Below, piece after piece: positions 1 to 64,000 of a stretch of 64,000 bases of DNA (positions are counted from its first letter, which is position 1; each line of letters begins with the position of its first letter). The notes under the pieces are model-generated. The model was not told the DNA's origin, did not search any database, and saw only the letters and a program-made list of their open reading frames with translations. The translations under genes were made by a program, and so were the position numbers. The DNA is from Clostridiaceae bacterium (GTDB lineage Bacteria > Bacillota > Clostridia > Peptostreptococcales > Tindalliaceae), in the NCBI GenBank assembly GCA_011390155.1, contig JAABSW010000008.1, positions 1-64,000 on the forward strand. The letters are read 5' to 3'.

Positions 1-740
1 TCGTAAACTCTGTCAAATCCTCCCACGGTTAATCGTTTTAAATGGAGTTCCGTGGCGATGCGCAGGTACATGTCGATGTCCAGGGCATTGTGGTGGGTGA
101 TAAAAGGCTTCGCATTGGCACCCCCCGCCAATGTGTCCAGAATGGGGGTTTCCACCTCAAGGTAATCCCGTTGGTCCAAGTATGAGCGAATGGCTTGTAT
201 CACTTTGCTGCGTATTCTAAATACTTTTTTAACCTCAGGGTTTACAATCATGTCAACATACCGCTGTCGGTATCTTGTATCTGTGTCTTTTAATCCATGC
301 CATTTTTCAGGCAGGATTTGCAGTGATTTTGATACAAGCTTGATGGAAGTAGCTTTTAAGGAAATTTCACCTCTTTTTGTGCGAAATGGATCTCCATTCA
401 CTTCCACCAGATCTCCAATGTCATAATAGTGAATAAAATCCTGGTATGCCTCTTGGCCTACCCGGTCTTCCCGCACATATACCTGTAGTTGACCGTCTTT
501 ATCCTGCAAGTTGATAAAAGTGGCCTTTCCATGTTCCCGGCGGGTCATGATTCTTCCTGCCATGGTCATTTCCACGCCTTCCAATTGATCAAACTGGTCT
601 TTTACCTGTTGACTGTAGTGGGTTACATGTACTTTCTCCACCAAATAGGGGTTTTTGCCTGCCTGTTTTAGTGTTTCCAGTTTTTCTCTTCGAATCTGCA
701 ACAATTCATTCAGGTTTTTTTCTTCGCCCTGTCCATTCAT
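1..740 (-). CDS. lysS: Lysyl-tRNA synthetase, N-terminal part (cut by window edge)
   Basis: Class II lysyl-tRNA synthetase, which charges tRNA-Lys in the cytoplasm. Only the first 246 or so codons are present. They cover the N-terminal OB-fold anticodon-binding domain (residues about 50-150, with [11 protein letters not shown] and the GDLVEVNG stretch) and the start of the catalytic domain ([11 protein letters not shown], then motif 1 around YLEVETPIL). The ATG at 740 follows a GGTGAAGGA purine run. An in-frame ATG at 779 overlaps the greA stop but has no clear ribosome binding site, so 740 is preferred. The gene follows greA closely and is probably co-transcribed with dusB/greA, an arrangement common in Firmicutes. 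Confidence 0.93.
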
Positions 741-768
741 TCCTTCACCTTCTTTGTCGTTTATTTCG

Positions 769-1257
769 TTATATTTCATCCGTTTTTTCTATTCTGATGA
801 CTTCATAGATGGTTGTACCGTCAGGAATCTGCACTTCGACTTTATCGCCCACTTTTTTACCCAACAACGCTTTGCCAACAGGAGACTCATTGGAAATTTT
901 CATCTCATAGGGATCCGCCTCAGCAGACCCAACAATGGTATATTTCAATTCTTTAGGGTCATCATTTTCTTTGATGAATACCGTTGATCCAGCACCCACC
1001 AAGTCTGTACTGATTTCATCCTCATCAATAATAACAGCTTTTTTCAGGGTATTCTCAAGTTTCATGATTTTTTCTTCGATTTGCGCCTGTTCATTTTTGG
1101 CTTCATCATATTCTGAGTTTTCGCTGATGTCGCCAAACTCGATGGCCTGTTTGATGCGTGCGGCAATCTCCTTACGACGAACGGTTTTCAACTGCTCAAG
1201 TTCTGCTTCAATTTTTTCTTTTCCCTTGTTGGTTAAAACTGTTTCTTTCGTCATCAT
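769..1257 (-). CDS. greA: Transcription elongation factor GreA
   Basis: GreA rescues backtracked RNA polymerase by stimulating transcript cleavage. The 162-residue length is normal for the family. Residues 1-75 form the N-terminal coiled coil, with the [14 protein letters not shown] tip that carries the acidic residues inserted into the polymerase secondary channel. The C-terminal FKBP-like domain ends with the typical [18 protein letters not shown] segment. The start is one of two consecutive ATGs (1257 or 1254) downstream of an AAGGGAG site. It lies between dusB and lysS on the same strand, and its stop overlaps a possible upstream lysS start. Confidence 0.95.
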
Positions 1258-1355
1258 TCTTTATTCGCTCCCTTACAGTTTGTCTTTTTCACTTTCACCG
1301 GTACTGTTTTTATACTAAAAGTACGTTCCCTTTTTGATCAGACTGATAAAGCAAG

Positions 1356-1378
1356 AAACACTGATTGCATCAGTGTTT
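1356..1378 (-). terminator. Hairpin between dusB and greA, weak terminator
   Basis: A perfect 10-bp stem (1356-1365 with 1369-1378) and a 3-nt TGC loop lie downstream of dusB. On the minus strand the stem is followed only by a short TTTCTT tract, so termination may be partial. The rest of the 1258-1482 gap shows a TATAAA-like box near 1310 without a convincing -35 partner. I cannot say whether greA has its own promoter. Confidence 0.35.
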
Positions 1379-1482
1379 TGTCAGTTCTTCGATTCTTACA
1401 ATTATAAGGTAGTGATATACGCTTGTCAAGCAAAGGACATGCTTTTGATAAGACTCATTATAAACACATCTTTAAGAGCATG

Positions 1483-2451
1483 TTATCGTAAATAGTCTTC
1501 AAGGGTTTTAATGACTTCTTCGGATGACTCCATGGTGTTAATTTTTTGCCGAATGGCAGCTGACCCCTTAAACCCTTTTGTATACCAAGCTGCATGCTTT
1601 CTCATTTCCTTCACTGCAATGTACTCACCTTTAAACGCCACAGCCAGCCTCAAATGTTTTTGAAGCACCCGGAACACCTCCCGCCATTCCGGCTTGCCCT
1701 GGGGCGTTACTCCTTGGCCTAATTGCAGTATGTCCTGAAACAGCCACGGATTTCCCTGAGCACCCCTTGCAATCATCACTCCGTCACAGGAAGTTTGGCG
1801 AATCATTTTTTCCACATCTTCTGCTTTGAACAGGTCTCCATTGCCGATGACAGGGATCTGGACAGCTTTTTTCACCTGGCCAATGATGTCCCAATCTGCT
1901 TCACCGGAATAAAAGGCTTCTCTTGTTCTTCCATGCACAGCAACCGCCGATGCACCATTTTCTTCAGCGATACGTGCCATTTCAATAGCATTCGTCGATG
2001 CGTCATCCCAACCCTTTCGAATTTTCACAGTGACAGGTTTCTCACTTGCTTCCACAACAGCCCTGATAATTTTACCGGCTTTTTTCGGTTCCAACATCAA
2101 GGCGCTCCCATCGCCATTTTTTACTATTTTAGGCGTGGGACAACCCATGTTTATGTCAAGTATGTCATGAGGCATTTCATTCAATCTATCGGCCGCCCAA
2201 GCCATCACCTTTTCATCGGATCCAAAAATTTGAATGGCTGCAGGCGATTCCTCAGGTACTGTTCTTAATAGATCTTTGGTTTTTACATCTTTGTAATACA
2301 AACCCTTGGCGCTAATCATTTCTGTCACAACAAGGCCGCATCCCATTTCTTTGCAGATCAACCGGTAAGCCAAGTCTGTCACACCTGCCATAGGTGCTAA
2401 TATAACCGGGGTTTCCAGTCTAACATTTCCAATTAATAATGGTTTTAACAT
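1483..2451 (-). CDS. dusB: tRNA-dihydrouridine synthase (DusB family)
   Basis: FMN- and NADPH-dependent reduction of uridine to dihydrouridine in tRNA. The protein has the TIM-barrel signature LAPMAGVTDLAYR near the N-terminus, the NMGCPTPKIVKNGDGSALM catalytic loop (with the conserved Cys), KIRKGWDD, AVHGRTREAFYSG and VIGNGDLF, all typical of Dus enzymes. The ATG at 2451 is preceded by GGAGGA at good spacing. A longer reading frame from 2472 would begin inside that ribosome binding site and is rejected. Its neighbourhood with greA and lysS is a familiar Firmicutes gene order. Confidence 0.94.
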   Translation of the reverse strand: MLKPLLIGNVRLETPVILAPMAGVTDLAYRLICKEMGCGLVVTEMISAKGLYYKDVKTKDLLRTVPEESPAAIQIFGSDEKVMAWAADRLNEMPHDILDINMGCPTPKIVKNGDGSALMLEPKKAGKIIRAVVEASEKPVTVKIRKGWDDASTNAIEMARIAEENGASAVAVHGRTREAFYSGEADWDIIGQVKKAVQIPVIGNGDLFKAEDVEKMIRQTSCDGVMIARGAQGNPWLFQDILQLGQGVTPQGKPEWREVFRVLQKHLRLAVAFKGEYIAVKEMRKHAAWYTKGFKGSAAIRQKINTMESSEEVIKTLEDYLR

Positions 2452-2605
2452 CCAGAAAAATCCTCCAGTCAATTTTGATTCTGTCTGTTATCGATTGTAA
2501 CCTGTCCAATTGTCTTTGACAAGTGCTAAAACAAGTCATCGATTTCCATCCAGACCAGCTTGTCGATCTTAGACCTAATAACAGGAAATGAATAGAATTC
2601 CGCAG

Positions 2606-2641
2606 AAAAAAGCCGGCGAATGATCCATTCATTCAACCGGC
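2606..2641 (-). terminator. Intrinsic terminator after the ferredoxin gene
   Basis: Minus-strand hairpin made of GCCGG/CCGGC at the base and GAATGA/TCATTC above a small internal bulge, with a 5-nt loop. It is followed by six T residues (2606-2611). It ends the ferredoxin transcript before dusB. Confidence 0.75.
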
Positions 2642-2654
2642 GCCAGACATCCCA

Positions 2655-2843
2655 TTATTCCACAGTGATGGCATCTACAGGGCAGGATGCTTCAGCTTCT
2701 TTTGCGCTTTCTTCCAGCTCAGCAGGAACTTCATCCACCTTTACAATCGCTATATTTTCATCATCCATTTCGAATACTTCCGGACAGACGGATGGGCACA
2801 CCCCGCAACCGATACAGGTGTCTCTATCAACAGTTGCTTTCAC
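2655..2843 (-). CDS. 4Fe-4S ferredoxin
   Basis: Small (62-residue) electron carrier. The N-terminal motif CIGCGVCPSVCPEVF supplies four cysteines, and a C-terminal cysteine lies in EASCPVDAI. This matches the single-cluster [4Fe-4S] ferredoxins of Clostridia and Thermotoga, in which the second cluster site is reduced to a disulfide or lost. The start is GTG at 2843, seven bases after a strong AAAGGAGG. An ATG further upstream lies before that site and is unlikely. It is separated from the thiolase upstream by a terminator, so it is probably expressed from its own promoter. Its redox partner is not evident here. Confidence 0.92.
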   Translation of the reverse strand: MKATVDRDTCIGCGVCPSVCPEVFEMDDENIAIVKVDEVPAELEESAKEAEASCPVDAITVE

Positions 2844-2960
2844 AATGATTCCTCCTTTCATCAGCTCCAGTTCATCCGATGACTACCACCCTTCTTCAAT
2901 CAAATACCCGCAGCACAATTTCGTAAACAAACGTTAGGTTGTGTCCATGTCGACAACATA

Positions 2961-2990
2961 CTAAAACAGCACAGGCATGGGCCTGTGCTG
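2961..2990 (-). terminator. Intrinsic terminator after the thiolase gene
   Basis: A perfect 10-bp stem (2967-2976 with 2981-2990) with a 4-nt loop. On the minus strand it is followed by TTTTAG. It sits 44 bases past the thiolase stop. Confidence 0.65.
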
Positions 2991-3033
2991 CGAGACAATC
3001 GACAATGTTAATGAAGTCAGTGGTATTGGAGGT

Positions 3034-4212
3034 CTACCTTTTAACCACCAGAGAGGTTCCCATGCCCCCGCCAATGCACAGAGTGGCCAAGCCATGGGTT
3101 GCCCCTCTTTTTTCCATTTCATAGAGCAGCGTGATTAAGATGCGTGCACCACTGGCACCCACAGGATGACCAAGGGCAATGGCGCCACCGTTAACGTTGA
3201 CAATTTCCTGGTTCCATTTCAGTTCTTTCCCAACAGAAAGAGCCTGGGCCGCAAAGGCTTCATTGGCTTCGATCAGGTCCATGTCATCAATGGTAAGCCC
3301 TGCTTTTTCAAGTGCCTTTTGCGTGGCACTGACAGGACCTATGCCCATAATGGATGGGTCCACCCCAGCGCTTCCATGGGAAACTATGGTGGCCATGGGC
3401 ATGAGTCCTAACTCATCTGCTTTTTCTTTTGACATAATGACCAGGGCAGCAGCCCCGTCATTAATACCGGAAGCATTCCCCGCTGTAACAGTCCCTTCTT
3501 TTTTAAAGGCAGGTCGTAGTTTTGCCAGTTTATCCATGGTCATACCTGCTTTTGGAAATTCGTCCTGGTCAGCAATGATAGGGTCACCTTTCCGCTGTGG
3601 AATTTCCACAGGTACAATTTCATCTTTAAACCTGCCTTCACTCATTGCTTTTTCAGCTTTGTTCTGGCTTGACACTGAGAAAGCATCCTGCTCTTCACGT
3701 GTTATGCCATATTTATCTGCAAGGTTTTCTGCTGTAACACCCATGTGATAATGGTTGAAAGCATCGGTTAACGCATCAAGCACCATGGAATCCACCACTT
3801 TGTCATCACCCATGCGCAAACCCCACCTTGCTTTTGGCAACAAATACGGGGCCTGGCTCATGCTTTCTGTACCACCCGCCACCACCACATCGTTGTCGCC
3901 TGCTAAAATGGTTTGTACAGCCAGTGAAACAGCCCTCAGGCCTGACCCACACAGCATATTGATGGTGGTTGCAGGCACTTCTACGGGTATACCCGCATTC
4001 ACAGATGCCTGTCTCGCCACCCCTTGGCCGGCACCGGCTTGTAATATGCATCCCATGAACACTTCACTTACCTGATCCGGAGATATTTTTGCCCGCTTCA
4101 GGGCTTCACGAATGGCAATCTCACCCAATTTTGCCGCCGACACATCCTTCAACATTCCTCCAAAGCTTCCAATAGCCGTTCGAACACCGCTAACAATGAC
4201 AACTTCTCTCAT
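3034..4212 (-). CDS. thlA: Acetyl-CoA acetyltransferase (thiolase)
   Basis: Condenses two acetyl-CoA to acetoacetyl-CoA, or cleaves the reverse, in the cytoplasm. At 392 residues it is full length. The nucleophilic cysteine is in [11 protein letters not shown] (about residue 88), the catalytic His is in [13 protein letters not shown], and the second Cys is in CIGGGMGTS near the C-terminus. The ATG follows AAAGGAGGAACAGCAAT. It could act in butyrate formation or in acetoacetyl-CoA cleavage during lysine fermentation; nothing in the immediate context decides between these. It lies downstream of birA with its own candidate promoter and its own terminator. The exact symbol (thlA, atoB) is a naming choice. 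Confidence 0.93.
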
Positions 4213-4281
4213 ATTGCTGTTCCTCCTTTAAAATACAGGTGGTTATATTCCCGTGTGAATTTGTTTTCCATTTCTGATACC

Positions 4282-4310
4282 ATTTTATCAATTCATAGAA
4301 GGAAATACAA
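4282..4310 (-). promoter_or_regulatory. Candidate sigma-A promoter for the thiolase gene
   Basis: On the minus strand, TTGTAT (4305-4310) and TAAAAT (4282-4287) are separated by exactly 17 bases, in the gap between birA and the thiolase gene and about 70 bases before its start. Matches to consensus are 4/6 and 5/6. Confidence 0.4.
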
Positions 4311-4331
4311 ATGCACTGCACTTTCGTCTCA

Positions 4332-5315
4332 TCACTCATTCTGAGCTCTTATGGAAACTTCTCCCCCGGAAAGTAACTCCCGTTCTCCACTGGAGTATAC
4401 CACTTCAAGCCTTCCATCTTCGTGGAGCTGAACTGCCGTGGCAGGCTGTTTTTTTTCTCCCCTAAACACATTCACAGGTTTACCCAATAAAGACGATTGA
4501 GCCCTGGCCACTTCTAACACAACATCATAAACGTGTTGTGTGACATAGGCATCATAATAGCCTTCAAAATGTTTCAAAAATGCTGCCACCAGTCTGCTGC
4601 GGGATGTTTGTCGGTGGGTTTTACTGTACAATGAGGCGGCTGTCTCTTGGATGTCAGCTGGAAAATTTTTTTGGTTCACATTGACGCCTATTCCCACAAA
4701 TAAATGCTCTATTCGGTTTAATTCACCTGTCATTTCTGTCAAGATGCCGCATATTTTTTTTTCTTCAATGAGTAAATCGTTGGGCCATTTAATGTTAGCC
4801 ACCAATCCGGTTTCCTGCAAAATAGCCTGAAACATTGCAACAGCAGCCATTTGTGTAATTTTTCCGCCTTCTGACATGGGCAACTCAGGACGCAGCACCA
4901 TGGTCATCCAAATGCCTTCCCCTTTACTTGAATCCCACCGTCTGCCCATTCTGCCACGTCCCTGGGTTTGTTCATTTGCCACAACAATGGAACCATGTCC
5001 CAGTTCTGCCATGTGGTCTTTGGCCCAAAGGTTTGTGGAAGCAACGGTTTCATGATAAACAATCTCATTCCCCAGCCATTTCGTCACGAGATGTTCTTGA
5101 ATTTCTGGAGGAAGCAATTCATCCTGTTGGCGGGTCAAACGATAGCCTTTTCGATGGCCCGTTTCAATGGCATAGCCTTCCTGCTGCAGGGAGCGTATAT
5201 GCTTCCACACTGCTGTTCGGCTGATGCCCAATTGTTCACTCATTTCCTGTCCCGACACATATGTTCCAGCATATTGATATAATAAGGCAATGATTTTTTT
5301 TCTCATATTTCTCAC
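4332..5315 (-). CDS. birA: Bifunctional biotin protein ligase / biotin repressor
   Basis: Attaches biotin to carrier proteins through biotinyl-AMP and, with its N-terminal helix-turn-helix, may repress biotin genes. The 327-residue protein has a winged-helix domain at residues 1-65 (SEQLGISRTAVWKHIRSLQQEGY), the ligase domain with the GRGRMGRRW biotin-binding loop near residue 116, KWPNDLL with the catalytic Lys, and the C-terminal SH3-like domain. The start is GTG at 5315 after GGGTGA; an ATG at 5306 is the alternative. It sits directly downstream of the biotin-dependent methylmalonyl-CoA decarboxylase genes, whose carrier subunit is an obvious substrate. Confidence 0.93.
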   Translation of the reverse strand: MRNMRKKIIALLYQYAGTYVSGQEMSEQLGISRTAVWKHIRSLQQEGYAIETGHRKGYRLTRQQDELLPPEIQEHLVTKWLGNEIVYHETVASTNLWAKDHMAELGHGSIVVANEQTQGRGRMGRRWDSSKGEGIWMTMVLRPELPMSEGGKITQMAAVAMFQAILQETGLVANIKWPNDLLIEEKKICGILTEMTGELNRIEHLFVGIGVNVNQKNFPADIQETAASLYSKTHRQTSRSRLVAAFLKHFEGYYDAYVTQHVYDVVLEVARAQSSLLGKPVNVFRGEKKQPATAVQLHEDGRLEVVYSSGERELLSGGEVSIRAQNE

Positions 5316-5328
5316 TCATTTCACCCAA

Positions 5329-5356
5329 AAAACCCCACAGAAATCTGCGGGGTTTT
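5329..5356 (-). terminator. Terminator of the methylmalonyl-CoA operon
   Basis: A 12-bp stem with one mismatch (5329-5340 with 5345-5356) and a 4-nt loop, flanked by A and T tracts on both sides, so it could work in either direction. It lies 11 bases past mmdB and 14 bases before the birA start. birA is therefore expected to depend partly on readthrough. Confidence 0.7.
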
Positions 5357-5367
5357 GGAAATCACTT

Positions 5368-6606
5368 CTAGTTAAACAAAGATAACAAGACACCTGCTGC
5401 CACCGCTGAACCAATAACACCGGCAACATTTGGCCCCATTGCATGCATTAACAGGAAGTTGCTCGGGTTTTCCTTTTGGCCAACCACCTGTGAAACCCGT
5501 GCTGCCATAGGTACGGCAGATACACCTGCAGATCCGATCAGAGGATTGATAGCATCTCCGCCCATCATCTTGTTCATCAATTTAGCCAGCAACACTCCGC
5601 CAGCAGTGCCTATACCAAAGGCTATAACACCCAGTACAATGATCAAGAGTGTCTGCACCTGCAGAAACTGCTCTGCCTGTGCTGTTGCACCCACACTGAC
5701 ACCCAGGAAGATGGTGACAATGTTGATCAGTTCGTTTTGTGCTGTTTTGGATAAACGATCTGTTACCGTTGACTCCTTCAACAGGTTACCGAACATCAAC
5801 AGTCCCACCAAGGGTGTGGCTGAGGGCAGTAACAATGAGACAACGATGGTGACCATGATTGGGAACAAAATCTTTTCCGTTTTGGACACATTCCGCAGCT
5901 GTTTCATTTTGATTCTGCGTTCCCGTTTTGTTGTAAGCAGTTTCATGATTGGCGGCTGAATAATAGGCACCAGCGCCATGTAAGAATAAGCTGCCACCGC
6001 TATAGGTCCTAGCAAATGACTGGCCATCAGGGCTGTCACCAGAATGGCCGTTGGTCCGTCAGCTCCACCTATGATTCCAATGGAAGAGGCTTCCTGGGCA
6101 GTAAAACCCATGAGGGTTGCACCCGTAAAGGTGAAGAAAATTCCCAGCTGCGCCGCTGCACCTAAAAATAAACTTTTTGGATTAGCGATCAGCGGACCAA
6201 AATCAGTCATAGCTCCCACACCCATAAAAATCAGCGGTGGGAAGATCCCCAATTTATTGCCTGTGTACAAATACTGGATTAAACCGCCGGGTGTTTTTGT
6301 GTAATACTCCACCGGAATACCTTCCCTCAGCATTTCCGCTGTGGGTTGAGTAAGCAATCCTGCCACATCGCCTGCAGCCGCAGGACTGATGGCACGTAGA
6401 ACCGTATCACCAATCTCCATAACACCTGACAGGGGAAGGTTCGTTAATAACATACCAAAAGCTATGGGAACTAACAAGAGGGGTTCAAAGCCTTTGCCAA
6501 TGGCCAGATAAAGTAATATACAGGCCACTGTCAACATCACTAAATGCTGCCAGGTGAGATTGGCAAATCCCGTTGTTCCCCAGAATTTAATCAATACGCT
6601 TGCCAT
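5368..6606 (-). CDS. mmdB: Na+-translocating decarboxylase beta subunit
   Basis: Integral membrane subunit that decarboxylates carboxybiotin and couples this to Na+ export. The protein is 412 residues with about ten hydrophobic segments. It contains the family signatures GGADGPTAI (with the Asp implicated in Na+ and carboxybiotin handling), [14 protein letters not shown], and the C-terminal [16 protein letters not shown] and [18 protein letters not shown]. It belongs to the OadB/MmdB/GcdB family. The substrate is assigned to methylmalonyl-CoA from the operon context (mutase, epimerase and carboxyltransferase upstream). It is the last gene of the operon. Confidence 0.93.
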
Positions 6607-6645
6607 GAGTACATCTCCTTTCGAAATGGTACGCTGTCCATGTTT

Positions 6646-7050
6646 TTATTTGATGGATACGAGAATGTCTCCACCATTGACAGCTGCGCCTTCCGCTACA
6701 TGTAGAGATGCCACAACACCATCACAGGGTGCGGGGATTTCATTTTCCATTTTCATTGCTTCAAGAATAATCAGTGTTTCGCCTTCTTTCACCTGTTGTC
6801 CCTCTTTTACAATGACTTTCCAAATGTTACCAGGCATAGGTGATTCAACGATGGTACCACCGGCAGGAGCCGTTGCTGCAGGGGCAGGTGCCGCAGCTGC
6901 CTGTGGCTTAGGTGCTGCAGGAGCTGCTGCTGCAGGGGCTGCAGCCTGGGGTTTGGGTGCTGCGGGAGCCACTGGGGCAACCCCATCCTTAATTTCTTCC
7001 ACATCTACTTCATAACTAACACCATTTACGGTAATGTTAAACTTTTTCAT
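6646..7050 (-). CDS. mmdC: Biotin carrier (gamma) subunit of methylmalonyl-CoA decarboxylase
   Basis: Mobile biotin carrier that shuttles CO2 from the carboxyltransferase to the membrane pump. The C-terminal biotinyl domain (about residues 65-134) contains EAMKMENEI, whose Lys is the biotin attachment site. Residues about 27-65 form an Ala/Pro-rich flexible linker with two copies of the APKPQAAA motif, as usual for such carriers. The N-terminal 20 residues ([16 protein letters not shown]) match the OadA/GcdC carrier start. BirA downstream is the probable modifying enzyme. Confidence 0.93.
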
Positions 7051-7089
7051 GTTTCCAGTTCCTCCTTATGGATTCAGTCAATTTGATTT

Positions 7090-7524
7090 TTATCGCACCC
7101 GCTGGTTGATCTGCTGCATTCTGCCCAGACGATTCCAGGCAGGCGCCGTATCCGGTGTGCGTACAATGTTCTTCACAATAATGTTATGGGTGGATGTGTG
7201 CAGACTGGCAGCCACTGCTGCTGTGATCACTGCCACCAATTGGCCGCTGTCTTCCTCTTGTGCATCTTCAACCGGTACTTCAGTCACCGGTTTCCCAGCA
7301 GTTTCCTTTGTTGCTGTTGCCATCGCTTTTTGCGTTTTTCTTTTTTCTGCACCTGATTCAGCCTGATGGATGAATTTTTCCAGGAGCATAATAATGATAA
7401 AAAGCGATGCCAGTGCCAAAAACACAACAGCCACACCCAAAAGGGTCACTTGGAGACTGCCCAGAAACTTCTCTCCCAGCGTCATTGTTTCAATGGAGCT
7501 GTTCATTCTTTCCAGTAATGTCAC
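7090..7524 (-). CDS. mmdD: Decarboxylase delta subunit, OadG family
   Basis: Small membrane anchor that holds the carboxyltransferase and beta subunits together. The protein is 144 residues. One hydrophobic helix lies at about residues 25-47 (VTLLGVAVVFLALASLFIIIM), followed by a charged, Ala-rich cytoplasmic linker and a conserved C-terminal tail (ITAAVAASLHTSTHNIIVKNI, then WNRLGRMQQINQR). The start is GTG at 7524 after AGGTGAG. Its position between mmdA and mmdC matches methylmalonyl-CoA decarboxylase operons. Confidence 0.88.
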   Translation of the reverse strand: MTLLERMNSSIETMTLGEKFLGSLQVTLLGVAVVFLALASLFIIIMLLEKFIHQAESGAEKRKTQKAMATATKETAGKPVTEVPVEDAQEEDSGQLVAVITAAVAASLHTSTHNIIVKNIVRTPDTAPAWNRLGRMQQINQRVR

Positions 7525-7566
7525 AATAACTCACCTCTCCTTCCTCCAAAGTAGATTCTTCAACCG

Positions 7567-9114
7567 TTACACAGGCAGGTTGCCGTGTTTCTTCGGAGGT
7601 CTGGTTTCCTGTTTGCTTGCCAGCATGTTTAATGCATCCACCAGACGCGGCCTTGTGGCGGAAGGTTCGATGATATCGTCAACAAATCCACGTTCTGCAG
7701 CCTTATAAGGGGTTGCAAATTCTCGCTTATATCCTTCGATAGACTCAGCCCTCGTTGCCTGCGGATCATTTGATTCAGATATTTCATTTCTGAAAATGAT
7801 GTTGGCTGCGCCTTCCGGTCCCATGACAGCAATTTCAGCAGAAGGCCAGGCAAGCACAACATCTGCACCCAAATCACGACTACACATGGCAAGGTAAGCA
7901 CCACCATAGGATTTCCGTACAATCAATGTGATTTTGGGAACGGTTGCTTCACTGTAGGCATACAACATCTTGGCTCCATGGCGAATGATACCACCATACT
8001 CCTGATTGGTTCCCGGTAGAAAACCAGGGACATCCACAAGGTTCAGCACAGGAATGTTGTAACAGTCACAGGTTCGAATAAACCTTCCAGCCTTGTCAGA
8101 CGCATTGATGTCCAGGCAGCCTGCCAATACTTTTGGCTGGTTTGCAATGATACCCACCGATTGCCCATTGATGCGGATAAATCCCGTGATCATGTTGGTG
8201 GCATAGTAAGGCTGTACTTCCATAAAGTCACCTTCGTCAGCGATGGCCGTGATGATGTTTTTCATATCATATGGTTTATTGGGGTTGTCAGGAACGATTT
8301 CATCCAGTTCGGGAATAATGGCGTTGATATCTGTTGATGACTGAAACACAGGGGCGTTTTCCTGGTTGTTGGAAGGCAGAAAACTTAGCAGGCGTCTGAT
8401 TTCCATCAGACATTCTTCATCATTAGCTGCTTTAAAATGAGCCACACCACTTGTACGGTTGTGAGTCATTGCGCCACCCAGGGCTTCTGCTGATACTTCT
8501 TCCCCGGTAACTGTTTTAATCACCTGGGGGCCAGTGATAAACATCTGGCTGGTTTTGTCCACCATAAACACAAAATCTGTCAGTGCAGGAGAATAAACCG
8601 CCCCACCTGCACAGGGCCCCATGATGGCAGAAATTTGGGGAATGACACCTGAGGCAATGGTATTACGAAAGAAAATGTTACCATACCCGGAAAGGGCATC
8701 GACACCTTCCTGGATTCTTGCACCACCTGAGTCATTTAGCCCTACAATGGGTGCACCCATTTTCAGTGCCAAATCCTGCACCTTACAAATTTTCTTCGCG
8801 TGCATCTCTCCCAAAGAGCCGCCTACTACGGTAAAATCCTGGGCGTATGCATAGACAAGACGTCCATCCACTTGTCCATACCCAATAACAACACCTTCAC
8901 CAGGAGATTCCACTTTCTCCATGCCAAAATTCACACATCTGTGTTTCATGAAGGCGTCAAGTTCTACAAAAGTACCCTCATCAAATAAAATATTGATTCT
9001 TTCACGGGCTGTTAATTTTCCTTTTTCATGCTGTTTTGCAATTCTTTTTTCCCCGCCACCGGCAAATATCTTTTCTTTACGTTGGCGCAGTTCTTCCAGC
9101 TTGTTTACGCTCAT
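7567..9114 (-). CDS. mmdA: Methylmalonyl-CoA decarboxylase alpha subunit (carboxyltransferase)
   Basis: Transfers the carboxyl group of (S)-methylmalonyl-CoA to carrier-bound biotin, giving propionyl-CoA. At 515 residues it has the normal family size, with two crotonase-fold halves. The N-half contains GEGVVIGYGQVDGRLVYAYAQDFTVVGGSLGEMHAKKI and LNDSGGARIQEGVDALSGYGNIF; the C-half contains VDVPGFLPGTNQEYGGIIRHGAKMLYAY and KSYGGAYLAMCSRDLGAD. The family also includes propionyl-CoA carboxylase beta chains. The MmdB and MmdD membrane subunits and the absence of a biotin carboxylase gene favour the decarboxylase role. Confidence 0.94.
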   Translation of the reverse strand: MSVNKLEELRQRKEKIFAGGGEKRIAKQHEKGKLTARERINILFDEGTFVELDAFMKHRCVNFGMEKVESPGEGVVIGYGQVDGRLVYAYAQDFTVVGGSLGEMHAKKICKVQDLALKMGAPIVGLNDSGGARIQEGVDALSGYGNIFFRNTIASGVIPQISAIMGPCAGGAVYSPALTDFVFMVDKTSQMFITGPQVIKTVTGEEVSAEALGGAMTHNRTSGVAHFKAANDEECLMEIRRLLSFLPSNNQENAPVFQSSTDINAIIPELDEIVPDNPNKPYDMKNIITAIADEGDFMEVQPYYATNMITGFIRINGQSVGIIANQPKVLAGCLDINASDKAGRFIRTCDCYNIPVLNLVDVPGFLPGTNQEYGGIIRHGAKMLYAYSEATVPKITLIVRKSYGGAYLAMCSRDLGADVVLAWPSAEIAVMGPEGAANIIFRNEISESNDPQATRAESIEGYKREFATPYKAAERGFVDDIIEPSATRPRLVDALNMLASKQETRPPKKHGNLPV

Positions 9115-9162
9115 CCTCGTTTACCCTCCTACCTTTTTTCAAAAATGCCTGCCTAATCTGGT

Positions 9163-9573
9163 TTATGCTTCTTCACGTTCACTTAGTTCTACCAGCACAC
9201 CACCGGTACTTTTGGGGTGACAAAAAGCGATTTTAGCCCCACCTGCCCCATACCGCGGTTTTTCATCGATCATCCGAATGCCTTTCTGCTTCATATTTTC
9301 AATGGCTTCTTCGATGTTGTCCACACGAAACGCTATGTGCTGGATACCTTCCCCCTTTTTTTCAATGTATTTGGCTATGGGTCCTTCAGCATCGGTGGAT
9401 TCCAACAATTCAACCTCTGAATCTCCAACGGGAAGGAAAGCTACCCGAACCTTCTGGTCTGCCACTTCTTCTTTTCCTGTGCAGGTCATGCCCAATACTT
9501 CTTCATAAAACGTCAATGTTTCATCCAGGTTTTTCACCGCAATACCGATATGATCAACTTTCAGTGTTTTCAT
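9163..9573 (-). CDS. mce: Methylmalonyl-CoA epimerase
   Basis: Interconverts (R)- and (S)-methylmalonyl-CoA, linking the mutase to the decarboxylase. It is a VOC-fold metalloenzyme of 136 residues. The metal ligands are visible as the first His in DHIGIAV, the His in [11 protein letters not shown] and the Glu in VLVELSE. The ATG at 9573 follows GGAGGGGGT. A longer frame using TTG at 9588 would start inside that site. The gene overlaps the meaB end by 20 bases, suggesting translational coupling. Confidence 0.94.
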
Positions 9574-10525
9574 CTTTACCCCCTCCAATTGATTGTGTTA
9601 TCATTTTATCCAGCACCATTTGGCTGCCGGTGTATGGATCCAACTCACGACGGGCTATTTTCTCTGCCAGGCCTCTTAGCCAGGCTCTGTTGTCATCACT
9701 GCGTGTCATGTGTTTAAGTAAAGCTGTTTGTGACAAATCCAAAATTTCCATCTCACTGTTTTTGACCCTGTTTTCCATGAGTTTTCCACTCTCTTCCAAA
9801 AAGGTCAAGTGCAATTCCAAGTTATCCACAATTTCATCGATGCCCTTGTTATTCACTGCGACAGCCATTGAAACCGGGGGTCTCCATTCCTGATGACTGA
9901 AATCAAGCATCATTTCAATTTCCATCTTGGTTCGATCAGCACCATCCCGGTCTGCTTTGTTGACAACAAAAACATCTCCGATTTCCATAATACCAGCCTT
10001 AATGGCCTGGATATCATCCCCCAGACCAGGTACCATCACCATTAGAACAGAATCGGCGGCTTTGACAATGTCAACTTCCGACTGTCCAACCCCAACGGTT
10101 TCGATCAGAATAAAATCTTTGCCCAATAAATCCAGAATTTTTACCGCTCCCAGTGTTGCTTTGGAGAGGCCTCCCAAATGACCTCTGGTACCCATGCTGC
10201 GAATAAACACGCCTGGATCCAGGTTCAGGTCAGACATGCGGATACGGTCTCCTAAGATAGAACCTCCTGTAAAAGGACTTGTGGGGTCAACCGCTATAAC
10301 CCCTACCGTTTTCCCCCTGGCCCTAAGCTGTTTAACAACTTTGTCTACCAACGTGCTTTTACCGGCCCCCGGTGGGCCGGTAATACCAATCACTTTTGCT
10401 TTTCCAGTATATTGATAACTTTCAGATAGTATTTCAAGCGCATGGGGGTCATCATTCTCAATCAAAGAGATCATACGTGCCGCTGCTTTTTTGTCTCCTT
10501 CTAGCAATCGTTGTCCCAGTTCCAT
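9554..10525 (-). CDS. meaB: Methylmalonyl-CoA mutase-associated GTPase MeaB (ArgK family)
   Basis: G-protein chaperone that protects and reloads the B12 cofactor of methylmalonyl-CoA mutase. The 323-residue protein has Walker [10 protein letters not shown] (about residues 50-58), the switch segment [34 protein letters not shown] with a switch Asp, and NKAD for guanine recognition. The C-terminal dimerisation part is present. It lies directly downstream of both mutase subunits, which fixes its role better than the older ArgK annotation does. Confidence 0.95.
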
Positions 10526-10536
10526 GCTTTCATCTC

Positions 10537-10941
10537 CTATTGTTTGCGCTTCAGGTTATTCTGAATGAAATCGATGGTCACTGTTGTGGGTGTGCCCGGA
10601 GTAAAGACTTCAGCGATACCTTTTTCCTTAAGACCTGGAATATCCTCTTCAGGAATGACGCCACCACCCAACACCAGTATTTCATCATAGGCATCTTCTT
10701 GCTTAAGAAGGTTTACCACTTTTGGCAACAAATGTCCATGAGCACCGGACAAAATGCTGAGGGCCACCACGTCAACGTCTTCCTGAATTGCCGCTTGCAC
10801 TATTTGTTCCGGCGTTAAACGTAGTCCGGTATAAATCACTTCCATCCCCGCATCACGGAGAGCTCTTGCAATTACCTTTGCGCCTCGATCGTGGCCATCC
10901 AGTCCAGGTTTTGCCACCAACACACGAATTGGTCTATCCAT
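10537..10941 (-). CDS. mcmB: Methylmalonyl-CoA mutase, B12-binding subunit
   Basis: Cobalamin-binding half of a split mutase. The protein is 134 residues with the B12-binding signature [18 protein letters not shown], in which the His of DxHxxG is the lower axial cobalt ligand, plus [12 protein letters not shown] and [11 protein letters not shown], all characteristic of the mutase C-terminal domain. The start follows AAGGAGGAAATCTA. It lies 30 bases downstream of the catalytic subunit and 12 bases before meaB, so all three are tightly co-expressed. Confidence 0.95.
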
Positions 10942-10970
10942 TAGATTTCCTCCTTATCCACAGGTCATTT

Positions 10971-12647
10971 CTAAAGCACAACACTTTGTTGATATTCTCC
11001 AAATACATCACGGAGGGTACCACATATTTCACCCAAGGTGGCATATGCCTTGACAGCGTCAAGGATATAGGGCATCAGGTTGGCATCGGTGCCGGCTGCT
11101 TCCTTCAGCGTTGCCAGTTTTTCAGTGACTGTCTGGTTGTCACGTTCCTGACGGAGAAGTTCCAATTTTTTCTCTTGCATTTCACCTACGGAAGGATCTA
11201 CCCGCAGCAGACCTTTTGGTGCCCCTTCCTTCACCTGGAATTTATTCAGTCCCACAATAATGCGCTCATTTTTTTCGATTTGTTTTTGATATTCATAGGC
11301 GCTGTCCATGATTTCCTTTTGAATGTAACCCTTTTCAATGGCCGCAGGTGCACCCCCCATCTCAGAAATCCGGTTGATGTAGGCCATGGCCTCTTCTTCA
11401 ATCTTGTTGGTCAGGCTTTCAACATAGTAAGAGCCAGCCAGGGGGTCTACTGTTTCTGCCACTCCACTTTCATGGGCGACGATTTGTTGTGTGCGCAACG
11501 CAACCCTTACAGAATCTTCTGTTGGAAGTGCCAACGCCTCATCCTTTGAGTTGGTGTGCAGTGATTGGGTGCCTCCCAGTACTGCCGCCAGGGTTTGTAT
11601 TGCCACACGCACCACATTGTTATCCGGTTGCTGGGCTGTCAAGGTTGAACCCGCCGTTTGTGTGTGGAATTTCAGCATCATGGATTTGGGATTCTTGGCA
11701 CCATATTTTTCTTTCATCAATTTTGCCCAAATTCTTCGAGCAGCTCTGAATTTAGCCACTTCTTCCAGCAAATCGTTGTGGGCATTGAAAAAGAAACTTA
11801 AACGGGGCGCAAAACTGTCCACTTCTAGTCCTGTTTCAATGGCAGCTTCCACATAGGCCATGCCGTCAGCCAGTGTAAAAGCCACTTCCTGTACAGCCGA
11901 GGAACCAGCTTCCCTGATGTGGTAACCCGAAATACTGATGGTGTTCCACTGGGGAACTTCTTTCGAACAATATTCGAATATGTTTGTAATCAGTCTCATG
12001 GAAGGTTCCACCGGGAAAATGTAAGTACCCCGTGCAATGTATTCTTTTAAGATGTCATTCTGGATGGTACCTCGTAACTGATCGGGTGATACACCTTGTT
12101 TTTCAGCAACTGCTATGTACATGGCCAGTAATACGGAGGCAGGTGCATTGATGGTCATGGAAGTACTTACTTTATCCAAGGGTATTCCGTCAAAAAGTAT
12201 TTCCATGTCCTTTAGTGAATCAATGGCCACTCCGACTTTTCCGACTTCTCCTTCAGACAACGCATGGTCAGAATCGTACCCGATCTGGGTGGGTAGGTCA
12301 AAGGCTACTGATAAGCCTGTCTGTCCCGCATCCAGCAGGTATTTATACCGTTTATTGGATTCTTCCGCCGTTGCAAATCCTGCATACTGGCGCATGGTCC
12401 AAAAACGCCCACGGTACATGGTTGGTTGAACACCTCTTGTATAAGGATATTCTCCCGGCAATCCCAGCTGCGCTTCATAGTCAAAATCTTCCAGGTCCAG
12501 GGGAGTGTAAAGCCGTTCCACAGGCTCATTGGATCCGGTAGTGAACTTCTCTTTTCTCTCTGGAAACTTCTGCAGACTTTTCGCGGTTTTTTCATCCCAC
12601 TGTTGTCTTTTCTTTCGTAGTGCGTCCATTTTTTCATTGTCGGCCAT
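10971..12647 (-). CDS. mcmA: Methylmalonyl-CoA mutase, catalytic subunit
   Basis: Catalytic TIM-barrel subunit that reversibly converts succinyl-CoA to (R)-methylmalonyl-CoA by adenosylcobalamin radical chemistry. The protein is 558 residues with signatures [96 protein letters not shown] and [15 protein letters not shown]. The B12 domain is absent here and is encoded by the next gene. It is the first gene of the operon, preceded by a candidate promoter. Confidence 0.95.
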
Positions 12648-12713
12648 TTTATTTCCTCCCTTGATCAGATTTTCATCTCATCCAGTTTCCATGACATTCG
12701 TAACATCAGTCTT

Positions 12714-12742
12714 ATTCTACATTCTTTTTCGTGCCGGCGCAA
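12714..12742 (-). promoter_or_regulatory. Candidate promoter for the methylmalonyl-CoA operon
   Basis: On the minus strand, TTGCGC (12737-12742) and TAGAAT (12714-12719) are 17 bases apart, about 65 bases before the mutase start. The -10 is good (5/6) and the -35 poor (3/6). No cobalamin riboswitch core was recognised in this leader. Confidence 0.35.
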
Positions 12743-12914
12743 CCTATTCTCTTTTATTTGGTGAAAATCTTTCTTTTTTTCGAATTAATTAGAATAAAGC
12801 AACATAATTAGCAAAAAATGTGCGAATAGGCCACATCGATGCTTTTCTGTCATTATTTATTTCTTTGCAATTTATACACCATTTTCGCAGCCTGCTTTGT
12901 AAAAGAGACACGAG

Positions 12915-12938
12915 AAGCCCTATTAATTAATAGGGCTT
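12915..12938 (-). terminator. Palindrome downstream of ftsH, probable terminator
   Basis: A perfect 24-base palindrome built from AAGCCCTATTAA and its complement, 24 bases past the ftsH stop. The T tract on the minus strand is interrupted (CTTCTCG), so its strength is uncertain. Confidence 0.45.
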
Positions 12939-12962
12939 TTCAGTGTTGATGCGCTTATATCA

Positions 12963-15011
12963 TTAGGTTTCTTGACTTTGTACAGGTTGGTATCCTTCTT
13001 TAACTGTTTCTTCCTTATTGGTTTCCGGATCTTGCTCAAGTTCATCTTGCAGGTTTTTTTCATCCTCCAGTGGATGATCCGTTTCCTGCCGCTCATTTAA
13101 CCGAATGTTATCATCTTGTGATTCCTCTTCCAACATCACAGAGCTAATTTTGTTTTTCACTGTATCGATGTCATCATCTTCTTCGATGATGATGTCTCCC
13201 TTGAATATGCGCATGTACTCGTCGGCATTCAAGGTTTCCAGCTTCAACAGGGCATTGGCAATTGAATGCAACAGGTCCATGTTTTCTTTAAGCAGTTTTT
13301 CAGCCATGTGATATCCCTCATCAACCAATTTTCGAATTTCTTCGTCGATGATGGAGGCAATTTCTTCGGAGTAATTACGTTTTGATGTGAAGTCCCTTCC
13401 CAGGAATACTTCGTCTTCATCACTGCCAAAGGTCATTGGACCCAGCTTTTCACTCATACCATACTTTGTCACCATGGCCCTGGCCACTGCTGACACACGC
13501 TGCAGGTCATTTTGAGCACCTGTGCTGATGTCTGAAAGTACCAATTTTTCAGCAACCCTTCCGCCAAGAAGATGCACAATGTGTTCTTCCATCTCCGTCT
13601 TTGTGGCGTAATACTTATCTTCCTTCGGCAGGATCATGGTAAATCCGCCAGCCCGTCCGCGGGGAATAATACTGATTTGATGCACCGGGTCTGTGTTTGG
13701 CAACATGGAAGCCACCAAGGCATGTCCCGCTTCATGGAAGGCAGTGATTTTTCTTTCTTTTTCGCTGATGACACGGCTTCGCTTTTCCATGCCGGCGATG
13801 ACTTTCGTAATGGCTTCTTCAATGGTTTCCATCATGATTTTTTTCTGGCTTTTCCGTGCTGTTAAAAGCGCTGCTTCATTCATTAAGTTCTCAATGTCTG
13901 CAGGAGAAAAACCTGGTGTTCTTCGTGCCAACACCTGCAGGTCAACATCCTCAGAAAGAGGTTTTCCCCTGGCATGAACCTTCAGGATGGCTTCTCTGCC
14001 TCTCAGGTCCGGCAAGCCCACCATCACCTGGCGGTCGAATCTGCCTGGTCTTAACAGGGCAGGATCCAGTATATCGGCCCGATTGGTTGCAGCAACGACA
14101 ATAACACCTTCATTGATGCCAAAGCCGTCCATTTCAACCAACAGTTGGTTAAGGGTCTGTTCACGTTCGTCATGCCCGCCGCCTAACCCAGCGCCTCTTC
14201 TGCGTCCCACGGCATCAATTTCATCAATAAACACAATGCAGGGCGCACTTTTTTTTGCTTGGTCAAAAAGGTCACGAACGCGGGAAGCGCCTACCCCAAC
14301 AAACATTTCAACAAAATCGGATCCACTGATGCTGTAAAAAGGTACACCGGCTTCACCTGCAACAGCTCTTGTCAAGTAGGTTTTACCTGTTCCCGGAGGG
14401 CCTATCATGAGAATCCCCTTGGGAATTCTAGCGCCCAAATCAATGAATTTCTTGGGATTTTTCAAGAAATCAACCAGCTCTTGCAGCTCTTCCTTTTCTT
14501 CATCAAGACCTGCCACATCACTAAAATTGATTCGGTTCTTTTCGTCATCCTTGTGAAGTTTTGCTTTGCTTTTTCCGAAGGACATCACCTTGTTTCCGCC
14601 GCCCTGGGATTGCTGCATAAACACAAACCACAGAACCACAAAAATGAGGATCATGAAAACGGATGGAAGCAACTGAATAAACCAGGGCGTTGTTGGTGGC
14701 GGTGCCCCTGTTACTTGCAGTCCCTGTTCCTCCATCAAAGGTCTTAAAATTGACGTTAATTCATCTTCACTGAAGACGACGGGAACAAAAGATTCAAAAG
14801 GTGTTGCCACACCATCTCTGCTGATTGTGCCTTCTATGGCCCTGTCGACATTTTTAATTTCCTTTATATTACCATTCTGCAACTCTTGATAGAACTCAGA
14901 AAACGGTATTTCGACAGTTTCCTGTGGTGGTTGTACAAACTGCTGCACCAGAATCAACAAAACAATGAAAATAATGATGTAGAAACTGGCACCGCGGAAC
15001 ATTTTCCTCAA
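12963..15011 (-). CDS. ftsH: ATP-dependent zinc metalloprotease FtsH
   Basis: Membrane-anchored AAA+ protease for quality control of membrane and short-lived cytoplasmic proteins. Two N-terminal transmembrane helices (near residues 8-24 and 103-121) flank an extracytoplasmic loop. Then come Walker A GPPGTGKT, Walker [17 protein letters not shown], the SRH region [20 protein letters not shown], and the zinc site HEAGH. The acidic C-terminal tail is long. The start is uncertain: TTG at 15011 lies 8 bases after GGGAGGAGG, and ATG at 15002 is the alternative. It is next to tilS, as in most Firmicutes. Confidence 0.95.
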
Positions 15012-15054
15012 ACTCTTGTCCTCCTCCCACACATAAGCGTGTTAACATTAACTC

Positions 15055-15083
15055 ATTGTAACACAGAACAGGGTCTGAAACAA
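15055..15083 (-). promoter_or_regulatory. Candidate promoter for ftsH
   Basis: On the minus strand, TTGTTT (15078-15083) and TACAAT (15055-15060) are separated by 17 bases in the tilS-ftsH gap, about 45 bases before the ftsH start. Confidence 0.45.
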
Positions 15084-15092
15084 CCGGAAATC

Positions 15093-16490
15093 TTACTCTA
15101 AGGCCCTTCCTGCGTCGTATTCAATTACTAACACTTCTTTTGTTTCAGGGGTTACACGCACCCTCTCACTGATACCATTGCCAACAATCCAGATCACCTG
15201 CTTGCCATGGCATAAAAGTAATTGCTGGTTTCTTTCTTCCCTGGGTATTTTCATTTCCATAAAGGTTTTCTTAATGCTTTTCTTACCTCCCAGCCCCAGA
15301 GGCTCCCAGTGTTCTCCCTGGTAACGGTGCCTTAAAATCAGTTCTTCCTTCAAACAGTCAGCCGATAGAATTTGCTTGTAAGGATTGTTTGACATTTTCA
15401 TTGGTATACTTATTTTTTCCCGGGTGGCACGAATACAGCCTCTGCCTTGTGGTAACCATGTGGTGCCATTTTCCTTAATCATCACCGGTGACATGGGAGC
15501 TTTAGATGTTAACACAACGTGTTCTCCGGTGCACACAAGTTCATGCGGCGTTACAAACACTGTCACGCCGCCCGGTAGTTGAAAGTTTTTTTCCTGAACA
15601 GGGTTTCTGACAGCTTTCATAACATTTTCCACATGAACCATCAGCAATGTGTGGTTGGTCTCCGTCTGAGACCTCCAGATCCCGCGGATCACCCGGGATA
15701 AAACGGCATCTGGTAAACTTTTCAGGCTGTTAAGATCATGAACAACTTTATCCTTCACCTTTTTACCCTGCTTGATGGCCTCCTCTGCCAGGGTGTTTAA
15801 TGTTCGTTCATCACGTTCCAACAGAGATGCCGTTCTGCCCAGAGCTCTTACCACTTCAGGGTTATAGGTCTCCATCAATGGAATCAATTCCAGTCTTACC
15901 CTGTTACGCATTACCACTGGTTCTTCGTTGGTTGTGTCCAGGCGATACGCCAGCTGATGTTCATCACAATACCTTAGAATTTCTTCCCTGCTGATGGACA
16001 GCAACGGGCGTATGATCCTTTCTCTTTGCTGTATCATACCCACTAAACCCGTTAAACCACTACCTCTGAGTAAATGAAGTAACAAGGTTTCAGCCTGGTC
16101 GTTCAGATGATGGGCCACGGCGATTTTATCCGCTCCAATTTTATCCGCCACTTCTTCCAGAAATTGATAACGACACTGACGGCCAGCCGCTTCAATGGAC
16201 AATTTTTCTTTTCTTGCTACAGCTTCCACATCTTCACTCTTGACAATGCAGTGTATCCCCAGTTTTTTGGAAAAAGCCATGGCAAATCCAGCGTCCTGGT
16301 TAGCGTCCATCCCCCTCAGGTTATGATTCAAATGAGCTGCGTATATGGTCAGTGACATGTTTTTTTGCAGTTGTGTCAAGGCATGGAGAAGGCAGACAGA
16401 ATCCGGTCCTCCTGACAATCCCACCACGACACAATCATGAGGTTTAATGATGTTGTTTTGTTTTATTCTCTGTATCAGGTTCGTTGCCAT
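15093..16490 (-). CDS. tilS: tRNA(Ile)-lysidine synthase
   Basis: Modifies C34 of the CAU-anticodon tRNA-Ile to lysidine using ATP and lysine. The 465-residue protein has the PP-loop SGGPDSVCLLH near residue 26, the LNHNLRG segment, HHLNDQAETLLLHLLRGSG, and a C-terminal domain (IPREERNQQLLLCHGKQVIWIVG) typical of the longer TilS form. It is followed by ftsH on the same strand. No hpt gene lies between them, unlike in many Firmicutes. Confidence 0.93.
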   Translation of the reverse strand: MATNLIQRIKQNNIIKPHDCVVVGLSGGPDSVCLLHALTQLQKNMSLTIYAAHLNHNLRGMDANQDAGFAMAFSKKLGIHCIVKSEDVEAVARKEKLSIEAAGRQCRYQFLEEVADKIGADKIAVAHHLNDQAETLLLHLLRGSGLTGLVGMIQQRERIIRPLLSISREEILRYCDEHQLAYRLDTTNEEPVVMRNRVRLELIPLMETYNPEVVRALGRTASLLERDERTLNTLAEEAIKQGKKVKDKVVHDLNSLKSLPDAVLSRVIRGIWRSQTETNHTLLMVHVENVMKAVRNPVQEKNFQLPGGVTVFVTPHELVCTGEHVVLTSKAPMSPVMIKENGTTWLPQGRGCIRATREKISIPMKMSNNPYKQILSADCLKEELILRHRYQGEHWEPLGLGGKKSIKKTFMEMKIPREERNQQLLLCHGKQVIWIVGNGISERVRVTPETKEVLVIEYDAGRALE

Positions 16491-16540
16491 GGGATTCTCC
16501 TTCCATTGATCTGCTCAAACTGCTGCTATTCTATTGTAAC

Positions 16541-16575
16541 ATAAAAAGCCTGTTTCCAAGAGACCCTGGAAACAG
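16541..16575 (-). terminator. Terminator of the lysine-fermentation operon
   Basis: A 9-bp stem (16550-16558 with 16567-16575) and an 8-base loop, followed on the minus strand by GCTTTTTAT. It lies 25 bases past the kamE stop. Confidence 0.7.
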
Positions 16576-16599
16576 ACTGAATTCTTTTTATTATCTGGC

Positions 16600-17355
16600 T
16601 TAGACCAAGTTTCGCTGGACCATTTCCTGTACCACAAATGATGCCACATCTTCAGCATAACTTCCAGACGAGAACCCGGCGTCGTACCCCAGTTCCTTGG
16701 CCAGTTCGTGGGATATGCGAGGCCCTCCGCAAACGACAATCAATTGATCCCTCAGCTGCTCCGCTTCCAACAGCTCAATTAAATGGGTCAGGTTTTTAAC
16801 GTGCACATCCTTCTGTGTCACTACCTGGGAAATCAGGAGAGCGTCTGCTTTCATTTCAATGGCTTTGGCCACCAGCTCCTCATTTTCCACCTGGCTTCCC
16901 AGATTGTATGCCTCCACACCCTTATACCTTTCCAAGCCATAATGTCCGTGAAATCCCTTCATGTTCATGATGGCGTCGATTCCCACAGTATGGGCATCAC
17001 TTCCGGTACACGCTCCAAGAATCACCACGTCTCGTTTAACCTGGTGTTCAATGAACTCCTCAACTTCTTCCTTGGTCATGTGATCAGATTCAACTTTTGG
17101 CACTTTGATAGCGTTATAATTGATGCTGTGTGGGCACTTGGCATAAACAATAAAATAGGTGTACCCAATGCCCAGGTCCATGGCATTGACAACATTTGGT
17201 TCTTCCATCCCCATTTTTAGCACCAGACGGCGAGCCGCCTCACGGGCTTCTTCGCCGTAGGGTACGGGTAATGTAAAACTGAACTGCACCATGCCGTCAT
17301 CAAGGGTGTCGCCGTAAGGTTTTACATTTGACAAATCAACCAGTTGTGCCGACAT
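16600..17355 (-). CDS. kamE: Lysine 5,6-aminomutase beta subunit
   Basis: B12- and PLP-binding subunit of the enzyme that moves the terminal amino group of L-beta-lysine (or D-lysine) from C6 to C5. The protein is 251 residues. The cobalamin-binding DxHxxG motif is visible in TGSDAHTVGIDAI (about residue 133), followed by a Rossmann-like domain (ADALLISQVVTQKDVHVKN, VVCGGPRISHELAKELGYDAGF). The start codon overlaps the kamD stop by one base. It is the last gene of the operon, followed by a terminator. Confidence 0.95.
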   Translation of the reverse strand: MSAQLVDLSNVKPYGDTLDDGMVQFSFTLPVPYGEEAREAARRLVLKMGMEEPNVVNAMDLGIGYTYFIVYAKCPHSINYNAIKVPKVESDHMTKEEVEEFIEHQVKRDVVILGACTGSDAHTVGIDAIMNMKGFHGHYGLERYKGVEAYNLGSQVENEELVAKAIEMKADALLISQVVTQKDVHVKNLTHLIELLEAEQLRDQLIVVCGGPRISHELAKELGYDAGFSSGSYAEDVASFVVQEMVQRNLV

Positions 17356-18911
17356 TATCGTTCACCTCCCAACATTAGATGAATAAAGGGATTCATATAC
17401 TTTTCACCCTTAGGGAACACACCCTTCAACCCTTTACCGCCATCACGGGAGCGTTTGACCCCGCCGAATTTACCTTCTTCAATGGTTTTGTACAATCCGT
17501 CACCCTGGATCTGATCCAGCAATAGCACTGCATCCTTCAATACCTGCTGAGCCCTGCGTTGAATAAGGCCATCTTTTTTAAACTCCACTTCTTCACCGAT
17601 GTCCTGGCAATTATTAAAAATGTATTTGGCGTTTTCAATGGCCAGCGCCCTGTCATGCAGGTGTGGTGTGTGGTTGGCTTCCGTCATCATCCCCAGCAGC
17701 TGAATACCTTGATGTGTCCATATGGAAGCCAGGTTGAACATGGCGTCCTGGATATGGCCCTTAAAGATGTTGCCTGTCATGAACTTGGTGGGAGGCATGT
17801 ACTTAAGGGGGGCTTCGGGGAAAATCTCCCTGGCCATCTGTGCCTGGGCCAGCTCCATGAGAAAACCATTGGTGATGTCAGGGTCCATCTCAAAGGCATG
17901 TCCCAGCGCCATCTGCTCTTCAGGCAATCCGGCCTTCAGGGCAAACTGTTCGTTGATAAACTGGGAGGCAACCACTGTATGGGCTTCCTCCACCGCATCA
18001 GCTGTGGTCAGGTAGTTGTCCTCGCCGGTGTTGATAATGATTCCGGCGAAGCCGTTGATGACTCGGGAGAAAAACTGGTCCACCAGGGTTCGCTGCATAT
18101 TGATGTCACGGAACAAAATACCATACAGGGCATCATTCAACATGACATCCAGTCTCTCAATGGCACCCATGGCTGCAATTTCAGGCATACAAAGACCACT
18201 GCAATAGTTGCACAGCCTCACGTAACGTCCCACCTGCTCGCCAGTTTCATCCAGTGCTTTTCGCATAATACGAAAATTCTCCTGGGTGGCGTATGTCCCC
18301 CCAAAACCTTCTGTTGTCGGCCCGTAAGGAACGTAGTCAAGTAAACTCTGGGCCGTGCTGCGGATGACTGCAATGATGTCTGCACCCTGCCGAACAGCGG
18401 CCTGGGCCTGCACCACATCTTCATAAATGTTACCTGATGCCACAATCAGGTAGAGATAAGGTTTGGGACCTTCTCCCAATTCACTGATCATGGTTTCTCT
18501 GGCTTTTCGGTTTTTCCCGATGAGCTTGACCATTTCTTCTGCTTTCCGGGTGATAACTGCCTGGACTTCCGGCAAAGGCTGCGCTTCGACTTCCAGAAGG
18601 TTCATAGAACCATCACTGACAGCTCGGGCAATTTCCTGCGGGCTCTTTCCAGTTGCCACCATGGCGTTGCCAATCCAATAAGCTGCTCCGGTTTCAATGC
18701 CACCACCTTCTCTGATGTGATTGACAACCACATTGGGCAATGGCTGGTCAACTTCGTCAATACCGTCAACGCCTAATAGGCGGACAATGGTTCGTTCCAC
18801 AGTCACTGTTGCGTGATCATCGATATAAGTTTGAACGTCTTCAGCGATTTTTCGTGCCGCTTTTCTGCCCTCTTCAATCAGGGCTGGATCCAAATTCAGT
18901 TTGCTTGACAT
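17355..18911 (-). CDS. kamD: Lysine 5,6-aminomutase alpha subunit
   Basis: Large TIM-barrel subunit of lysine 5,6-aminomutase, partner of KamE. The protein is 518 residues and closely matches the family throughout (GIDEVDQPLPNVVVNHI, GGGIETGAAYWIGN, VRLCNYCSGLCMPEIAAMGAIERLDVMLNDALYGILFRDINMQRT, KYMPPTKFMTGNIFKGH). Three ATGs follow one another; the third (18911) is seven bases after GGGAGG and is chosen. The kamC stop and kamD start regions interlock, so the four genes kamB to kamE are translationally coupled. Confidence 0.95.
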   Translation of the reverse strand: MSSKLNLDPALIEEGRKAARKIAEDVQTYIDDHATVTVERTIVRLLGVDGIDEVDQPLPNVVVNHIREGGGIETGAAYWIGNAMVATGKSPQEIARAVSDGSMNLLEVEAQPLPEVQAVITRKAEEMVKLIGKNRKARETMISELGEGPKPYLYLIVASGNIYEDVVQAQAAVRQGADIIAVIRSTAQSLLDYVPYGPTTEGFGGTYATQENFRIMRKALDETGEQVGRYVRLCNYCSGLCMPEIAAMGAIERLDVMLNDALYGILFRDINMQRTLVDQFFSRVINGFAGIIINTGEDNYLTTADAVEEAHTVVASQFINEQFALKAGLPEEQMALGHAFEMDPDITNGFLMELAQAQMAREIFPEAPLKYMPPTKFMTGNIFKGHIQDAMFNLASIWTHQGIQLLGMMTEANHTPHLHDRALAIENAKYIFNNCQDIGEEVEFKKDGLIQRRAQQVLKDAVLLLDQIQGDGLYKTIEEGKFGGVKRSRDGGKGLKGVFPKGEKYMNPFIHLMLGGER

Positions 18912-18913
18912 CA

Positions 18914-20557
18914 TCATGCCTCCCTCGGTCCTTCTGATTCCAATTCCAACAATCGTCTGGCTTCTTTCAGGATTTGCCGGTTAAGCCCCATGATTTCAGC
19001 CACTGCAATGGCGTCCTTGGGAACTGGACTTCCCGGTTCCTTTTGCAATAAACGATAATCCATGGCTTCCTCAAACAAACCTGGTGACCATCCTTTTTCT
19101 TCTATGACACACTGTAACGCAGTCCATTTTTTTCGATTCAATCCCACTACCTGAAGATGCGTGACATTGGGTATACTGCCAACATCATCGTAATGTGTGG
19201 TGACCAGGGATACAGGTTCTCCCTTGTTTAAATAGTCCACAATGGCTCTGGAAATACAGGACCCTTCTTTAGGGTTGGTGCCACTGGCCAGTTCATCCAA
19301 TAGCACTAAGCCCTTTTGATTGGTCATGTCCAGTATTTTTTTTAAACCATAAATTTCTGCGCCGAAAGTGGAGAGTCCCAACGCCTGGGATTGTTCATCA
19401 CCAGTGGAAAAATAAATCCATTCAACAGGGTAAAAGGCGAAAGCTTGCGCTGGAACCCAAAACCCCAGCTGGGCTAAAGCGGTCAATAATGCCACCATCT
19501 TCAACGCCATGGTTTTCCCGCCCATATTGGCCCCAGTGACCACAGTTACCCCCTGGTGAAGTTGAACACTGATGGGCATAACCTTCCGTTTATGCTGTCG
19601 CAGTGTCTTTTCCAGCACCGGATGCCTCCCTTCAACAATGGAGATTTCCCGTGTACTCGATTGAACCGGCTTGCAACCTTGGTAGCGCACGGCCAACATG
19701 GTTTTTCCTATAAGCAGGTCCAGATGTCCTAACGATACAGTGTTCGCAAGGAATACTGACGCTTTTTCACCGATGTCTGCACTGAGTTTTCTTCGAACAC
19801 GGTGCTCAATGGCGCCTTCTTCCAATAACAGGTTCTCCATTTCTATATGACGGGGGTCTGTCTTTTGCCGATAAATCCATTCTTGACTCGTTTCACCGGA
19901 CAAGGTGTAGGTGCCCAGAGTCTCCATTCTATCCTTCAGGACAGGCTGTGCTTTGGAAATCAACACATCTCCGTTCCATAAGGGTGCTGTTTCAAGTATT
20001 TTAGCAACTTGTTTTTCAGTTGTTTTTCGATGTTTCAGCATCTCTTCTTCCAACTGTTGCTTTTTTTTACGTACCTGTTTCAAAGCTTCATCATAGGCAT
20101 CATAAAGATAGAAGGTTTCAATGCGGGTTCCTTCAGGGTCCAGCAACTGGATCAACCATTGAACATCTTCCAGCTGAACAGAAGGCCTGTTAAGCCTTCG
20201 ATGACGTTGAAGGTACTGACGAGCCCTCTCCATGGAAAAGGCCTGCTTTTTTATCTCAAATAATTCCACATCACTTAACACAGCCTCATCTGCTGCCGCT
20301 TTGATAAATCTACGCGTGTTTTTAACACCATGGAGCAACTGTCGTATTTCTTTCAACTGAGTGGGATGATCCCGGTGGGCATTATAAAAAGAGTCAATTT
20401 CTTCCCATGCTTCCTTCATCTGGTCTGATTCAGAGGCTTTATACGGCACCAATTCCGCAAGTGCCAGTCGTCCATATTCCGTTTCAAGCTGTATGTCGTT
20501 CAGTGTTTCCTGTAAACCAATCTGTTCCGGCAAGCGAGGATGTTGAAAAAATGTCAA
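18914..20557 (-). CDS. kamC: MutS-like ATPase of the lysine aminomutase cluster
   Basis: MutS-family ATPase of 547 residues that lacks the N-terminal mismatch-recognition domains. It has a helical/lever region (residues about 30-130), a coiled-coil clamp (about 155-185, rich in K and E) and a C-terminal ATPase with Walker A GANMGGKT (342-349), the STFGAEI segment, Walker B GLVLLDELASGTNPKEG and VTTHYDD. It overlaps kamB and kamD by a few bases. From family knowledge, MutS-like genes recur in lysine-fermentation clusters. A role in reactivating or loading B12 on KamDE is an inference. True mismatch repair is unlikely given the missing domains and the context. Confidence 0.82.
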   Translation of the reverse strand: MTFFQHPRLPEQIGLQETLNDIQLETEYGRLALAELVPYKASESDQMKEAWEEIDSFYNAHRDHPTQLKEIRQLLHGVKNTRRFIKAAADEAVLSDVELFEIKKQAFSMERARQYLQRHRRLNRPSVQLEDVQWLIQLLDPEGTRIETFYLYDAYDEALKQVRKKKQQLEEEMLKHRKTTEKQVAKILETAPLWNGDVLISKAQPVLKDRMETLGTYTLSGETSQEWIYRQKTDPRHIEMENLLLEEGAIEHRVRRKLSADIGEKASVFLANTVSLGHLDLLIGKTMLAVRYQGCKPVQSSTREISIVEGRHPVLEKTLRQHKRKVMPISVQLHQGVTVVTGANMGGKTMALKMVALLTALAQLGFWVPAQAFAFYPVEWIYFSTGDEQSQALGLSTFGAEIYGLKKILDMTNQKGLVLLDELASGTNPKEGSCISRAIVDYLNKGEPVSLVTTHYDDVGSIPNVTHLQVVGLNRKKWTALQCVIEEKGWSPGLFEEAMDYRLLQKEPGSPVPKDAIAVAEIMGLNRQILKEARRLLELESEGPREA

Positions 20558-21609
20558 AATGATTCCTCCTTACCCATCACATTAACAACGGGCACCGATT
20601 TTATTTCATGTTTCAATGCCTCCAGAAAACGCATTTCATCAAATCGCCATCCACCCGGCGACCAGGGGTTGGCTGTCACAAACAACAATCGATTCCTTTT
20701 CATAAGATTCACACGCAAACCCATTTTGCGAAAGATGCGCCACTCCCGTTCACCTATAAAGATCCGGGTGGCGTCTTCAATCACCAGGGGCAGTTCCCTG
20801 TAAAGGTCTGTAACAGCCATCAGGTCTTTCACTGTTTTTTCCGTCAGGCTTCCCCGAATCAATAAACCTGTATCTCCTTTTTTCAACAGCCTGCCAATTT
20901 CCTTACCACTGCTCAACGCCGTTGTGATGGGCAGTGATTCCACCTGTCCCTCTTTTCTCATGATACCGGCTCCACTGCCTTGTTGCAGCCACTGGTCCAT
21001 GGTGGTGTCAGGCCTCTTTTGGAATAGTGGGTGATTCCACCCAGGTAATTCCAAGAGCATTGCCTGATGGGCAGTTTCCTTTACCACATTGGATAAATCC
21101 CTGTCCACCACAGCACCGGTTGAAAGAATTGTTGCCTCAGTCACCGCCGGGGAAGCACTGGATTTTCGATCCAGTGCACCATCCACCAGCACTTTTTCAG
21201 CGCCCAGGGTCAGCATTCGCAAACACACACGCTGAATGCCTCTGTTGGAATCCGGCCCGGCTATTTCCACCATGCCTTTTTGTCTCACCTTTAAAATCAC
21301 AACATTACCCATGGGGGTTCGTTCATTGGTGGTTTCCAGGATCTCCATCCGGGCATCACTCCGAGCCATACAAACATCAGTGGTGGCCACAATCATGCCT
21401 GGCACCACCTCAACACCCGGTTTTTCCGTTCCTGTCACCACATCTTCCAGTTCCCCGTCCCTTCCAATGGAGGTTAGCCCCACCCAGTTTCCGGATTTCT
21501 GGCTTTCAGACAACAAACGGTTCAGGGTCACTGTTTTTCCTGCATTCTTTGCCATGCCAATCACCGATATGGTTTTCACAGTGTCAGGTATCAGTTCCCA
21601 CAGTTTCAT
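20554..21609 (-). CDS. kamB: P-loop protein of the lysine aminomutase cluster
   Basis: 351-residue protein of unproven function. An N-terminal P-loop GMAKNAGKT (residues 18-26) is followed by conserved-looking segments [41 protein letters not shown] and [33 protein letters not shown]. There is no signal peptide or membrane helix. It overlaps kamA and kamC by 4 bases each. I recognise the family only as the unnamed protein that accompanies KamC in lysine-fermentation operons. With KamC it is a plausible two-part ATP-dependent chaperone for the aminomutase, but the sequence alone does not prove this. Confidence 0.75.
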
Positions 21610-22856
21610 TTTTTGCCGCGTTCATGGCGCGCCAGGTGAGATGGTTCCATTGAGATCTGTTCTCCCAGAATCAATCCGGCCACGCCGCCAACTTCTTTCT
21701 TCTCTTTATCAGCGCATACCTGACAACTGCTGTCAGGGGTATAATCTGTTGGTTCTGAATAGGTCGTGATGACCCCTTCATAATTTCGAAGCACCACTTT
21801 TCCTGTTCCCTGTGAAATCACATATTGTGGGTTGACAGGAATTTTTCCGCCGCCACCGGGTGCGTCCACCACAAAGACAGGCACCGCGTAACCCGAAGTG
21901 TGGCCTCGTAAACCTTCAATGATTTCAATACCCTTTGAGACAGTGGTTCTGAAATGTTCAATGCCCATGGATAAATCACATTGGTAGAGATAATAGGGTC
22001 GTACCCTTTCCTTTACCAGTGCATGTACCAGGTCTTTCATCACATGGATGCAATCATTGATGCCTCTTAGCAGAACAGATTGATTGCCTAAAGGAATCCC
22101 TGCGTCTGCCATTTTGGCCAGGGCTTTCTTCGCCTCAGGAGTGATTTCTTTTGGATGATTAAAATGGGTGTTTAGCCAGATTGGATGATACTTTTTCAGC
22201 ATATTCACCAGGTCATCAGTGATTCGCTGTGGCATCACCACTGGCGTACGGCTTCCCAGGCGGACAATTTCCACATGGGGGATTTCCCTGAGCTTGGATA
22301 TAATGTATTCCAGTCGGGAATCGGAAACCAAGAGACAATCTCCTCCTGATAAGAGTACATCCCTCACCTGGGGTGAGTTGCGGATGTAATCAATGGCAGC
22401 ATCGATGCGGTCCACCGGAAGCCCTGTGTCATTTTGGCCGGCAAATCGTCGCCGGGTACAGTGTCGACAATACATAGAACACATGTCAGTGATGAGCAGC
22501 AGTACCCTGTCAGGATACCGATGGGTCAGGCCTGGCACGGGACTGTCCACGTCTTCATGCAGCGGATCAGCCATGTCAGATTGACTTTTGTGCAGCTCAC
22601 TGACAGTGGGTACCGCCTGCATGCGCACCGGACAATGACGGTCGTCCGGATCCATCAACATTGCATAATAGGGTGTGATGCCCATGCGCAGGGTTTCCAG
22701 TGCTTTTTCAATGCCACGTTCTTCTTCCTCCGTCAGGTTGATCACTTTTTTCAGTTCCTCCACCGTGGTGATACGGTTTTTAACCTGCCACTGCCAACTA
22801 TCCCATTGTTCTTCTGTTACATCAGCCCATAACTCAATTTCCTTGTATGTTCTCAT
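21606..22856 (-). CDS. kamA: L-lysine 2,3-aminomutase
   Basis: Radical SAM, PLP-dependent enzyme converting L-lysine to L-beta-lysine, the first step of lysine fermentation. The protein is 416 residues. The [4Fe-4S]/SAM site is CSMYCRHC (about residues 130-137), followed by TRRRFAG. The PLP-binding Lys lies in [13 protein letters not shown], and the C-terminal zinc-binding cysteines include SCQVCADKE. This is the bacterial KamA type with full-length N-terminal helices. The start follows GAAAGGAGCAAATA. Expression from kdd must pass a terminator-like hairpin in the gap. Confidence 0.95.
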
Positions 22857-22884
22857 TATTTGCTCCTTTCATATACATGCATGC

Positions 22885-22911
22885 GGAAAAAATCGCCTGA
22901 GGCGATTTTCC
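22885..22911 (-). terminator. Terminator-like hairpin between kdd and kamA
   Basis: On the minus strand GGAAAATCGCC, a 3-base loop and GGCGATTTTTTCC form a stem of about 11 bp ending in six T residues. It is placed inside the operon, 31 bases past the kdd stop. It probably attenuates transcription into kamA or stabilises the kdd message. Confidence 0.65.
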
Positions 22912-22942
22912 GTTGATTTTATGATGTGACTCATTATGATAT

Positions 22943-23986
22943 TTATGCGTATAATTCTTCGAAACGTTTTCTAAGCACTTCACTTTCCCGCATGATTTGC
23001 AGTGAAACCGCCGCATGCCCTTTGGTATAACCGTTGCCAATAATCATGGTAGTGTCACGTCCAATGCCTTCCGCACCCAAGGCGGCTTTTGTAAAGCTGG
23101 TGGCCATGCTGAAGAAGTAAATAAGGCCTGTGTCTTTGGCTGCCAGGATGCTTCCCATCTCTGTATTTGGAATGTTGACACAGTTAATCACCACATCTGC
23201 CATTTCACCATTGGTGACTTCTTTTATGCCCTCCATCAGTTGAACCGCATCAGTGGAATCTGCCAGCACATATTCATCCGCCAAGCCCAGGGGTTTAATC
23301 TCTTCAATGGCTTCTGCCCTTCGGCTGACACAGATAACTTTACCGGTCACTCCAGCACGTTTCTTCGCTTCGTAAAGGCACAACATACCGGATTTTCCGT
23401 TACCGCCAATGACAGCCACAGTGTCACCGGGTTTTACCAGTTTTGCTGTCTGAGCTGGGGCACCTGCTACGTCAAGCACTGAAAGTGCAAGGGTTTCAGG
23501 CAAATCCTCCGGTAAAACTGCATAGATGCCGCTTTCAAACAGGATGGCTTTCCCTTTGATATCCACCTGGTCAATGTTTTTGCGGACATCTTTGATCTCT
23601 TCGATCACCAATGGGGTTAGTGAAAGGGATACAAGGGTTGCTATTTTATCCCCCACTTTTAGGTCAGTTTTGTCTTTCATAGCACTGCCCACCTCTGCAA
23701 TGGTACCGATGAGCATACCTCCAGAGCCTGTAACAGGATTATGGTGTTTTCCTCTTTCTGCCACAATACCCATCATAATTTCCTTGATTTTCTCCACGTC
23801 GCCACCAGCTTGTTCCTTAATTTGTGTAAAACTGGCAGAATCAACGTTGAGGGTTTGTACGTCGATGAGAATCTCGTTGTCATAAATTTCCATGGTGTTG
23901 TCGATTTTCTGTGCAGGCTGAGGTAAAACACCTTTTGGTTCAATCACCCGGTGTGTGCCATAGGGACATCCAATACCTTTATTCAT
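22943..23986 (-). CDS. kdd: L-erythro-3,5-diaminohexanoate dehydrogenase
   Basis: NAD(P)-dependent oxidation of 3,5-diaminohexanoate to 3-keto-5-aminohexanoate, the third step of lysine fermentation. The protein is 347 residues. The N-terminal GCPYGTHRVIEPKGVLPQPA is typical of the family, and the Rossmann fold carries VAVIGGNGKSGMLC. It resembles zinc-free medium-chain dehydrogenases. The ATG at 23986 follows GAGGAGGAATATA; a longer frame from 24004 is upstream of that site. It is the first gene after the sigma-54 promoter. Confidence 0.92.
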   Translation of the reverse strand: MNKGIGCPYGTHRVIEPKGVLPQPAQKIDNTMEIYDNEILIDVQTLNVDSASFTQIKEQAGGDVEKIKEIMMGIVAERGKHHNPVTGSGGMLIGTIAEVGSAMKDKTDLKVGDKIATLVSLSLTPLVIEEIKDVRKNIDQVDIKGKAILFESGIYAVLPEDLPETLALSVLDVAGAPAQTAKLVKPGDTVAVIGGNGKSGMLCLYEAKKRAGVTGKVICVSRRAEAIEEIKPLGLADEYVLADSTDAVQLMEGIKEVTNGEMADVVINCVNIPNTEMGSILAAKDTGLIYFFSMATSFTKAALGAEGIGRDTTMIIGNGYTKGHAAVSLQIMRESEVLRKRFEELYA

Positions 23987-24024
23987 TATATTCCTCCTCT
24001 TCATATTCTTCTTGCTAGTAATAA

Positions 24025-24042
24025 ATGCAATGATCGTGCCAA
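24025..24042 (-). promoter_or_regulatory. Sigma-54 (-24/-12) promoter for the lysine operon
   Basis: Minus-strand sequence TTGGCACGATCATTGCAT matches the sigma-54 consensus (TGGCACG-N4-TTGCA) at every key base, with the GG (24039-24040) and GC (24027-24028) doublets at the required 10-base separation. Transcription would start near 24015, about 30 bases before the kdd ATG. The adjacent gene encodes a sigma-54 activator. Confidence 0.9.
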
Positions 24043-24136
24043 CATTTCAGAACTGCTGCATCCACTGATAAACAGGATTCTGTCTATTCATTAAGTACCT
24101 TTTCTTTTGTAACCCTGTTAATAATCGCCTAATTTT

Positions 24137-24149
24137 CGGCACTTTGCCG
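24137..24149. promoter_or_regulatory. Candidate upstream activator site
   Basis: The perfect palindrome CGGCActtTGCCG lies about 100 bases upstream of the sigma-54 element, within the distance range usual for enhancer-binding protein sites. It is inferred as a target of the neighbouring Fis-domain activator. No second copy was found in the gap. Confidence 0.35.
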
Positions 24150-24183
24150 CAGATCCTTCGTTTGCAGGGGTGTAACAGCGGAT

Positions 24184-24210
24184 AAAAAAACAAGCCCATG
24201 ACTGGACTTG
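24184..24210 (-). terminator. Terminator after the sigma-54 activator gene
   Basis: A 7-bp stem with one mismatch (24191-24197 with 24204-24210) followed on the minus strand by seven T residues. It insulates the activator gene from the lysine operon. Confidence 0.7.
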
Positions 24211-24220
24211 CTAATCCTTT

Positions 24221-25633
24221 TTATACCTTGATCCCTAATTTTTCCAGTCTGTATTGCAATGTCTGTCTGGGCATGCCAAGTACTCTTGCAGTTTGAGTGG
24301 TGTTTTCTCCGGTTTGCCGATAAACCTCCAATACCAGCTGTTTTTCAAGTCGGTTCATCACCGTTTTAAGATTATCTCCAGGGCTTATGTGTGTTCCCGC
24401 ACCCAGGGGAGACCTAAACCCCGGGCTTTTCTTCAGGTAATAAGGCAGGTCATCCACACCGATCATTGTGCCGTCCATTACATTCATGGTGCCTTCAATA
24501 ATGTTTTCCAATTCCCTGATGTTTCCCGGCCATCCATGATTTCGGAGTATACGGAAAGCTTCCTGGCTCACACCTTCCACATTTTTATGCAGACGTCGGT
24601 TAAATTTATCGATAAAATGTTTCAGTAGTAAAGAAAAATCTTCCATCCTTTCAGAAAGGTCCGGCAACCGCAGGGAGACGACGTTCAATCGATAGAACAA
24701 GTCCTCCCGCAGCATTTTATCCTGTACTGCCCGAAAAGGGTCAACATTCATGGCTGCAATAATGCGCACATCAATTTCCCGGGTACGTATATCTCCCACA
24801 CGACGTATGGACTTCTCTTCCAGTACACGCAACAATTTTGCCTGCAACTCCATTGGCATGGAATTAATCTCATCCAAAAACAGGGTGCCCTGATGCGCCA
24901 GTTCAAACAGACCCGGTCGGTGGTCTGCCCCTGTGAAACTACCTTTGACCGTACCAAAAAGGATACTTTCAAGCAATGTGGCTGGAATGGCAGCACAGTT
25001 TTGTGCCACAAAGGGCTTTTCCTTCCGCTGGCTGGTGTTGTGTATGGCTTGCACGATCAATTCCTTACCTGTTCCTGTGCTGCCGTAGACGATCACTGAA
25101 GAATCTGTCATGGCTGCCTTCGCAGCTTTCTGCTTCAGTTTTGCCAGGGTCGGGCTTGTGCCAGCCATGTCTTCGAAAGTATATTTGGCTGTACCCTTGG
25201 ATTGTTGTGTTGGTTTTCGGGGTGTTCCATAGATTTTCTTCTGCAAATCCACCAGTTGTTCCGACAGCTCCCTCACATGGGTGATATCCCTGGATATTTC
25301 CATTGCGCCAACAACCTGCTGTTTCTCCAGTATGGGAATGGTTGTGTTGACTGTTGTGATTTTACTGCCTTTGTAATTCAAAAAAGTTTGTTGATGGTCT
25401 GTAATGGGTTCGCCTGTTTTTAGTACTTGAAGTAATGTACTTGATTTTTCCGTCAAAGAAGGGTAGATCTCAAGAATATGCCTGCCAATGACCTCTTCTT
25501 TCTTTAAACTGTCTAAGTCAGCGGCTGCCTCATTGCAAAAAACAATGAATCCCTGCGGGTCCACCATTTGGATGCCTTCATGCAGCAGTTCCAGCAACAC
25601 TTCCATATGTTGTTGTGTTAGATAAGGGGTCAT
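24221..25633 (-). CDS. Sigma-54-dependent transcriptional activator (PAS-AAA-Fis)
   Basis: Enhancer-binding protein that opens sigma-54 promoters with ATP. In order it has an N-terminal PAS domain (residues about 10-120), a central AAA+ domain with Walker A GSTGTGKE, the sigma-54 contact loop GSFTGA (a serine variant of GAFTGA), Walker B GTLFLDEI, an arginine-finger region ([10 protein letters not shown]), and a C-terminal Fis-type helix-turn-helix ([20 protein letters not shown]). ATG at 25633 follows GGTGA; an in-frame GTG at 25642 is possible. Its position just upstream of the sigma-54 promoter strongly suggests that it controls kdd-kam. The PAS ligand, perhaps lysine or a lysine product, is unknown. 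Confidence 0.92.
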
Positions 25634-25664
25634 TGAATTCACCGCCCATTTTTCAGCTTATCGC

Positions 25665-26873
25665 CTATTTTTCAGCACTTCCGATTTGGTCTCTCCTTGG
25701 CGGACGAGGTCCCTGGTATTGATAATATTGGCACTCGATACGTCCATTGTATAGTTTTCGCCTGCGGTCTGCCTTTTTACCGAAAATCCGCTCCAACTCC
25801 GGATAGGCGGTTAGCACATAAACAGACCAGGTGTCCAACTCCATGAATCGTTGGGCCATGGTGGTGTACAATTCCTCCAGTTCATCAACACTTCCCATAC
25901 GCTCGCCATAAGGGGGATTGGTGATGAGGCAGCCATAGTGATACCTGGAGCCAAATTCGGCCACGTCCCGGCGTTCAAAATGAAGTTCGTGACTGTCCAG
26001 GGCATTAAAGGCATAACGTCGTGCCATTTTGATGGCGTTTTCATCCACATCATATCCCTGAATGTTCACAGGCCGCTGGAAATCTGCCAGGTCATGGGTT
26101 TCTTTTCTTGCTTGTCGCCAAAGGGCAGGATCAATCCATTCCCAGTGTTGGGAGGCGAACTCCCGGTTCATGCCAGGGGCAATGTTTTTTCCAATGAGGG
26201 CTGCTTCAATGGGTATGGTGCCAGACCCGCACATGGGATCCACCAATACCCTGTCAGGATTCCAGTAACTGAGCATCACCAGTGCCGCTGCCAGGGTTTC
26301 CTTTAAAGGTGCCTGGTGATAACTTTCCCGGTAGCCCCGGCGATGCAGGCCACTGCCGCTGGTGTCTATGGTTAATGTCACCCGGTCTTTTAACAATGCC
26401 ACCTCAATGGCATATTGACTGCCCTTCTCTTCAAACCAGTCTTTGCGGTAGGTTTTTTTCAGGCTTTCCACCACGGCTTTTTTGACGATGGCTTGACAGT
26501 CAGGCACACTAGCCAATTGAGATTTAATGGATTTTCCAGACACAGGAAAAACCCCGTTTTCCGGGATCCATCGGCTCCAGGGTAACGCCTTTGTTTTTTC
26601 AAATAGTTCTTCAAAACTGCGGGCATTGAAGCTGCCCACTTTCAGCAGCACCCTTTCTGCGGTGCGCAGCCACAGGTTGGCCCGGCAAATGGCTTCAAAG
26701 GAGCCCTGGAATGTGATTCGCCCGTTTTCTGTTTCCAATACTTCATAACCCAGGGCTTTTATTTCCCTGGCTGCGATGGCTTCCAAACCGAAGGCGGTGG
26801 TGGCAATCAGTTGAATTTCTTCGCCCCGGTTCATCTTATTTTTTTGTGTGATTGATCCTTTTTTTTCATCCAC
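25665..26873 (-). CDS. THUMP-domain RNA methyltransferase (RlmL/YpsC family)
   Basis: SAM-dependent N2-guanine methyltransferase of 23S rRNA or a close relative. The N-terminal ferredoxin-like/THUMP domain (residues about 20-165) is followed by a Rossmann methyltransferase with DPMCGSGTIPIEAALIGKNIAPG (SAM loop), a GYDVDENAIKMAR motif and the catalytic TNPPYGERMG. At 402 residues it lacks the second methyltransferase domain of E. coli RlmL. The GTG start at 26873 immediately follows the cupin stop; ATG at 26834 is an alternative. Confidence 0.9.
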   Translation of the reverse strand: MDEKKGSITQKNKMNRGEEIQLIATTAFGLEAIAAREIKALGYEVLETENGRITFQGSFEAICRANLWLRTAERVLLKVGSFNARSFEELFEKTKALPWSRWIPENGVFPVSGKSIKSQLASVPDCQAIVKKAVVESLKKTYRKDWFEEKGSQYAIEVALLKDRVTLTIDTSGSGLHRRGYRESYHQAPLKETLAAALVMLSYWNPDRVLVDPMCGSGTIPIEAALIGKNIAPGMNREFASQHWEWIDPALWRQARKETHDLADFQRPVNIQGYDVDENAIKMARRYAFNALDSHELHFERRDVAEFGSRYHYGCLITNPPYGERMGSVDELEELYTTMAQRFMELDTWSVYVLTAYPELERIFGKKADRRRKLYNGRIECQYYQYQGPRPPRRDQIGSAEK

Positions 26874-27221
26874 TTATTGATGTCCTTCCTCGGGTACAAT
26901 ACAAATAAATTCAAAAGGTTCTTCTCCCACATTTCTAAACTGGTGCAGGGTTTCTGCCGGCACATAAGCATATGACCCTGCTGAAATTTGATTTTCTTTG
27001 CCATTGAGTAAAAGGGTGGCCTTCCCATTAATAATGTAGTTGATATGAGGCCATGGATGCTGGTGCTTTGGCGTGTGACCTCCCGGTGCCACTTCAAAAA
27101 TTCGCATCACGTGACCTTCCCAACCCTCAGCGGGTGAAATTAATACCTGCATGGTGGCGTCTTTGGCTTCTGGATGAGTGACAACTTTCTTCTCCACATC
27201 TTTTTTATGTCCCACAATCAT
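26874..27221 (-). CDS. Cupin-domain protein
   Basis: Single-domain cupin of 115 residues with a metal site of the form GGHTPKHQHPWPHINYIINGKA (His-x-His and Glu-less motif 1) and motif 2 AYVPAETLHQFRN. It is cytoplasmic with no signal peptide. Cupins of this type bind a divalent metal and may act as small-molecule sensors or isomerases. Nothing here defines the substrate. It overlaps the small membrane gene by 4 bases and abuts the methyltransferase gene, so the three are co-transcribed. Confidence 0.85.
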   Translation of the reverse strand: MIVGHKKDVEKKVVTHPEAKDATMQVLISPAEGWEGHVMRIFEVAPGGHTPKHQHPWPHINYIINGKATLLLNGKENQISAGSYAYVPAETLHQFRNVGEEPFEFICIVPEEGHQ

Positions 27222-27538
27222 TTTTTATTCCTCCTTGCAGCGGTTTTGCCGCTGACTTTGTTTTTTACCTGCTTTTCAATCACTGGCCAGGTGAACCTGC
27301 CCCAAACCAGCCCGGCCATCATAAACAGCGCCAGTGTCAGAAGGCCCTGGTATGAGCTAAAGGTTGACTTCCAACCAATGAAAGACAGACCATTTTGCCA
27401 CAAACTCTGCAACGTTAAAAAAATAAGGCCGGTGGTGAACCCCCAGCTGATCATGCCATTGACGATCATATAACGCTTCAGGCCTCTCGCATGGATCATT
27501 TCCACCTTTTCCAGCTCTCTTCTCTTTCTTCGTGCCAT
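27218..27538 (-). CDS. Small membrane protein, two transmembrane helices
   Basis: Unrecognised 106-residue protein. A basic N-terminus (ARRKRRELEKVE) precedes two predicted membrane helices, at about residues 25-45 (YMIVNGMISWGFTTGLIFLTL) and 67-85 (LLTLALFMMAGLVWGRF), and the tail is very basic. Both ends are therefore expected in the cytoplasm. The second ATG (27538) lies 7 bases after AAAGGAG; the first ATG is too close. It is the first gene after a candidate promoter and heads the cupin/methyltransferase/activator cluster. Confidence 0.75.
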   Translation of the reverse strand: MARRKRRELEKVEMIHARGLKRYMIVNGMISWGFTTGLIFLTLQSLWQNGLSFIGWKSTFSSYQGLLTLALFMMAGLVWGRFTWPVIEKQVKNKVSGKTAARRNKK

Positions 27539-27575
27539 GTGCATGCTCCTTTATGTCTCTTTGTCTGTTGCTTTT

Positions 27576-27604
27576 ATTATACCAAATATTTACACTCCTC
27601 ACAA
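27576..27604 (-). promoter_or_regulatory. Candidate sigma-A promoter upstream of the small membrane gene
   Basis: On the minus strand, TTGTGA (27599-27604) and a perfect TATAAT (27576-27581) are spaced by 17 bases, about 40 bases before the start codon. It probably drives the four genes down to the sigma-54 activator. Confidence 0.6.
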
Positions 27605-27610
27605 AACAGC

Positions 27611-28918
27611 TTACGGTTGCTGCTTATGTTGATCATTCTCACGAAATGATGTGTAGACCACTTCACCCTGGCGCAATGTCATGTGGACACACCCTCTCAG
27701 GGCTATGCGGTCGAAAGGTGTGTTGCGGCCCTTGGATGCAAAGGTTGATGAATCCACCGGTCGCCTTGTCCGTAGGTCCACCAACACCAGGTCAGCGTCA
27801 GCGCCCTGGTGAAGTGTGCCTTTGTTCTTCAAACCAAGCATTTCTGCCGGTCGGGTGCTGAGACATTCCACCAGTCGTGGCAGTTTCATATACCCTGCCT
27901 CTACCAAGTGTGTCAGCGATGCTGCAAAACTGGTCTCAAGTCCCACTACTCCATTGGCTGCGTCAACCAGGTCTTTTTCCTTGTCTTCCAGTGTATGAGG
28001 CGCATGGTCTGTTGCGATGCAATCCAAGGTGCCATCGGCCAACCCCTTGGCAACAGCCTTCATGTCATGTTCACTGCGCAGTGGCGGGCTCATTTTTGCC
28101 ATGGTACCCCTGGTCATGACCCTGTACTCTGTCAGGGAAAAGTGATGGGGGGTGGCTTCCGCTGTCACCGGTACGCCTTCTGCTTTGGCCTGCCTGATCA
28201 TTTCAACGCTCCCGGCCGTACTGATATGCTGAAGGTGCACCGGACAGTTGGTTGCCCTGGCAAGGTACAGGTCCCGTTGCACCATCAGCTCTTCTGCCAA
28301 TCCTGGAACCCCCTGCAATTCATAGGCTCTGGAAGCAGGCCCCCGGTTCACGCTTCTGTCAAACATAAGGCTTACCTCTTCACAATGATTGGCCACCAAT
28401 AGTTTTTCCTCCCGGGCCTGTTGCAATGCTGCCACCATAATGGCCGCGTCAGCCACCGGTAATCCGTCATCCGTGACCCCCACCACGGATGTACCTCTAT
28501 ACTCCCTGAAATCAACCTTCTCTGTTCCCTTCAACCCCCTGGTGACAGCTCCCATGAACAGGGTGTTACAGGGCAGCTGACTGGCCCGGCGCATCATGTC
28601 CATGAGCACAAGTCCATTGTCCAGGGGCGGCTGGGTGTTGGGCATGCAGACAACGGTTGTATAGCCGCCTGCAACAGCAGCGGCGGCACCGGTGGCAAGG
28701 GTTTCTTTATCTTCCTGTCCTGGTTCACGAAAATGAACATGCAGGTCGATAAACCCAGGCATCACCCAATAGCCTTTTCCATCGATGGTCACATCTGCCT
28801 CCGTTATCAGTTCAGTGGTAAAACCTGCAATACGGCCTTTCTCAATAACAAGGTTCCCCTTTCTCGACTCATTGGTGTCAGGGTCCAGGTAGTTAACGTG
28901 TGTCATCACTTTTTTCAT
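27611..28918 (-). CDS. pyrC: Dihydroorotase
   Basis: Zinc amidohydrolase that closes carbamoyl-aspartate to dihydroorotate in pyrimidine synthesis. The 435-residue protein has PGFIDLHVHFREPGQEDKETL (metal His-x-His), VCMPNTQPP, NHCEE, a His in HLQHIST, TAEATPHHF, and CIATDHAPHTLEDKE with the catalytic Asp. This is the class I type of Gram-positive bacteria. The ATG at 28918 is chosen. The open frame extends 86 codons upstream into the penicillin-binding protein gene but lacks any homology there. No other pyr gene is adjacent. Confidence 0.93.
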   Translation of the reverse strand: MKKVMTHVNYLDPDTNESRKGNLVIEKGRIAGFTTELITEADVTIDGKGYWVMPGFIDLHVHFREPGQEDKETLATGAAAAVAGGYTTVVCMPNTQPPLDNGLVLMDMMRRASQLPCNTLFMGAVTRGLKGTEKVDFREYRGTSVVGVTDDGLPVADAAIMVAALQQAREEKLLVANHCEEVSLMFDRSVNRGPASRAYELQGVPGLAEELMVQRDLYLARATNCPVHLQHISTAGSVEMIRQAKAEGVPVTAEATPHHFSLTEYRVMTRGTMAKMSPPLRSEHDMKAVAKGLADGTLDCIATDHAPHTLEDKEKDLVDAANGVVGLETSFAASLTHLVEAGYMKLPRLVECLSTRPAEMLGLKNKGTLHQGADADLVLVDLRTRRPVDSSTFASKGRNTPFDRIALRGCVHMTLRQGEVVYTSFRENDQHKQQP

Positions 28919-28949
28919 TTTCACGGTCCTTTCTATTTCCATGGAGCTC

Positions 28950-31340
28950 TTATTCTCCCTGCAAGACTTCCTCCGTTTCACTTTCTTCCACTTCCACGCC
29001 CTCTTCCGAGGTTTCTTCATCTGGGTGTTCCTCTCCTGTGGTGTCTTCTTCCATGGTTTCTTCTGACCTGGGGGGAGGAGGTGGTGGAGGTGCCCTGTGC
29101 ACATGACAGGTGGCCGTTGGTTCTGTGCCCAGAATGAATCGTTCTGACCGGGGACTGGGGCAATAACGGTTTGCAAGTAATCCTGTCGTTGTGCATACGG
29201 TCATTTCAGAAATATCCTGTGGTCGTTGGAAATTCTTAGGGTCCATTCCTTCATGTATTCTCATCATCATATGCTGCCAAAGTGATGCCGCCATGCCGCT
29301 GCCGTCTGCCAACTCTTCTGGTCTGTCGTTGCCAATCCAAAGGGATGCTGCATAATATGGGGTGTAGCCCACAAACCAAGCATCTTTTTTATCAGTGGTG
29401 GTGCCTGTTTTCCCAGCCACGGGAATCAGGCTGTTTGCCGGATCCAGCTTAGCCCTGGCACCTGTGCCATAGGTAATGCTGTGGACCAGCAAATCTGTCA
29501 TGAGATACGCACTTTGTGTTGTCAAAACGCGCTCTCGCCTGATAGGCCTTTCCACCAGTACATTTCCCTCCCGGTCTGTGATACGGGTAAAAGTCACCGG
29601 CTCCGCATACACCCCTTCATTGGCAAGGGTACCATAGGCTGCCGTCATTTCCAGAGGACTGACCCCCAGGGTCATACCACCTAAAGCAGTGGAAAAAGTT
29701 TCATCGTGAAACAAGCCACCGTCAGCACCTTGGTAAGGATCATCCCGGGTGATCAGTGTGGTGATCCCCAACCGCTGCAAATAATCAAACATGACATCAA
29801 AAGCACCCTGGCGGCCTCCTCCCACTTCATTCAGCAATTTAACCGTGGCCACATTGCTGGACCATTGCAGGGCTTCCCGCAGCGTCATCCAGCCAAAGTA
29901 TTCCTGGCGGTACCAGTTACCAGGCCAGGCCTGTTGCGGCCGGCTGGGGTCATAATAAACCGGTGCATCATGAATCATCGAAGCCGGCGTCCATCCTTTA
30001 TCAATGGCCGGGGTGTAAACCGCCAGGGGCTTTATGGCAGATCCTGGCTGTCTGGGCACCAGTGCTCTGTTTAACATCTGTCTGCCCCCTTCAACCATGC
30101 GGCCTCCCATAAGGGCTTTTATTTCGCCTGTTCGGTAATCCATCACCACCATGGCCGCCTGTGGTTGAACATTGCCGTGAGCGTCCACCAGCAGGTTACC
30201 GTTCTCGTCTGCCTGGGTGCCGGGAAATAATTCCGGTGTATCAAAGGTCTCTTCCAATATTTGTTGCAGTTTCATGTTCAGGGTGCTGTGAATGTGCAAC
30301 CCTCCCCTGTAAAGCAGATGGCGGGCTTCATCAAGTGAGTATCCCCATTGTTGCAGACTTTCCAGTACATCCTGGCGCACAAGATCACCAAAGTAGCTGG
30401 ACAGGTTGTCGTTTTTCTGGGTTTCCGGGGGATTAAGCAGCGAGAATACGTCCTGGTCAAGGGCTTCCTGGTATTCCTCTTCACTTATCCAGTTAAGTTC
30501 TCTCATTTTATATAAAACCAAACGTTGCCGCTGGACAGTTTCTGGGTTATAAACCAACACATACCCATTATCGGTTTCCTTCAGCAAGGTATCCTGGGGT
30601 TTCACCTTTTCCATTTCCAGGGTTTTCATTGGCGCATAGCGTGTGGGGTTTCTGGGAATGCCCGCCAGCAAAGCCATTTCGCTGAGGGTTAACTGGGACA
30701 CCTCTTTGGAAAAATAAACCTGTGCAGCTGCCTCCACCCCATAAGCTCCAGCTCCCAGATAGATGGTGTTCAGGTATACTTCAAGCACTTTTTCTTTAGA
30801 TAGTTCCCGGGCCAGTTGCATGCCATAATAGGCGTCCATGATTTTTCTTGTATAGGTTTTCTCATGGGATAAAAAAAGGGTTTTGGCAAGCTGTTGGTGG
30901 ATGGTGCTGGCACCTTGAAGGGATCCTGTGCGAAAATTGGTCCAACCTGCTCCTAAAATCCTTCTTATATCAATTCCCTTATGATGCCAAAATCGTTCAT
31001 CTTCAATGGCAACAAAAGCATTCAGCAGTGTTGCCGGCATCTCCTGGTAATTGATGATTTCCCTGTAAAGGGGTGTTTCAATTTTTTCAAGTAACGCCAC
31101 ACCATCCTCTGTCTCATAATAAATAAAGGAACTCTCCTCCAGCATGCCATATAAATTTGAGGTGTCCAGTGGTTCAAGTTCAGTGATAATGCCTCGCACA
31201 AGGGCCACTGCCGTGCCTGTGACAGCTCCCAGGACCACCAGCATGATGAGCACCAGGATGATCAGAATACTGCGAAGGGTCTGCAGCCATTTTCGTTTCT
31301 TTTTCATGGTTTTTTCTGTGCGGGGTGCTTTATCAGCCAT
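28950..31340 (-). CDS. Class A penicillin-binding protein
   Basis: Bifunctional peptidoglycan glycosyltransferase/transpeptidase anchored outside the membrane. One N-terminal helix (about residues 22-48) is followed by the glycosyltransferase domain with IEDERFWHHKGIDI, GASTIHQQLAKTLFLS and YLNTIYLGAGAYGVEAAA, then the transpeptidase with PGSAIKPLAVY (catalytic Ser), SSN and KTGTTTDKKDAW. The C-terminus ends in a run of prolines and a very acidic tail of about 45 residues. ATG at 31340 follows GAAGGATG. At 796 residues it is typical of the PBP1a group. Confidence 0.94.
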   Translation of the reverse strand: MADKAPRTEKTMKKKRKWLQTLRSILIILVLIMLVVLGAVTGTAVALVRGIITELEPLDTSNLYGMLEESSFIYYETEDGVALLEKIETPLYREIINYQEMPATLLNAFVAIEDERFWHHKGIDIRRILGAGWTNFRTGSLQGASTIHQQLAKTLFLSHEKTYTRKIMDAYYGMQLARELSKEKVLEVYLNTIYLGAGAYGVEAAAQVYFSKEVSQLTLSEMALLAGIPRNPTRYAPMKTLEMEKVKPQDTLLKETDNGYVLVYNPETVQRQRLVLYKMRELNWISEEEYQEALDQDVFSLLNPPETQKNDNLSSYFGDLVRQDVLESLQQWGYSLDEARHLLYRGGLHIHSTLNMKLQQILEETFDTPELFPGTQADENGNLLVDAHGNVQPQAAMVVMDYRTGEIKALMGGRMVEGGRQMLNRALVPRQPGSAIKPLAVYTPAIDKGWTPASMIHDAPVYYDPSRPQQAWPGNWYRQEYFGWMTLREALQWSSNVATVKLLNEVGGGRQGAFDVMFDYLQRLGITTLITRDDPYQGADGGLFHDETFSTALGGMTLGVSPLEMTAAYGTLANEGVYAEPVTFTRITDREGNVLVERPIRRERVLTTQSAYLMTDLLVHSITYGTGARAKLDPANSLIPVAGKTGTTTDKKDAWFVGYTPYYAASLWIGNDRPEELADGSGMAASLWQHMMMRIHEGMDPKNFQRPQDISEMTVCTTTGLLANRYCPSPRSERFILGTEPTATCHVHRAPPPPPPPRSEETMEEDTTGEEHPDEETSEEGVEVEESETEEVLQGE

Positions 31341-31365
31341 CAAATTCATCCTTCAAACATTAGTG

Positions 31366-31421
31366 TAAAACAAAGGCCGGAGAGCATCGTACCCTCACGG
31401 ATACAGTTAGCTTCCAGCCTT
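31366..31421 (-). terminator. Terminator after gatB
   Basis: A long imperfect hairpin with AAGGC/GCCTT at its base and an inner GTATCC/GGGTAC stem, followed on the minus strand by TTTGTTTT. It closes the aspS-gatCAB operon before the PBP gene. Confidence 0.5.
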
Positions 31422-31461
31422 ATTGTAATGGATTTATGTCATGGGCGCAACGTGTCCCTGT

Positions 31462-32898
31462 TTACGCCTTCAACTTTTCTTCCAGCATTTCCTTTGCTAT
31501 CCTGGGATTTGCCTGGCCGCCAGTGGCTTTCATCACCTGTCCCATGAGGTAGCCCACTGCCTGTTTTTTGCCTGCATGATAGTCTTCCACAGAAGCAGGG
31601 TTCTCTTTTAAGACCTTCTCAATAATATACTGGAGTTCGTCTGTTCCACTGATCTGTTTCAAACCCTTTTCTTCCACAATCACTTCCGGGTCTTTTCCGG
31701 TGTCAAACATAACCGCAAAAACCTCTTTGCCAACAGTGCCGCTGATGGTGCCTGCTTCAACCAGTCCAATGAGTGTGGCCAGTTGTGACGGCGCGACTTG
31801 TTGTTCCCCAGGTTCCATTTCTTTTTCTTTTAAATAACGCAGCAGATCACCCAGCACCCAGTTGGCACTTATTTTTGCATCAGCCCCTGCCTTTACCGTC
31901 TCCTCATAAAAATGACTCAAGGCTTTTTCTGCTGTTAAAACTTCAATTTCTTTTTCTGTTAACGCATAGACTTCTTTAAACCGCAGTGCTTTTGCCGCTG
32001 GTAGTTCAGGTAGCGTTTTCAGGATCATACTTATTTGCTCATCCCTGACCACGATGGGTTTCAGGTCCGGTTCAGGAAAATACCGGTAATCGTGGGCATC
32101 TTCCTTTGACCGCATGGAGATGGTGCGTCCCTTGGCAGCGTCCCACCTTCTGGTTTCCTGAACCACCTGGTCTCCCTGTCCGAAACTGTACAGTTCAATC
32201 TGCCGTTTCTCTTCTTTTTCCAATGCTTTTTGTAACTCCTTAAAGGAGTTGATGTTTTTCAGTTCCACTTTGGCGTTCAACGCCTCCTGCCCCATAGGTC
32301 TTACAGAGATGTTTCCATCGCAACGCAATGACCCTTGTTCCATCCGACAGTCTGAAACACCTGCATACTGCAGGATCGCCCGCACTGCGCGAAGGTAATC
32401 AACGGCTTCTTTGGGTGATCGCATGTCAGCCTCAGAGACAATTTCGATCAAAGGCACCCCCACCCGGTTGTAATCGATGTACGAAAAGGGTTCATACTCA
32501 TCGTGGAGCAATTTTCCAGCGTCTTCCTCAATATGAATACGGTGAATGCGAATGGTTTTTTTGTTACCATCCACCTCAATATTTACCGCCCCTTCAGTAC
32601 AGATCGGCAGGTCATATTGTGATATTTGGTAGGCTTTCGGCAGGTCCGGATAAAAATAGTTTTTCCGGTCCATTTTGCTTAATCCTTCCACACGGCAACC
32701 CAGGGCCAATCCCGCCTTGACAGCCATGTCCACCACGGCCTTGTTCAACGTGGGCAAGGTACCGGGCAATCCCATGCAAACAGGACAGGTGTGTCGATTT
32801 GGCGCTGCCCCAAAAGTGGTGGGACAGTTACAAAATATTTTTGTTTTGGTATCCAGCTCCACGTGCACTTCCAGTCCAATCACTGTTTCCCACTTCAT
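31462..32898 (-). CDS. gatB: Asp/Glu-tRNA amidotransferase subunit B
   Basis: tRNA-binding, kinase-like subunit of GatCAB that activates the Asp (or Glu) on misacylated tRNA for amidation. The 478-residue protein begins WETVIGLEVHVELDTKTKIFC and has the CPVCMGLPGTLP zinc-associated segment, KMDRKNYFYPDLPKAYQISQYD, IHIEEDAGKL, EIVSEADMRSPKEA and a C-terminal YqeY-like helical domain (YLMGQVMKATGGQANP). It overlaps gatA by 4 bases and is the last gene of the operon. Confidence 0.96.
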   Translation of the reverse strand: MKWETVIGLEVHVELDTKTKIFCNCPTTFGAAPNRHTCPVCMGLPGTLPTLNKAVVDMAVKAGLALGCRVEGLSKMDRKNYFYPDLPKAYQISQYDLPICTEGAVNIEVDGNKKTIRIHRIHIEEDAGKLLHDEYEPFSYIDYNRVGVPLIEIVSEADMRSPKEAVDYLRAVRAILQYAGVSDCRMEQGSLRCDGNISVRPMGQEALNAKVELKNINSFKELQKALEKEEKRQIELYSFGQGDQVVQETRRWDAAKGRTISMRSKEDAHDYRYFPEPDLKPIVVRDEQISMILKTLPELPAAKALRFKEVYALTEKEIEVLTAEKALSHFYEETVKAGADAKISANWVLGDLLRYLKEKEMEPGEQQVAPSQLATLIGLVEAGTISGTVGKEVFAVMFDTGKDPEVIVEEKGLKQISGTDELQYIIEKVLKENPASVEDYHAGKKQAVGYLMGQVMKATGGQANPRIAKEMLEEKLKA

Positions 32899-34373
32899 TT
32901 TAAAACCTCCCTTGCCACTGGGCTCACCAGGTCTAAATTCATCTGCTGTTCTAACTGATAAGCTACCTTCAACAGCTTGTTTTCAGCTAAATGGCCACCA
33001 ATAAGCTGCATGCCGATGGGAAGTCCCTTTTGGGAAAAGCCACAGGGCAGGGAAATGGCAGGCAGACCAGCCAGGTTAATATCAACGGTGAACACATCTC
33101 CCAGGTACATCTCCAGGGGATCGTCAGTTTTTTCACCCTTCACGAAGGGAAGGGAAGGTGTCACCGGCCCCAGCACCAGGTCATAGCGGCTGAACAGCTC
33201 AACAAATTGTTGGCGGATACGGTTTCTTAACAGCTGTGCCCGGTGATAATAGGCATCATAATACCCTGAACTCAAGGCATAGGTGCCCAACATGATCCGC
33301 CGTTTCACTTCACTGCCAAAGGCTTCTGACCGTGACCGCACCATTAATTCTTCCAGGTTATCAAATTCTTCAGGGCGATACCCGTACCGTATGCCGTCAA
33401 ACCGGGCCAGGTTGGAGCTGGCTTCTGCCGATGAAATCAAATAATAGGCGGACAACCCTGCTTTTGAATAAGGCAGGGATACTTCATCCACATCCACCCC
33501 CAGGGTTTCCAGGAGAGCGGCTGTTTCCAACAAAACCTGTTTGATTTCCGGGTCAATTCCTTCCTGCATATATTCCTTTGGTAACGCCGCTTTCATCCCT
33601 TTCAAGGGCTGTTCAAGGTCTTTTGTATAGGAAGAGGCTGCTTTGTACTGAAGGCTTGTGGCGTCCTTCTCATCATGACCTGCCAACACATCCAGTGCCA
33701 ACGCCGCATCCCTGGCGTTCCTGGTAAACGGTCCAATTTGATCCAGAGAAGACGCAAAGGCTACCAACCCATACCTGGACACCAGGCCATAGGTGGGTTT
33801 TAACCCCACCACACCACAGAAGGAAGCTGGCTGCCGGATGGACCCGCCAGTGTCTGAGCCCAGGGCCAGGGGAACGGTGCCCGAAGCCACAGCTGCAGCA
33901 GATCCTCCGGATGAACCACCTGGCACCCTGGTTAAATCCCAGGGGTTGGAGGTCAGTTGAAAGGCAGAATTCTCCGTGGACGAACCCATGGCAAACTCAT
34001 CCAAGTTGGTTTTTCCCACGATCATGGCGCCTGCATCGTTCAATAAATCTGTCACCTGGGCATTGTAAGGCGGCACAAAATCTTCCAGAATCCGTGAAGC
34101 ACAAGTGGTTTTGATTCCGTCGGTACACATGTTGTCTTTCAAGGCCACCGGCACGCCTGACAGTTTGCCGGTTTCCTTGCCATCCGCCAGTTTCTTGTCT
34201 TGTCTATCCGCCTGATCCAAGGCCAACTCCCTGCACAGGGTGAGGTAGGCTTTCACGGATGGTTCCACTTTATCAATCCGGGCAAATGTTTCCATAACAA
34301 GTTCCCTGGCAGAAGCCTGTTTGTTAAGGAACAGCTGTTGGTATTCATCCAGGGTCATTACTGTTTTCACCAA
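32895..34373 (-). CDS. gatA: Asp/Glu-tRNA amidotransferase subunit A
   Basis: Amidase subunit that releases ammonia from glutamine. It carries the amidase signature with catalytic Ser-cisSer-Lys: the Lys in VPVALKDNM and serines in GSDTGGSIRQPASFCG, after the glycine-rich GGSSGGSAAAVASG. About 492 residues, full length. The start is uncertain: TTG at 34373 lies 8 bases after AGGAGG, and GTG at 34370 or ATG at 34358 are alternatives. It follows gatC within about 12 bases. Confidence 0.95.
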   Translation of the reverse strand: MVKTVMTLDEYQQLFLNKQASARELVMETFARIDKVEPSVKAYLTLCRELALDQADRQDKKLADGKETGKLSGVPVALKDNMCTDGIKTTCASRILEDFVPPYNAQVTDLLNDAGAMIVGKTNLDEFAMGSSTENSAFQLTSNPWDLTRVPGGSSGGSAAAVASGTVPLALGSDTGGSIRQPASFCGVVGLKPTYGLVSRYGLVAFASSLDQIGPFTRNARDAALALDVLAGHDEKDATSLQYKAASSYTKDLEQPLKGMKAALPKEYMQEGIDPEIKQVLLETAALLETLGVDVDEVSLPYSKAGLSAYYLISSAEASSNLARFDGIRYGYRPEEFDNLEELMVRSRSEAFGSEVKRRIMLGTYALSSGYYDAYYHRAQLLRNRIRQQFVELFSRYDLVLGPVTPSLPFVKGEKTDDPLEMYLGDVFTVDINLAGLPAISLPCGFSQKGLPIGMQLIGGHLAENKLLKVAYQLEQQMNLDLVSPVAREVLK

Positions 34374-34385
34374 TGTCACCACCTC

Positions 34386-34676
34386 CTATTCCAGTATTTT
34401 GGGCACAACAATGAACCCATCTTTCATTTCCTTTACGTTTTTATGAAGCTTTTCCTGTTCTTCAAAAAGCCTTGGCAAGTCATCCCGCAGTAAGGGTGCG
34501 TCTTTTTGTTCAACTTCAAGCGTAACAGCCTCGCTGGACAGATCATATTCATCTATCACGGCAAAATGTTCCAGGATATTGTCGAATTCACGGGTGTAGA
34601 CCTGGGCATCCTCTTCTGTCAGGGAAAGCCGGGCAAGGTTTGCCACCTTCATAACTTCCTCTGTTTTTATTCTCAT
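34386..34676 (-). CDS. gatC: Asp/Glu-tRNA amidotransferase subunit C
   Basis: Small subunit that wraps and stabilises GatA in the GatCAB complex. The 96-residue protein begins RIKTEEVMKVANLARLSLTEED, the hallmark GatC start, and ends with the LRDD and DGFIVVPKILE segments. ATG at 34676 is 7 bases after GAAGGAGG; a longer frame from 34706 would put the ribosome binding site inside the gene. Confidence 0.94.
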   Translation of the reverse strand: MRIKTEEVMKVANLARLSLTEEDAQVYTREFDNILEHFAVIDEYDLSSEAVTLEVEQKDAPLLRDDLPRLFEEQEKLHKNVKEMKDGFIVVPKILE

Positions 34677-34728
34677 ATACATGCCTCCTTCAAAAGGTTT
34701 TATCACTTATTGGCCTTTGTCGCTCTCA

Positions 34729-36015
34729 CTAAGGTGTTAATCTTTTAAGGTCTCTGGGTAATAACGTGGCTTCACGTATATTGCTCAGCCCGCATAATTT
34801 CATGGTAATCCTTTCCAAACCGATGGCCAGCCCTCCATGGGGTGGCATGCCATAACGGAAGCTTTCTGTGTAGAATGAGAACTCTGTTGGATCCAGGTTG
34901 AATTTTTTCATGTTGTCCATCAGATGATGGTAATCATGAATCCGTTGGCCACCCGTGGTGATTTCAAGGCCCCTGAAGAGCAAATCAAAGCTTCTGGTAA
35001 CCGACGGGTCATCCTCATAGGGCATGGTATAGACAGGCCGTTTAGCCGTTGGGTATTTAGTGATGAAAACAAATTCACTGTCGTATTTCTTCATAATGTA
35101 TTCAGCCAGAAGGCTTTCACCTTCTGCATCAAGGTTTCCTGGGGGTGATGGTTTTCCATATTCTTCCAACAGTACTTGCTGCGCCTCTGCCAAAGGCATA
35201 CGGGGAATGTCCCTGACGGTTGGCAACACAGCTCCCAACATATCAAGCTCCTCACTGCAGTGTTCCTGTAGGTAAGGGATCAACATTTTCATGAAACCTT
35301 CTTCCATGTTCATGATATCATGTTCGCTTTCGATGAACCCCATTTCAAAATCCAGGCTCACATATTCATTCAAATGACGCCAGGTGTTGTGCAATTCAGC
35401 CCTGTAGGCATGACCGATTTCAAAAACCCTTTCGAATCCGGCTCCCACCATCATTTGTTTATAGAATTGGGGACTTTGGGCAAGAAAGGCCCTGGTATCA
35501 AAATATGACACTGTGAACATTTCAGAACCGCCTTCTGTGCCTGCTGCAAGAATCTTAGGGGTGTGAATTTCTGAAAAATGTCTGGTCGACAGATAACTGC
35601 GAAAGGCTTCAACAATGGCTTGCTGTATTACAAAAGGTGCCCTGACTTTTGCCGGTCGAAGACTGATGGTTCTGTGATCCAACTTGGTTTCCAGGTGTAC
35701 TGATTCCTCTTTGTTTACAGGAAAAGGTAATACTTCATAATTAGCCTTACCCACAATTTGCAGGGATGTCACTTGTATTTCATAACCACCGGTTGCTTTT
35801 TCATTTTCTCTGCAGACACCCTTGACAGTCACGGCTGCTTCCAACCGCAGGTTTTCTTCCAACTCACCTTCCAGCACCAGCTGAACCAATCCTGTTTTGT
35901 CCCTTAGGGTGATAAATTTTATCCTTCCCAGGTCATGGATTCGGTGAACCCAACCCTGTACTGTTACCTCTTGTTCACAATGTTTTTTCAGCTCTTTGAC
36001 ATAAATTCGTTCCAT
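34729..36015 (-). CDS. aspS2: Archaeal-type aspartyl-tRNA synthetase, probably non-discriminating
   Basis: Class IIb synthetase expected to make Asp-tRNA-Asp and mischarged Asp-tRNA-Asn. At 428 residues it is far shorter than bacterial AspRS (about 590) because the GAD insertion is absent. It has an OB-fold with VTVQGWVHRIHDLGRIKF, class II motif 2 (FEIGHAYRAELHNTWRHLNEYVSLDFEMGF) and motif 3 (GGLAIGLERITMKLCGLSNIREATLLPRD). The His after GWV is, from memory, the mark of non-discriminating enzymes. Linkage to gatCAB and an AAC-specifier T-box supports the Asn-tRNA role. ATG at 36015 follows GGGAGGAG. Confidence 0.92.
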   Translation of the reverse strand: MERIYVKELKKHCEQEVTVQGWVHRIHDLGRIKFITLRDKTGLVQLVLEGELEENLRLEAAVTVKGVCRENEKATGGYEIQVTSLQIVGKANYEVLPFPVNKEESVHLETKLDHRTISLRPAKVRAPFVIQQAIVEAFRSYLSTRHFSEIHTPKILAAGTEGGSEMFTVSYFDTRAFLAQSPQFYKQMMVGAGFERVFEIGHAYRAELHNTWRHLNEYVSLDFEMGFIESEHDIMNMEEGFMKMLIPYLQEHCSEELDMLGAVLPTVRDIPRMPLAEAQQVLLEEYGKPSPPGNLDAEGESLLAEYIMKKYDSEFVFITKYPTAKRPVYTMPYEDDPSVTRSFDLLFRGLEITTGGQRIHDYHHLMDNMKKFNLDPTEFSFYTESFRYGMPPHGGLAIGLERITMKLCGLSNIREATLLPRDLKRLTP

Positions 36016-36074
36016 ATGCGATTCTCCTCCCATCATTTCAAATGTTACTCATCTGTGTTGCCGGTTCGCTTATA

Positions 36075-36119
36075 CAAAAAACCCGTCCATTGCACAGTTT
36101 CCTGTTGCAAGGGACGGGT
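36075..36119 (-). terminator. T-box regulated terminator
   Basis: On the minus strand ACCCGTCC pairs with GGACGGGT (36112-36119 with 36081-36088), with an upper CTGTGCAA-type stem, followed by six T residues. The 5' arm overlaps the sequence needed for the competing antiterminator. Confidence 0.85.
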
Positions 36120-36395
36120 TTTGATTTCCGCGGTACCACCCTGATTAGTCTGGTTTTCAGACTCACTCGTGTCAATACAGAAAAACGGTCTGACATTGTC
36201 AGAAAATTTTTCGATACCTGTTCCCGATAACGGGGGACTTCCGTTCGAGTCTACTAAGGAATTCTCCTTTTCGGTCGAATGCTCCTGGGTGTTCTTCAAT
36301 CCCATCCGCCTGCCAGGCTTCCACCATCCCTGACTCGCTGAAAAGTTGGATATTGGATCTACTCTCCCTCTCAACGCACTTCTTATGTAAAGATG
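36075..36395 (-). promoter_or_regulatory. T-box riboswitch, specifier reads AAC (Asn)
   Basis: tRNA-sensing leader of the aspS2-gatCAB operon. The T-box core AGGGTGGTACCGCG is at 36129-36142. Stem I shows the AGTA loop-E side and a GAA-G-AAC-A arrangement, the same layout as in glyQS leaders, which places the specifier codon AAC at 36291-36293. The apical loop motif (CAGGGATGGTGGAAGCCTG) is present. Uncharged tRNA-Asn is expected to favour the antiterminator and switch the operon on. The specifier call comes from manual folding. Confidence 0.88.
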
Positions 36396-36401
36396 TCACT
36401 A

Positions 36402-36430
36402 ATTATACAACTGCCTGACTAATATTGCAA
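36402..36430 (-). promoter_or_regulatory. Promoter of the T-box operon
   Basis: TTGCAA (36425-36430) and a perfect TATAAT (36402-36407) are 17 bases apart on the minus strand, just upstream of the leader. Confidence 0.75.
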
Positions 36431-36460
36431 GGTTTTTTTATCCGAAGCCAAGAACCCTGT

Positions 36461-37342
36461 TTAAGGATTTACCCAGTGGGGGTTTTTATCAATTAAAAGT
36501 TTAAGGTCGTCAGCCGAAATAGCAAAGTTGAGATTCTCTGATTCCGTGATCTTGAAGGTTGTCAACCCAATCAGTTCACCCTTCATGTTTAGCAGCGCTC
36601 CACCTGAGTTGCCCGGTGAAATAGGCGCTGATATTTGAACATAAGTCTCCGCATCAAAGCGACGGATCCCGGATACAATGCCATCGGAAACAGTGTTCAT
36701 CAGTCCCCGGGGACTGCCGATGGTTACAATGCGCTGCCCTTCTGATATACTTTCAATGCTGCCCATGGGAAGGGGCTGCAGCGGCAAATCTCTTCTGTTT
36801 TTAAACTGCAGCAGCGCCAAGTCTTTCTTTATGTCATAGCCCAACAACATCAGTTCCCGGTGTATCAGTTCTCCTGTTGGCGTTTCCACCGTTGCCACTG
36901 TCATATACGGTGACGCCTCAATCACATGAAAGTTAGTGACTACATGTCCCTGGTCGCTGATGACAACGCCAGACCCCTGGTTATCCTCTGTCTCAATCAT
37001 CACCACACTCCGTTTTAAGGAAGCAATCTGTTCAAGACTTTTTTCAAGGGGAGATTCGATCTGGGTATAGGCATTTATGTTCTCCGAAGCTGGCTGCACT
37101 AGCTGCGGCAGTAAATTTCCATTGGCCTTGGCAGGGGTTTTATCCATTTCTTCCGAAACGGTTTCCATGGGTTGTTCTGCAACCGGTTGTGGTTTTGGGC
37201 CGGCGTTTTCATTGAAATACTGAAACATTAAGAACCCTGCTGTCCCATAAACAAACAGCAATAAAAATGTGATTCCCGCAATCAAGGTGACTGCAAGGGA
37301 TTTGGATATGGGTTTATTTTGTTTTTCCGTTTTCTTTGCCAT
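36461..37342 (-). CDS. Membrane-anchored trypsin-like serine protease (S1C), no PDZ
   Basis: DegP/HtrA-type protease facing the outside of the cell. A basic N-terminus and one helix (about residues 17-40, LAVTLIAGITFLLLFVYGTAGF) anchor it. A linker of about 70 residues follows, then the trypsin fold with catalytic His in VVTNFHVIE, Asp in DIKKDLALLQF and Ser in SPGNSGGALL. At 293 residues it ends right after the protease domain, so the usual C-terminal PDZ domain is missing. ATG at 37342 follows GTGGAAGA. It lies downstream of the HD-GYP gene on the same strand. Confidence 0.88.
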   Translation of the reverse strand: MAKKTEKQNKPISKSLAVTLIAGITFLLLFVYGTAGFLMFQYFNENAGPKPQPVAEQPMETVSEEMDKTPAKANGNLLPQLVQPASENINAYTQIESPLEKSLEQIASLKRSVVMIETEDNQGSGVVISDQGHVVTNFHVIEASPYMTVATVETPTGELIHRELMLLGYDIKKDLALLQFKNRRDLPLQPLPMGSIESISEGQRIVTIGSPRGLMNTVSDGIVSGIRRFDAETYVQISAPISPGNSGGALLNMKGELIGLTTFKITESENLNFAISADDLKLLIDKNPHWVNP

Positions 37343-37466
37343 TCTTCCACCACACAATCCAAATATTGACCACTTTTATCCGATGACTACACCGCTTATT
37401 GCTTCCATATTTTATCACAAATACCTGACGTTGCCCATCCCTGTCATGAAAAAGTAATGGAACGCA

Positions 37467-38546
37467 TCATTTTTCTTTTTCTGAGGTTGTTGTGCTGCTG
37501 ATGGTGGCAACGATCACCAGGTTTCGCTGTATAAGCAAGTCAATTTCCTTACCTTTAAGAGACCCTTTCACGATTTTTAGCAAAGGCCGGGTATGAAAAG
37601 GACTGTTGCTTCTGATCACAACGCCCACACTGCCGTCGTTCAATTCTACCAGGGTGTTGGGTGGGTAAGGATTGATATTGGTGACAAAAGCCTGGATCAA
37701 CTGTGGATTAAACTGTTGTCCAGCATCTCCCATAATGTACTCATAGGCTTCTGACACTGGATAAGCTTTGCGGTAAATGCGGTTCGATGTCATGGAATCA
37801 AACATGTCGGCCAATCCGATAATCTGCCCATAAAGGGATATTTCATCAGCCTTTAACCCATCCGGATACCCTGAACCGTCCCATCTTTCCTGATGTTGCA
37901 ACACCGGCGACAGTATTTCATTGCTTAATTGTGTGTGTTTTACAAGAAATTCATAGCCAAGGACTGGGTGTTTTTTAATGAGACCATACTCCTCCTCCAG
38001 GAGCTTTTCCTTGTTCATGATATGTGCCGGAATAAAGAGCATCCCGATATCGTGCAGGATAGCCCCCAGGCCAAGGTTTCTAAGGGCCTCTCTCTCAAGG
38101 CCCATACTGGTGCCCAGCAAGAGAGAGGTGATCATAACCCCTACGGAATGCTGGTAAAGATATTCATGGACATCCCTCATGTTTACCAGTTTTTCCATCA
38201 CAATTCTTTCATTAAAAAAATCCTCCACCACAGAACCCACCATGGCGCGAATGATGTTCAGCCGAATGTCCTCAGGCCCCTGGTCCTCAAGTCCTGTAAT
38301 TTTTTCAAGATGGCGCAATTGCTGGACGGTTTTTTGCTGCAGGTCCGACCGAATGACTTCTTCCACCAGGTATTCTGTTTTGTCTTCATACACTTCAATG
38401 GTTTCATAACCTTCAAGAAATGTGCTGGTGCGTACAAAAACGCTCAAAGCTGTTCCCTTGTTATACACCAAGCTTCCCTCAGGATTGTAAATGTCCTGGG
38501 CCAGCACGTGATTTTCCTGCGCATGTTGTGTTTTTATTGTTTTCAT
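37467..38546 (-). CDS. HD-GYP domain protein, putative c-di-GMP phosphodiesterase
   Basis: 359-residue soluble protein. Residues about 1-120 form an N-terminal domain without a recognised family. Residues about 125-290 form the HD-GYP domain, with HSVGV, the LHDIGMLFIP metal site, the KKHPVLGYEFL His, HQERWDGSGYP (the GYP motif) and IIGLADMFDSMTSNRIYRKA. A C-terminal beta-rich segment of about 70 residues (LVELNDGSVGVVIRSN) follows. All motifs needed for c-di-GMP hydrolysis appear present. It is transcribed away from the liv operon. Confidence 0.88.
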   Translation of the reverse strand: MKTIKTQHAQENHVLAQDIYNPEGSLVYNKGTALSVFVRTSTFLEGYETIEVYEDKTEYLVEEVIRSDLQQKTVQQLRHLEKITGLEDQGPEDIRLNIIRAMVGSVVEDFFNERIVMEKLVNMRDVHEYLYQHSVGVMITSLLLGTSMGLEREALRNLGLGAILHDIGMLFIPAHIMNKEKLLEEEYGLIKKHPVLGYEFLVKHTQLSNEILSPVLQHQERWDGSGYPDGLKADEISLYGQIIGLADMFDSMTSNRIYRKAYPVSEAYEYIMGDAGQQFNPQLIQAFVTNINPYPPNTLVELNDGSVGVVIRSNSPFHTRPLLKIVKGSLKGKEIDLLIQRNLVIVATISSTTTSEKEK

Positions 38547-38668
38547 CGGAGATCACCTCTTGATCTTTAACATCATACCATACTCATTCCCATTATGACT
38601 GATACCCCACCTACTACTCCTCACAACCCCTCTTAACAGAAAGTTATGTCATCTTCATTAAAAATCTT

Positions 38669-38697
38669 TTGTCAAATGGATAATGATGAGATATAAT
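38669..38697 (+). promoter_or_regulatory. Strong promoter of the liv operon
   Basis: TTGTCA (38669-38674, 5/6) and a perfect TATAAT (38692-38697) with 17-base spacing, about 55 bases before the livK ATG. It is the best-looking sigma-A promoter in the window. Confidence 0.85.
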
Positions 38698-38757
38698 TAT
38701 GTGGTGGCAAATAAGAAAGACGTTTGTACACATCAAGAACACAAAGGGGGAAATAAT

Positions 38758-39966
38758 ATGAAGAAAAGTTTGTTAGTCATCATGATTCTGCTTTTAAGTT
38801 TTTCATTGGTACTGAGCGGCTGTGGAAGTCCTGCTCCTGCACCGGAAGCGCCTGAAGAAAGTGAAACTGAAACAGAAAACGGAGAGACACCCGCAGCAGA
38901 AGGTGATGTCATTAAAATTGGTGTCTTCGAGCCTATGACCGGCGCCAATGCAGCAGGTGGTGCCCTTGAGGTTGAAGGTGTTGAACTTGCCAATGAACTG
39001 TACCCGACTGTTCTTGGAAGACCCGTTGAATTTGTTGTCGTTGATAACCGTTCAGACGTTGTTGAAGCAGCCAATGCAGCTTCCCGCCTGATCGAACGTG
39101 AAAACGTTGTGGCTGTCATTGGAAGCTGGGGCAGTGGATTTTCCATGGCTGGCGGACCAATCTTCGAAACTGCACAGGTTCCTGCAGTGGCCGCTTCTGC
39201 TACCAACCCATTGGTGACACAGGGCAACGATTACTACTTCCGTGTATGCTTTATTGACCCATTCCAGGGTGTTGTTATGGCCAACTATGCTTATAACAAC
39301 TTAGGTGCGCGAAAAGCCGCCATTATTCGTGAAGTATCCAACGACTATGCCGTCGGTCTTGCCAGCTTCTTCGAAGATGCCTTCGTAGAACTTACAGGGG
39401 ATCCCGATGCTGTTGTTGCTATTTCTGACTACCAAACCGGTGACCAGGATTTCTCTTCTCAGTTGTTGAACGTCAGTAACCAGAACCCGGATGTCATCTT
39501 TGCACCTGGTAACTTTACTGAATCTGCACTGGTCATCAGCCAGGCTAAAACCCTTGGTATCGAAATTCCTTTCATTGGCGGCGACACTTGGGAAACACCA
39601 GAATTCATTGAAATCGGCCAGGAAAACGTTGAAGGCGTTGTTTTTTCAACATTCTTTGACGCTGACGCTCCTCTGACGGATGAGACCCAGGTCTTCCTGG
39701 ACGCTTACCGGGCCAAGTATGACAAAGAACCTGCTGCTGTAACCGCCCTTGGGTATGACGCCTATATCTTAATCTTGGATGCCATTGAGCGCGCCGGCAC
39801 AACTGATGGTCCAGCCCTCCGTGAAGCCATCGCTGCCACAGACGGATTCCCTGGTGCTGCCGGTATGATCACGCTGAACGCAGACGGTGATGCTGAAAAG
39901 AATGCCGTTATCAAAACTGTTCAAGACGGAGCTTTCACTTATTTGGACACCGTTTCGCCTGAATAG
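38758..39966 (+). CDS. livK: Branched-chain amino acid ABC transporter, substrate-binding lipoprotein
   Basis: Extracellular solute receptor of a LIV-type ABC importer. A 25-residue lipoprotein signal ends in VLSGCG, whose Cys would be lipidated. An acidic spacer (EAPEESETETENGE) follows, then a two-lobe periplasmic-binding-protein fold (IKIGVFEPMTGANAAGG, AVIGSWGSGFSMA, VAASATNPLVTQG). The protein is 402 residues. ATG at 38758 is placed 7 bases after AAGGGGG; upstream in-frame ATGs are rejected. Actual substrate is unproven: leucine, isoleucine, valine or another amino acid. Confidence 0.93.
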   Translation: MKKSLLVIMILLLSFSLVLSGCGSPAPAPEAPEESETETENGETPAAEGDVIKIGVFEPMTGANAAGGALEVEGVELANELYPTVLGRPVEFVVVDNRSDVVEAANAASRLIERENVVAVIGSWGSGFSMAGGPIFETAQVPAVAASATNPLVTQGNDYYFRVCFIDPFQGVVMANYAYNNLGARKAAIIREVSNDYAVGLASFFEDAFVELTGDPDAVVAISDYQTGDQDFSSQLLNVSNQNPDVIFAPGNFTESALVISQAKTLGIEIPFIGGDTWETPEFIEIGQENVEGVVFSTFFDADAPLTDETQVFLDAYRAKYDKEPAAVTALGYDAYILILDAIERAGTTDGPALREAIAATDGFPGAAGMITLNADGDAEKNAVIKTVQDGAFTYLDTVSPE

Positions 39967-40011
39967 TCCTATAAGCAGATAGAATATTCATCTTATGTTA
40001 TGTAACAGATT

Positions 40012-40037
40012 GCTTCCCTTCCCAACGGAAGGGAAGC
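40012..40037 (+). terminator. Strong hairpin between livK and livH
   Basis: A perfect 11-bp stem (40012-40022 with 40027-40037) with a 4-base loop and no T tract after it. It probably protects the livK message or lowers downstream expression, giving more binding protein than permease. Confidence 0.6.
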
Positions 40038-40097
40038 ATCTCTATGATTGGTCCATGTTTTTAGAAGATTATCGAATAAAGATCGGATGGTGACGCA

Positions 40098-40991
40098 ATG
40101 TCTTTTGATCTGTTTATGCAATACCTCACCAATGGCATTTCCCTGGGCAGTCTTTATGCCCTCATTGCCATTGGCTACACCATGGTGTATGGAATACTTC
40201 GTTTGATCAATTTTGCCCACGGGGAAATATTTATGATGTCATTATACTTTGCATTTTACGGCATTGCCATTTTTTCTCTTCCCTGGTACATGACCTTTCT
40301 GGTAGCCGTTCTCGTAACAGCGGCACTGGGAATGTTGGTGGAGCGGGCAGCTTATAAACCTCTGAGACACTCTCCACGAATTACCATTATGGTATCCGCC
40401 ATCGGAGCTTCCTTCTTTCTCCAAAACCTGGCAGTGGTGATCTTTGGCGGACGTCCCAAAGCTTTTCCAACTGTACCTATGTTCACAAAAGTCATTCGCA
40501 TTGGGAATATATCACTGCAGGCACTCACGTTGTACATTCCTGTTGCAACCATCATCTTACTGATAGGCCTTCATTTTCTCATTCAAAAAACCAAAACAGG
40601 TCTGGGGATGCGTGCTGTTTCCAAAGACCACGACACAGCGCGTCTGATGGGTGTTAACGTAAACAAAACCATTACGGTTACCTTTGCCATTGGCTCCATT
40701 TTAGCTGCTTTTGGCGGTATCATGTGGGGCATGAAATTCCCACAGATTGTTCCCACTATGGGTCTTATACCCGGTCTAAAGTGCTTTATTGCTGCTGTTG
40801 TTGGGGGTATTGGCAACATATCTGGCGCCGTATTGGGAGGCTTCATCCTGGGTGTTGGCGAAATTATGCTTATCGCCTTCCTGCCTGGTCTTACCGGGTA
40901 CCGTGACGCCTTTGCCTTTGTTTTACTGATCGTCATTTTATTGGTTAAGCCCACTGGTCTTTTGGGCGAAAAAACAGCAGAGAAGGTGTAG
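40098..40991 (+). CDS. livH: Branched-chain amino acid ABC transporter, permease LivH
   Basis: Membrane permease of the LIV importer. The 297-residue protein has about eight hydrophobic helices and family signatures NGISLGSLYALIAIGYTMVYGILRLINFAHGEI near the N-terminus and AVSKDHDTARLMGVNVNKTITVTFAIGSILAAFGGIMWG in the cytoplasmic loop that contacts the ATPases. A GGTGA site precedes the ATG. Confidence 0.94.
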   Translation: MSFDLFMQYLTNGISLGSLYALIAIGYTMVYGILRLINFAHGEIFMMSLYFAFYGIAIFSLPWYMTFLVAVLVTAALGMLVERAAYKPLRHSPRITIMVSAIGASFFLQNLAVVIFGGRPKAFPTVPMFTKVIRIGNISLQALTLYIPVATIILLIGLHFLIQKTKTGLGMRAVSKDHDTARLMGVNVNKTITVTFAIGSILAAFGGIMWGMKFPQIVPTMGLIPGLKCFIAAVVGGIGNISGAVLGGFILGVGEIMLIAFLPGLTGYRDAFAFVLLIVILLVKPTGLLGEKTAEKV

Positions 40992-40993
40992 CC

Positions 40994-42055
40994 ATGAATC
41001 CGAAAAAAAGGAATATGATGTTGAATTTGGCGGCCATTCTGGTGCTTATCCTGTTCTTGGTGTACGCCAATCGAAACCTGGGCTCTTACAATATCCGTGT
41101 ATTAAACCTTTGTGCCATTTATGCCATATTAGGCATGAGCCTTAATTTGATTAATGGCATAACAGGTCTGTTTTCTTTGGGCCATGCGGGTTTTATGGCC
41201 GTTGGTGCCTATGCCACGGCTCTCTTAACCATGCCGCCGGCTGTAAAAGAACAAAACTTTTTTCTTGAACCCATCGTGCCTATTTTGGCCAACATTACTT
41301 TACCCTTCCCCGTAGCCATCACCATCGGCGGGTTCTTTGCAGCCTTTGTTGCTTTTATCATCGGTGCTCCTGTGCTGCGTCTTCGGGGTGACTACCTGGC
41401 CATTGCCACTCTAGGGTTTTCTGAGATTATCCGCATTGTCATCACCAATACACAAAGCATCACCAACGGTGCCCTGGGCCTTAAATCAATCCCTGGTACC
41501 ACCAATTTATGGTGGAGCTATGGCATTGCACTGTTAACCCTTTACCTGATGTTCGCCATTGTGAACAGCAGTTATGGGAAAGCCTTTAAGTCCATTCGCG
41601 AGGATGAAATTGCTGCAGAAAGTATGGGGATTAGTCTCTTTAAACATAAAGTCCTGGCCTTTGTCATCGGCGCTTTCTTTGCAGGCGTGGGGGGCGGCCT
41701 TCTGGCCAGCCTCCAGGGTGCCATCAATCCACTGATGTTTCGGTTTATACTTACCTTCAATGTCGTGCTGGTTGTAGTGCTTGGTGGTATGGGCAGCATG
41801 ACCGGGTCCGTAATTTCTGCCTTTATCGTCACCTCCGGCCTGGAAACCCTCCGGGTGCTGGATGAAGCCATCAACATTGGACCCATACAAATGGCAGGCA
41901 TTCCGGGACTCCGTATGGTGGTTTTTTCAACCATGTTAATGATTGTTGTTATTTTCTTCCAAAGAGGTTTAATGGGTACCAACGAATTGTCTTGGAACCG
42001 CCTCTTTCAATTCTTTGAAAAACGCTTTTCCAAGAAGGGGGTGTCTTCTAAATGA
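40994..42055 (+). CDS. livM: Branched-chain amino acid ABC transporter, permease LivM
   Basis: Second membrane permease, 353 residues with about nine helices. Signatures include LNLINGITGLFSLGHAGFMAVGAYATALL and the coupling-loop segment SIREDEIAAESMGISLFKHKVLAFVIGAFFAGVGGGLLA. It starts two bases after the livH stop with AAGGTG before the ATG, and overlaps livG by 4 bases. Confidence 0.94.
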   Translation: MNPKKRNMMLNLAAILVLILFLVYANRNLGSYNIRVLNLCAIYAILGMSLNLINGITGLFSLGHAGFMAVGAYATALLTMPPAVKEQNFFLEPIVPILANITLPFPVAITIGGFFAAFVAFIIGAPVLRLRGDYLAIATLGFSEIIRIVITNTQSITNGALGLKSIPGTTNLWWSYGIALLTLYLMFAIVNSSYGKAFKSIREDEIAAESMGISLFKHKVLAFVIGAFFAGVGGGLLASLQGAINPLMFRFILTFNVVLVVVLGGMGSMTGSVISAFIVTSGLETLRVLDEAINIGPIQMAGIPGLRMVVFSTMLMIVVIFFQRGLMGTNELSWNRLFQFFEKRFSKKGVSSK

Positions 42056-42822
42056 CGCTTCTTAAAACCAATGCCATCACTATGCAATTCGGAGGTCTGA
42101 CCGCCGTTAGCGAGTTATCCCTGGACATTGCCCAAGGTGAAATCATTGCTGTGATCGGACCAAATGGTGCCGGTAAAACAACTGCCTTTAACATGATCAC
42201 CGGCGTGTACAAACCCACACAGGGAACCATTGAATTTGCAGGTAAAAACATCACCGGATTAAAACCTCACCTGATTACAAAACAGGGGATGGCCCGTACT
42301 TTTCAAAACATACGCTTGTTTAAAGATTTGACGGTTGAGGACAACCTCTTCATTGCCCAGCACTTACATTTAAACGCTAACCTGTACCAGGCAATGTTTC
42401 GATTACCCGGATACAAAAAAGAGGAAAAACACATCCTTGAAAAAACTGCGTTTCTGTTGGAAAAAGTTGGTCTGTCCAATCTGGCAAAGGAAAAATCTTC
42501 CAGTCTGCCTTATGGATTGCAGCGAAAATTGGAAATTGCCCGCGCCCTGGCCACAGATCCCCAACTATTATTGCTGGACGAGCCTGCTGCCGGCATGAAC
42601 CCCAAGGAAACAGAAGATTTAACACATTTTATCAAAAATATTCGGGATGAATTTGATTTAACCATTCTATTGATTGAACATCATATGCAGGTGGTCATGG
42701 ATATTTCGAAACGAATTTACGTACTGGATTATGGTGTTACCATTGCAGAGGGAACACCTATGGAGATTCAGAATAATGAACGGGTCATACAGGCCTACCT
42801 GGGGGTGGACGAAGATGCTTGA
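42052..42822 (+). CDS. livG: Branched-chain amino acid ABC transporter, ATPase LivG
   Basis: Cytoplasmic ATPase, 256 residues. Walker A is GPNGAGKTT (about residues 36-44), followed by the Q-loop region TFQNIRLFKDLTVEDN. The signature motif position reads LPYGLQRKLEIARALA rather than the usual LSGGQ, which is normal for LivG, and Walker B is LLLLDEPAAGMNP. The C-terminal helix is typical of LivG. It overlaps livM and livF by a few bases. Confidence 0.94.
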   Translation: MTLLKTNAITMQFGGLTAVSELSLDIAQGEIIAVIGPNGAGKTTAFNMITGVYKPTQGTIEFAGKNITGLKPHLITKQGMARTFQNIRLFKDLTVEDNLFIAQHLHLNANLYQAMFRLPGYKKEEKHILEKTAFLLEKVGLSNLAKEKSSSLPYGLQRKLEIARALATDPQLLLLDEPAAGMNPKETEDLTHFIKNIRDEFDLTILLIEHHMQVVMDISKRIYVLDYGVTIAEGTPMEIQNNERVIQAYLGVDEDA

Positions 42823-43525
42823 AATCAATAACCTGGTGGTGGCCTATGGAGGTATCCAGGCACTCAAGGGTATTAATCTAACCGTTGAACCCGGAAAAAT
42901 CGTTGCTTTGATAGGTGCAAACGGTGCCGGTAAAAGCACAACCCTTAAATCAATTGTGGGCCTGGTAAAACCCGTCTCAGGCTCCATCAGCTACGAAGGA
43001 AAAGACTTGTTGAAGGTGCCCACAAAGGACATGGTGCGTACAGGCATTACCCTGGTACCAGAAGGACGAAAGATCTTTCCTGATTTAACGGTTTTGGAGA
43101 ACTTGAAAATCGGTGCTTACTGTCGAAATGACACCAAGGAAATTGAGAAAGACCGGGACTGGGTCTACGAACTGTTTCCCATTCTAAAAGAACGTAACTG
43201 GCAACTGGCAGGCACACTTTCCGGAGGCGAGCAGCAGATGTTGGCCGTGGGAAGGTCCCTGATGTCACGTCCTAAGCTGTTGATGATGGATGAACCTTCA
43301 CTGGGACTGGCGCCATTAATTGTGAAAAACATTTTTAGTATCATTAAAGAAATTCACAGCCAGGGTGTCACCATCCTGCTTATCGAACAAAACGCAAACG
43401 TTTCTCTTAAAATTGCGGACAAAGGCTATGTCATCGAAACAGGCATGATCAAGCTGGAAGGTTCCGGTCAGGAACTTCTGGTGAATGAAGAGGTTAAAAA
43501 AGCCTATCTTGGTGAAGCTCATTAA
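42815..43525 (+). CDS. livF: Branched-chain amino acid ABC transporter, ATPase LivF
   Basis: Second cytoplasmic ATPase, 236 residues. It has Walker [28 protein letters not shown] after the Q-loop, the signature LSGGEQQMLAVGRSL and Walker B LLMMDEPSLGLAP. The start is the ATG at 42815, which overlaps the livG end by 8 bases. A longer open frame upstream lies inside livG and is not used. It is the last gene before a strong terminator. Confidence 0.95.
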   Translation: MLEINNLVVAYGGIQALKGINLTVEPGKIVALIGANGAGKSTTLKSIVGLVKPVSGSISYEGKDLLKVPTKDMVRTGITLVPEGRKIFPDLTVLENLKIGAYCRNDTKEIEKDRDWVYELFPILKERNWQLAGTLSGGEQQMLAVGRSLMSRPKLLMMDEPSLGLAPLIVKNIFSIIKEIHSQGVTILLIEQNANVSLKIADKGYVIETGMIKLEGSGQELLVNEEVKKAYLGEAH

Positions 43526-43535
43526 CATTATTAAA

Positions 43536-43576
43536 AAAAGCCATGAAACATTCCTGTGGGAGGTTTCATGGCTTTT
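43536..43576. terminator. Bidirectional terminator between livF and a convergent gene
   Basis: A perfect 14-bp stem (43536-43549 with 43563-43576) with A and T tracts on both sides, so it can stop livF on the plus strand and the facing gene on the minus strand. Confidence 0.85.
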
Positions 43577-43593
43577 CATTTTTGATGAACAAA

Positions 43594-44040
43594 TTAGTGC
43601 CCGGGAATGTGCATCCGCCGCATGCGGTAAATGACGAATTCTGTGGTGAACAAGGCCCCATTGTCCCCGTCAATGACATAGGTGTATTTCAGCCCATCCA
43701 GTTGAGGCGCTTCTTTATGATCCAGGTAATACAAGTCCCTTGCCGTATTTAGGTTGTACTCATGGAAAAAAGCTGACAAGTCTTTTTCATCCTCCAGTGT
43801 CACCCGCTGACCCAGGGGGTAGTTTCCTTTCTGGTGGTAATAAGTGTCTGTCCACTCTTTTACCTGCTGGTATTCTGCAGCATATGCCTGGTGTACTTTC
43901 TCTTCATGCCTGAAATACAATGGTAAGCTAAAGGCCATTAAGACGATTAAACCAAAGGTGAGGAAGATTCGCTTGCCCGTGTATTTTGTCTGCTTCACTT
44001 CAAAAATGGATTCAACTTTATCATGGATTTTCTCCCACAT
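43594..44040 (-). CDS. Hypothetical membrane-anchored protein
   Basis: Unrecognised 148-residue protein. A charged cytoplasmic start (residues 1-24) is followed by one helix (about 25-43, IFLTFGLIVLMAFSLPLYF) and an outside domain of about 100 residues with YHQKGNYPLGQRVTLEDEKDLSAFFHEYN and YTYVIDGDNGALFTTEFVIYRMRR. The ribosome binding site AGAGGAG supports ATG at 44040. A terminator hairpin separates it from the HAD gene upstream, so it may be expressed separately. Confidence 0.7.
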   Translation of the reverse strand: MWEKIHDKVESIFEVKQTKYTGKRIFLTFGLIVLMAFSLPLYFRHEEKVHQAYAAEYQQVKEWTDTYYHQKGNYPLGQRVTLEDEKDLSAFFHEYNLNTARDLYYLDHKEAPQLDGLKYTYVIDGDNGALFTTEFVIYRMRRMHIPGH

Positions 44041-44072
44041 TGTGCCACTCCTCTACAAGTATAATTTCCAAC

Positions 44073-44099
44073 AAAAATACCGGCTGACAGCCGGTATTT
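44073..44099 (-). terminator. Terminator after the HAD phosphatase gene
   Basis: An 11-bp perfect stem (44075-44085 with 44089-44099) with a 3-base loop, followed on the minus strand by five T residues. Confidence 0.75.
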
Positions 44100-44121
44100 C
44101 AGTTGTGCTCTCTGCAATTGT

Positions 44122-44784
44122 TTATACGTGTTCGCATATAAAATGTTTCAGTTCCTGGGCATTTTTCGCCAGGGAAACCGCCCCCGCCTGTAACAACTCT
44201 TCCGGCGATCCGTAGCCATACAACACGCCAATAACTGGAATTTTCATTTTCTTTCCACCCAACACGTCGTGACTTCTGTCACCCACCATCACTGTGTCCA
44301 CTGGCTTCAAATGATGCGTCTTCATGACAGCCTGAATCACTTCAGCTTTATCTGTCCGTCTCCCATCGAGGAAGCTTCCATAAATACCTGTAAAAAGGGT
44401 AAGAAGACCATGTTCCTTTAACATGATTTCTGCAAAAGGGGTGGGTTTTGATGTTGCAACGTAAAGTGCTCTGGCCTCAGCTTTAACATCTCTAAGCATC
44501 TCTTCCACACCAGGATACAATTGGTGCTGGTAAATGCCCATGGCGGAATAGTATTTTCGGTAAACTGTGATGGCTTCTCTCGCCTGGTCTCCTGTAAGAC
44601 CATGCACCGTCATAAAGGAATCCAGCAAAGGAGGTCCAATGTAACATTCCAACTGGTCCAGGTCTGGTTCGTTAATGCCAAAATGCATTAGTGCCTGCTG
44701 AACCCCTCGGACGATTCCTGGTTTTGAATCTGTCAACGTACCGTCTAAGTCAAACAAAACATGCTGCCATTTTCCCAATGTCAT
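44122..44784 (-). CDS. HAD-family phosphatase (phosphoglycolate phosphatase-like)
   Basis: Cytoplasmic phosphohydrolase of 220 residues. HAD motif I is LFDLDGTLTDSKPGI with the nucleophile Asp, motif II is YVATSKPTPFA with the Thr-Ser pair, the motif III lysine is in GRRTDKAEVI, and motif IV is TVMVGDRSHDVLGGKK. The cap domain is the small alpha-helical type of the Gph/PgmB group. The substrate is not predictable. The ATG at 44784 is one base from GGAGG, so the TTG at 44778 could be the true start. Confidence 0.87.
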   Translation of the reverse strand: MTLGKWQHVLFDLDGTLTDSKPGIVRGVQQALMHFGINEPDLDQLECYIGPPLLDSFMTVHGLTGDQAREAITVYRKYYSAMGIYQHQLYPGVEEMLRDVKAEARALYVATSKPTPFAEIMLKEHGLLTLFTGIYGSFLDGRRTDKAEVIQAVMKTHHLKPVDTVMVGDRSHDVLGGKKMKIPVIGVLYGYGSPEELLQAGAVSLAKNAQELKHFICEHV

Positions 44785-44818
44785 GCCTCCTCACATTGTC
44801 ATCGGCCACCTATTCATC

Positions 44819-46009
44819 TTAAAAAACGTCCACATGAGATACTGCATTACCGCCTTTTCCCTTGGATCTATACATGCCCTTGTCGGCTATTTCAATTAAT
44901 TTGGTTACCGAGGTGGCATCCTTGGGATAAATTGCAATACCAATGGAAATAGTAAAGGAAGGGTCTTTAATATCACTCACTCGTTCCCTGAGGCGTTCAG
45001 CCACAATTCTGGCTTCCGGCAGGTTCAGGGATGGCAGTAACACAATGAATTCATCCCCGCCATAACGGCCGAACCGGTCTTCTCCCCGGATCACACCATC
45101 GGCTACATTGGCCAGTTGCTTTAAGGCCATGTCGCCCACCACGTGGCCAAAATTGTCGTTTATGTATTTAAATTTATCGATGTCGAACATGAGAATAGAG
45201 AAAGCCCCCTCCTTTTTCATGCGGATGGTTTCTTCAATCATGTCCATGATACTAATCCGGTTAAAGGCGCCTGTCAGGCCATCCTTTTTAGCTGTTTCCA
45301 GGATGTTCTGATGTGTTCTGGCAATCTCAGATTCCCTTTTTTTAGCAGCGTAGAAGGCGGTTCGGTCCATTTTTCGTTCTAAATCAATCAAATCCTGCTT
45401 ATATGTCAACGTCTCTGTTCTGGCGATCAGGGCAAAATGAGCCGTCCATAAAACATAGGCTGTGATTTTCAATAACACTGACACTTCGGGTAAATAAACA
45501 GATTTACCGAAAAACTGTACACCATAGGATAGGGTTAATATGAATGTGCCGTAGAAAAAGAACCTTCTTTCAATCTTTTTTTGTTTGTTATGCCAATAGA
45601 GAATCACCAGTGGAAAGAGAATGGTCCAGACATAATGGACCAAGGGAATTTCGTTCATCAACTGGGCAGCCTGGGCATGCAAGAGCCACACCAAACCTGC
45701 CGTGACGGCTGGCAAAAACAATAATGCACCAACAGGTTTCTCCAAAAACCTGGCCGATTCCCAGTAAGCAAAAATTACCAGAATCAAAAACAATGATTCC
45801 CCCAGCCAGTACACCAATTCAATGCTAAAACCAGGTGTCAAATGCAAGGCATTCATTACAAATATGGTCAAGGGTACAACGTACAATCTGGCTCTTCTGA
45901 CCACCAGTTGGTGCTGGTATGGGTGTTGAACTGACAATAGTACAATGGAAAAACATACAGACAATGATAACAGCCAAATGCCACGGTTTAACAGGTATAT
46001 ACTATCCAT
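44819..46009 (-). CDS. Membrane-bound diguanylate cyclase (GGDEF)
   Basis: Makes c-di-GMP from GTP. The N-terminal 200 residues contain about six or seven hydrophobic helices forming a membrane sensor module of no recognised family. A short coiled linker leads to a GGDEF domain (about 235-396) with MFDIDKFKYINDNFGH, the intact active site RYGGDEFIVLL, and RGED five residues before it, matching the inhibitory I-site RxxD. It follows phoH on the same strand, with AAAGGGGTGG as ribosome binding site. Confidence 0.92.
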   Translation of the reverse strand: MDSIYLLNRGIWLLSLSVCFSIVLLSVQHPYQHQLVVRRARLYVVPLTIFVMNALHLTPGFSIELVYWLGESLFLILVIFAYWESARFLEKPVGALLFLPAVTAGLVWLLHAQAAQLMNEIPLVHYVWTILFPLVILYWHNKQKKIERRFFFYGTFILTLSYGVQFFGKSVYLPEVSVLLKITAYVLWTAHFALIARTETLTYKQDLIDLERKMDRTAFYAAKKRESEIARTHQNILETAKKDGLTGAFNRISIMDMIEETIRMKKEGAFSILMFDIDKFKYINDNFGHVVGDMALKQLANVADGVIRGEDRFGRYGGDEFIVLLPSLNLPEARIVAERLRERVSDIKDPSFTISIGIAIYPKDATSVTKLIEIADKGMYRSKGKGGNAVSHVDVF

Positions 46010-46038
46010 TCAGCCACCCCTTTCGATGATTTGCGGCA

Positions 46039-47409
46039 TTACATATGCTTCTCTGCCAATTGTGCCAGGGGACTGCGTTCAACCTGGCGCAATGTGATGT
46101 GCCCTGTAATATCAAAACCTTTCATCTTGTCAACAGTGTAAACAAGTCCGTTTGATTTGGAATCCACCAGTACGTTATCAATTTGGTTATCAGACGGATC
46201 CCCCAGAAATAGAAACTTTGCTCCTTCGCCCGCCCTTGTTAACATCAGTTTAGCCAAATGAGGTGTTGTTTCCTGGGCTTCGTCCACAATCACCAGTGCA
46301 TTGGCCAGTGTGCGCCCTCTCATGTAATTAAAGGTTTTCATTTCCAACACCCCTGCGTCCATGTAGGTGCTGATAAAGTGTTCCACGGAAAAGTCCGGTT
46401 TTTCACCTTTTCGATAAGTCTGAGGGGCTCCTTCCAACTTGTTTTTTTGTTTCAGGTCAAACAGGTTATCCACGGCATCATAAAAAGCTTGCATCCATGG
46501 TTTGAGTTTTTCCCGCTCTTCACCCGGTAAAAAGCCTATGTCGTTTCCAGCAGGTACCACCGGTCGTACAAAAATAATTTTTCGGAACATCCCTTTTTCC
46601 AGTACTGCCTGTAATGCATAGGCGATGCTTAAAATGCTTTTTCCGCTGCCTGCTCCTCCCATTATGCTGGCGAAATGAATGGAAGGGTCATGGAGAAGCT
46701 CCATGGCCATTTTTTGTTCCCGGTTGATGGGTTTGATTCCCCAAGTGTATTCATTGACATATTCCAAAGGAACTATCATTTCTTTTTTCAGTTTGGCCAG
46801 TATTTCGTGGCCAGACTGGTCCTGGCTCTTAATGTGGAAAAAGTGGTTAGGGTACACCGGTTCCTGGAAGAAATCCGGCATGGTGATTCCTCCCTGAAAA
46901 ATCTGGTTGATCTGAGAAGAGGGCAGCATGAGTTCGCTGAATCCCTGGTACAGGTCTTCTGTTCTTACTTTATCTGTTTCATAGTCTTCCACTTTTAGTC
47001 CCAATGCATCGGCTTTTACCGTCATGCACATGTCCTTGGTCACTAAGATCGTGGGTCGGTCCTGTTCCTCATCAGAAATACTTTTTGCAATGGACAGTAT
47101 GCGGTTGTCATTCTTTTTTGTGTCAATGCCTTCCGGGAGATTCAACACATTCGCTCTGTTCATTTCGATCCTGATTTTTCCACCATTGGGCAACGGAATT
47201 CCATCCACAAAATTGCCCCACTCTCTCACTTTATTAAGCTCCTTTAATACCTGTCGTGCATGATAGCCAACCATGCCACTGGCTTTTTTAAGTCCATCCA
47301 GCTCTTCCACCGTCACTAAAGGCAGAACCACATGGTTGTCCTGGAAATTATACAAAAATAGGGGATCGTGGATCATCACATTGGTGTCAATCACATAATT
47401 CTTAATCAT
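46039..47409 (-). CDS. PIN-PhoH family ATPase/ribonuclease
   Basis: Two-domain protein of 456 residues. The N-terminal PIN ribonuclease domain (residues 1-150) starts KNYVIDTNVMIHDP with conserved acidic residues. The C-terminal PhoH ATPase has Walker A GGAGSGKS (about residue 255), VRPVVPAGNDIGFLPGEEREKL and Walker B ANALVIVDEAQE, and the STYMDAGVLEMKTFNYMRGRTL segment. This architecture is the PhoH2/YlaK type, linked to RNA unwinding and cleavage. It heads the group phoH, GGDEF, HAD. Confidence 0.9.
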   Translation of the reverse strand: MIKNYVIDTNVMIHDPLFLYNFQDNHVVLPLVTVEELDGLKKASGMVGYHARQVLKELNKVREWGNFVDGIPLPNGGKIRIEMNRANVLNLPEGIDTKKNDNRILSIAKSISDEEQDRPTILVTKDMCMTVKADALGLKVEDYETDKVRTEDLYQGFSELMLPSSQINQIFQGGITMPDFFQEPVYPNHFFHIKSQDQSGHEILAKLKKEMIVPLEYVNEYTWGIKPINREQKMAMELLHDPSIHFASIMGGAGSGKSILSIAYALQAVLEKGMFRKIIFVRPVVPAGNDIGFLPGEEREKLKPWMQAFYDAVDNLFDLKQKNKLEGAPQTYRKGEKPDFSVEHFISTYMDAGVLEMKTFNYMRGRTLANALVIVDEAQETTPHLAKLMLTRAGEGAKFLFLGDPSDNQIDNVLVDSKSNGLVYTVDKMKGFDITGHITLRQVERSPLAQLAEKHM

Positions 47410-47609
47410 AGGCGCAGCTCCCTTCGATCAATGGTTTGATCTTTTATCTCTTTATCATACAGATTTCTCCGGGTTCAATCATCTTGTTCATGTTAAATAT
47501 GCTATGCTTATACCCTTCGGCATCCTGCACAAATCGGAAAAAACATGGCCATCTTGCTTACCCCGGTTTATCCGATAACTGCCACCGCTTATAACTGGTA
47601 CGACATCTG

Positions 47610-49028
47610 TTACGCTTTCACCTTTAGTTTAAACCAGAAAACTGTCCCTTCACCTTCCTGGCTTTCCACCCCGTAAAGTGCTTCGTGGCTTTCCAATATG
47701 TTTTTAACGATGGCCAGGCCTAATCCTGAACCTGTTTGAAAGCTGCCTGGATGATGATGGTTAGAGCGATAATATCTTTCCCAAATCTGTTCCAACTCTT
47801 CCTGGGGAATACCGCTGCCAGTGTCTGCAATACTCACCCTGACCTGTCCTTCTTCTTCCGTTGTTACAATGGAAATACTTCCACCCTTCGGGGTATAATG
47901 AAAAGCGTTGCCCACCAAATTCACAAGCACCTGTTCTATTCGCCTGGAATCTGCCATGACAAGGCTTTCGGAAGAAATGGTCTGGGTCAGCTGTATGCCG
48001 TTGTTTTCCGCCAAGAGAAGGAAAGAGTTTCCCACTTTTTTGATGATCTCCGCCAGCTGGACCGGCTCCACTTCCATGTCCATGGACCCGGACTGCAGCC
48101 TGGAAAGGTGCAGCATATCATCCACAATATCACTTAGTCTCCGGCTTTCGTCCAAGATGATTCCTGCATGTTTTGTTCTCTTTTCCGGATGATCTCCGCT
48201 CAAGTCCCGGATGGTCTCAGCATACCCCTGGATTAAACTTAAAGGGGTGCGTAACTCATGGGAAACATTGGCAATGAATTCCCGTCTTATTTCTTCAATC
48301 TGGCTCAGTTTCACCGCCATTTCATTGAAGGTCTCCGTCAACTGGCCTATTTCGTCCCTGCTTTTGACCGGTACATGAGTGTCAAGCCTGCCCTGGGCAA
48401 TTTCCTTTGCAGCTTCTGTCAGTAACGATATGGGCTTAACCACAATTCTTGCAAGCATGACGCCAATGATCACTGTTAATGCCGTCAGCACCAAGGTGAC
48501 CTGCATTAATTGTTCTTTCAGCAGTGCCACCGTCTCTTCCACGGACTCCAGGGGCATGGTGACCAGAAGCACTTCCCCGTTACTTTCAGTTCGTTCCACC
48601 GGCATGCTTAGCAACATCACATCTGACTGAAAACGGGTGTGCTGGGTTTCAAGGCGTCCCACTACCCCTCCCATGGCTTCTTGCATAATCTGGAAACGGG
48701 GGTTCATTCTTCCCATGGAACGTGTCATGCCCTGCATCATTGATCCCATCATTGAGCTGGTGGCGTACAACGTATCACCAGCGTAACTGACCCTTTCAAT
48801 GATTAAATTATATCGGTAAGATAATTCATCCAGCGCATCATTCAACTGTGCATCTGTCTCCAGGGTTTCATCGGCATAAACAGCCTGCAATTCACCCTCG
48901 ATTCCTTCGATTTTTTTACTCATATAGTTTTCTTCCAGAAAAACAATCTGGTAAAACCACAGTAAGCTGATGGTGATCAGCACCAACACCAGCAACCCTA
49001 ACATCATTTTAGTGGACAGATGTTTCAT
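47610..49028 (-). CDS. Sensor histidine kinase with Met-rich extracytoplasmic domain
   Basis: Membrane kinase partner of the response regulator that overlaps its start by 4 bases. Two helices (about residues 8-30 and 175-198) bracket a sensor domain of about 145 residues, which holds the Met-rich stretch SSMMGSMMQGMTRSMGRM near residue 95. A HAMP domain, the phosphoacceptor FIANVSHELRTPL and an ATP-binding domain with NAFHYTPKGG, DTGSGIPQEEL and GSGLGLAIVK follow. This is a complete kinase. Methionine clusters suggest a soft metal ligand such as Cu(I) or Ag(I), but this is inference. Confidence 0.92.
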   Translation of the reverse strand: MKHLSTKMMLGLLVLVLITISLLWFYQIVFLEENYMSKKIEGIEGELQAVYADETLETDAQLNDALDELSYRYNLIIERVSYAGDTLYATSSMMGSMMQGMTRSMGRMNPRFQIMQEAMGGVVGRLETQHTRFQSDVMLLSMPVERTESNGEVLLVTMPLESVEETVALLKEQLMQVTLVLTALTVIIGVMLARIVVKPISLLTEAAKEIAQGRLDTHVPVKSRDEIGQLTETFNEMAVKLSQIEEIRREFIANVSHELRTPLSLIQGYAETIRDLSGDHPEKRTKHAGIILDESRRLSDIVDDMLHLSRLQSGSMDMEVEPVQLAEIIKKVGNSFLLLAENNGIQLTQTISSESLVMADSRRIEQVLVNLVGNAFHYTPKGGSISIVTTEEEGQVRVSIADTGSGIPQEELEQIWERYYRSNHHHPGSFQTGSGLGLAIVKNILESHEALYGVESQEGEGTVFWFKLKVKA

Positions 49029-49717
49029 TTTTTCTCCTCCACTTCAAATTTGTAACCGTGTCCCCACACAGTGACAATGTGATTTTTGTAACTCTGAAGG
49101 CTTTCCCGCAACATTTTAATGTGGGTGTCCACAGTTCGATCATCACCGTAAAAGTCATAACCCCACACCTGGTTCAACAGCTGCTCCCTTGAAAAAGCCT
49201 GGTTAGGGTGCCGGGCCAAATACTGGAGCAATTCATATTCCCTTGGTGTCAACTTGATGATGTTGCCATCGACTGTTACTTGACGGGAGGGAAAATCAAT
49301 TTTCAGCCCGTCAACAACCACCCGGTCTTCTGCCTCCCCATTGTCCACCTTCCGGCCTCGCCGTAACACTGCATTTAGCCTGGCCATTAATTCTTTTGGG
49401 CTAAAAGGCTTTACCAAATAATCATCAACCCCCAGTTCAAAGCCGAAAAGTTTGTCATATTCTTCGCCCCTGGCTGTCAACATAATGACAGGGAGGTCAG
49501 ACACTCGCCTCACCTCTCTGCACACTGTCCAGCCATCTAAATGGGGCATCATAACATCCAGGATCATGGCATTGTACAGGTCAGGGTTTTCTTTGAATTT
49601 TTCCAGTGCATCATTCCCATCAACAGCTTCAGTCACCAGGTATGGCTGGGCTTCCAAATGTTCCCGAATCAATTCTCTGATGCGGGCTTCATCGTCCACC
49701 ACCAATATGTGTTTCAT
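49025..49717 (-). CDS. OmpR-family response regulator
   Basis: DNA-binding regulator of 230 residues. The receiver domain has VVDDEARIR, the phosphoacceptor Asp in AMILDVMMPHLDGW and the LTARG and KPFSPKEL motifs. The C-terminal winged helix (about 135-230) carries LTPREYELLQYLARHPNQAFSREQLLNQVWGYDFYGDDRTVDTHIKMLR. It precedes the histidine kinase in one transcript and probably regulates its own promoter. Confidence 0.94.
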   Translation of the reverse strand: MKHILVVDDEARIRELIREHLEAQPYLVTEAVDGNDALEKFKENPDLYNAMILDVMMPHLDGWTVCREVRRVSDLPVIMLTARGEEYDKLFGFELGVDDYLVKPFSPKELMARLNAVLRRGRKVDNGEAEDRVVVDGLKIDFPSRQVTVDGNIIKLTPREYELLQYLARHPNQAFSREQLLNQVWGYDFYGDDRTVDTHIKMLRESLQSYKNHIVTVWGHGYKFEVEEKK

Positions 49718-49796
49718 CCTGCTCCACCTTCTTTGTTTATCCTTGTTTTTAGCGGTCTGTTGCCCGTTTCAACTCATTAGATTTATTATTTTCTCC

Positions 49797-49805
49797 AGTA
49801 TATCA
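49797..49805 (-). promoter_or_regulatory. Candidate extended -10 promoter of the two-component operon
   Basis: On the minus strand TGA precedes TATACT (49797-49802), giving a TGn extended -10 element about 80 bases before the response regulator start. The -35 region is poor. Confidence 0.35.
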
Positions 49806-49898
49806 CAGAATTCAGGACATTCGAATGGAATAAACGCTGGTTGAATAGGGTATGTTTACAAACGGGATTCTTTATTCCCAAGAAAGTGAGATGATTTT

Positions 49899-50939
49899 AT
49901 GATTCAACAGGTATCTCTTTGTATCGCAGGTTTTGGCAGCGCTTCCAAAGCCTTCTGTCACATGTTGATGCAACAACACCAACGGATCCTCAAGGACTAC
50001 AACACCGACATTCGCATCACAGGTATTGCCGGTCGATCCAAAGGCTCATTGCTGGACCCTGGGGGTATTAACCTGGTGCGGGCCATGGAAGAAATGACTG
50101 CTTCAGGTTCATTTTCCAGGGACAACCCTCAATACTCCACACACGACACCCTGCACATCATCGAGGGTTCTGATGCAAATGTGTTGCTGGAACTGACAAC
50201 CCTTTCCATTCTAGACGGTCAGCCTGCCATCAGTCATATTGAAACAGCTCTGTTAAAAGGAATGCATGTCATCACTGCTAACAAGGGCCCCATCGCCTGG
50301 GATTATTCACGCCTCAAAAAATTGGCTGAAGCCCAGAACAGGCTTTTGCTTCATGAAACCGTTGTGATGGATGGCACACCTGTGTTTAACCTGGTGAATG
50401 AAACATTGCCTGGCTGTCAGGTATTGTCCTTCAAGGGCATACTCAACTCCACCACCAATTTTATTCTGGAAGAATTGGAAAATGGATCTTCCTATGACGA
50501 AACCATAAAAGAAGCCCAGCGGAGAGGTTTTGCAGAGGCTGACCCGTCACTTGACGTGGATGGATGGGACGCTGCCGCTAAGACCAGTGCCTTGCTAAAC
50601 ACATTAATGAACGGCCAAATTACTCCACCTGACATTGAGCGCACAGGTATCACCCATATTACACCGGAAGAAATCAAAAAAGCCCGGGATCAGGGCTTTA
50701 AGATCAAGCTGTTGTGTGAAGGCTGGTTTGAAAACGGCCATGTAATGGGCAGGGTTCATCCAGTCTGGATCCGAATGAATGACATTTTCAGCACCATTGA
50801 TGCCACGACCTCCCTCTTGTGTCTTCAAACAGATCTTATGGGTGAAATCTGCGTGGTGGAACGTCATCCGGAAATTGAACAAACAGCTTACGGTATTTTT
50901 AGTGATCTCTTAACGCTGCTTAAGAAGAAATATCCTTGA
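49899..50939 (+). CDS. Homoserine dehydrogenase family protein
   Basis: NAD(P)-dependent oxidoreductase resembling homoserine dehydrogenase. The 346-residue protein has an N-terminal Rossmann motif CIAGFGSASKAF, VITANKGPIAWDYSRL, and the catalytic region SFKGILNSTTNFILEEL and GFAEADPSLDVDGWDAAAKTSAL with the conserved Lys. No regulatory ACT domain is present, so it is the short form. It is the only plus-strand gene in this part of the window and stands alone, without thr genes. Its last 20 bases overlap the convergent gene. Confidence 0.87.
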   Translation: MIQQVSLCIAGFGSASKAFCHMLMQQHQRILKDYNTDIRITGIAGRSKGSLLDPGGINLVRAMEEMTASGSFSRDNPQYSTHDTLHIIEGSDANVLLELTTLSILDGQPAISHIETALLKGMHVITANKGPIAWDYSRLKKLAEAQNRLLLHETVVMDGTPVFNLVNETLPGCQVLSFKGILNSTTNFILEELENGSSYDETIKEAQRRGFAEADPSLDVDGWDAAAKTSALLNTLMNGQITPPDIERTGITHITPEEIKKARDQGFKIKLLCEGWFENGHVMGRVHPVWIRMNDIFSTIDATTSLLCLQTDLMGEICVVERHPEIEQTAYGIFSDLLTLLKKKYP

Positions 50940-51708
50940 AATAAATGAACCCTGTGTAGCCTCTGCCCCAAAATTCCTGAAGGATTAGTGTTGCTTTATA
51001 ACCCCAGGAAGAAACCTCCATGTGAATGTCTCCGGATGTCTCATCATTGTACAGCCCCGTGACGGCAACCCAGTGACGCTGAAAGTTCCCTGCCGCCAAT
51101 AAAGGTGTTTTTTCAGACCGTGGGTATTGAACTTTTCGTAAGGAGGGATTCAGTCCGTTTAGCATGGCCACGGGACATCCACTGTCAATCCCCTGCTTTA
51201 GGTACCTTACGGCGTTGTCCATGGACAAGTGTAAACTTGTATTGTAAGAAGGCCTTGCCTTTGTATCCAACCAGACTGGCTGCAGCGTCTTTCCTCTTTT
51301 CGCGGCAAAGCGGCACATTCTTTTTGAGAAAAAATCAATGCCCGGAATGCCCAATGATGGCACCATCTTGCTTTGGAGCCATCCAGGCAACCGGTAATAA
51401 ACCCCTTCCAGTGAAATGGGTTTGATGATTTCATAAACCTCTTCCAGGTGTTTTTTATAATGTATCCACTTTAGGTCAGGGTATGCATACAGCGGCCGCA
51501 GGTTCTTCTGTGTCATGGCTAAATAAGCCAGGATGTTGGCCCCTGTCACAGTGCCACAGCCGCCATGCTGCCCATTTTGTGTCTGCAACCACTGCTGGCT
51601 GCCACCATAGTAGACATCCTTTCCTTCCTGCTCCTCCTTCACCAACAATCCTTCTTCAACCCTTTGAAGTTGTGCTATTACACCTGGTTTATTGCTGTAA
51701 AGAATCAT
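50920..51708 (-). CDS. Unrecognised protein, possible papain-like (C39-type) fold
   Basis: 262-residue soluble protein, no signal peptide. The segment GQHGGCGTVTGANILAYLA has a Cys at a helix start and QRHWVAVTGLYND has a His before a hydrophobic strand. This Cys...His arrangement resembles papain-like or C39 folds, and a possible Asp/Asn partner lies in SWGYKATLIL. No family was firmly recognised. Its ends overlap the hom-like gene (20 bases, convergent) and the nitroreductase gene (20 bases, same strand). The ribosome binding site is weak. Confidence 0.65.
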   Translation of the reverse strand: MILYSNKPGVIAQLQRVEEGLLVKEEQEGKDVYYGGSQQWLQTQNGQHGGCGTVTGANILAYLAMTQKNLRPLYAYPDLKWIHYKKHLEEVYEIIKPISLEGVYYRLPGWLQSKMVPSLGIPGIDFFSKRMCRFAAKRGKTLQPVWLDTKARPSYNTSLHLSMDNAVRYLKQGIDSGCPVAMLNGLNPSLRKVQYPRSEKTPLLAAGNFQRHWVAVTGLYNDETSGDIHMEVSSWGYKATLILQEFWGRGYTGFIYFKDISS

Positions 51709-52471
51709 TTTTCTTTTCCAATTGAAGGGTTATGGTGTACTGGGTCCCCAGAGGTCGGTCCTCTACGGCTTCTTCATCCTGGAGGAATGTCACCCGGAAT
51801 CCTTCCGCTTCCGCTGCCAGTTCCAGGTGACATAAGGCAATCCCCATGTCAATTTTGTTCATCCTTTCATACAACCATGCCTTTAACAGACTCACATTGA
51901 CTCGATAAGCGTGAATTGCTGACCGTGTTGTTCTGAAACGCCAAGGCTGGCTGTTGGTGGCAGAAGGTGCCAACCGGGCTGCTTCAATCATGTCCCCATG
52001 GTGGGTGGTGGAGCAAATCTCCACTTTCAGTTTTCGTTTGTATTGTTCTTCAGTGGTTCTATGCACCGGTTCTGCTGGTGCGCCCACTGCCATGGCAATG
52101 ACATAGGGAAGTGATGACACGTTCTCAAATCCACTGGTGGGTTTGGCCATGCCCAGCCAGCAAGTGCCCAGTTCCATGGAAGACAGGTACAGGTCCATCT
52201 GCTGCAACATATACCCCGCATTTTCCAGGTACCCTTTCTTTTTTTCAGAAAAGAACAACAAGTAATGGGGGGCCTTAATGGCCAGAAGTCCTTTAACTGC
52301 ATCATGGGGTAACAATTTCATCTCCGTCTTCAACTCTTCCTGCAAAGGCATGACATCTTGCATTTGCTCTTCAATTGCCTTGCATGTGTCCCCCGGTAAT
52401 GCTTCCATTTTGTATTTTCTTGTTGATTTTCTCTTGAAAATATACTCAAAAAGTTCATTGTTTTTCATCAT
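51689..52471 (-). CDS. Nitroreductase-family protein
   Basis: Probable FMN-dependent oxidoreductase of 260 residues. The N-terminus has the nitroreductase start FKRKSTRKYK. A second copy-like motif, MIEAARLAPSATNSQPWRF, lies in the middle, and HLELAAEAEG is near the end. The order of segments is the reversed, tandem arrangement seen in putative nitroreductases of the TM1586 type, where the halves are swapped relative to classical enzymes. GGAGG precedes the first ATG by 8 bases. It overlaps lipA by 17 bases. Confidence 0.78.
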   Translation of the reverse strand: MMKNNELFEYIFKRKSTRKYKMEALPGDTCKAIEEQMQDVMPLQEELKTEMKLLPHDAVKGLLAIKAPHYLLFFSEKKKGYLENAGYMLQQMDLYLSSMELGTCWLGMAKPTSGFENVSSLPYVIAMAVGAPAEPVHRTTEEQYKRKLKVEICSTTHHGDMIEAARLAPSATNSQPWRFRTTRSAIHAYRVNVSLLKAWLYERMNKIDMGIALCHLELAAEAEGFRVTFLQDEEAVEDRPLGTQYTITLQLEKKNDSLQQ

Positions 52472-53369
52472 CAGTCAGCCTCCTTCCTTTACCTCGAACA
52501 GCTTCCAATGCCCTGGCTGCATTATATGAACTACGGATGAATGGACCACTTTCCACAAAAACCAGTCCAAGAGCCAGGCCTTCCTGACGATAGGCTTCAA
52601 ACTGTTCCGGTGTGACAAATTCCTCCACAGGAAGGTGTTCTGCGGATGGCTGCAGATATTGCCCAATGGTGAAAATATCACATTTTAACGCCACCAAACG
52701 CTCCATCACCATCGTCATTTCATGGGGAGATTCGCCCAGCCCCACCATGATCCCCGTCTTGGAAAGGATATCACCGCCATACTCTTTCACCCGTTTTAGC
52801 AGCAGTAATGAACGTTCAAAGTCTGCACCAGGCCGCACCGTTTCATAAAGAGAAGGCACCGTTTCAATGTTATGGTTTAATATTTCCGGCTTGGCCTTCA
52901 AAACTGCTTTTAACGCCTCCTCATCCCCCTGAAAGTCTGGAATTAATACTTCTATGGTGGTGCCGGGGTTTAGTTTTCGCACTGCTTCGATGGTTTTGGC
53001 AAAATGAGCCGCCCCTCCGTCGGGTAAATCATCACGGGTCACAGATGTGATTACAGCGTGTCTGAGGCCCAATTCTTTCACGGCTTCCGCCAGGTGCTGG
53101 GGTTCCTGTGGATCTGGCGGCAACGCCGACCCTTTTCCCACGGCACAAAAACGACAGCCTCTGGTACAGGTTTCACCCAGGATCATAAAAGTAGCCGTTT
53201 TGTTGCCAAAACACTCTCCCACATTAGGACAATGGGCTTCCTCACACACAGTATGAAGGCGCAGGTGTTTCACCATGTTTTGCATGCTATCCATAGACCC
53301 TTTACTGGGCAGTTTTTTTCTCAACCATTCAGGTTTTCTCAGTGGTTTATCTTTCTGTGTTGTGGACAA
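52455..53369 (-). CDS. lipA: Lipoyl synthase
   Basis: Radical SAM enzyme that inserts two sulfurs into the octanoyl chain on lipoyl domains. The 304-residue protein has the auxiliary cluster CEEAHCPNVGEC (N-terminal CX4CX5C), the radical SAM CTRGCRFC motif and a C-terminal RSSYNA serine motif. The start is TTG at 53369 after GGTGAAGG, overlapping lipB by 23 bases. LipB upstream supplies the octanoyl group. No lipoyl-dependent complex is encoded in the window. Confidence 0.94.
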   Translation of the reverse strand: MSTTQKDKPLRKPEWLRKKLPSKGSMDSMQNMVKHLRLHTVCEEAHCPNVGECFGNKTATFMILGETCTRGCRFCAVGKGSALPPDPQEPQHLAEAVKELGLRHAVITSVTRDDLPDGGAAHFAKTIEAVRKLNPGTTIEVLIPDFQGDEEALKAVLKAKPEILNHNIETVPSLYETVRPGADFERSLLLLKRVKEYGGDILSKTGIMVGLGESPHEMTMVMERLVALKCDIFTIGQYLQPSAEHLPVEEFVTPEQFEAYRQEGLALGLVFVESGPFIRSSYNAARALEAVRGKGRRLTDDEKQ

Positions 53370-54039
53370 GTTCCTTCACCTCTTCCAACGTAATAGATTC
53401 CAAGCGGCATTGAAATCGTTTTTGAAATTCTTCTTTTAATACTTCTGTTACCTCTGATAATGCTGTTCTAACCCCCAGTTTTTCCATGGAAGTAACTCCA
53501 AATTCAGTGATTCCACAGGGGTTGATCAATTTAAAATGATCAAGGTTAGTTCGGTGGTTCAGGGCAAATCCGTGCATGGTACTCCATCGCTTAATGGCCA
53601 CACCCAGTGCACAAATTTTTTCGTCACCGACCCACACGCCTCGGTAAGCGGGTTTTCGGTCTGCTTCCAAACCATAGTGCGCCAGGGTTTTAATAATCAA
53701 CTCTTCCAGTGACCAAACATAAAGCTGTACATCTTTTTTAAAATGTTCCAGGTTTAACAAAGGATACCCCACAACCTGGCCCGGCCCATGGTACGTAACA
53801 TTTCCACCCCTGTTACTCTCTACCACATCAAATCCCTGGTTTTTCACCAGTTCAATGGGAAACAAAAAGTCATCTGAATTTCGGTTTCTCCCCAGGGTAA
53901 ACACGGGGGGATGTTCCACCAGCATCAGGATTCCCACCTGTTCCTTATTTGCCTGCAAATATTTATTTACTTCCATTTGAAGGTTAAACGCCGGTTGATA
54001 ATCCATACGTCCCAGGTTCAGGTACTGTACTTTTTTCAT
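53347..54039 (-). CDS. lipB: Octanoyltransferase
   Basis: Transfers octanoate from acyl carrier protein to lipoyl domains. The 230-residue protein has the core VTYHGPGQVVGYPLLNLE, the invariant Lys in CALGVAIKRWSTMHGFALN, and the catalytic Cys in LINPCGITEFGVTSM. The order of genes, EamA, lipB, lipA, is tight with overlaps of 4 and 23 bases. Confidence 0.95.
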   Translation of the reverse strand: MKKVQYLNLGRMDYQPAFNLQMEVNKYLQANKEQVGILMLVEHPPVFTLGRNRNSDDFLFPIELVKNQGFDVVESNRGGNVTYHGPGQVVGYPLLNLEHFKKDVQLYVWSLEELIIKTLAHYGLEADRKPAYRGVWVGDEKICALGVAIKRWSTMHGFALNHRTNLDHFKLINPCGITEFGVTSMEKLGVRTALSEVTEVLKEEFQKRFQCRLESITLEEVKELVHNTER

Positions 54040-54920
54040 CCAATAACACCATCCTTTGTCTTCTTAAAATCCACTTCAGTCACAAGAATGGCCACAAGAA
54101 TAATCACACATCCTATGATCATGGGCGTCGTGAATACCTCTTGCCAGAACAGGTAGGCAAAGAGGGCGCCAAAGACTGCTTCCATGCTTAAAATAATGCC
54201 GGCATGAGTGGCATAAGTGTATTTTTGAGCTGTTACCTGGATCATGAAAGCGCCAATACTTGAAAAGAGCACCAGGTACGCCAGGGAATAGACTGCAGGG
54301 AAGGTAATGGACACGGGCATGGGTTCCATCACAAAAGCCAGGAACAGGCAAATGAGACCAGCCAGTATGAACTGGTACACATTCATCACCACTGTTTCCA
54401 CCCGGGTGGCAAAGATGCCAATGGAGACAATGTGTCCGGCAAAACCAATGGCCGACACAAAGGTGAGCACATCTCCCAGGTTTACCTGCATATCACGTGT
54501 CAGTGACAACAGCGACAGTCCGATCATGCACAGAAAAGCGCCAAATAGTTCTTTTTTTGCAGGTGGTCGTCGACTGATCATGTAGCTGAGAAAGGGCACC
54601 ATAACCACATAAGCACTGGTGATAAACGCCTGTTTACCCGGTGTGGTAAAGAGTAACCCCACCGTTTGAGAAACGAAGGCAATGGTCAAAAAAACACCTA
54701 CAATGAGGCTGTTTTTAATATCTTGTTTGCTTGCTTTCCTGACTTTTGGATAAAAAATAAGTGCCAACACCACCGCTGCCAACAAAAACCTGGCTGCAAG
54801 ATAATAGAGAGGCGTTAAATATTGGAGAATGTTTTTCGTAAAGGAAAAACCTCCGCCCCACATGGCTGCCACCACTAGCAGTGACAGGTCTGACAATATA
54901 ATTTTTTTTCTGTCTGGCAT
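54036..54920 (-). CDS. EamA/DMT-family transporter
   Basis: Predicted inner-membrane metabolite exporter of 294 residues with ten hydrophobic helices in two EamA repeats. The first repeat begins LLVVAAMWGGGFSFTKNIL and the second near FVSAIGFAGHIVSIGIFATR, with the glutamate segment SMEAVFGALFAYLFWQEV that is typical of the family. Substrate unknown. It overlaps the lipB start by 4 bases and has a strong AAGGAGG site. Confidence 0.88.
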   Translation of the reverse strand: MPDRKKIILSDLSLLVVAAMWGGGFSFTKNILQYLTPLYYLAARFLLAAVVLALIFYPKVRKASKQDIKNSLIVGVFLTIAFVSQTVGLLFTTPGKQAFITSAYVVMVPFLSYMISRRPPAKKELFGAFLCMIGLSLLSLTRDMQVNLGDVLTFVSAIGFAGHIVSIGIFATRVETVVMNVYQFILAGLICLFLAFVMEPMPVSITFPAVYSLAYLVLFSSIGAFMIQVTAQKYTYATHAGIILSMEAVFGALFAYLFWQEVFTTPMIIGCVIILVAILVTEVDFKKTKDGVIG

Positions 54921-54941
54921 TTTATGGTTCCTCCTTGGTGT

Positions 54942-56033
54942 TTATTTTTCTGCCTGTTTATCAAAAGCATCCACAATCAGTCGGTGAATGAGTTCCGGGT
55001 ATGAAATACCCGTAGCCTCCCACATTTTTGGATACAGGCTTATTTTTGTAAAACCTGGCATGGTATTGACTTCGTTTACCAGTAATTCACCTGAGGCTCT
55101 GTCCAGGAAAAAATCCACACGTGCCAAACCCTGACACTCCAAAAGCTCATAAACCTTAATGGCTGTCTGTCGCACCCTTAGCCCTTCTTCAGGGGTGAGG
55201 TCTGCCGGTACCTGTGTGCGACTGGCACCGGAAAAATATTTGTCTTCATAATCGTAAAAATCGTGGGATGGCAGTACTTCTGCAGGTAACGAAGCCTGTG
55301 GATCACGACTACCCAAAACGGCACATTCAATTTCCCTGGCATCCACAGCCCGTTCAACAATTACTTTTCTATCATAAGAAGCTGCCACCTTAAGGGCTTT
55401 TTCCAGTTCCTCCTGATTTTTTGCTTTGTTAATGCCTACACTGGACCCTAAATTGGCCGGTTTCACAAAAACAGGCAACCCCAGCTTCCGAGGAATTTCT
55501 TCCAGTAAAGGTGCCAGGTTTGTCTCACGCTGGTTTATTCGGAACTCCAAATGTTCCGTCTGTCTGATACCAGCCTGTTGGAAGAGTCTTTTGGCAATTC
55601 CCTTGTCCATGGCCAGGGCGGAAGAAAGCAACCCGGCTCCCACGTAAGGAATGCCACACATGTCCAATAATCCCTGCAACCTGCCGTCCTCTCCATAAGG
55701 GCCGTGCAACACAGGGAAGACCACATCCACATCCAGCTTTTTCAGAGATCCGTCACTCTCCACATAGAACCCCTTACCACCCGGCGCCAGAAACAAAGCC
55801 TGCCTCCCTTCTTTATGGTCGAAACGGGGCGCTGAAAATCCCTGCCAGGTACCCTGGTTAATCAAGTGCTGTTCTTCGTACAATTCAAACACACCTTCAG
55901 GTGTAATGCCTGCAGCGACAACATCATACCGCTCTTTATCAATGGCTTTCATCACTGACGCCGCCGACATAATGGACACCTCATGCTCGGATGACGCCCC
56001 CCCAAAAAGAATTAACACCTTTTGTTTATTCAT
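54942..56033 (-). CDS. ddl: D-alanine-D-alanine ligase
   Basis: ATP-grasp ligase making D-Ala-D-Ala for peptidoglycan. The 363-residue protein has LFGGASSEHEVSIMSA, VFPVLHGPYGEDGRLQGLLD, the ATP-grasp loop KPANLGSSVGI, and the catalytic LARVDFFLDRASGELLVNEVNTMPGFT with metal-binding Glu and Asn. A Phe or Tyr determinant for D-lactate specificity was not assessed. It lies between ispE and an EamA transporter. Confidence 0.94.
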   Translation of the reverse strand: MNKQKVLILFGGASSEHEVSIMSAASVMKAIDKERYDVVAAGITPEGVFELYEEQHLINQGTWQGFSAPRFDHKEGRQALFLAPGGKGFYVESDGSLKKLDVDVVFPVLHGPYGEDGRLQGLLDMCGIPYVGAGLLSSALAMDKGIAKRLFQQAGIRQTEHLEFRINQRETNLAPLLEEIPRKLGLPVFVKPANLGSSVGINKAKNQEELEKALKVAASYDRKVIVERAVDAREIECAVLGSRDPQASLPAEVLPSHDFYDYEDKYFSGASRTQVPADLTPEEGLRVRQTAIKVYELLECQGLARVDFFLDRASGELLVNEVNTMPGFTKISLYPKMWEATGISYPELIHRLIVDAFDKQAEK

Positions 56034-56075
56034 TTTTCCGCCTGCCTTTCCCCTGTCGCTTATGCCTTAAACCTT

Positions 56076-56960
56076 TCAAAATGACATGGTATGTGCCACA
56101 TGTACTTCCTGGTAGAGCCGGGACAGTTTATTGCCTGCACCCTTTGCCTTCCCCCGGTCTTTGAACAGACCAAAGACGGTGGGGCCGCTGCCACTCATCA
56201 GGCTGACCATTGCATTGTACTCAATCAGTTTCTTTTTGATCTCCTTTATTTCAGGTACCATTGGTATCGTAACGGTTTCCAGTACATTGTCCATGGATTC
56301 TCCCATTCTCCTGAGATCGCCTTTTTCCATGGCGTTAATCAAACCCATGTTATCCGGTCTTTTGGTTACCTCTTCTAATTTTAAACCCTGGTATACTTCC
56401 CGGGTGGACACGGAATGTGCCGGTTTCACCAGCACAACCCACAATGGTTTATCCAGTTTTAATGGTGTCAATTTATCCCCAATTCCTTCAGCCAGGGCCG
56501 ATCCGCCCATGAGGCAGTAAGGAAGGTCGGCTCCCAGCTTAAGGCTAATTTTTTGTAATTCTTCCAAACTGAGTCCCAACCGCCACAATTGATTTAACCC
56601 CTTTAGCACAGCAGCGGCATCCGCACTGCCACCCGCCAAGCCTGCTGCAACGGGAATCCGTTTGTTAATGGCAATTTTCACCCCTGTCTCAGAGAGGTTC
56701 ATGCCGGAAAATGTTCCCAACAGTTCTGCTGCCCGCCAGGCAATGTTCCCCGGGCCTGCTGGCAGAAAATGTGCATCCGTTGTCAGGTTTATGCCTGGTG
56801 TTTCTGATATCTCAATGTGTACCTGGTCACACAAACTGATTTGCTGCATGACCATGTGCAGGTCATGATACCCATCACTGCGTTTTCGTAACACATCCAA
56901 CGACAGGTTAATCTTGGCATAAGCGGGCACCAATAAGCCCAGTTCGCTGTGCTTTATCAT
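56076..56960 (-). CDS. ispE: 4-diphosphocytidyl-2-C-methyl-D-erythritol kinase
   Basis: GHMP kinase of the non-mevalonate isoprenoid pathway. The 294-residue protein has AYAKINLSLDVLRKRSDGYHDLHMVMQ at the start, the ATP-binding VAAGLAGGSADAAAVLKG loop, KLGADLPYCLMGGSALAEGIGD and a C-terminal SLMSGSGPTVFGLF. The presence of ispE implies that the cell uses the MEP route. Ribosome binding site GGGAG. Confidence 0.94.
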   Translation of the reverse strand: MIKHSELGLLVPAYAKINLSLDVLRKRSDGYHDLHMVMQQISLCDQVHIEISETPGINLTTDAHFLPAGPGNIAWRAAELLGTFSGMNLSETGVKIAINKRIPVAAGLAGGSADAAAVLKGLNQLWRLGLSLEELQKISLKLGADLPYCLMGGSALAEGIGDKLTPLKLDKPLWVVLVKPAHSVSTREVYQGLKLEEVTKRPDNMGLINAMEKGDLRRMGESMDNVLETVTIPMVPEIKEIKKKLIEYNAMVSLMSGSGPTVFGLFKDRGKAKGAGNKLSRLYQEVHVAHTMSF

Positions 56961-57002
56961 AAAAACAACTCCCTGTGTAAAATAACACCGATCCCGATGC
57001 CA

Positions 57003-58163
57003 TCATGGGTGAAACAATTTCAAAAATGCGGATTGATGGATCACAATGGCCTTTTCCGGACAAATTTCCTGACAGCAAAAACAGCGAATGCATTTTTGCA
57101 GATCAAAGGAAGGACGTTCCTGTTTCATGTCAATGGCATCTGCGGGACAGATCACATAACATTCACGGCACCCAACACAGGATGCTTCCAACACCCTGGG
57201 TTGCGGCCGCAGATATCGATTGCTGAATGTCTCTGCGACATTTCCCAACAAAGGAAATGAATGATAGCGTTTGAGAAAATCCGGTTCATGGATTAAGGGG
57301 GTTTTAAAGGGTCTGTCCCTCTCGACATCCGGTTCTGCTCCCTGCCAATCAATGGGTTCTTTCCCACCGATAAACAGCTGTCTGCCAGCAGCTACACGAA
57401 CCAAAGGCACCTGGTCTGGGTCGATGCCCATCCACCGGCAGGCAATTACATCCAATTGGTAAGGATCCGGGGACACTAGCAGGACATTTCTCCTGATCAC
57501 GTCTCCTGCAGAAGGACCGGCTCCCTCCATGGCTTCGATCCCGTCCATGACGGATAACACGGGTTTTGTGTATTCACAAATATCAATCATGGCATGGGAA
57601 AAATCTTCAATGTTGGAGAACCTGAAGTGAAGTGCTGCTTTGGTCAGGCCTGGCATTGTTCCGAAAAGGTTTTTTACCGCCCCTGTCATAAGGGTCATGC
57701 TGTGGGTTTTCATTTTGCACAGGGAAATGACATGGTCTGCCTGCTGAACCGCTTCCAAATATTCAAATTCCTTTAGACGAAGTGCTTCAGGATGAACTGC
57801 TTTCACCACATTCATGTTCTCGTTAAGGATGGCGCCTGCTTTTTCTGCAGCACTCTTCATGCCTGTGAGGCCATAGATTTGCTTCATTCTGCCAGGTAAA
57901 AAAGGCCCCGCAGGGCTGTCACCAATGATCACTTGCATACCAGCTTCAACCAGCAATCCTGCCAGGGCTTCCACCACCACAGGGTGGGTGGTGACAGCTT
58001 CCTCCGGCTTTTTCCCCGTCAACAGATTCACCTTCAAAAAAACCTTGCTGCCGGGCTTCATGAACTTCTCAATGCCGCCCAGTTGTTGCAACGCTTCCTC
58101 CAGTCTTTCTCGCACCAGAGAAACGTCGTAATGGCTGCACTTCATGGATATCACACTGTTCAC
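57003..58163 (-). CDS. DUF362 domain protein with 2[4Fe-4S] ferredoxin tail
   Basis: 386-residue iron-sulfur protein. Residues about 10-300 form the DUF362 domain (VFLKVNLLTGKKPEEAVTTHP, ADHVISLCKMKTHSMTLMTGAVKNLFGTMPG, LSVMDGIEAMEGAGP). The C-terminal part has two clusters: SCVGCRECYVICPADAI and KCIRCFCCQEICPEKAI. The GTG start at 58163 is 7 bases after GGAGGAGG; a longer frame encodes a spurious hydrophobic N-terminus. Proteins of this group are common in anaerobes and are presumed redox proteins of unknown function. Confidence 0.86.
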   Translation of the reverse strand: MNSVISMKCSHYDVSLVRERLEEALQQLGGIEKFMKPGSKVFLKVNLLTGKKPEEAVTTHPVVVEALAGLLVEAGMQVIIGDSPAGPFLPGRMKQIYGLTGMKSAAEKAGAILNENMNVVKAVHPEALRLKEFEYLEAVQQADHVISLCKMKTHSMTLMTGAVKNLFGTMPGLTKAALHFRFSNIEDFSHAMIDICEYTKPVLSVMDGIEAMEGAGPSAGDVIRRNVLLVSPDPYQLDVIACRWMGIDPDQVPLVRVAAGRQLFIGGKEPIDWQGAEPDVERDRPFKTPLIHEPDFLKRYHSFPLLGNVAETFSNRYLRPQPRVLEASCVGCRECYVICPADAIDMKQERPSFDLQKCIRCFCCQEICPEKAIVIHQSAFLKLFHP

Positions 58164-58284
58164 TGTACAGCCTCCTCCAACACATGAATCATCGTTGCTT
58201 CTATAACCACTCTCATCATTGTACAATATCATTGGTAAAAATGCCACCGATGGTCCGGACATAAACAGGAACAAGATAAGGCAA

Positions 58285-58319
58285 ATTGAAATGCCTGCCA
58301 CATTTTCATGGCAGGCATT
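58285..58319 (-). terminator. Terminator after carB
   Basis: A perfect 11-bp stem (58290-58300 with 58309-58319) and an 8-base loop, followed on the minus strand by TTTCAATTT. It lies 11 bases past the carB stop. Confidence 0.65.
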
Positions 58320-58329
58320 ACCTGGGGAT

Positions 58330-61300
58330 TTAGTTGATGCGCAAATATTCTTCCAGCAGCCGGTATTCCAGCGACGGTTTTTTCTGGTATCGTTTCATGG
58401 CCTTTAGGTACGCATTGGCTGTGTCCAAAGAGGTGAAGGTCGGCAGTTTATAGAGAATACCCAGTTTTCTTACCTGAAAGCCCCGGCTTCCGAAAACCTG
58501 ACCCTGGGTGGGGGTGTTGATGATCATGTGAACTTTTTCTTCTTTTATGCCTTGCAGTAACTTGTCTTCCGGCATCACTGTGCAGTCGATACCCTGTTCT
58601 TTAAAGAACGCAGCGGTACCATTGGATCCCAGGCAGGTAAATCCCATTTCCATCCATTTTCTTGCCAATGACAGCCCGGCATCCTTGTCTTCCCGCCGCA
58701 GGGAGAAGTAAATGCCTCCCGCTTCCTGCATGCGAATACCGGAAGCAATGAACCCTTTGAGAAGGGCTGTGTCATAATCCGGGTCCATGCCCAATACTTC
58801 CCCGGTGGATTTCATTTCCGGACCCAGGGCCATGTCAACGTCCGTCAGCTTTTCAGCCGAGAAGACAGGCACCTTCACCGCATAATACCCTTTGGTTGGC
58901 AACAACCCGGTGCCCCAGCCCATGGCTGTAAGTTTTTTACCCAACATGGCTTCCACCGCCAGCTTCACCATGGGTACCCCGGTCACTTTACTGAGGATGG
59001 GTACTGTTCTTGACGCCCGGGGATTGATCTCAATGACATAGGGGGTATCATCCATCACCACATACTGCACGTTCACCAGCCCTACAATCCGCATTTCCTT
59101 TACGATGGTTTCTGTCATCTCTTTCAGTTTGTTCAGCACCGATTGTGACAAATGACGGGTGGGATACACTGAGATGGAGTCACCCGAATGCACCCCCGTT
59201 TTTTCAATGTGTTCCATGATGCCTGGAATAAGAACATCTTCACCGTCTGCCACAGCATCCACTTCCACCTCAATGCCAGACAGGTATTGGTCCACGAAGA
59301 GGGGGTACTGCATGTTTAAAGAAATCATTTCTGATAAATAAGTGACCAGCTCGTTTTCATTGCTGATGATCTGCATGCCCCGGCCCCCAATGACGTAGGA
59401 CGGCCTCACGATGACAGGGAACCCCAGGGTAATGGCCTTCTCCATGGCTTCATCGGCTGTATAAGCTGTTGCTCCCATGGGGGTTGCCAGTCCGTTTCGT
59501 TGCAAAAACTGGTTGCATTTCATCCGGTCTTCCGCCAGGTCCATGGAAGGGAAAGAAGTACCCAGAATATTCACGCCCTTGGCGTACAGTGCCGGCGCCA
59601 GGTTTACGGAGGTTTGACCCCCCAGTTGCAGGATGACCCCCTCGGGCTGTTCCTGTCGAAGGACGTTCATCACGTCGTCCACGTGGAGGGTTTCAAAATA
59701 CAGTTTATCCGCAGTGTCAAAGTCTGTACTCACCGTCTCCGGGTTGTTGTTCATCATGATGGATTGGTAGCCGGCATCTTTTAAGGCCCAAACCCCGTGG
59801 ACACAACAATAGTCAAATTCGATGCCCTGGCCGATCCTGATGGGGCCGGAACCTATGACCAGCACCTTCTTCTCATCACTGATCCGGTTTTCATTTTCTT
59901 CTTCGTAACAGGAATAATAATAGGGTGTGGCCGCTTCAAATTCGCCGCTGCAGGTGTCCACCATTTTAAACACGGGGAAGATCCCGTGTTCTTCCCTAAA
60001 TTTTTTCAGTGTTATTTCATCAATGCCAGACAGGTTCATGATTTCATCATCAATGAACCCCATGGCCTCAGCCTCATGAAGCAGTGCGGCTGTCATGGCT
60101 TGCTGGGCCAGTTTTTTTTCAAGGTCGACAATGTGCTTCAAACCCTGTAGGAACCAGGGGTCCACCTTGGTCATGTCATATAAATCGCCAATGCTTTTAC
60201 CCCTTCGCAGCGCGTCTGCCAGGGCAAATACCCGCTCGTCATCGCAGGCCATGATTTTGCCTGTCAGGGCTTCATCAGAAAGAGCTGTCATCTGGGCCAA
60301 CCGCAAACCTGTAAAGTTGCCTTCCAGTGATGTGATGGCTTTCAGCAAAGCACTTTCAAAGGTTCTGGAAATGGCCATGACTTCACCCGTGGCCTTCATC
60401 TGTGTGCCCAGGGTTCGCTTGGCTGACCGAAATTTCTCAAAGGGCCATTTGGGAAACTTAATGACCACATAATCCAGCACCGGTTCAAAGAAAGCGCTGG
60501 AACCTTCTGTTACCGTATTTTTCAGTTCATTCAAACTGTAACCGATGGCAATCTTGGCGGCAATTTTAGCAATGGGGTAGCCCACTGCTTTTGAAGCCAG
60601 GGCGCTGGAGCGGCTTACACGAGGGTTTACCTCGATGACCAGGTATTCACTGCTTTCCGGGTTCAGTGCAAACTGAATGTTGCACCCACCCGCTACCTTT
60701 AGGGCACGGATGATTTTGATGGAGGCCTGGCGGAGCATTTGGTATTCCCTGTCCCGCAGCGTCTGGGAAGGGGCTATGACAATGCTGTCGCCGGTATGAA
60801 CCCCCACCGGATCCATGTTTTCCATGTTGCAGATGATGATGCAATTGTCTTTATGGTCACGGATGACCTCGTATTCGATTTCTTTCCAGCCTGCTACGCT
60901 CTGTTCCAGCAGAATTTGTCCAATAGGACTGGCTTTCATCCCTCTTTCACAGATTTCCAGCAACTCTTCCTGGGTGGCGGCGATTCCACCACCGGTGCCC
61001 CCCAAGGTGTAGGCGGGACGGATGATCACCGGCAATCCGGCTTCATCCACAAACTTCTGGCACTGCTCCAAGGTGGTGGCAATGATGCTTAACGCCACCG
61101 GTTCTTCAATTTCATTCATCAAGTCCTTAAACGCTTCCCTGTCTTCCGCCTTGTGAATGGTTTCCCAATTCACACCCAGCAATTGCACTTGTTTCTCCGC
61201 TAGTATTCCCTTTTCTTCCAAGGTCATGGCCAGGTTCAAGGCTGTCTGGCCGCCGAAACCTGCCAGAATGCCATCCGGTTTCTCTTTGTCCAGGATTTGC

Positions 61301-61524
61301 TGGATGCTCTCCATGGTCATGGGTTCGATATACACCTTGTCAGCAATATGATTGTCCGTCATGATGGTGGCCGGGTTGCTGTTCAACAGCACCGTTTCGA
61401 TGCCTTCTTCCTTAATGGCCTTGCAGGCCTGGGTGCCTGAATAATCAAATTCCGCAGCCTGACCTATGACAATAGGGCCGGATCCAAGAATTAAAACTTT
61501 TTTCAGTGCTTTATTTAATGGCAT
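58330..61524 (-). CDS. carB: Carbamoyl-phosphate synthase large subunit
   Basis: Makes carbamoyl phosphate from bicarbonate, ammonia and two ATP. The 1064-residue protein has two homologous ATP-grasp halves: the first begins [26 protein letters not shown], the second [25 protein letters not shown]. It also has the linker oligomerisation domain and the C-terminal MGS-like allosteric domain ([22 protein letters not shown]). It overlaps carA by 10 bases. argF upstream suggests arginine rather than pyrimidine control, although it may serve both. Confidence 0.96.
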
Positions 61525-62594
61525 TGGCTTCGCTCCTTCATTACGTTCACAAATCTGTCAAAAAGGTGAGCCGTGTCAGTTGGACCAGGGGCACCTTCGG
61601 GATGAAACTGCACGGAGAAAACCGGCAGCTCCTTATGCTTCATGCCTTCAACGGTCTGGTCATTCAAGTTTGTGTGGGTGATGATCATGTCCTTTGCCTT
61701 CACACTGTCAGCATCCACAGCGAATCCGTGATTCTGGGAAGTGATATAGGCCCTGTCCTGCTCAATGTCGTACACACCGTGGTTACCACCTCGATGACCG
61801 TATTTCATTTTATAGGTTTTTCCTCCCACGGCATGTGCCAGTAACTGGTGTCCCATACAAATCCCAAAAACAGGTATTTCCTTCATTAGCTGTTGGATGA
61901 GGGCGATCCCCTCCGTAGCTGTTTCCGGGTTTCCAGGGCCGTTGCTTACCAAGAGTCCATCCGGCTCATAAGCCCTAATCTCTTCCAGTGATGTGCCATA
62001 GGGAAACATCATGATGTCGCACTGCCTTTTTTGCAGTTCCCGGATCATGTTTTCCTTAACGCCCAAGTCAAGCAAAGCTACCCGAAAACTTTCTCCCGGC
62101 AAATGACATTTTTTCTGAATGCCCACCACTTTCATCCAGTCTTCCTTTAAGGTCGTTGCTGTCAACAGCTGTTCAAGGCCTTTCACATCAGAGATTTCCG
62201 TAGAAATGACACCTTTTAACGCACCTTCATTTCTGATCTTTCGGGTGATACTGCGGGTATCCACGTCGGAGACACCTGGCAATCCAAGGCGCTGCATCAT
62301 GTCTTCAAGGGTGGATTCACTCATATAATTGGAGGGATGTTTGGAAATGGACCGTACAATGACCCCTCTGGCGAAGATGCTCTCTGATTCATTTTCGTTA
62401 ATGTTCACCCCATAATTACCAATCAAAGGGTAGGTCAGTGTGATGATTTGCCCTGCATAGGAAGGGTCTGTCAGAATTTCCTGGTAACCTGTGATGGCCG
62501 TGTTAAACACCATTTCGCCAACGGCAGTGCCGACGCGACCGAATCCTTTTCCTCTATACAATGTACCGTCTTCAAAATAAATAATACCTTCCAT
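61515..62594 (-). CDS. carA: Carbamoyl-phosphate synthase small subunit
   Basis: Glutaminase subunit that supplies ammonia to CarB. The 359-residue protein has the N-terminal CarA domain ([40 protein letters not shown]) and a class I amidotransferase with the catalytic Cys in [19 protein letters not shown] and His in [11 protein letters not shown]. The start is ATG at 62594 after AAAGGAGCG; a 9-codon longer frame puts the ribosome binding site inside the gene. It follows argF by about 55 bases. Confidence 0.95.
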
Positions 62595-62649
62595 CTCTAC
62601 TCGCTCCTTTGGATCACTCATCCGTCCTGGTGAAGTTTTTTTGTTCTGT

Positions 62650-63726
62650 TTATGCCATTGTGGCCACCATCAACGCTTTGATGGTGTGCAACCGATTTTC
62701 AGCTTCATCAAAAACCACAGATTGTTTGCTTCTGAAAACCTCGTCCGTTACTTCCAGTTCTTTCAGCCCGAAAGTTTCATACACTTCTTTGCCCATCTGG
62801 GTTTCACCATCATGAAATGCCGGCAGACAATGCATAAATAGGCTGTCTTCCTTACCCGTGGCCTTCATCAGTGAAGCATTCACCTGGTAGGGCAGTAACT
62901 GCTTAATTCTTTCTTCAAATTGGTCTTCCTCTCCCATGGATACCCATACATCTGTGTACACAACATCAGCACCTTTAACACCCTCTGCAGGATCTTCAAC
63001 CAGAGAGACAGAACCGCCTGTGGACGCTGCCACCTGTTTCATTTCATGAACCAGCGCTTCCTCCGGAAATAGACTGGCAGGGGCCACTGCCCTGAAATCC
63101 ATGCCCATTTTTGCAGCGCCGATCATGAGAGAATTGGCCATGTTGTTCCGGGCATCGCCAACGTATGCGAAACTCACCTGATTCAGTGGTTTATTTAGCT
63201 TTTCACTGATGGTCATAAAATCAGCCAGAATTTGTGTGGGATGATACTGGTCCGTCAATCCGTTCCACACAGGCACGCCCGCATGTGTAGCCAACAGCTC
63301 CACCGTGAGATGTTCAAACCCTCTAAATTCAATGCCGTCATAATACCGTCCCAGCACCTTGGCTGAATCTTCGATGGATTCCTTTTTACCAATTTGCGAA
63401 TCTTTCGATCCCAGAAAAGTGGCATGGCCTCCTTCATCACGTATTGCCACCTCAAAGGCGCACCGGGTTCTTGTGGATGTTTTTTCAAACAAAAGCACAA
63501 TGTTTTTTCCCGAAAGCAGGGGTGCTTCAAAAGGGTGATTTTTTTTCTTTTCCTTTAACACTGCTGCCAGAACAAGAAGAGAGCGAATCTCTTCCGGCGA
63601 ATAATCCTTCAGGGTTAAAAAACTTTTTCCCCGTAACCTGCTGGCGGCTTCCAGTGCTTTCTCAATCTGTATGGCAAACCCACTGCCCTGGTCTGGTTGT
63701 ATTAAAGAGTGATTCATCGATTTCAT
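62650..63726 (-). CDS. argF: Ornithine carbamoyltransferase
   Basis: Transfers the carbamoyl group to ornithine, giving citrulline. The protein is 358 residues, longer than most OTCs because of a 30-residue N-terminal extension before [19 protein letters not shown]. It carries the carbamoyl-phosphate signature [13 protein letters not shown] and the ornithine motif [10 protein letters not shown]. The ATG at 63726 is 7 bases after GGAGGG. With carAB it forms an operon that could serve arginine synthesis, or run towards ATP through citrulline; no arcA or arcC is present. Confidence 0.94.
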
Positions 63727-63755
63727 AAGTGACCCTCCTGACTTCAAATTTGATT

Positions 63756-63789
63756 CTCATAATTATACAGTAAGTATTATATTTATGCA
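63756..63789 (-). promoter_or_regulatory. Candidate ArgR boxes over the argF promoter
   Basis: Two ARG-box-like blocks, TGCATAAATATAAT and TGTATAATTATGAG, lie 20 bases apart and overlap the argF promoter. They resemble the TGAAT-W4-ATTCA operator only partly. The inference rests on AT-rich sequence in an AT-rich gap. Confidence 0.3.
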
Positions 63790-63790
63790 A
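63762..63790 (-). promoter_or_regulatory. Promoter of the argF-carAB operon
   Basis: On the minus strand, TTGCAT (63785-63790) and a perfect TATAAT (63762-63767) are spaced by 17 bases, about 35 bases before the argF ATG. Confidence 0.75.
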
Positions 63791-63881
63791 CCTTATTTTT
63801 ATTTTTCCCTTGTTATTGCTCAAGGGAGGGATTGTTTGAGTCACCTTACCTTCTTACCAAATGGTTAATGTGTGTTTATCC

Positions 63882-63915
63882 AAAAAAAGCGAAAAGCCGC
63901 CATTTGGCGGCTTTT
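63882..63915 (-). terminator. Terminator before argF
   Basis: A perfect 10-bp stem (63892-63901 with 63906-63915) and a 4-base loop, with CTTTTTTT on the minus strand at 63882-63889. It ends a minus-strand gene that lies mostly to the right of the window. Confidence 0.8.
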
Positions 63916-64000
63916 AACTGACTTTAATTTGACGGTTGTCTTCACACACTGTAATTTCAACAGTCTCAGTCAGTATATCACAATAGCTGTAGGATACCCG
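63914..64000 (-). CDS. C-terminal fragment of an unidentified gene
   Basis: An open minus-strand frame runs in from the window edge and stops at 63914, within the terminator stem. It gives 28 residues ending in TVCEDNRQIKVS. The frame is too short to identify. The terminator in the correct orientation immediately afterwards supports it being real. Confidence 0.4.
   Translation of the reverse strand, partial: RVSYSYCDILTETVEITVCEDNRQIKVS

Follow-up and report, generated by a model that had tools for sequence, protein, structure and literature searches.

The 64,000-nucleotide stretch of Clostridiaceae bacterium DNA analyzed here (the window) carries an RNA leader in front of a gene for an aspartyl-tRNA synthetase, which is followed by genes of a GatCAB amidotransferase. 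This locus raises the question which tRNA the leader senses and which role the operon plays in the cell. All features of the window described below lie on the minus strand. The only RNA family matched by Rfam on this strand was the T-box (RF00230). The match extends from 36383 to 36107, covers the model end to end (positions 1–219) and reached 119.9 bits (E = 5.6e-26) at a gathering cut-off of 93 bits. Thus, the leader is a class I T-box comprising stem I, the stem II/IIA-B region, stem III and the antiterminator. It is the best of the 14 T-box matches in the organism's own genome, which is available as a 2.72-Mb draft (completeness 97%, contamination 2.5%). When folded alone, stem I and the stem II region were no more stable than shuffled sequences, so that these elements are supported by the covariance model. 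Elsewhere in the genome two complete T-box matches follow each other on the same strand with a gap of about 20 bases (C32:39397-39834; L003/L013).

The switch elements of the leader can be read directly from the sequence. The T-box motif AGGGUGGUACCGCG is located at 36142-36129, both by sequence and in the covariance alignment, with UGGU at 36138-36135. An intrinsic terminator with a folding energy of -28.7 kcal/mol (z = -6.6) was found at 36122-36078, followed by a U run. Terminator and antiterminator have their 5' arm in common and are therefore mutually exclusive, and the UGGN bulge of a T-box is present. A consensus scan also revealed the promoter-like site TTGCAA-17-TATAAT at 36430-36402, which agrees with the consensus at 10 of 12 positions. 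Chance alone would produce about 0.7 sites of this quality in the stretch, so that the evidence is weak. An open reading frame inside the leader (36374-36045) was judged to be spurious.

The specificity of a T-box is set by its specifier codon. In the covariance alignment the consensus GAA-a-uuc-A of the specifier loop is occupied by GAA-G-AAC-A, with top-level posterior marks. This places the asparagine codon AAC at 36293-36291, which matches the GUU anticodon of tRNA-Asn and is exactly the triplet named in the original prediction from the letters alone. The only GAC nearby (36276-36274), which had been considered as a possible competitor for the specifier position, falls in stem II.

The genes controlled by the leader were assigned using family profiles. 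The first gene, aspS2 (36036-34729, with the start likely at 36015 behind GGGAGGAG), encodes an archaeal-type, putatively nondiscriminating aspartate--tRNA(Asp/Asn) ligase and scored 574 bits with NF003483 and 430 bits with TIGR00458, both above cut-off. The PDB structure matching it best is that of the nondiscriminating Thermus thermophilus AspRS2 (1n9w/3kfu). Closely 3' of aspS2, and like it downstream of the T-box, follow gatC (34706-34386; TIGR00135, above cut-off), gatA (34382-32895; TIGR00132, 625 bits) and gatB (32898-31462; NF004012, 683 bits). The gatB gene gave one match in the genome and is present as a single copy. The 'aspartate--tRNA(Asn) ligase' profiles and the gatCAB identities support the earlier proposal of an operon for a nondiscriminating-type AspRS and GatCAB. 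A relaxed tRNA specificity of AspRS2 is predicted. In an alignment to the Thermococcus enzyme, Trp26 of the latter corresponds to His in AspRS2 and Lys85 to Thr. Trp26 and Lys85 are presumably marks of the discriminating archaeal enzymes, and at least at the first site AspRS2 resembles its nondiscriminating relatives. As a marker dividing proteins with AAC leaders from those with GAC leaders this residue pair failed, since the latter proteins do not have it either.

One scan of bacterial genomes yielded a set of 80 aspS2 loci. Specifiers were counted by a tightened pattern search, and the remaining leaders were read by eye. All readable leaders of gatCAB-linked aspS2 genes, 51 including the window and 50 relatives, carry AAC. 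GAC was found in 25 leaders of aspS2 genes without linked gatCAB, and at four loci from Caldisericia and Coprothermobacterota no T-box was found. The single exception to the rule that AAC accompanies gatCAB is a Natronincola metagenome-assembled genome (L095, 2774-2790), in which an AAC T-box precedes an aspS2 that stands alone, gatCAB being absent within 3 kb. In the protein tree this sequence branches off basally in a GAC clade. Four Clostridium-type genomes contain both kinds, namely gatCAB-linked genes with AAC (L049, L059, L077, L065) and stand-alone genes with GAC (L180, L182, L183, L185). A Fisher test of specifier against gatCAB linkage, with L095 included and L080 left out (the AAC of the latter was read separately), gave p = 3e-19, a value that overstates the support because the AAC proteins fall almost entirely into a single clade of 48 rows with a support of 98/95, and few specifier switches are needed. 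The association between AAC and gatCAB is thus clean and rests on few independent events.

These data also bear on the idea that the leader is specific for aspartate and senses tRNA-Asp, as would be expected for a plain aspS gene. The first gene does encode an AspRS, and the stand-alone aspS2 relatives do carry GAC. However, the alignment puts AAC in the specifier position and the neighboring GAC in a stem, and not one gatCAB-linked leader has GAC. Sensing of tRNA-Asp by this leader is practically out of the question.

Some further features of the relatives were recorded. Several leaders (L046, L048, L049, L051, L059, L060, L068, L077, L084, L097 and many of the GAC leaders) look partly doubled, with one specifier domain followed by two T-box/antiterminator motifs about 80–230 bases apart. 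Moreover, two records that bear the names of other phyla (Calditrichales for L050, Fusobacterium for L076) contain a clostridial-type operon and AspRS2, which reflects either transfer or misnamed or misbinned assemblies.

If the operon serves to make Asn-tRNA-Asn, the genome might be expected to lack AsnRS or to use it little, as the original prediction stated. With GatCAB and AspRS2 present, the operon could then be the only route to Asn-tRNA. A search for asnS, however, detected a full-length AsnRS on contig C33 (592 bits, cut-off 414). Additionally, a GlnRS (contig C36, 749 bits) and a bacterial AspRS (contig C28, 887 bits) are encoded in the same genome. Compared with the enzymes of Anoxynatronum buryatiense, the closest relative identified, the identity is 88% for AsnRS and 84% for GlnRS. 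These values exceed the 78% of AspRS2, which makes contamination unlikely, and both enzymes are very probably native. The bacterial AspRS is presumably native as well. Among the genomes with a gatCAB-linked T-box, 46 of 50 encode an AsnRS and 38 of 50 a GlnRS above cut-off; the remaining genomes include incomplete assemblies. Complete AsnRS therefore usually accompanies aspS2-gatCAB operons with an AAC T-box. The expected absence of AsnRS did not hold, and an operon acting as the sole source of Asn-tRNA is highly improbable.

The presence of AsnRS here and in most relatives suggests that the likely role of the operon is a tRNA-dependent supply of asparagine alongside AsnRS, in the way that has been reported for Clostridium acetobutylicum. 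None of the 14 T-box matches of the genome lies at the AsnRS or bacterial AspRS gene. AsnA was not found in the genome. The sole AsnB-like protein above the family cut-off (TIGR01536) is encoded on contig C104 (L041:1495-2991) and reached 400 bits, below the AsnB equivalog cut-off of 499. Its likely start, MSAIAGIM, is without the N-terminal catalytic Cys of the glutaminase domain, and the protein might work with ammonia.

The specifier loop contains a second triplet that was absent from the earlier reading. The four bases GAAC at 36294-36291 hold, one base upstream of AAC, the glutamate codon GAA (36294-36292), and the two codons overlap in the manner reported for C. acetobutylicum. Such a loop could be read as AAC by tRNA-Asn and as GAA by tRNA-Glu, and the operon would then answer to both pools. 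The comparative set offers a cheap test of this proposal. G directly precedes AAC in 45 of 51 leaders versus 6 of 25 for GAC, and both tRNAs are reported in PMC4052509 to bind the overlapping-codon T-box of C. acetobutylicum. Nevertheless, six AAC leaders (Intestinibacter and kin, Natronincola and one other) have T, C or A at this position, which argues that GAA is not required. Unlike the Glu frame, the Asn codon never varies. In Intestinibacter bartlettii (L074, 2685-2815) the loop is CAAC, and the Asn codon there overlaps with CAA, a Gln codon; near relatives have TAAC.

The acceptor end provides a second criterion. Genes for tRNA-Asn and tRNA-Glu were not found in the draft assembly, and the features of the partner tRNAs were taken from relatives. 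In those sampled, the discriminator base is G73 in every tRNA-Asn gene and A73 in every tRNA-Glu gene. Of the 45 GAAC leaders, 29 carry UGGC (these counts and those of the preceding base treat L095 and L080 as in the Fisher test). UGGC can pair with G73 and cannot pair with A73. Consequently, tRNA-Glu should not complete antitermination in most GAAC leaders, and the conserved signal is AAC with tRNA-Asn. The UGGU of the window could pair with A73 of tRNA-Glu, and G73 of tRNA-Asn would fit by wobble. Finally, with GlnRS encoded in this genome and in most relatives, GatCAB is not needed for Gln-tRNA. Taken together, a response to both pools is possible but unlikely, and sensing of tRNA-Glu by the window leader is likewise unlikely. 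Sensing of tRNA-Asn is well supported by the sequence. It is rather doubtful that in a GlnRS-bearing lineage the leader, with its GAAC and UGGU, still integrates both signals. If this were true, tRNA-made asparagine would be balanced against glutamate although GatCAB is dispensable for Gln-tRNA.

We therefore favor, with a probability of roughly 0.88, a transcription-attenuating class I T-box that senses the charging of tRNA-Asn via AAC and controls aspS2-gatC-gatA-gatB. When asparagine is short, AsnRS would leave tRNA-Asn uncharged. Its GUU anticodon would pair with AAC and its 3' end, G73-CCA, with UGGU, forming a G-U pair at the discriminator base. This binding is predicted to stabilize the antiterminator, and the operon would be read. 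AspRS2 would then form Asp-tRNA-Asn, which GatCAB would amidate to Asn-tRNA-Asn, closing the loop. The earlier idea that the cell senses uncharged tRNA-Asn agrees with the specifier, the AspRS family and the operon structure.

The leader belongs to a kind of RNA switch that has already been described and is a further case, near Anoxynatronum, of the system of C. acetobutylicum (Saad 2012, 2013, as cited in PMC4206432 and PMC4052509). According to the citing papers, that organism also has a T-box with overlapping Asn and Glu codons before its transamidation operon, and its genome combines GatCAB, AsnRS and a second AspRS with an impaired or odd AsnB. The AsnB of C. acetobutylicum is split in two, whereas the protein found here is whole and has no N-terminal catalytic Cys. 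A GlnRS in addition distinguishes the present genome. The enzyme set, to which this comparison is confined, is also that of tRNA-dependent asparagine synthesis in Deinococcus and Thermus, where a bacterial AspRS, an archaeal-type nondiscriminating AspRS2, AsnRS, GlnRS and GatCAB coexist (PMC4206432); the T-box and the linked operon are noted here. The stand-alone aspS2 genes of clostridia and Paenibacillus share the homologous archaeal-type AspRS and a T-box leader, but have a GAC specifier and no linked gatCAB in place of AAC and gatCAB. The locus confirms, for a genome close to Anoxynatronum, that T-boxes can act in tRNA-dependent amino acid synthesis and not just on a lone synthetase.
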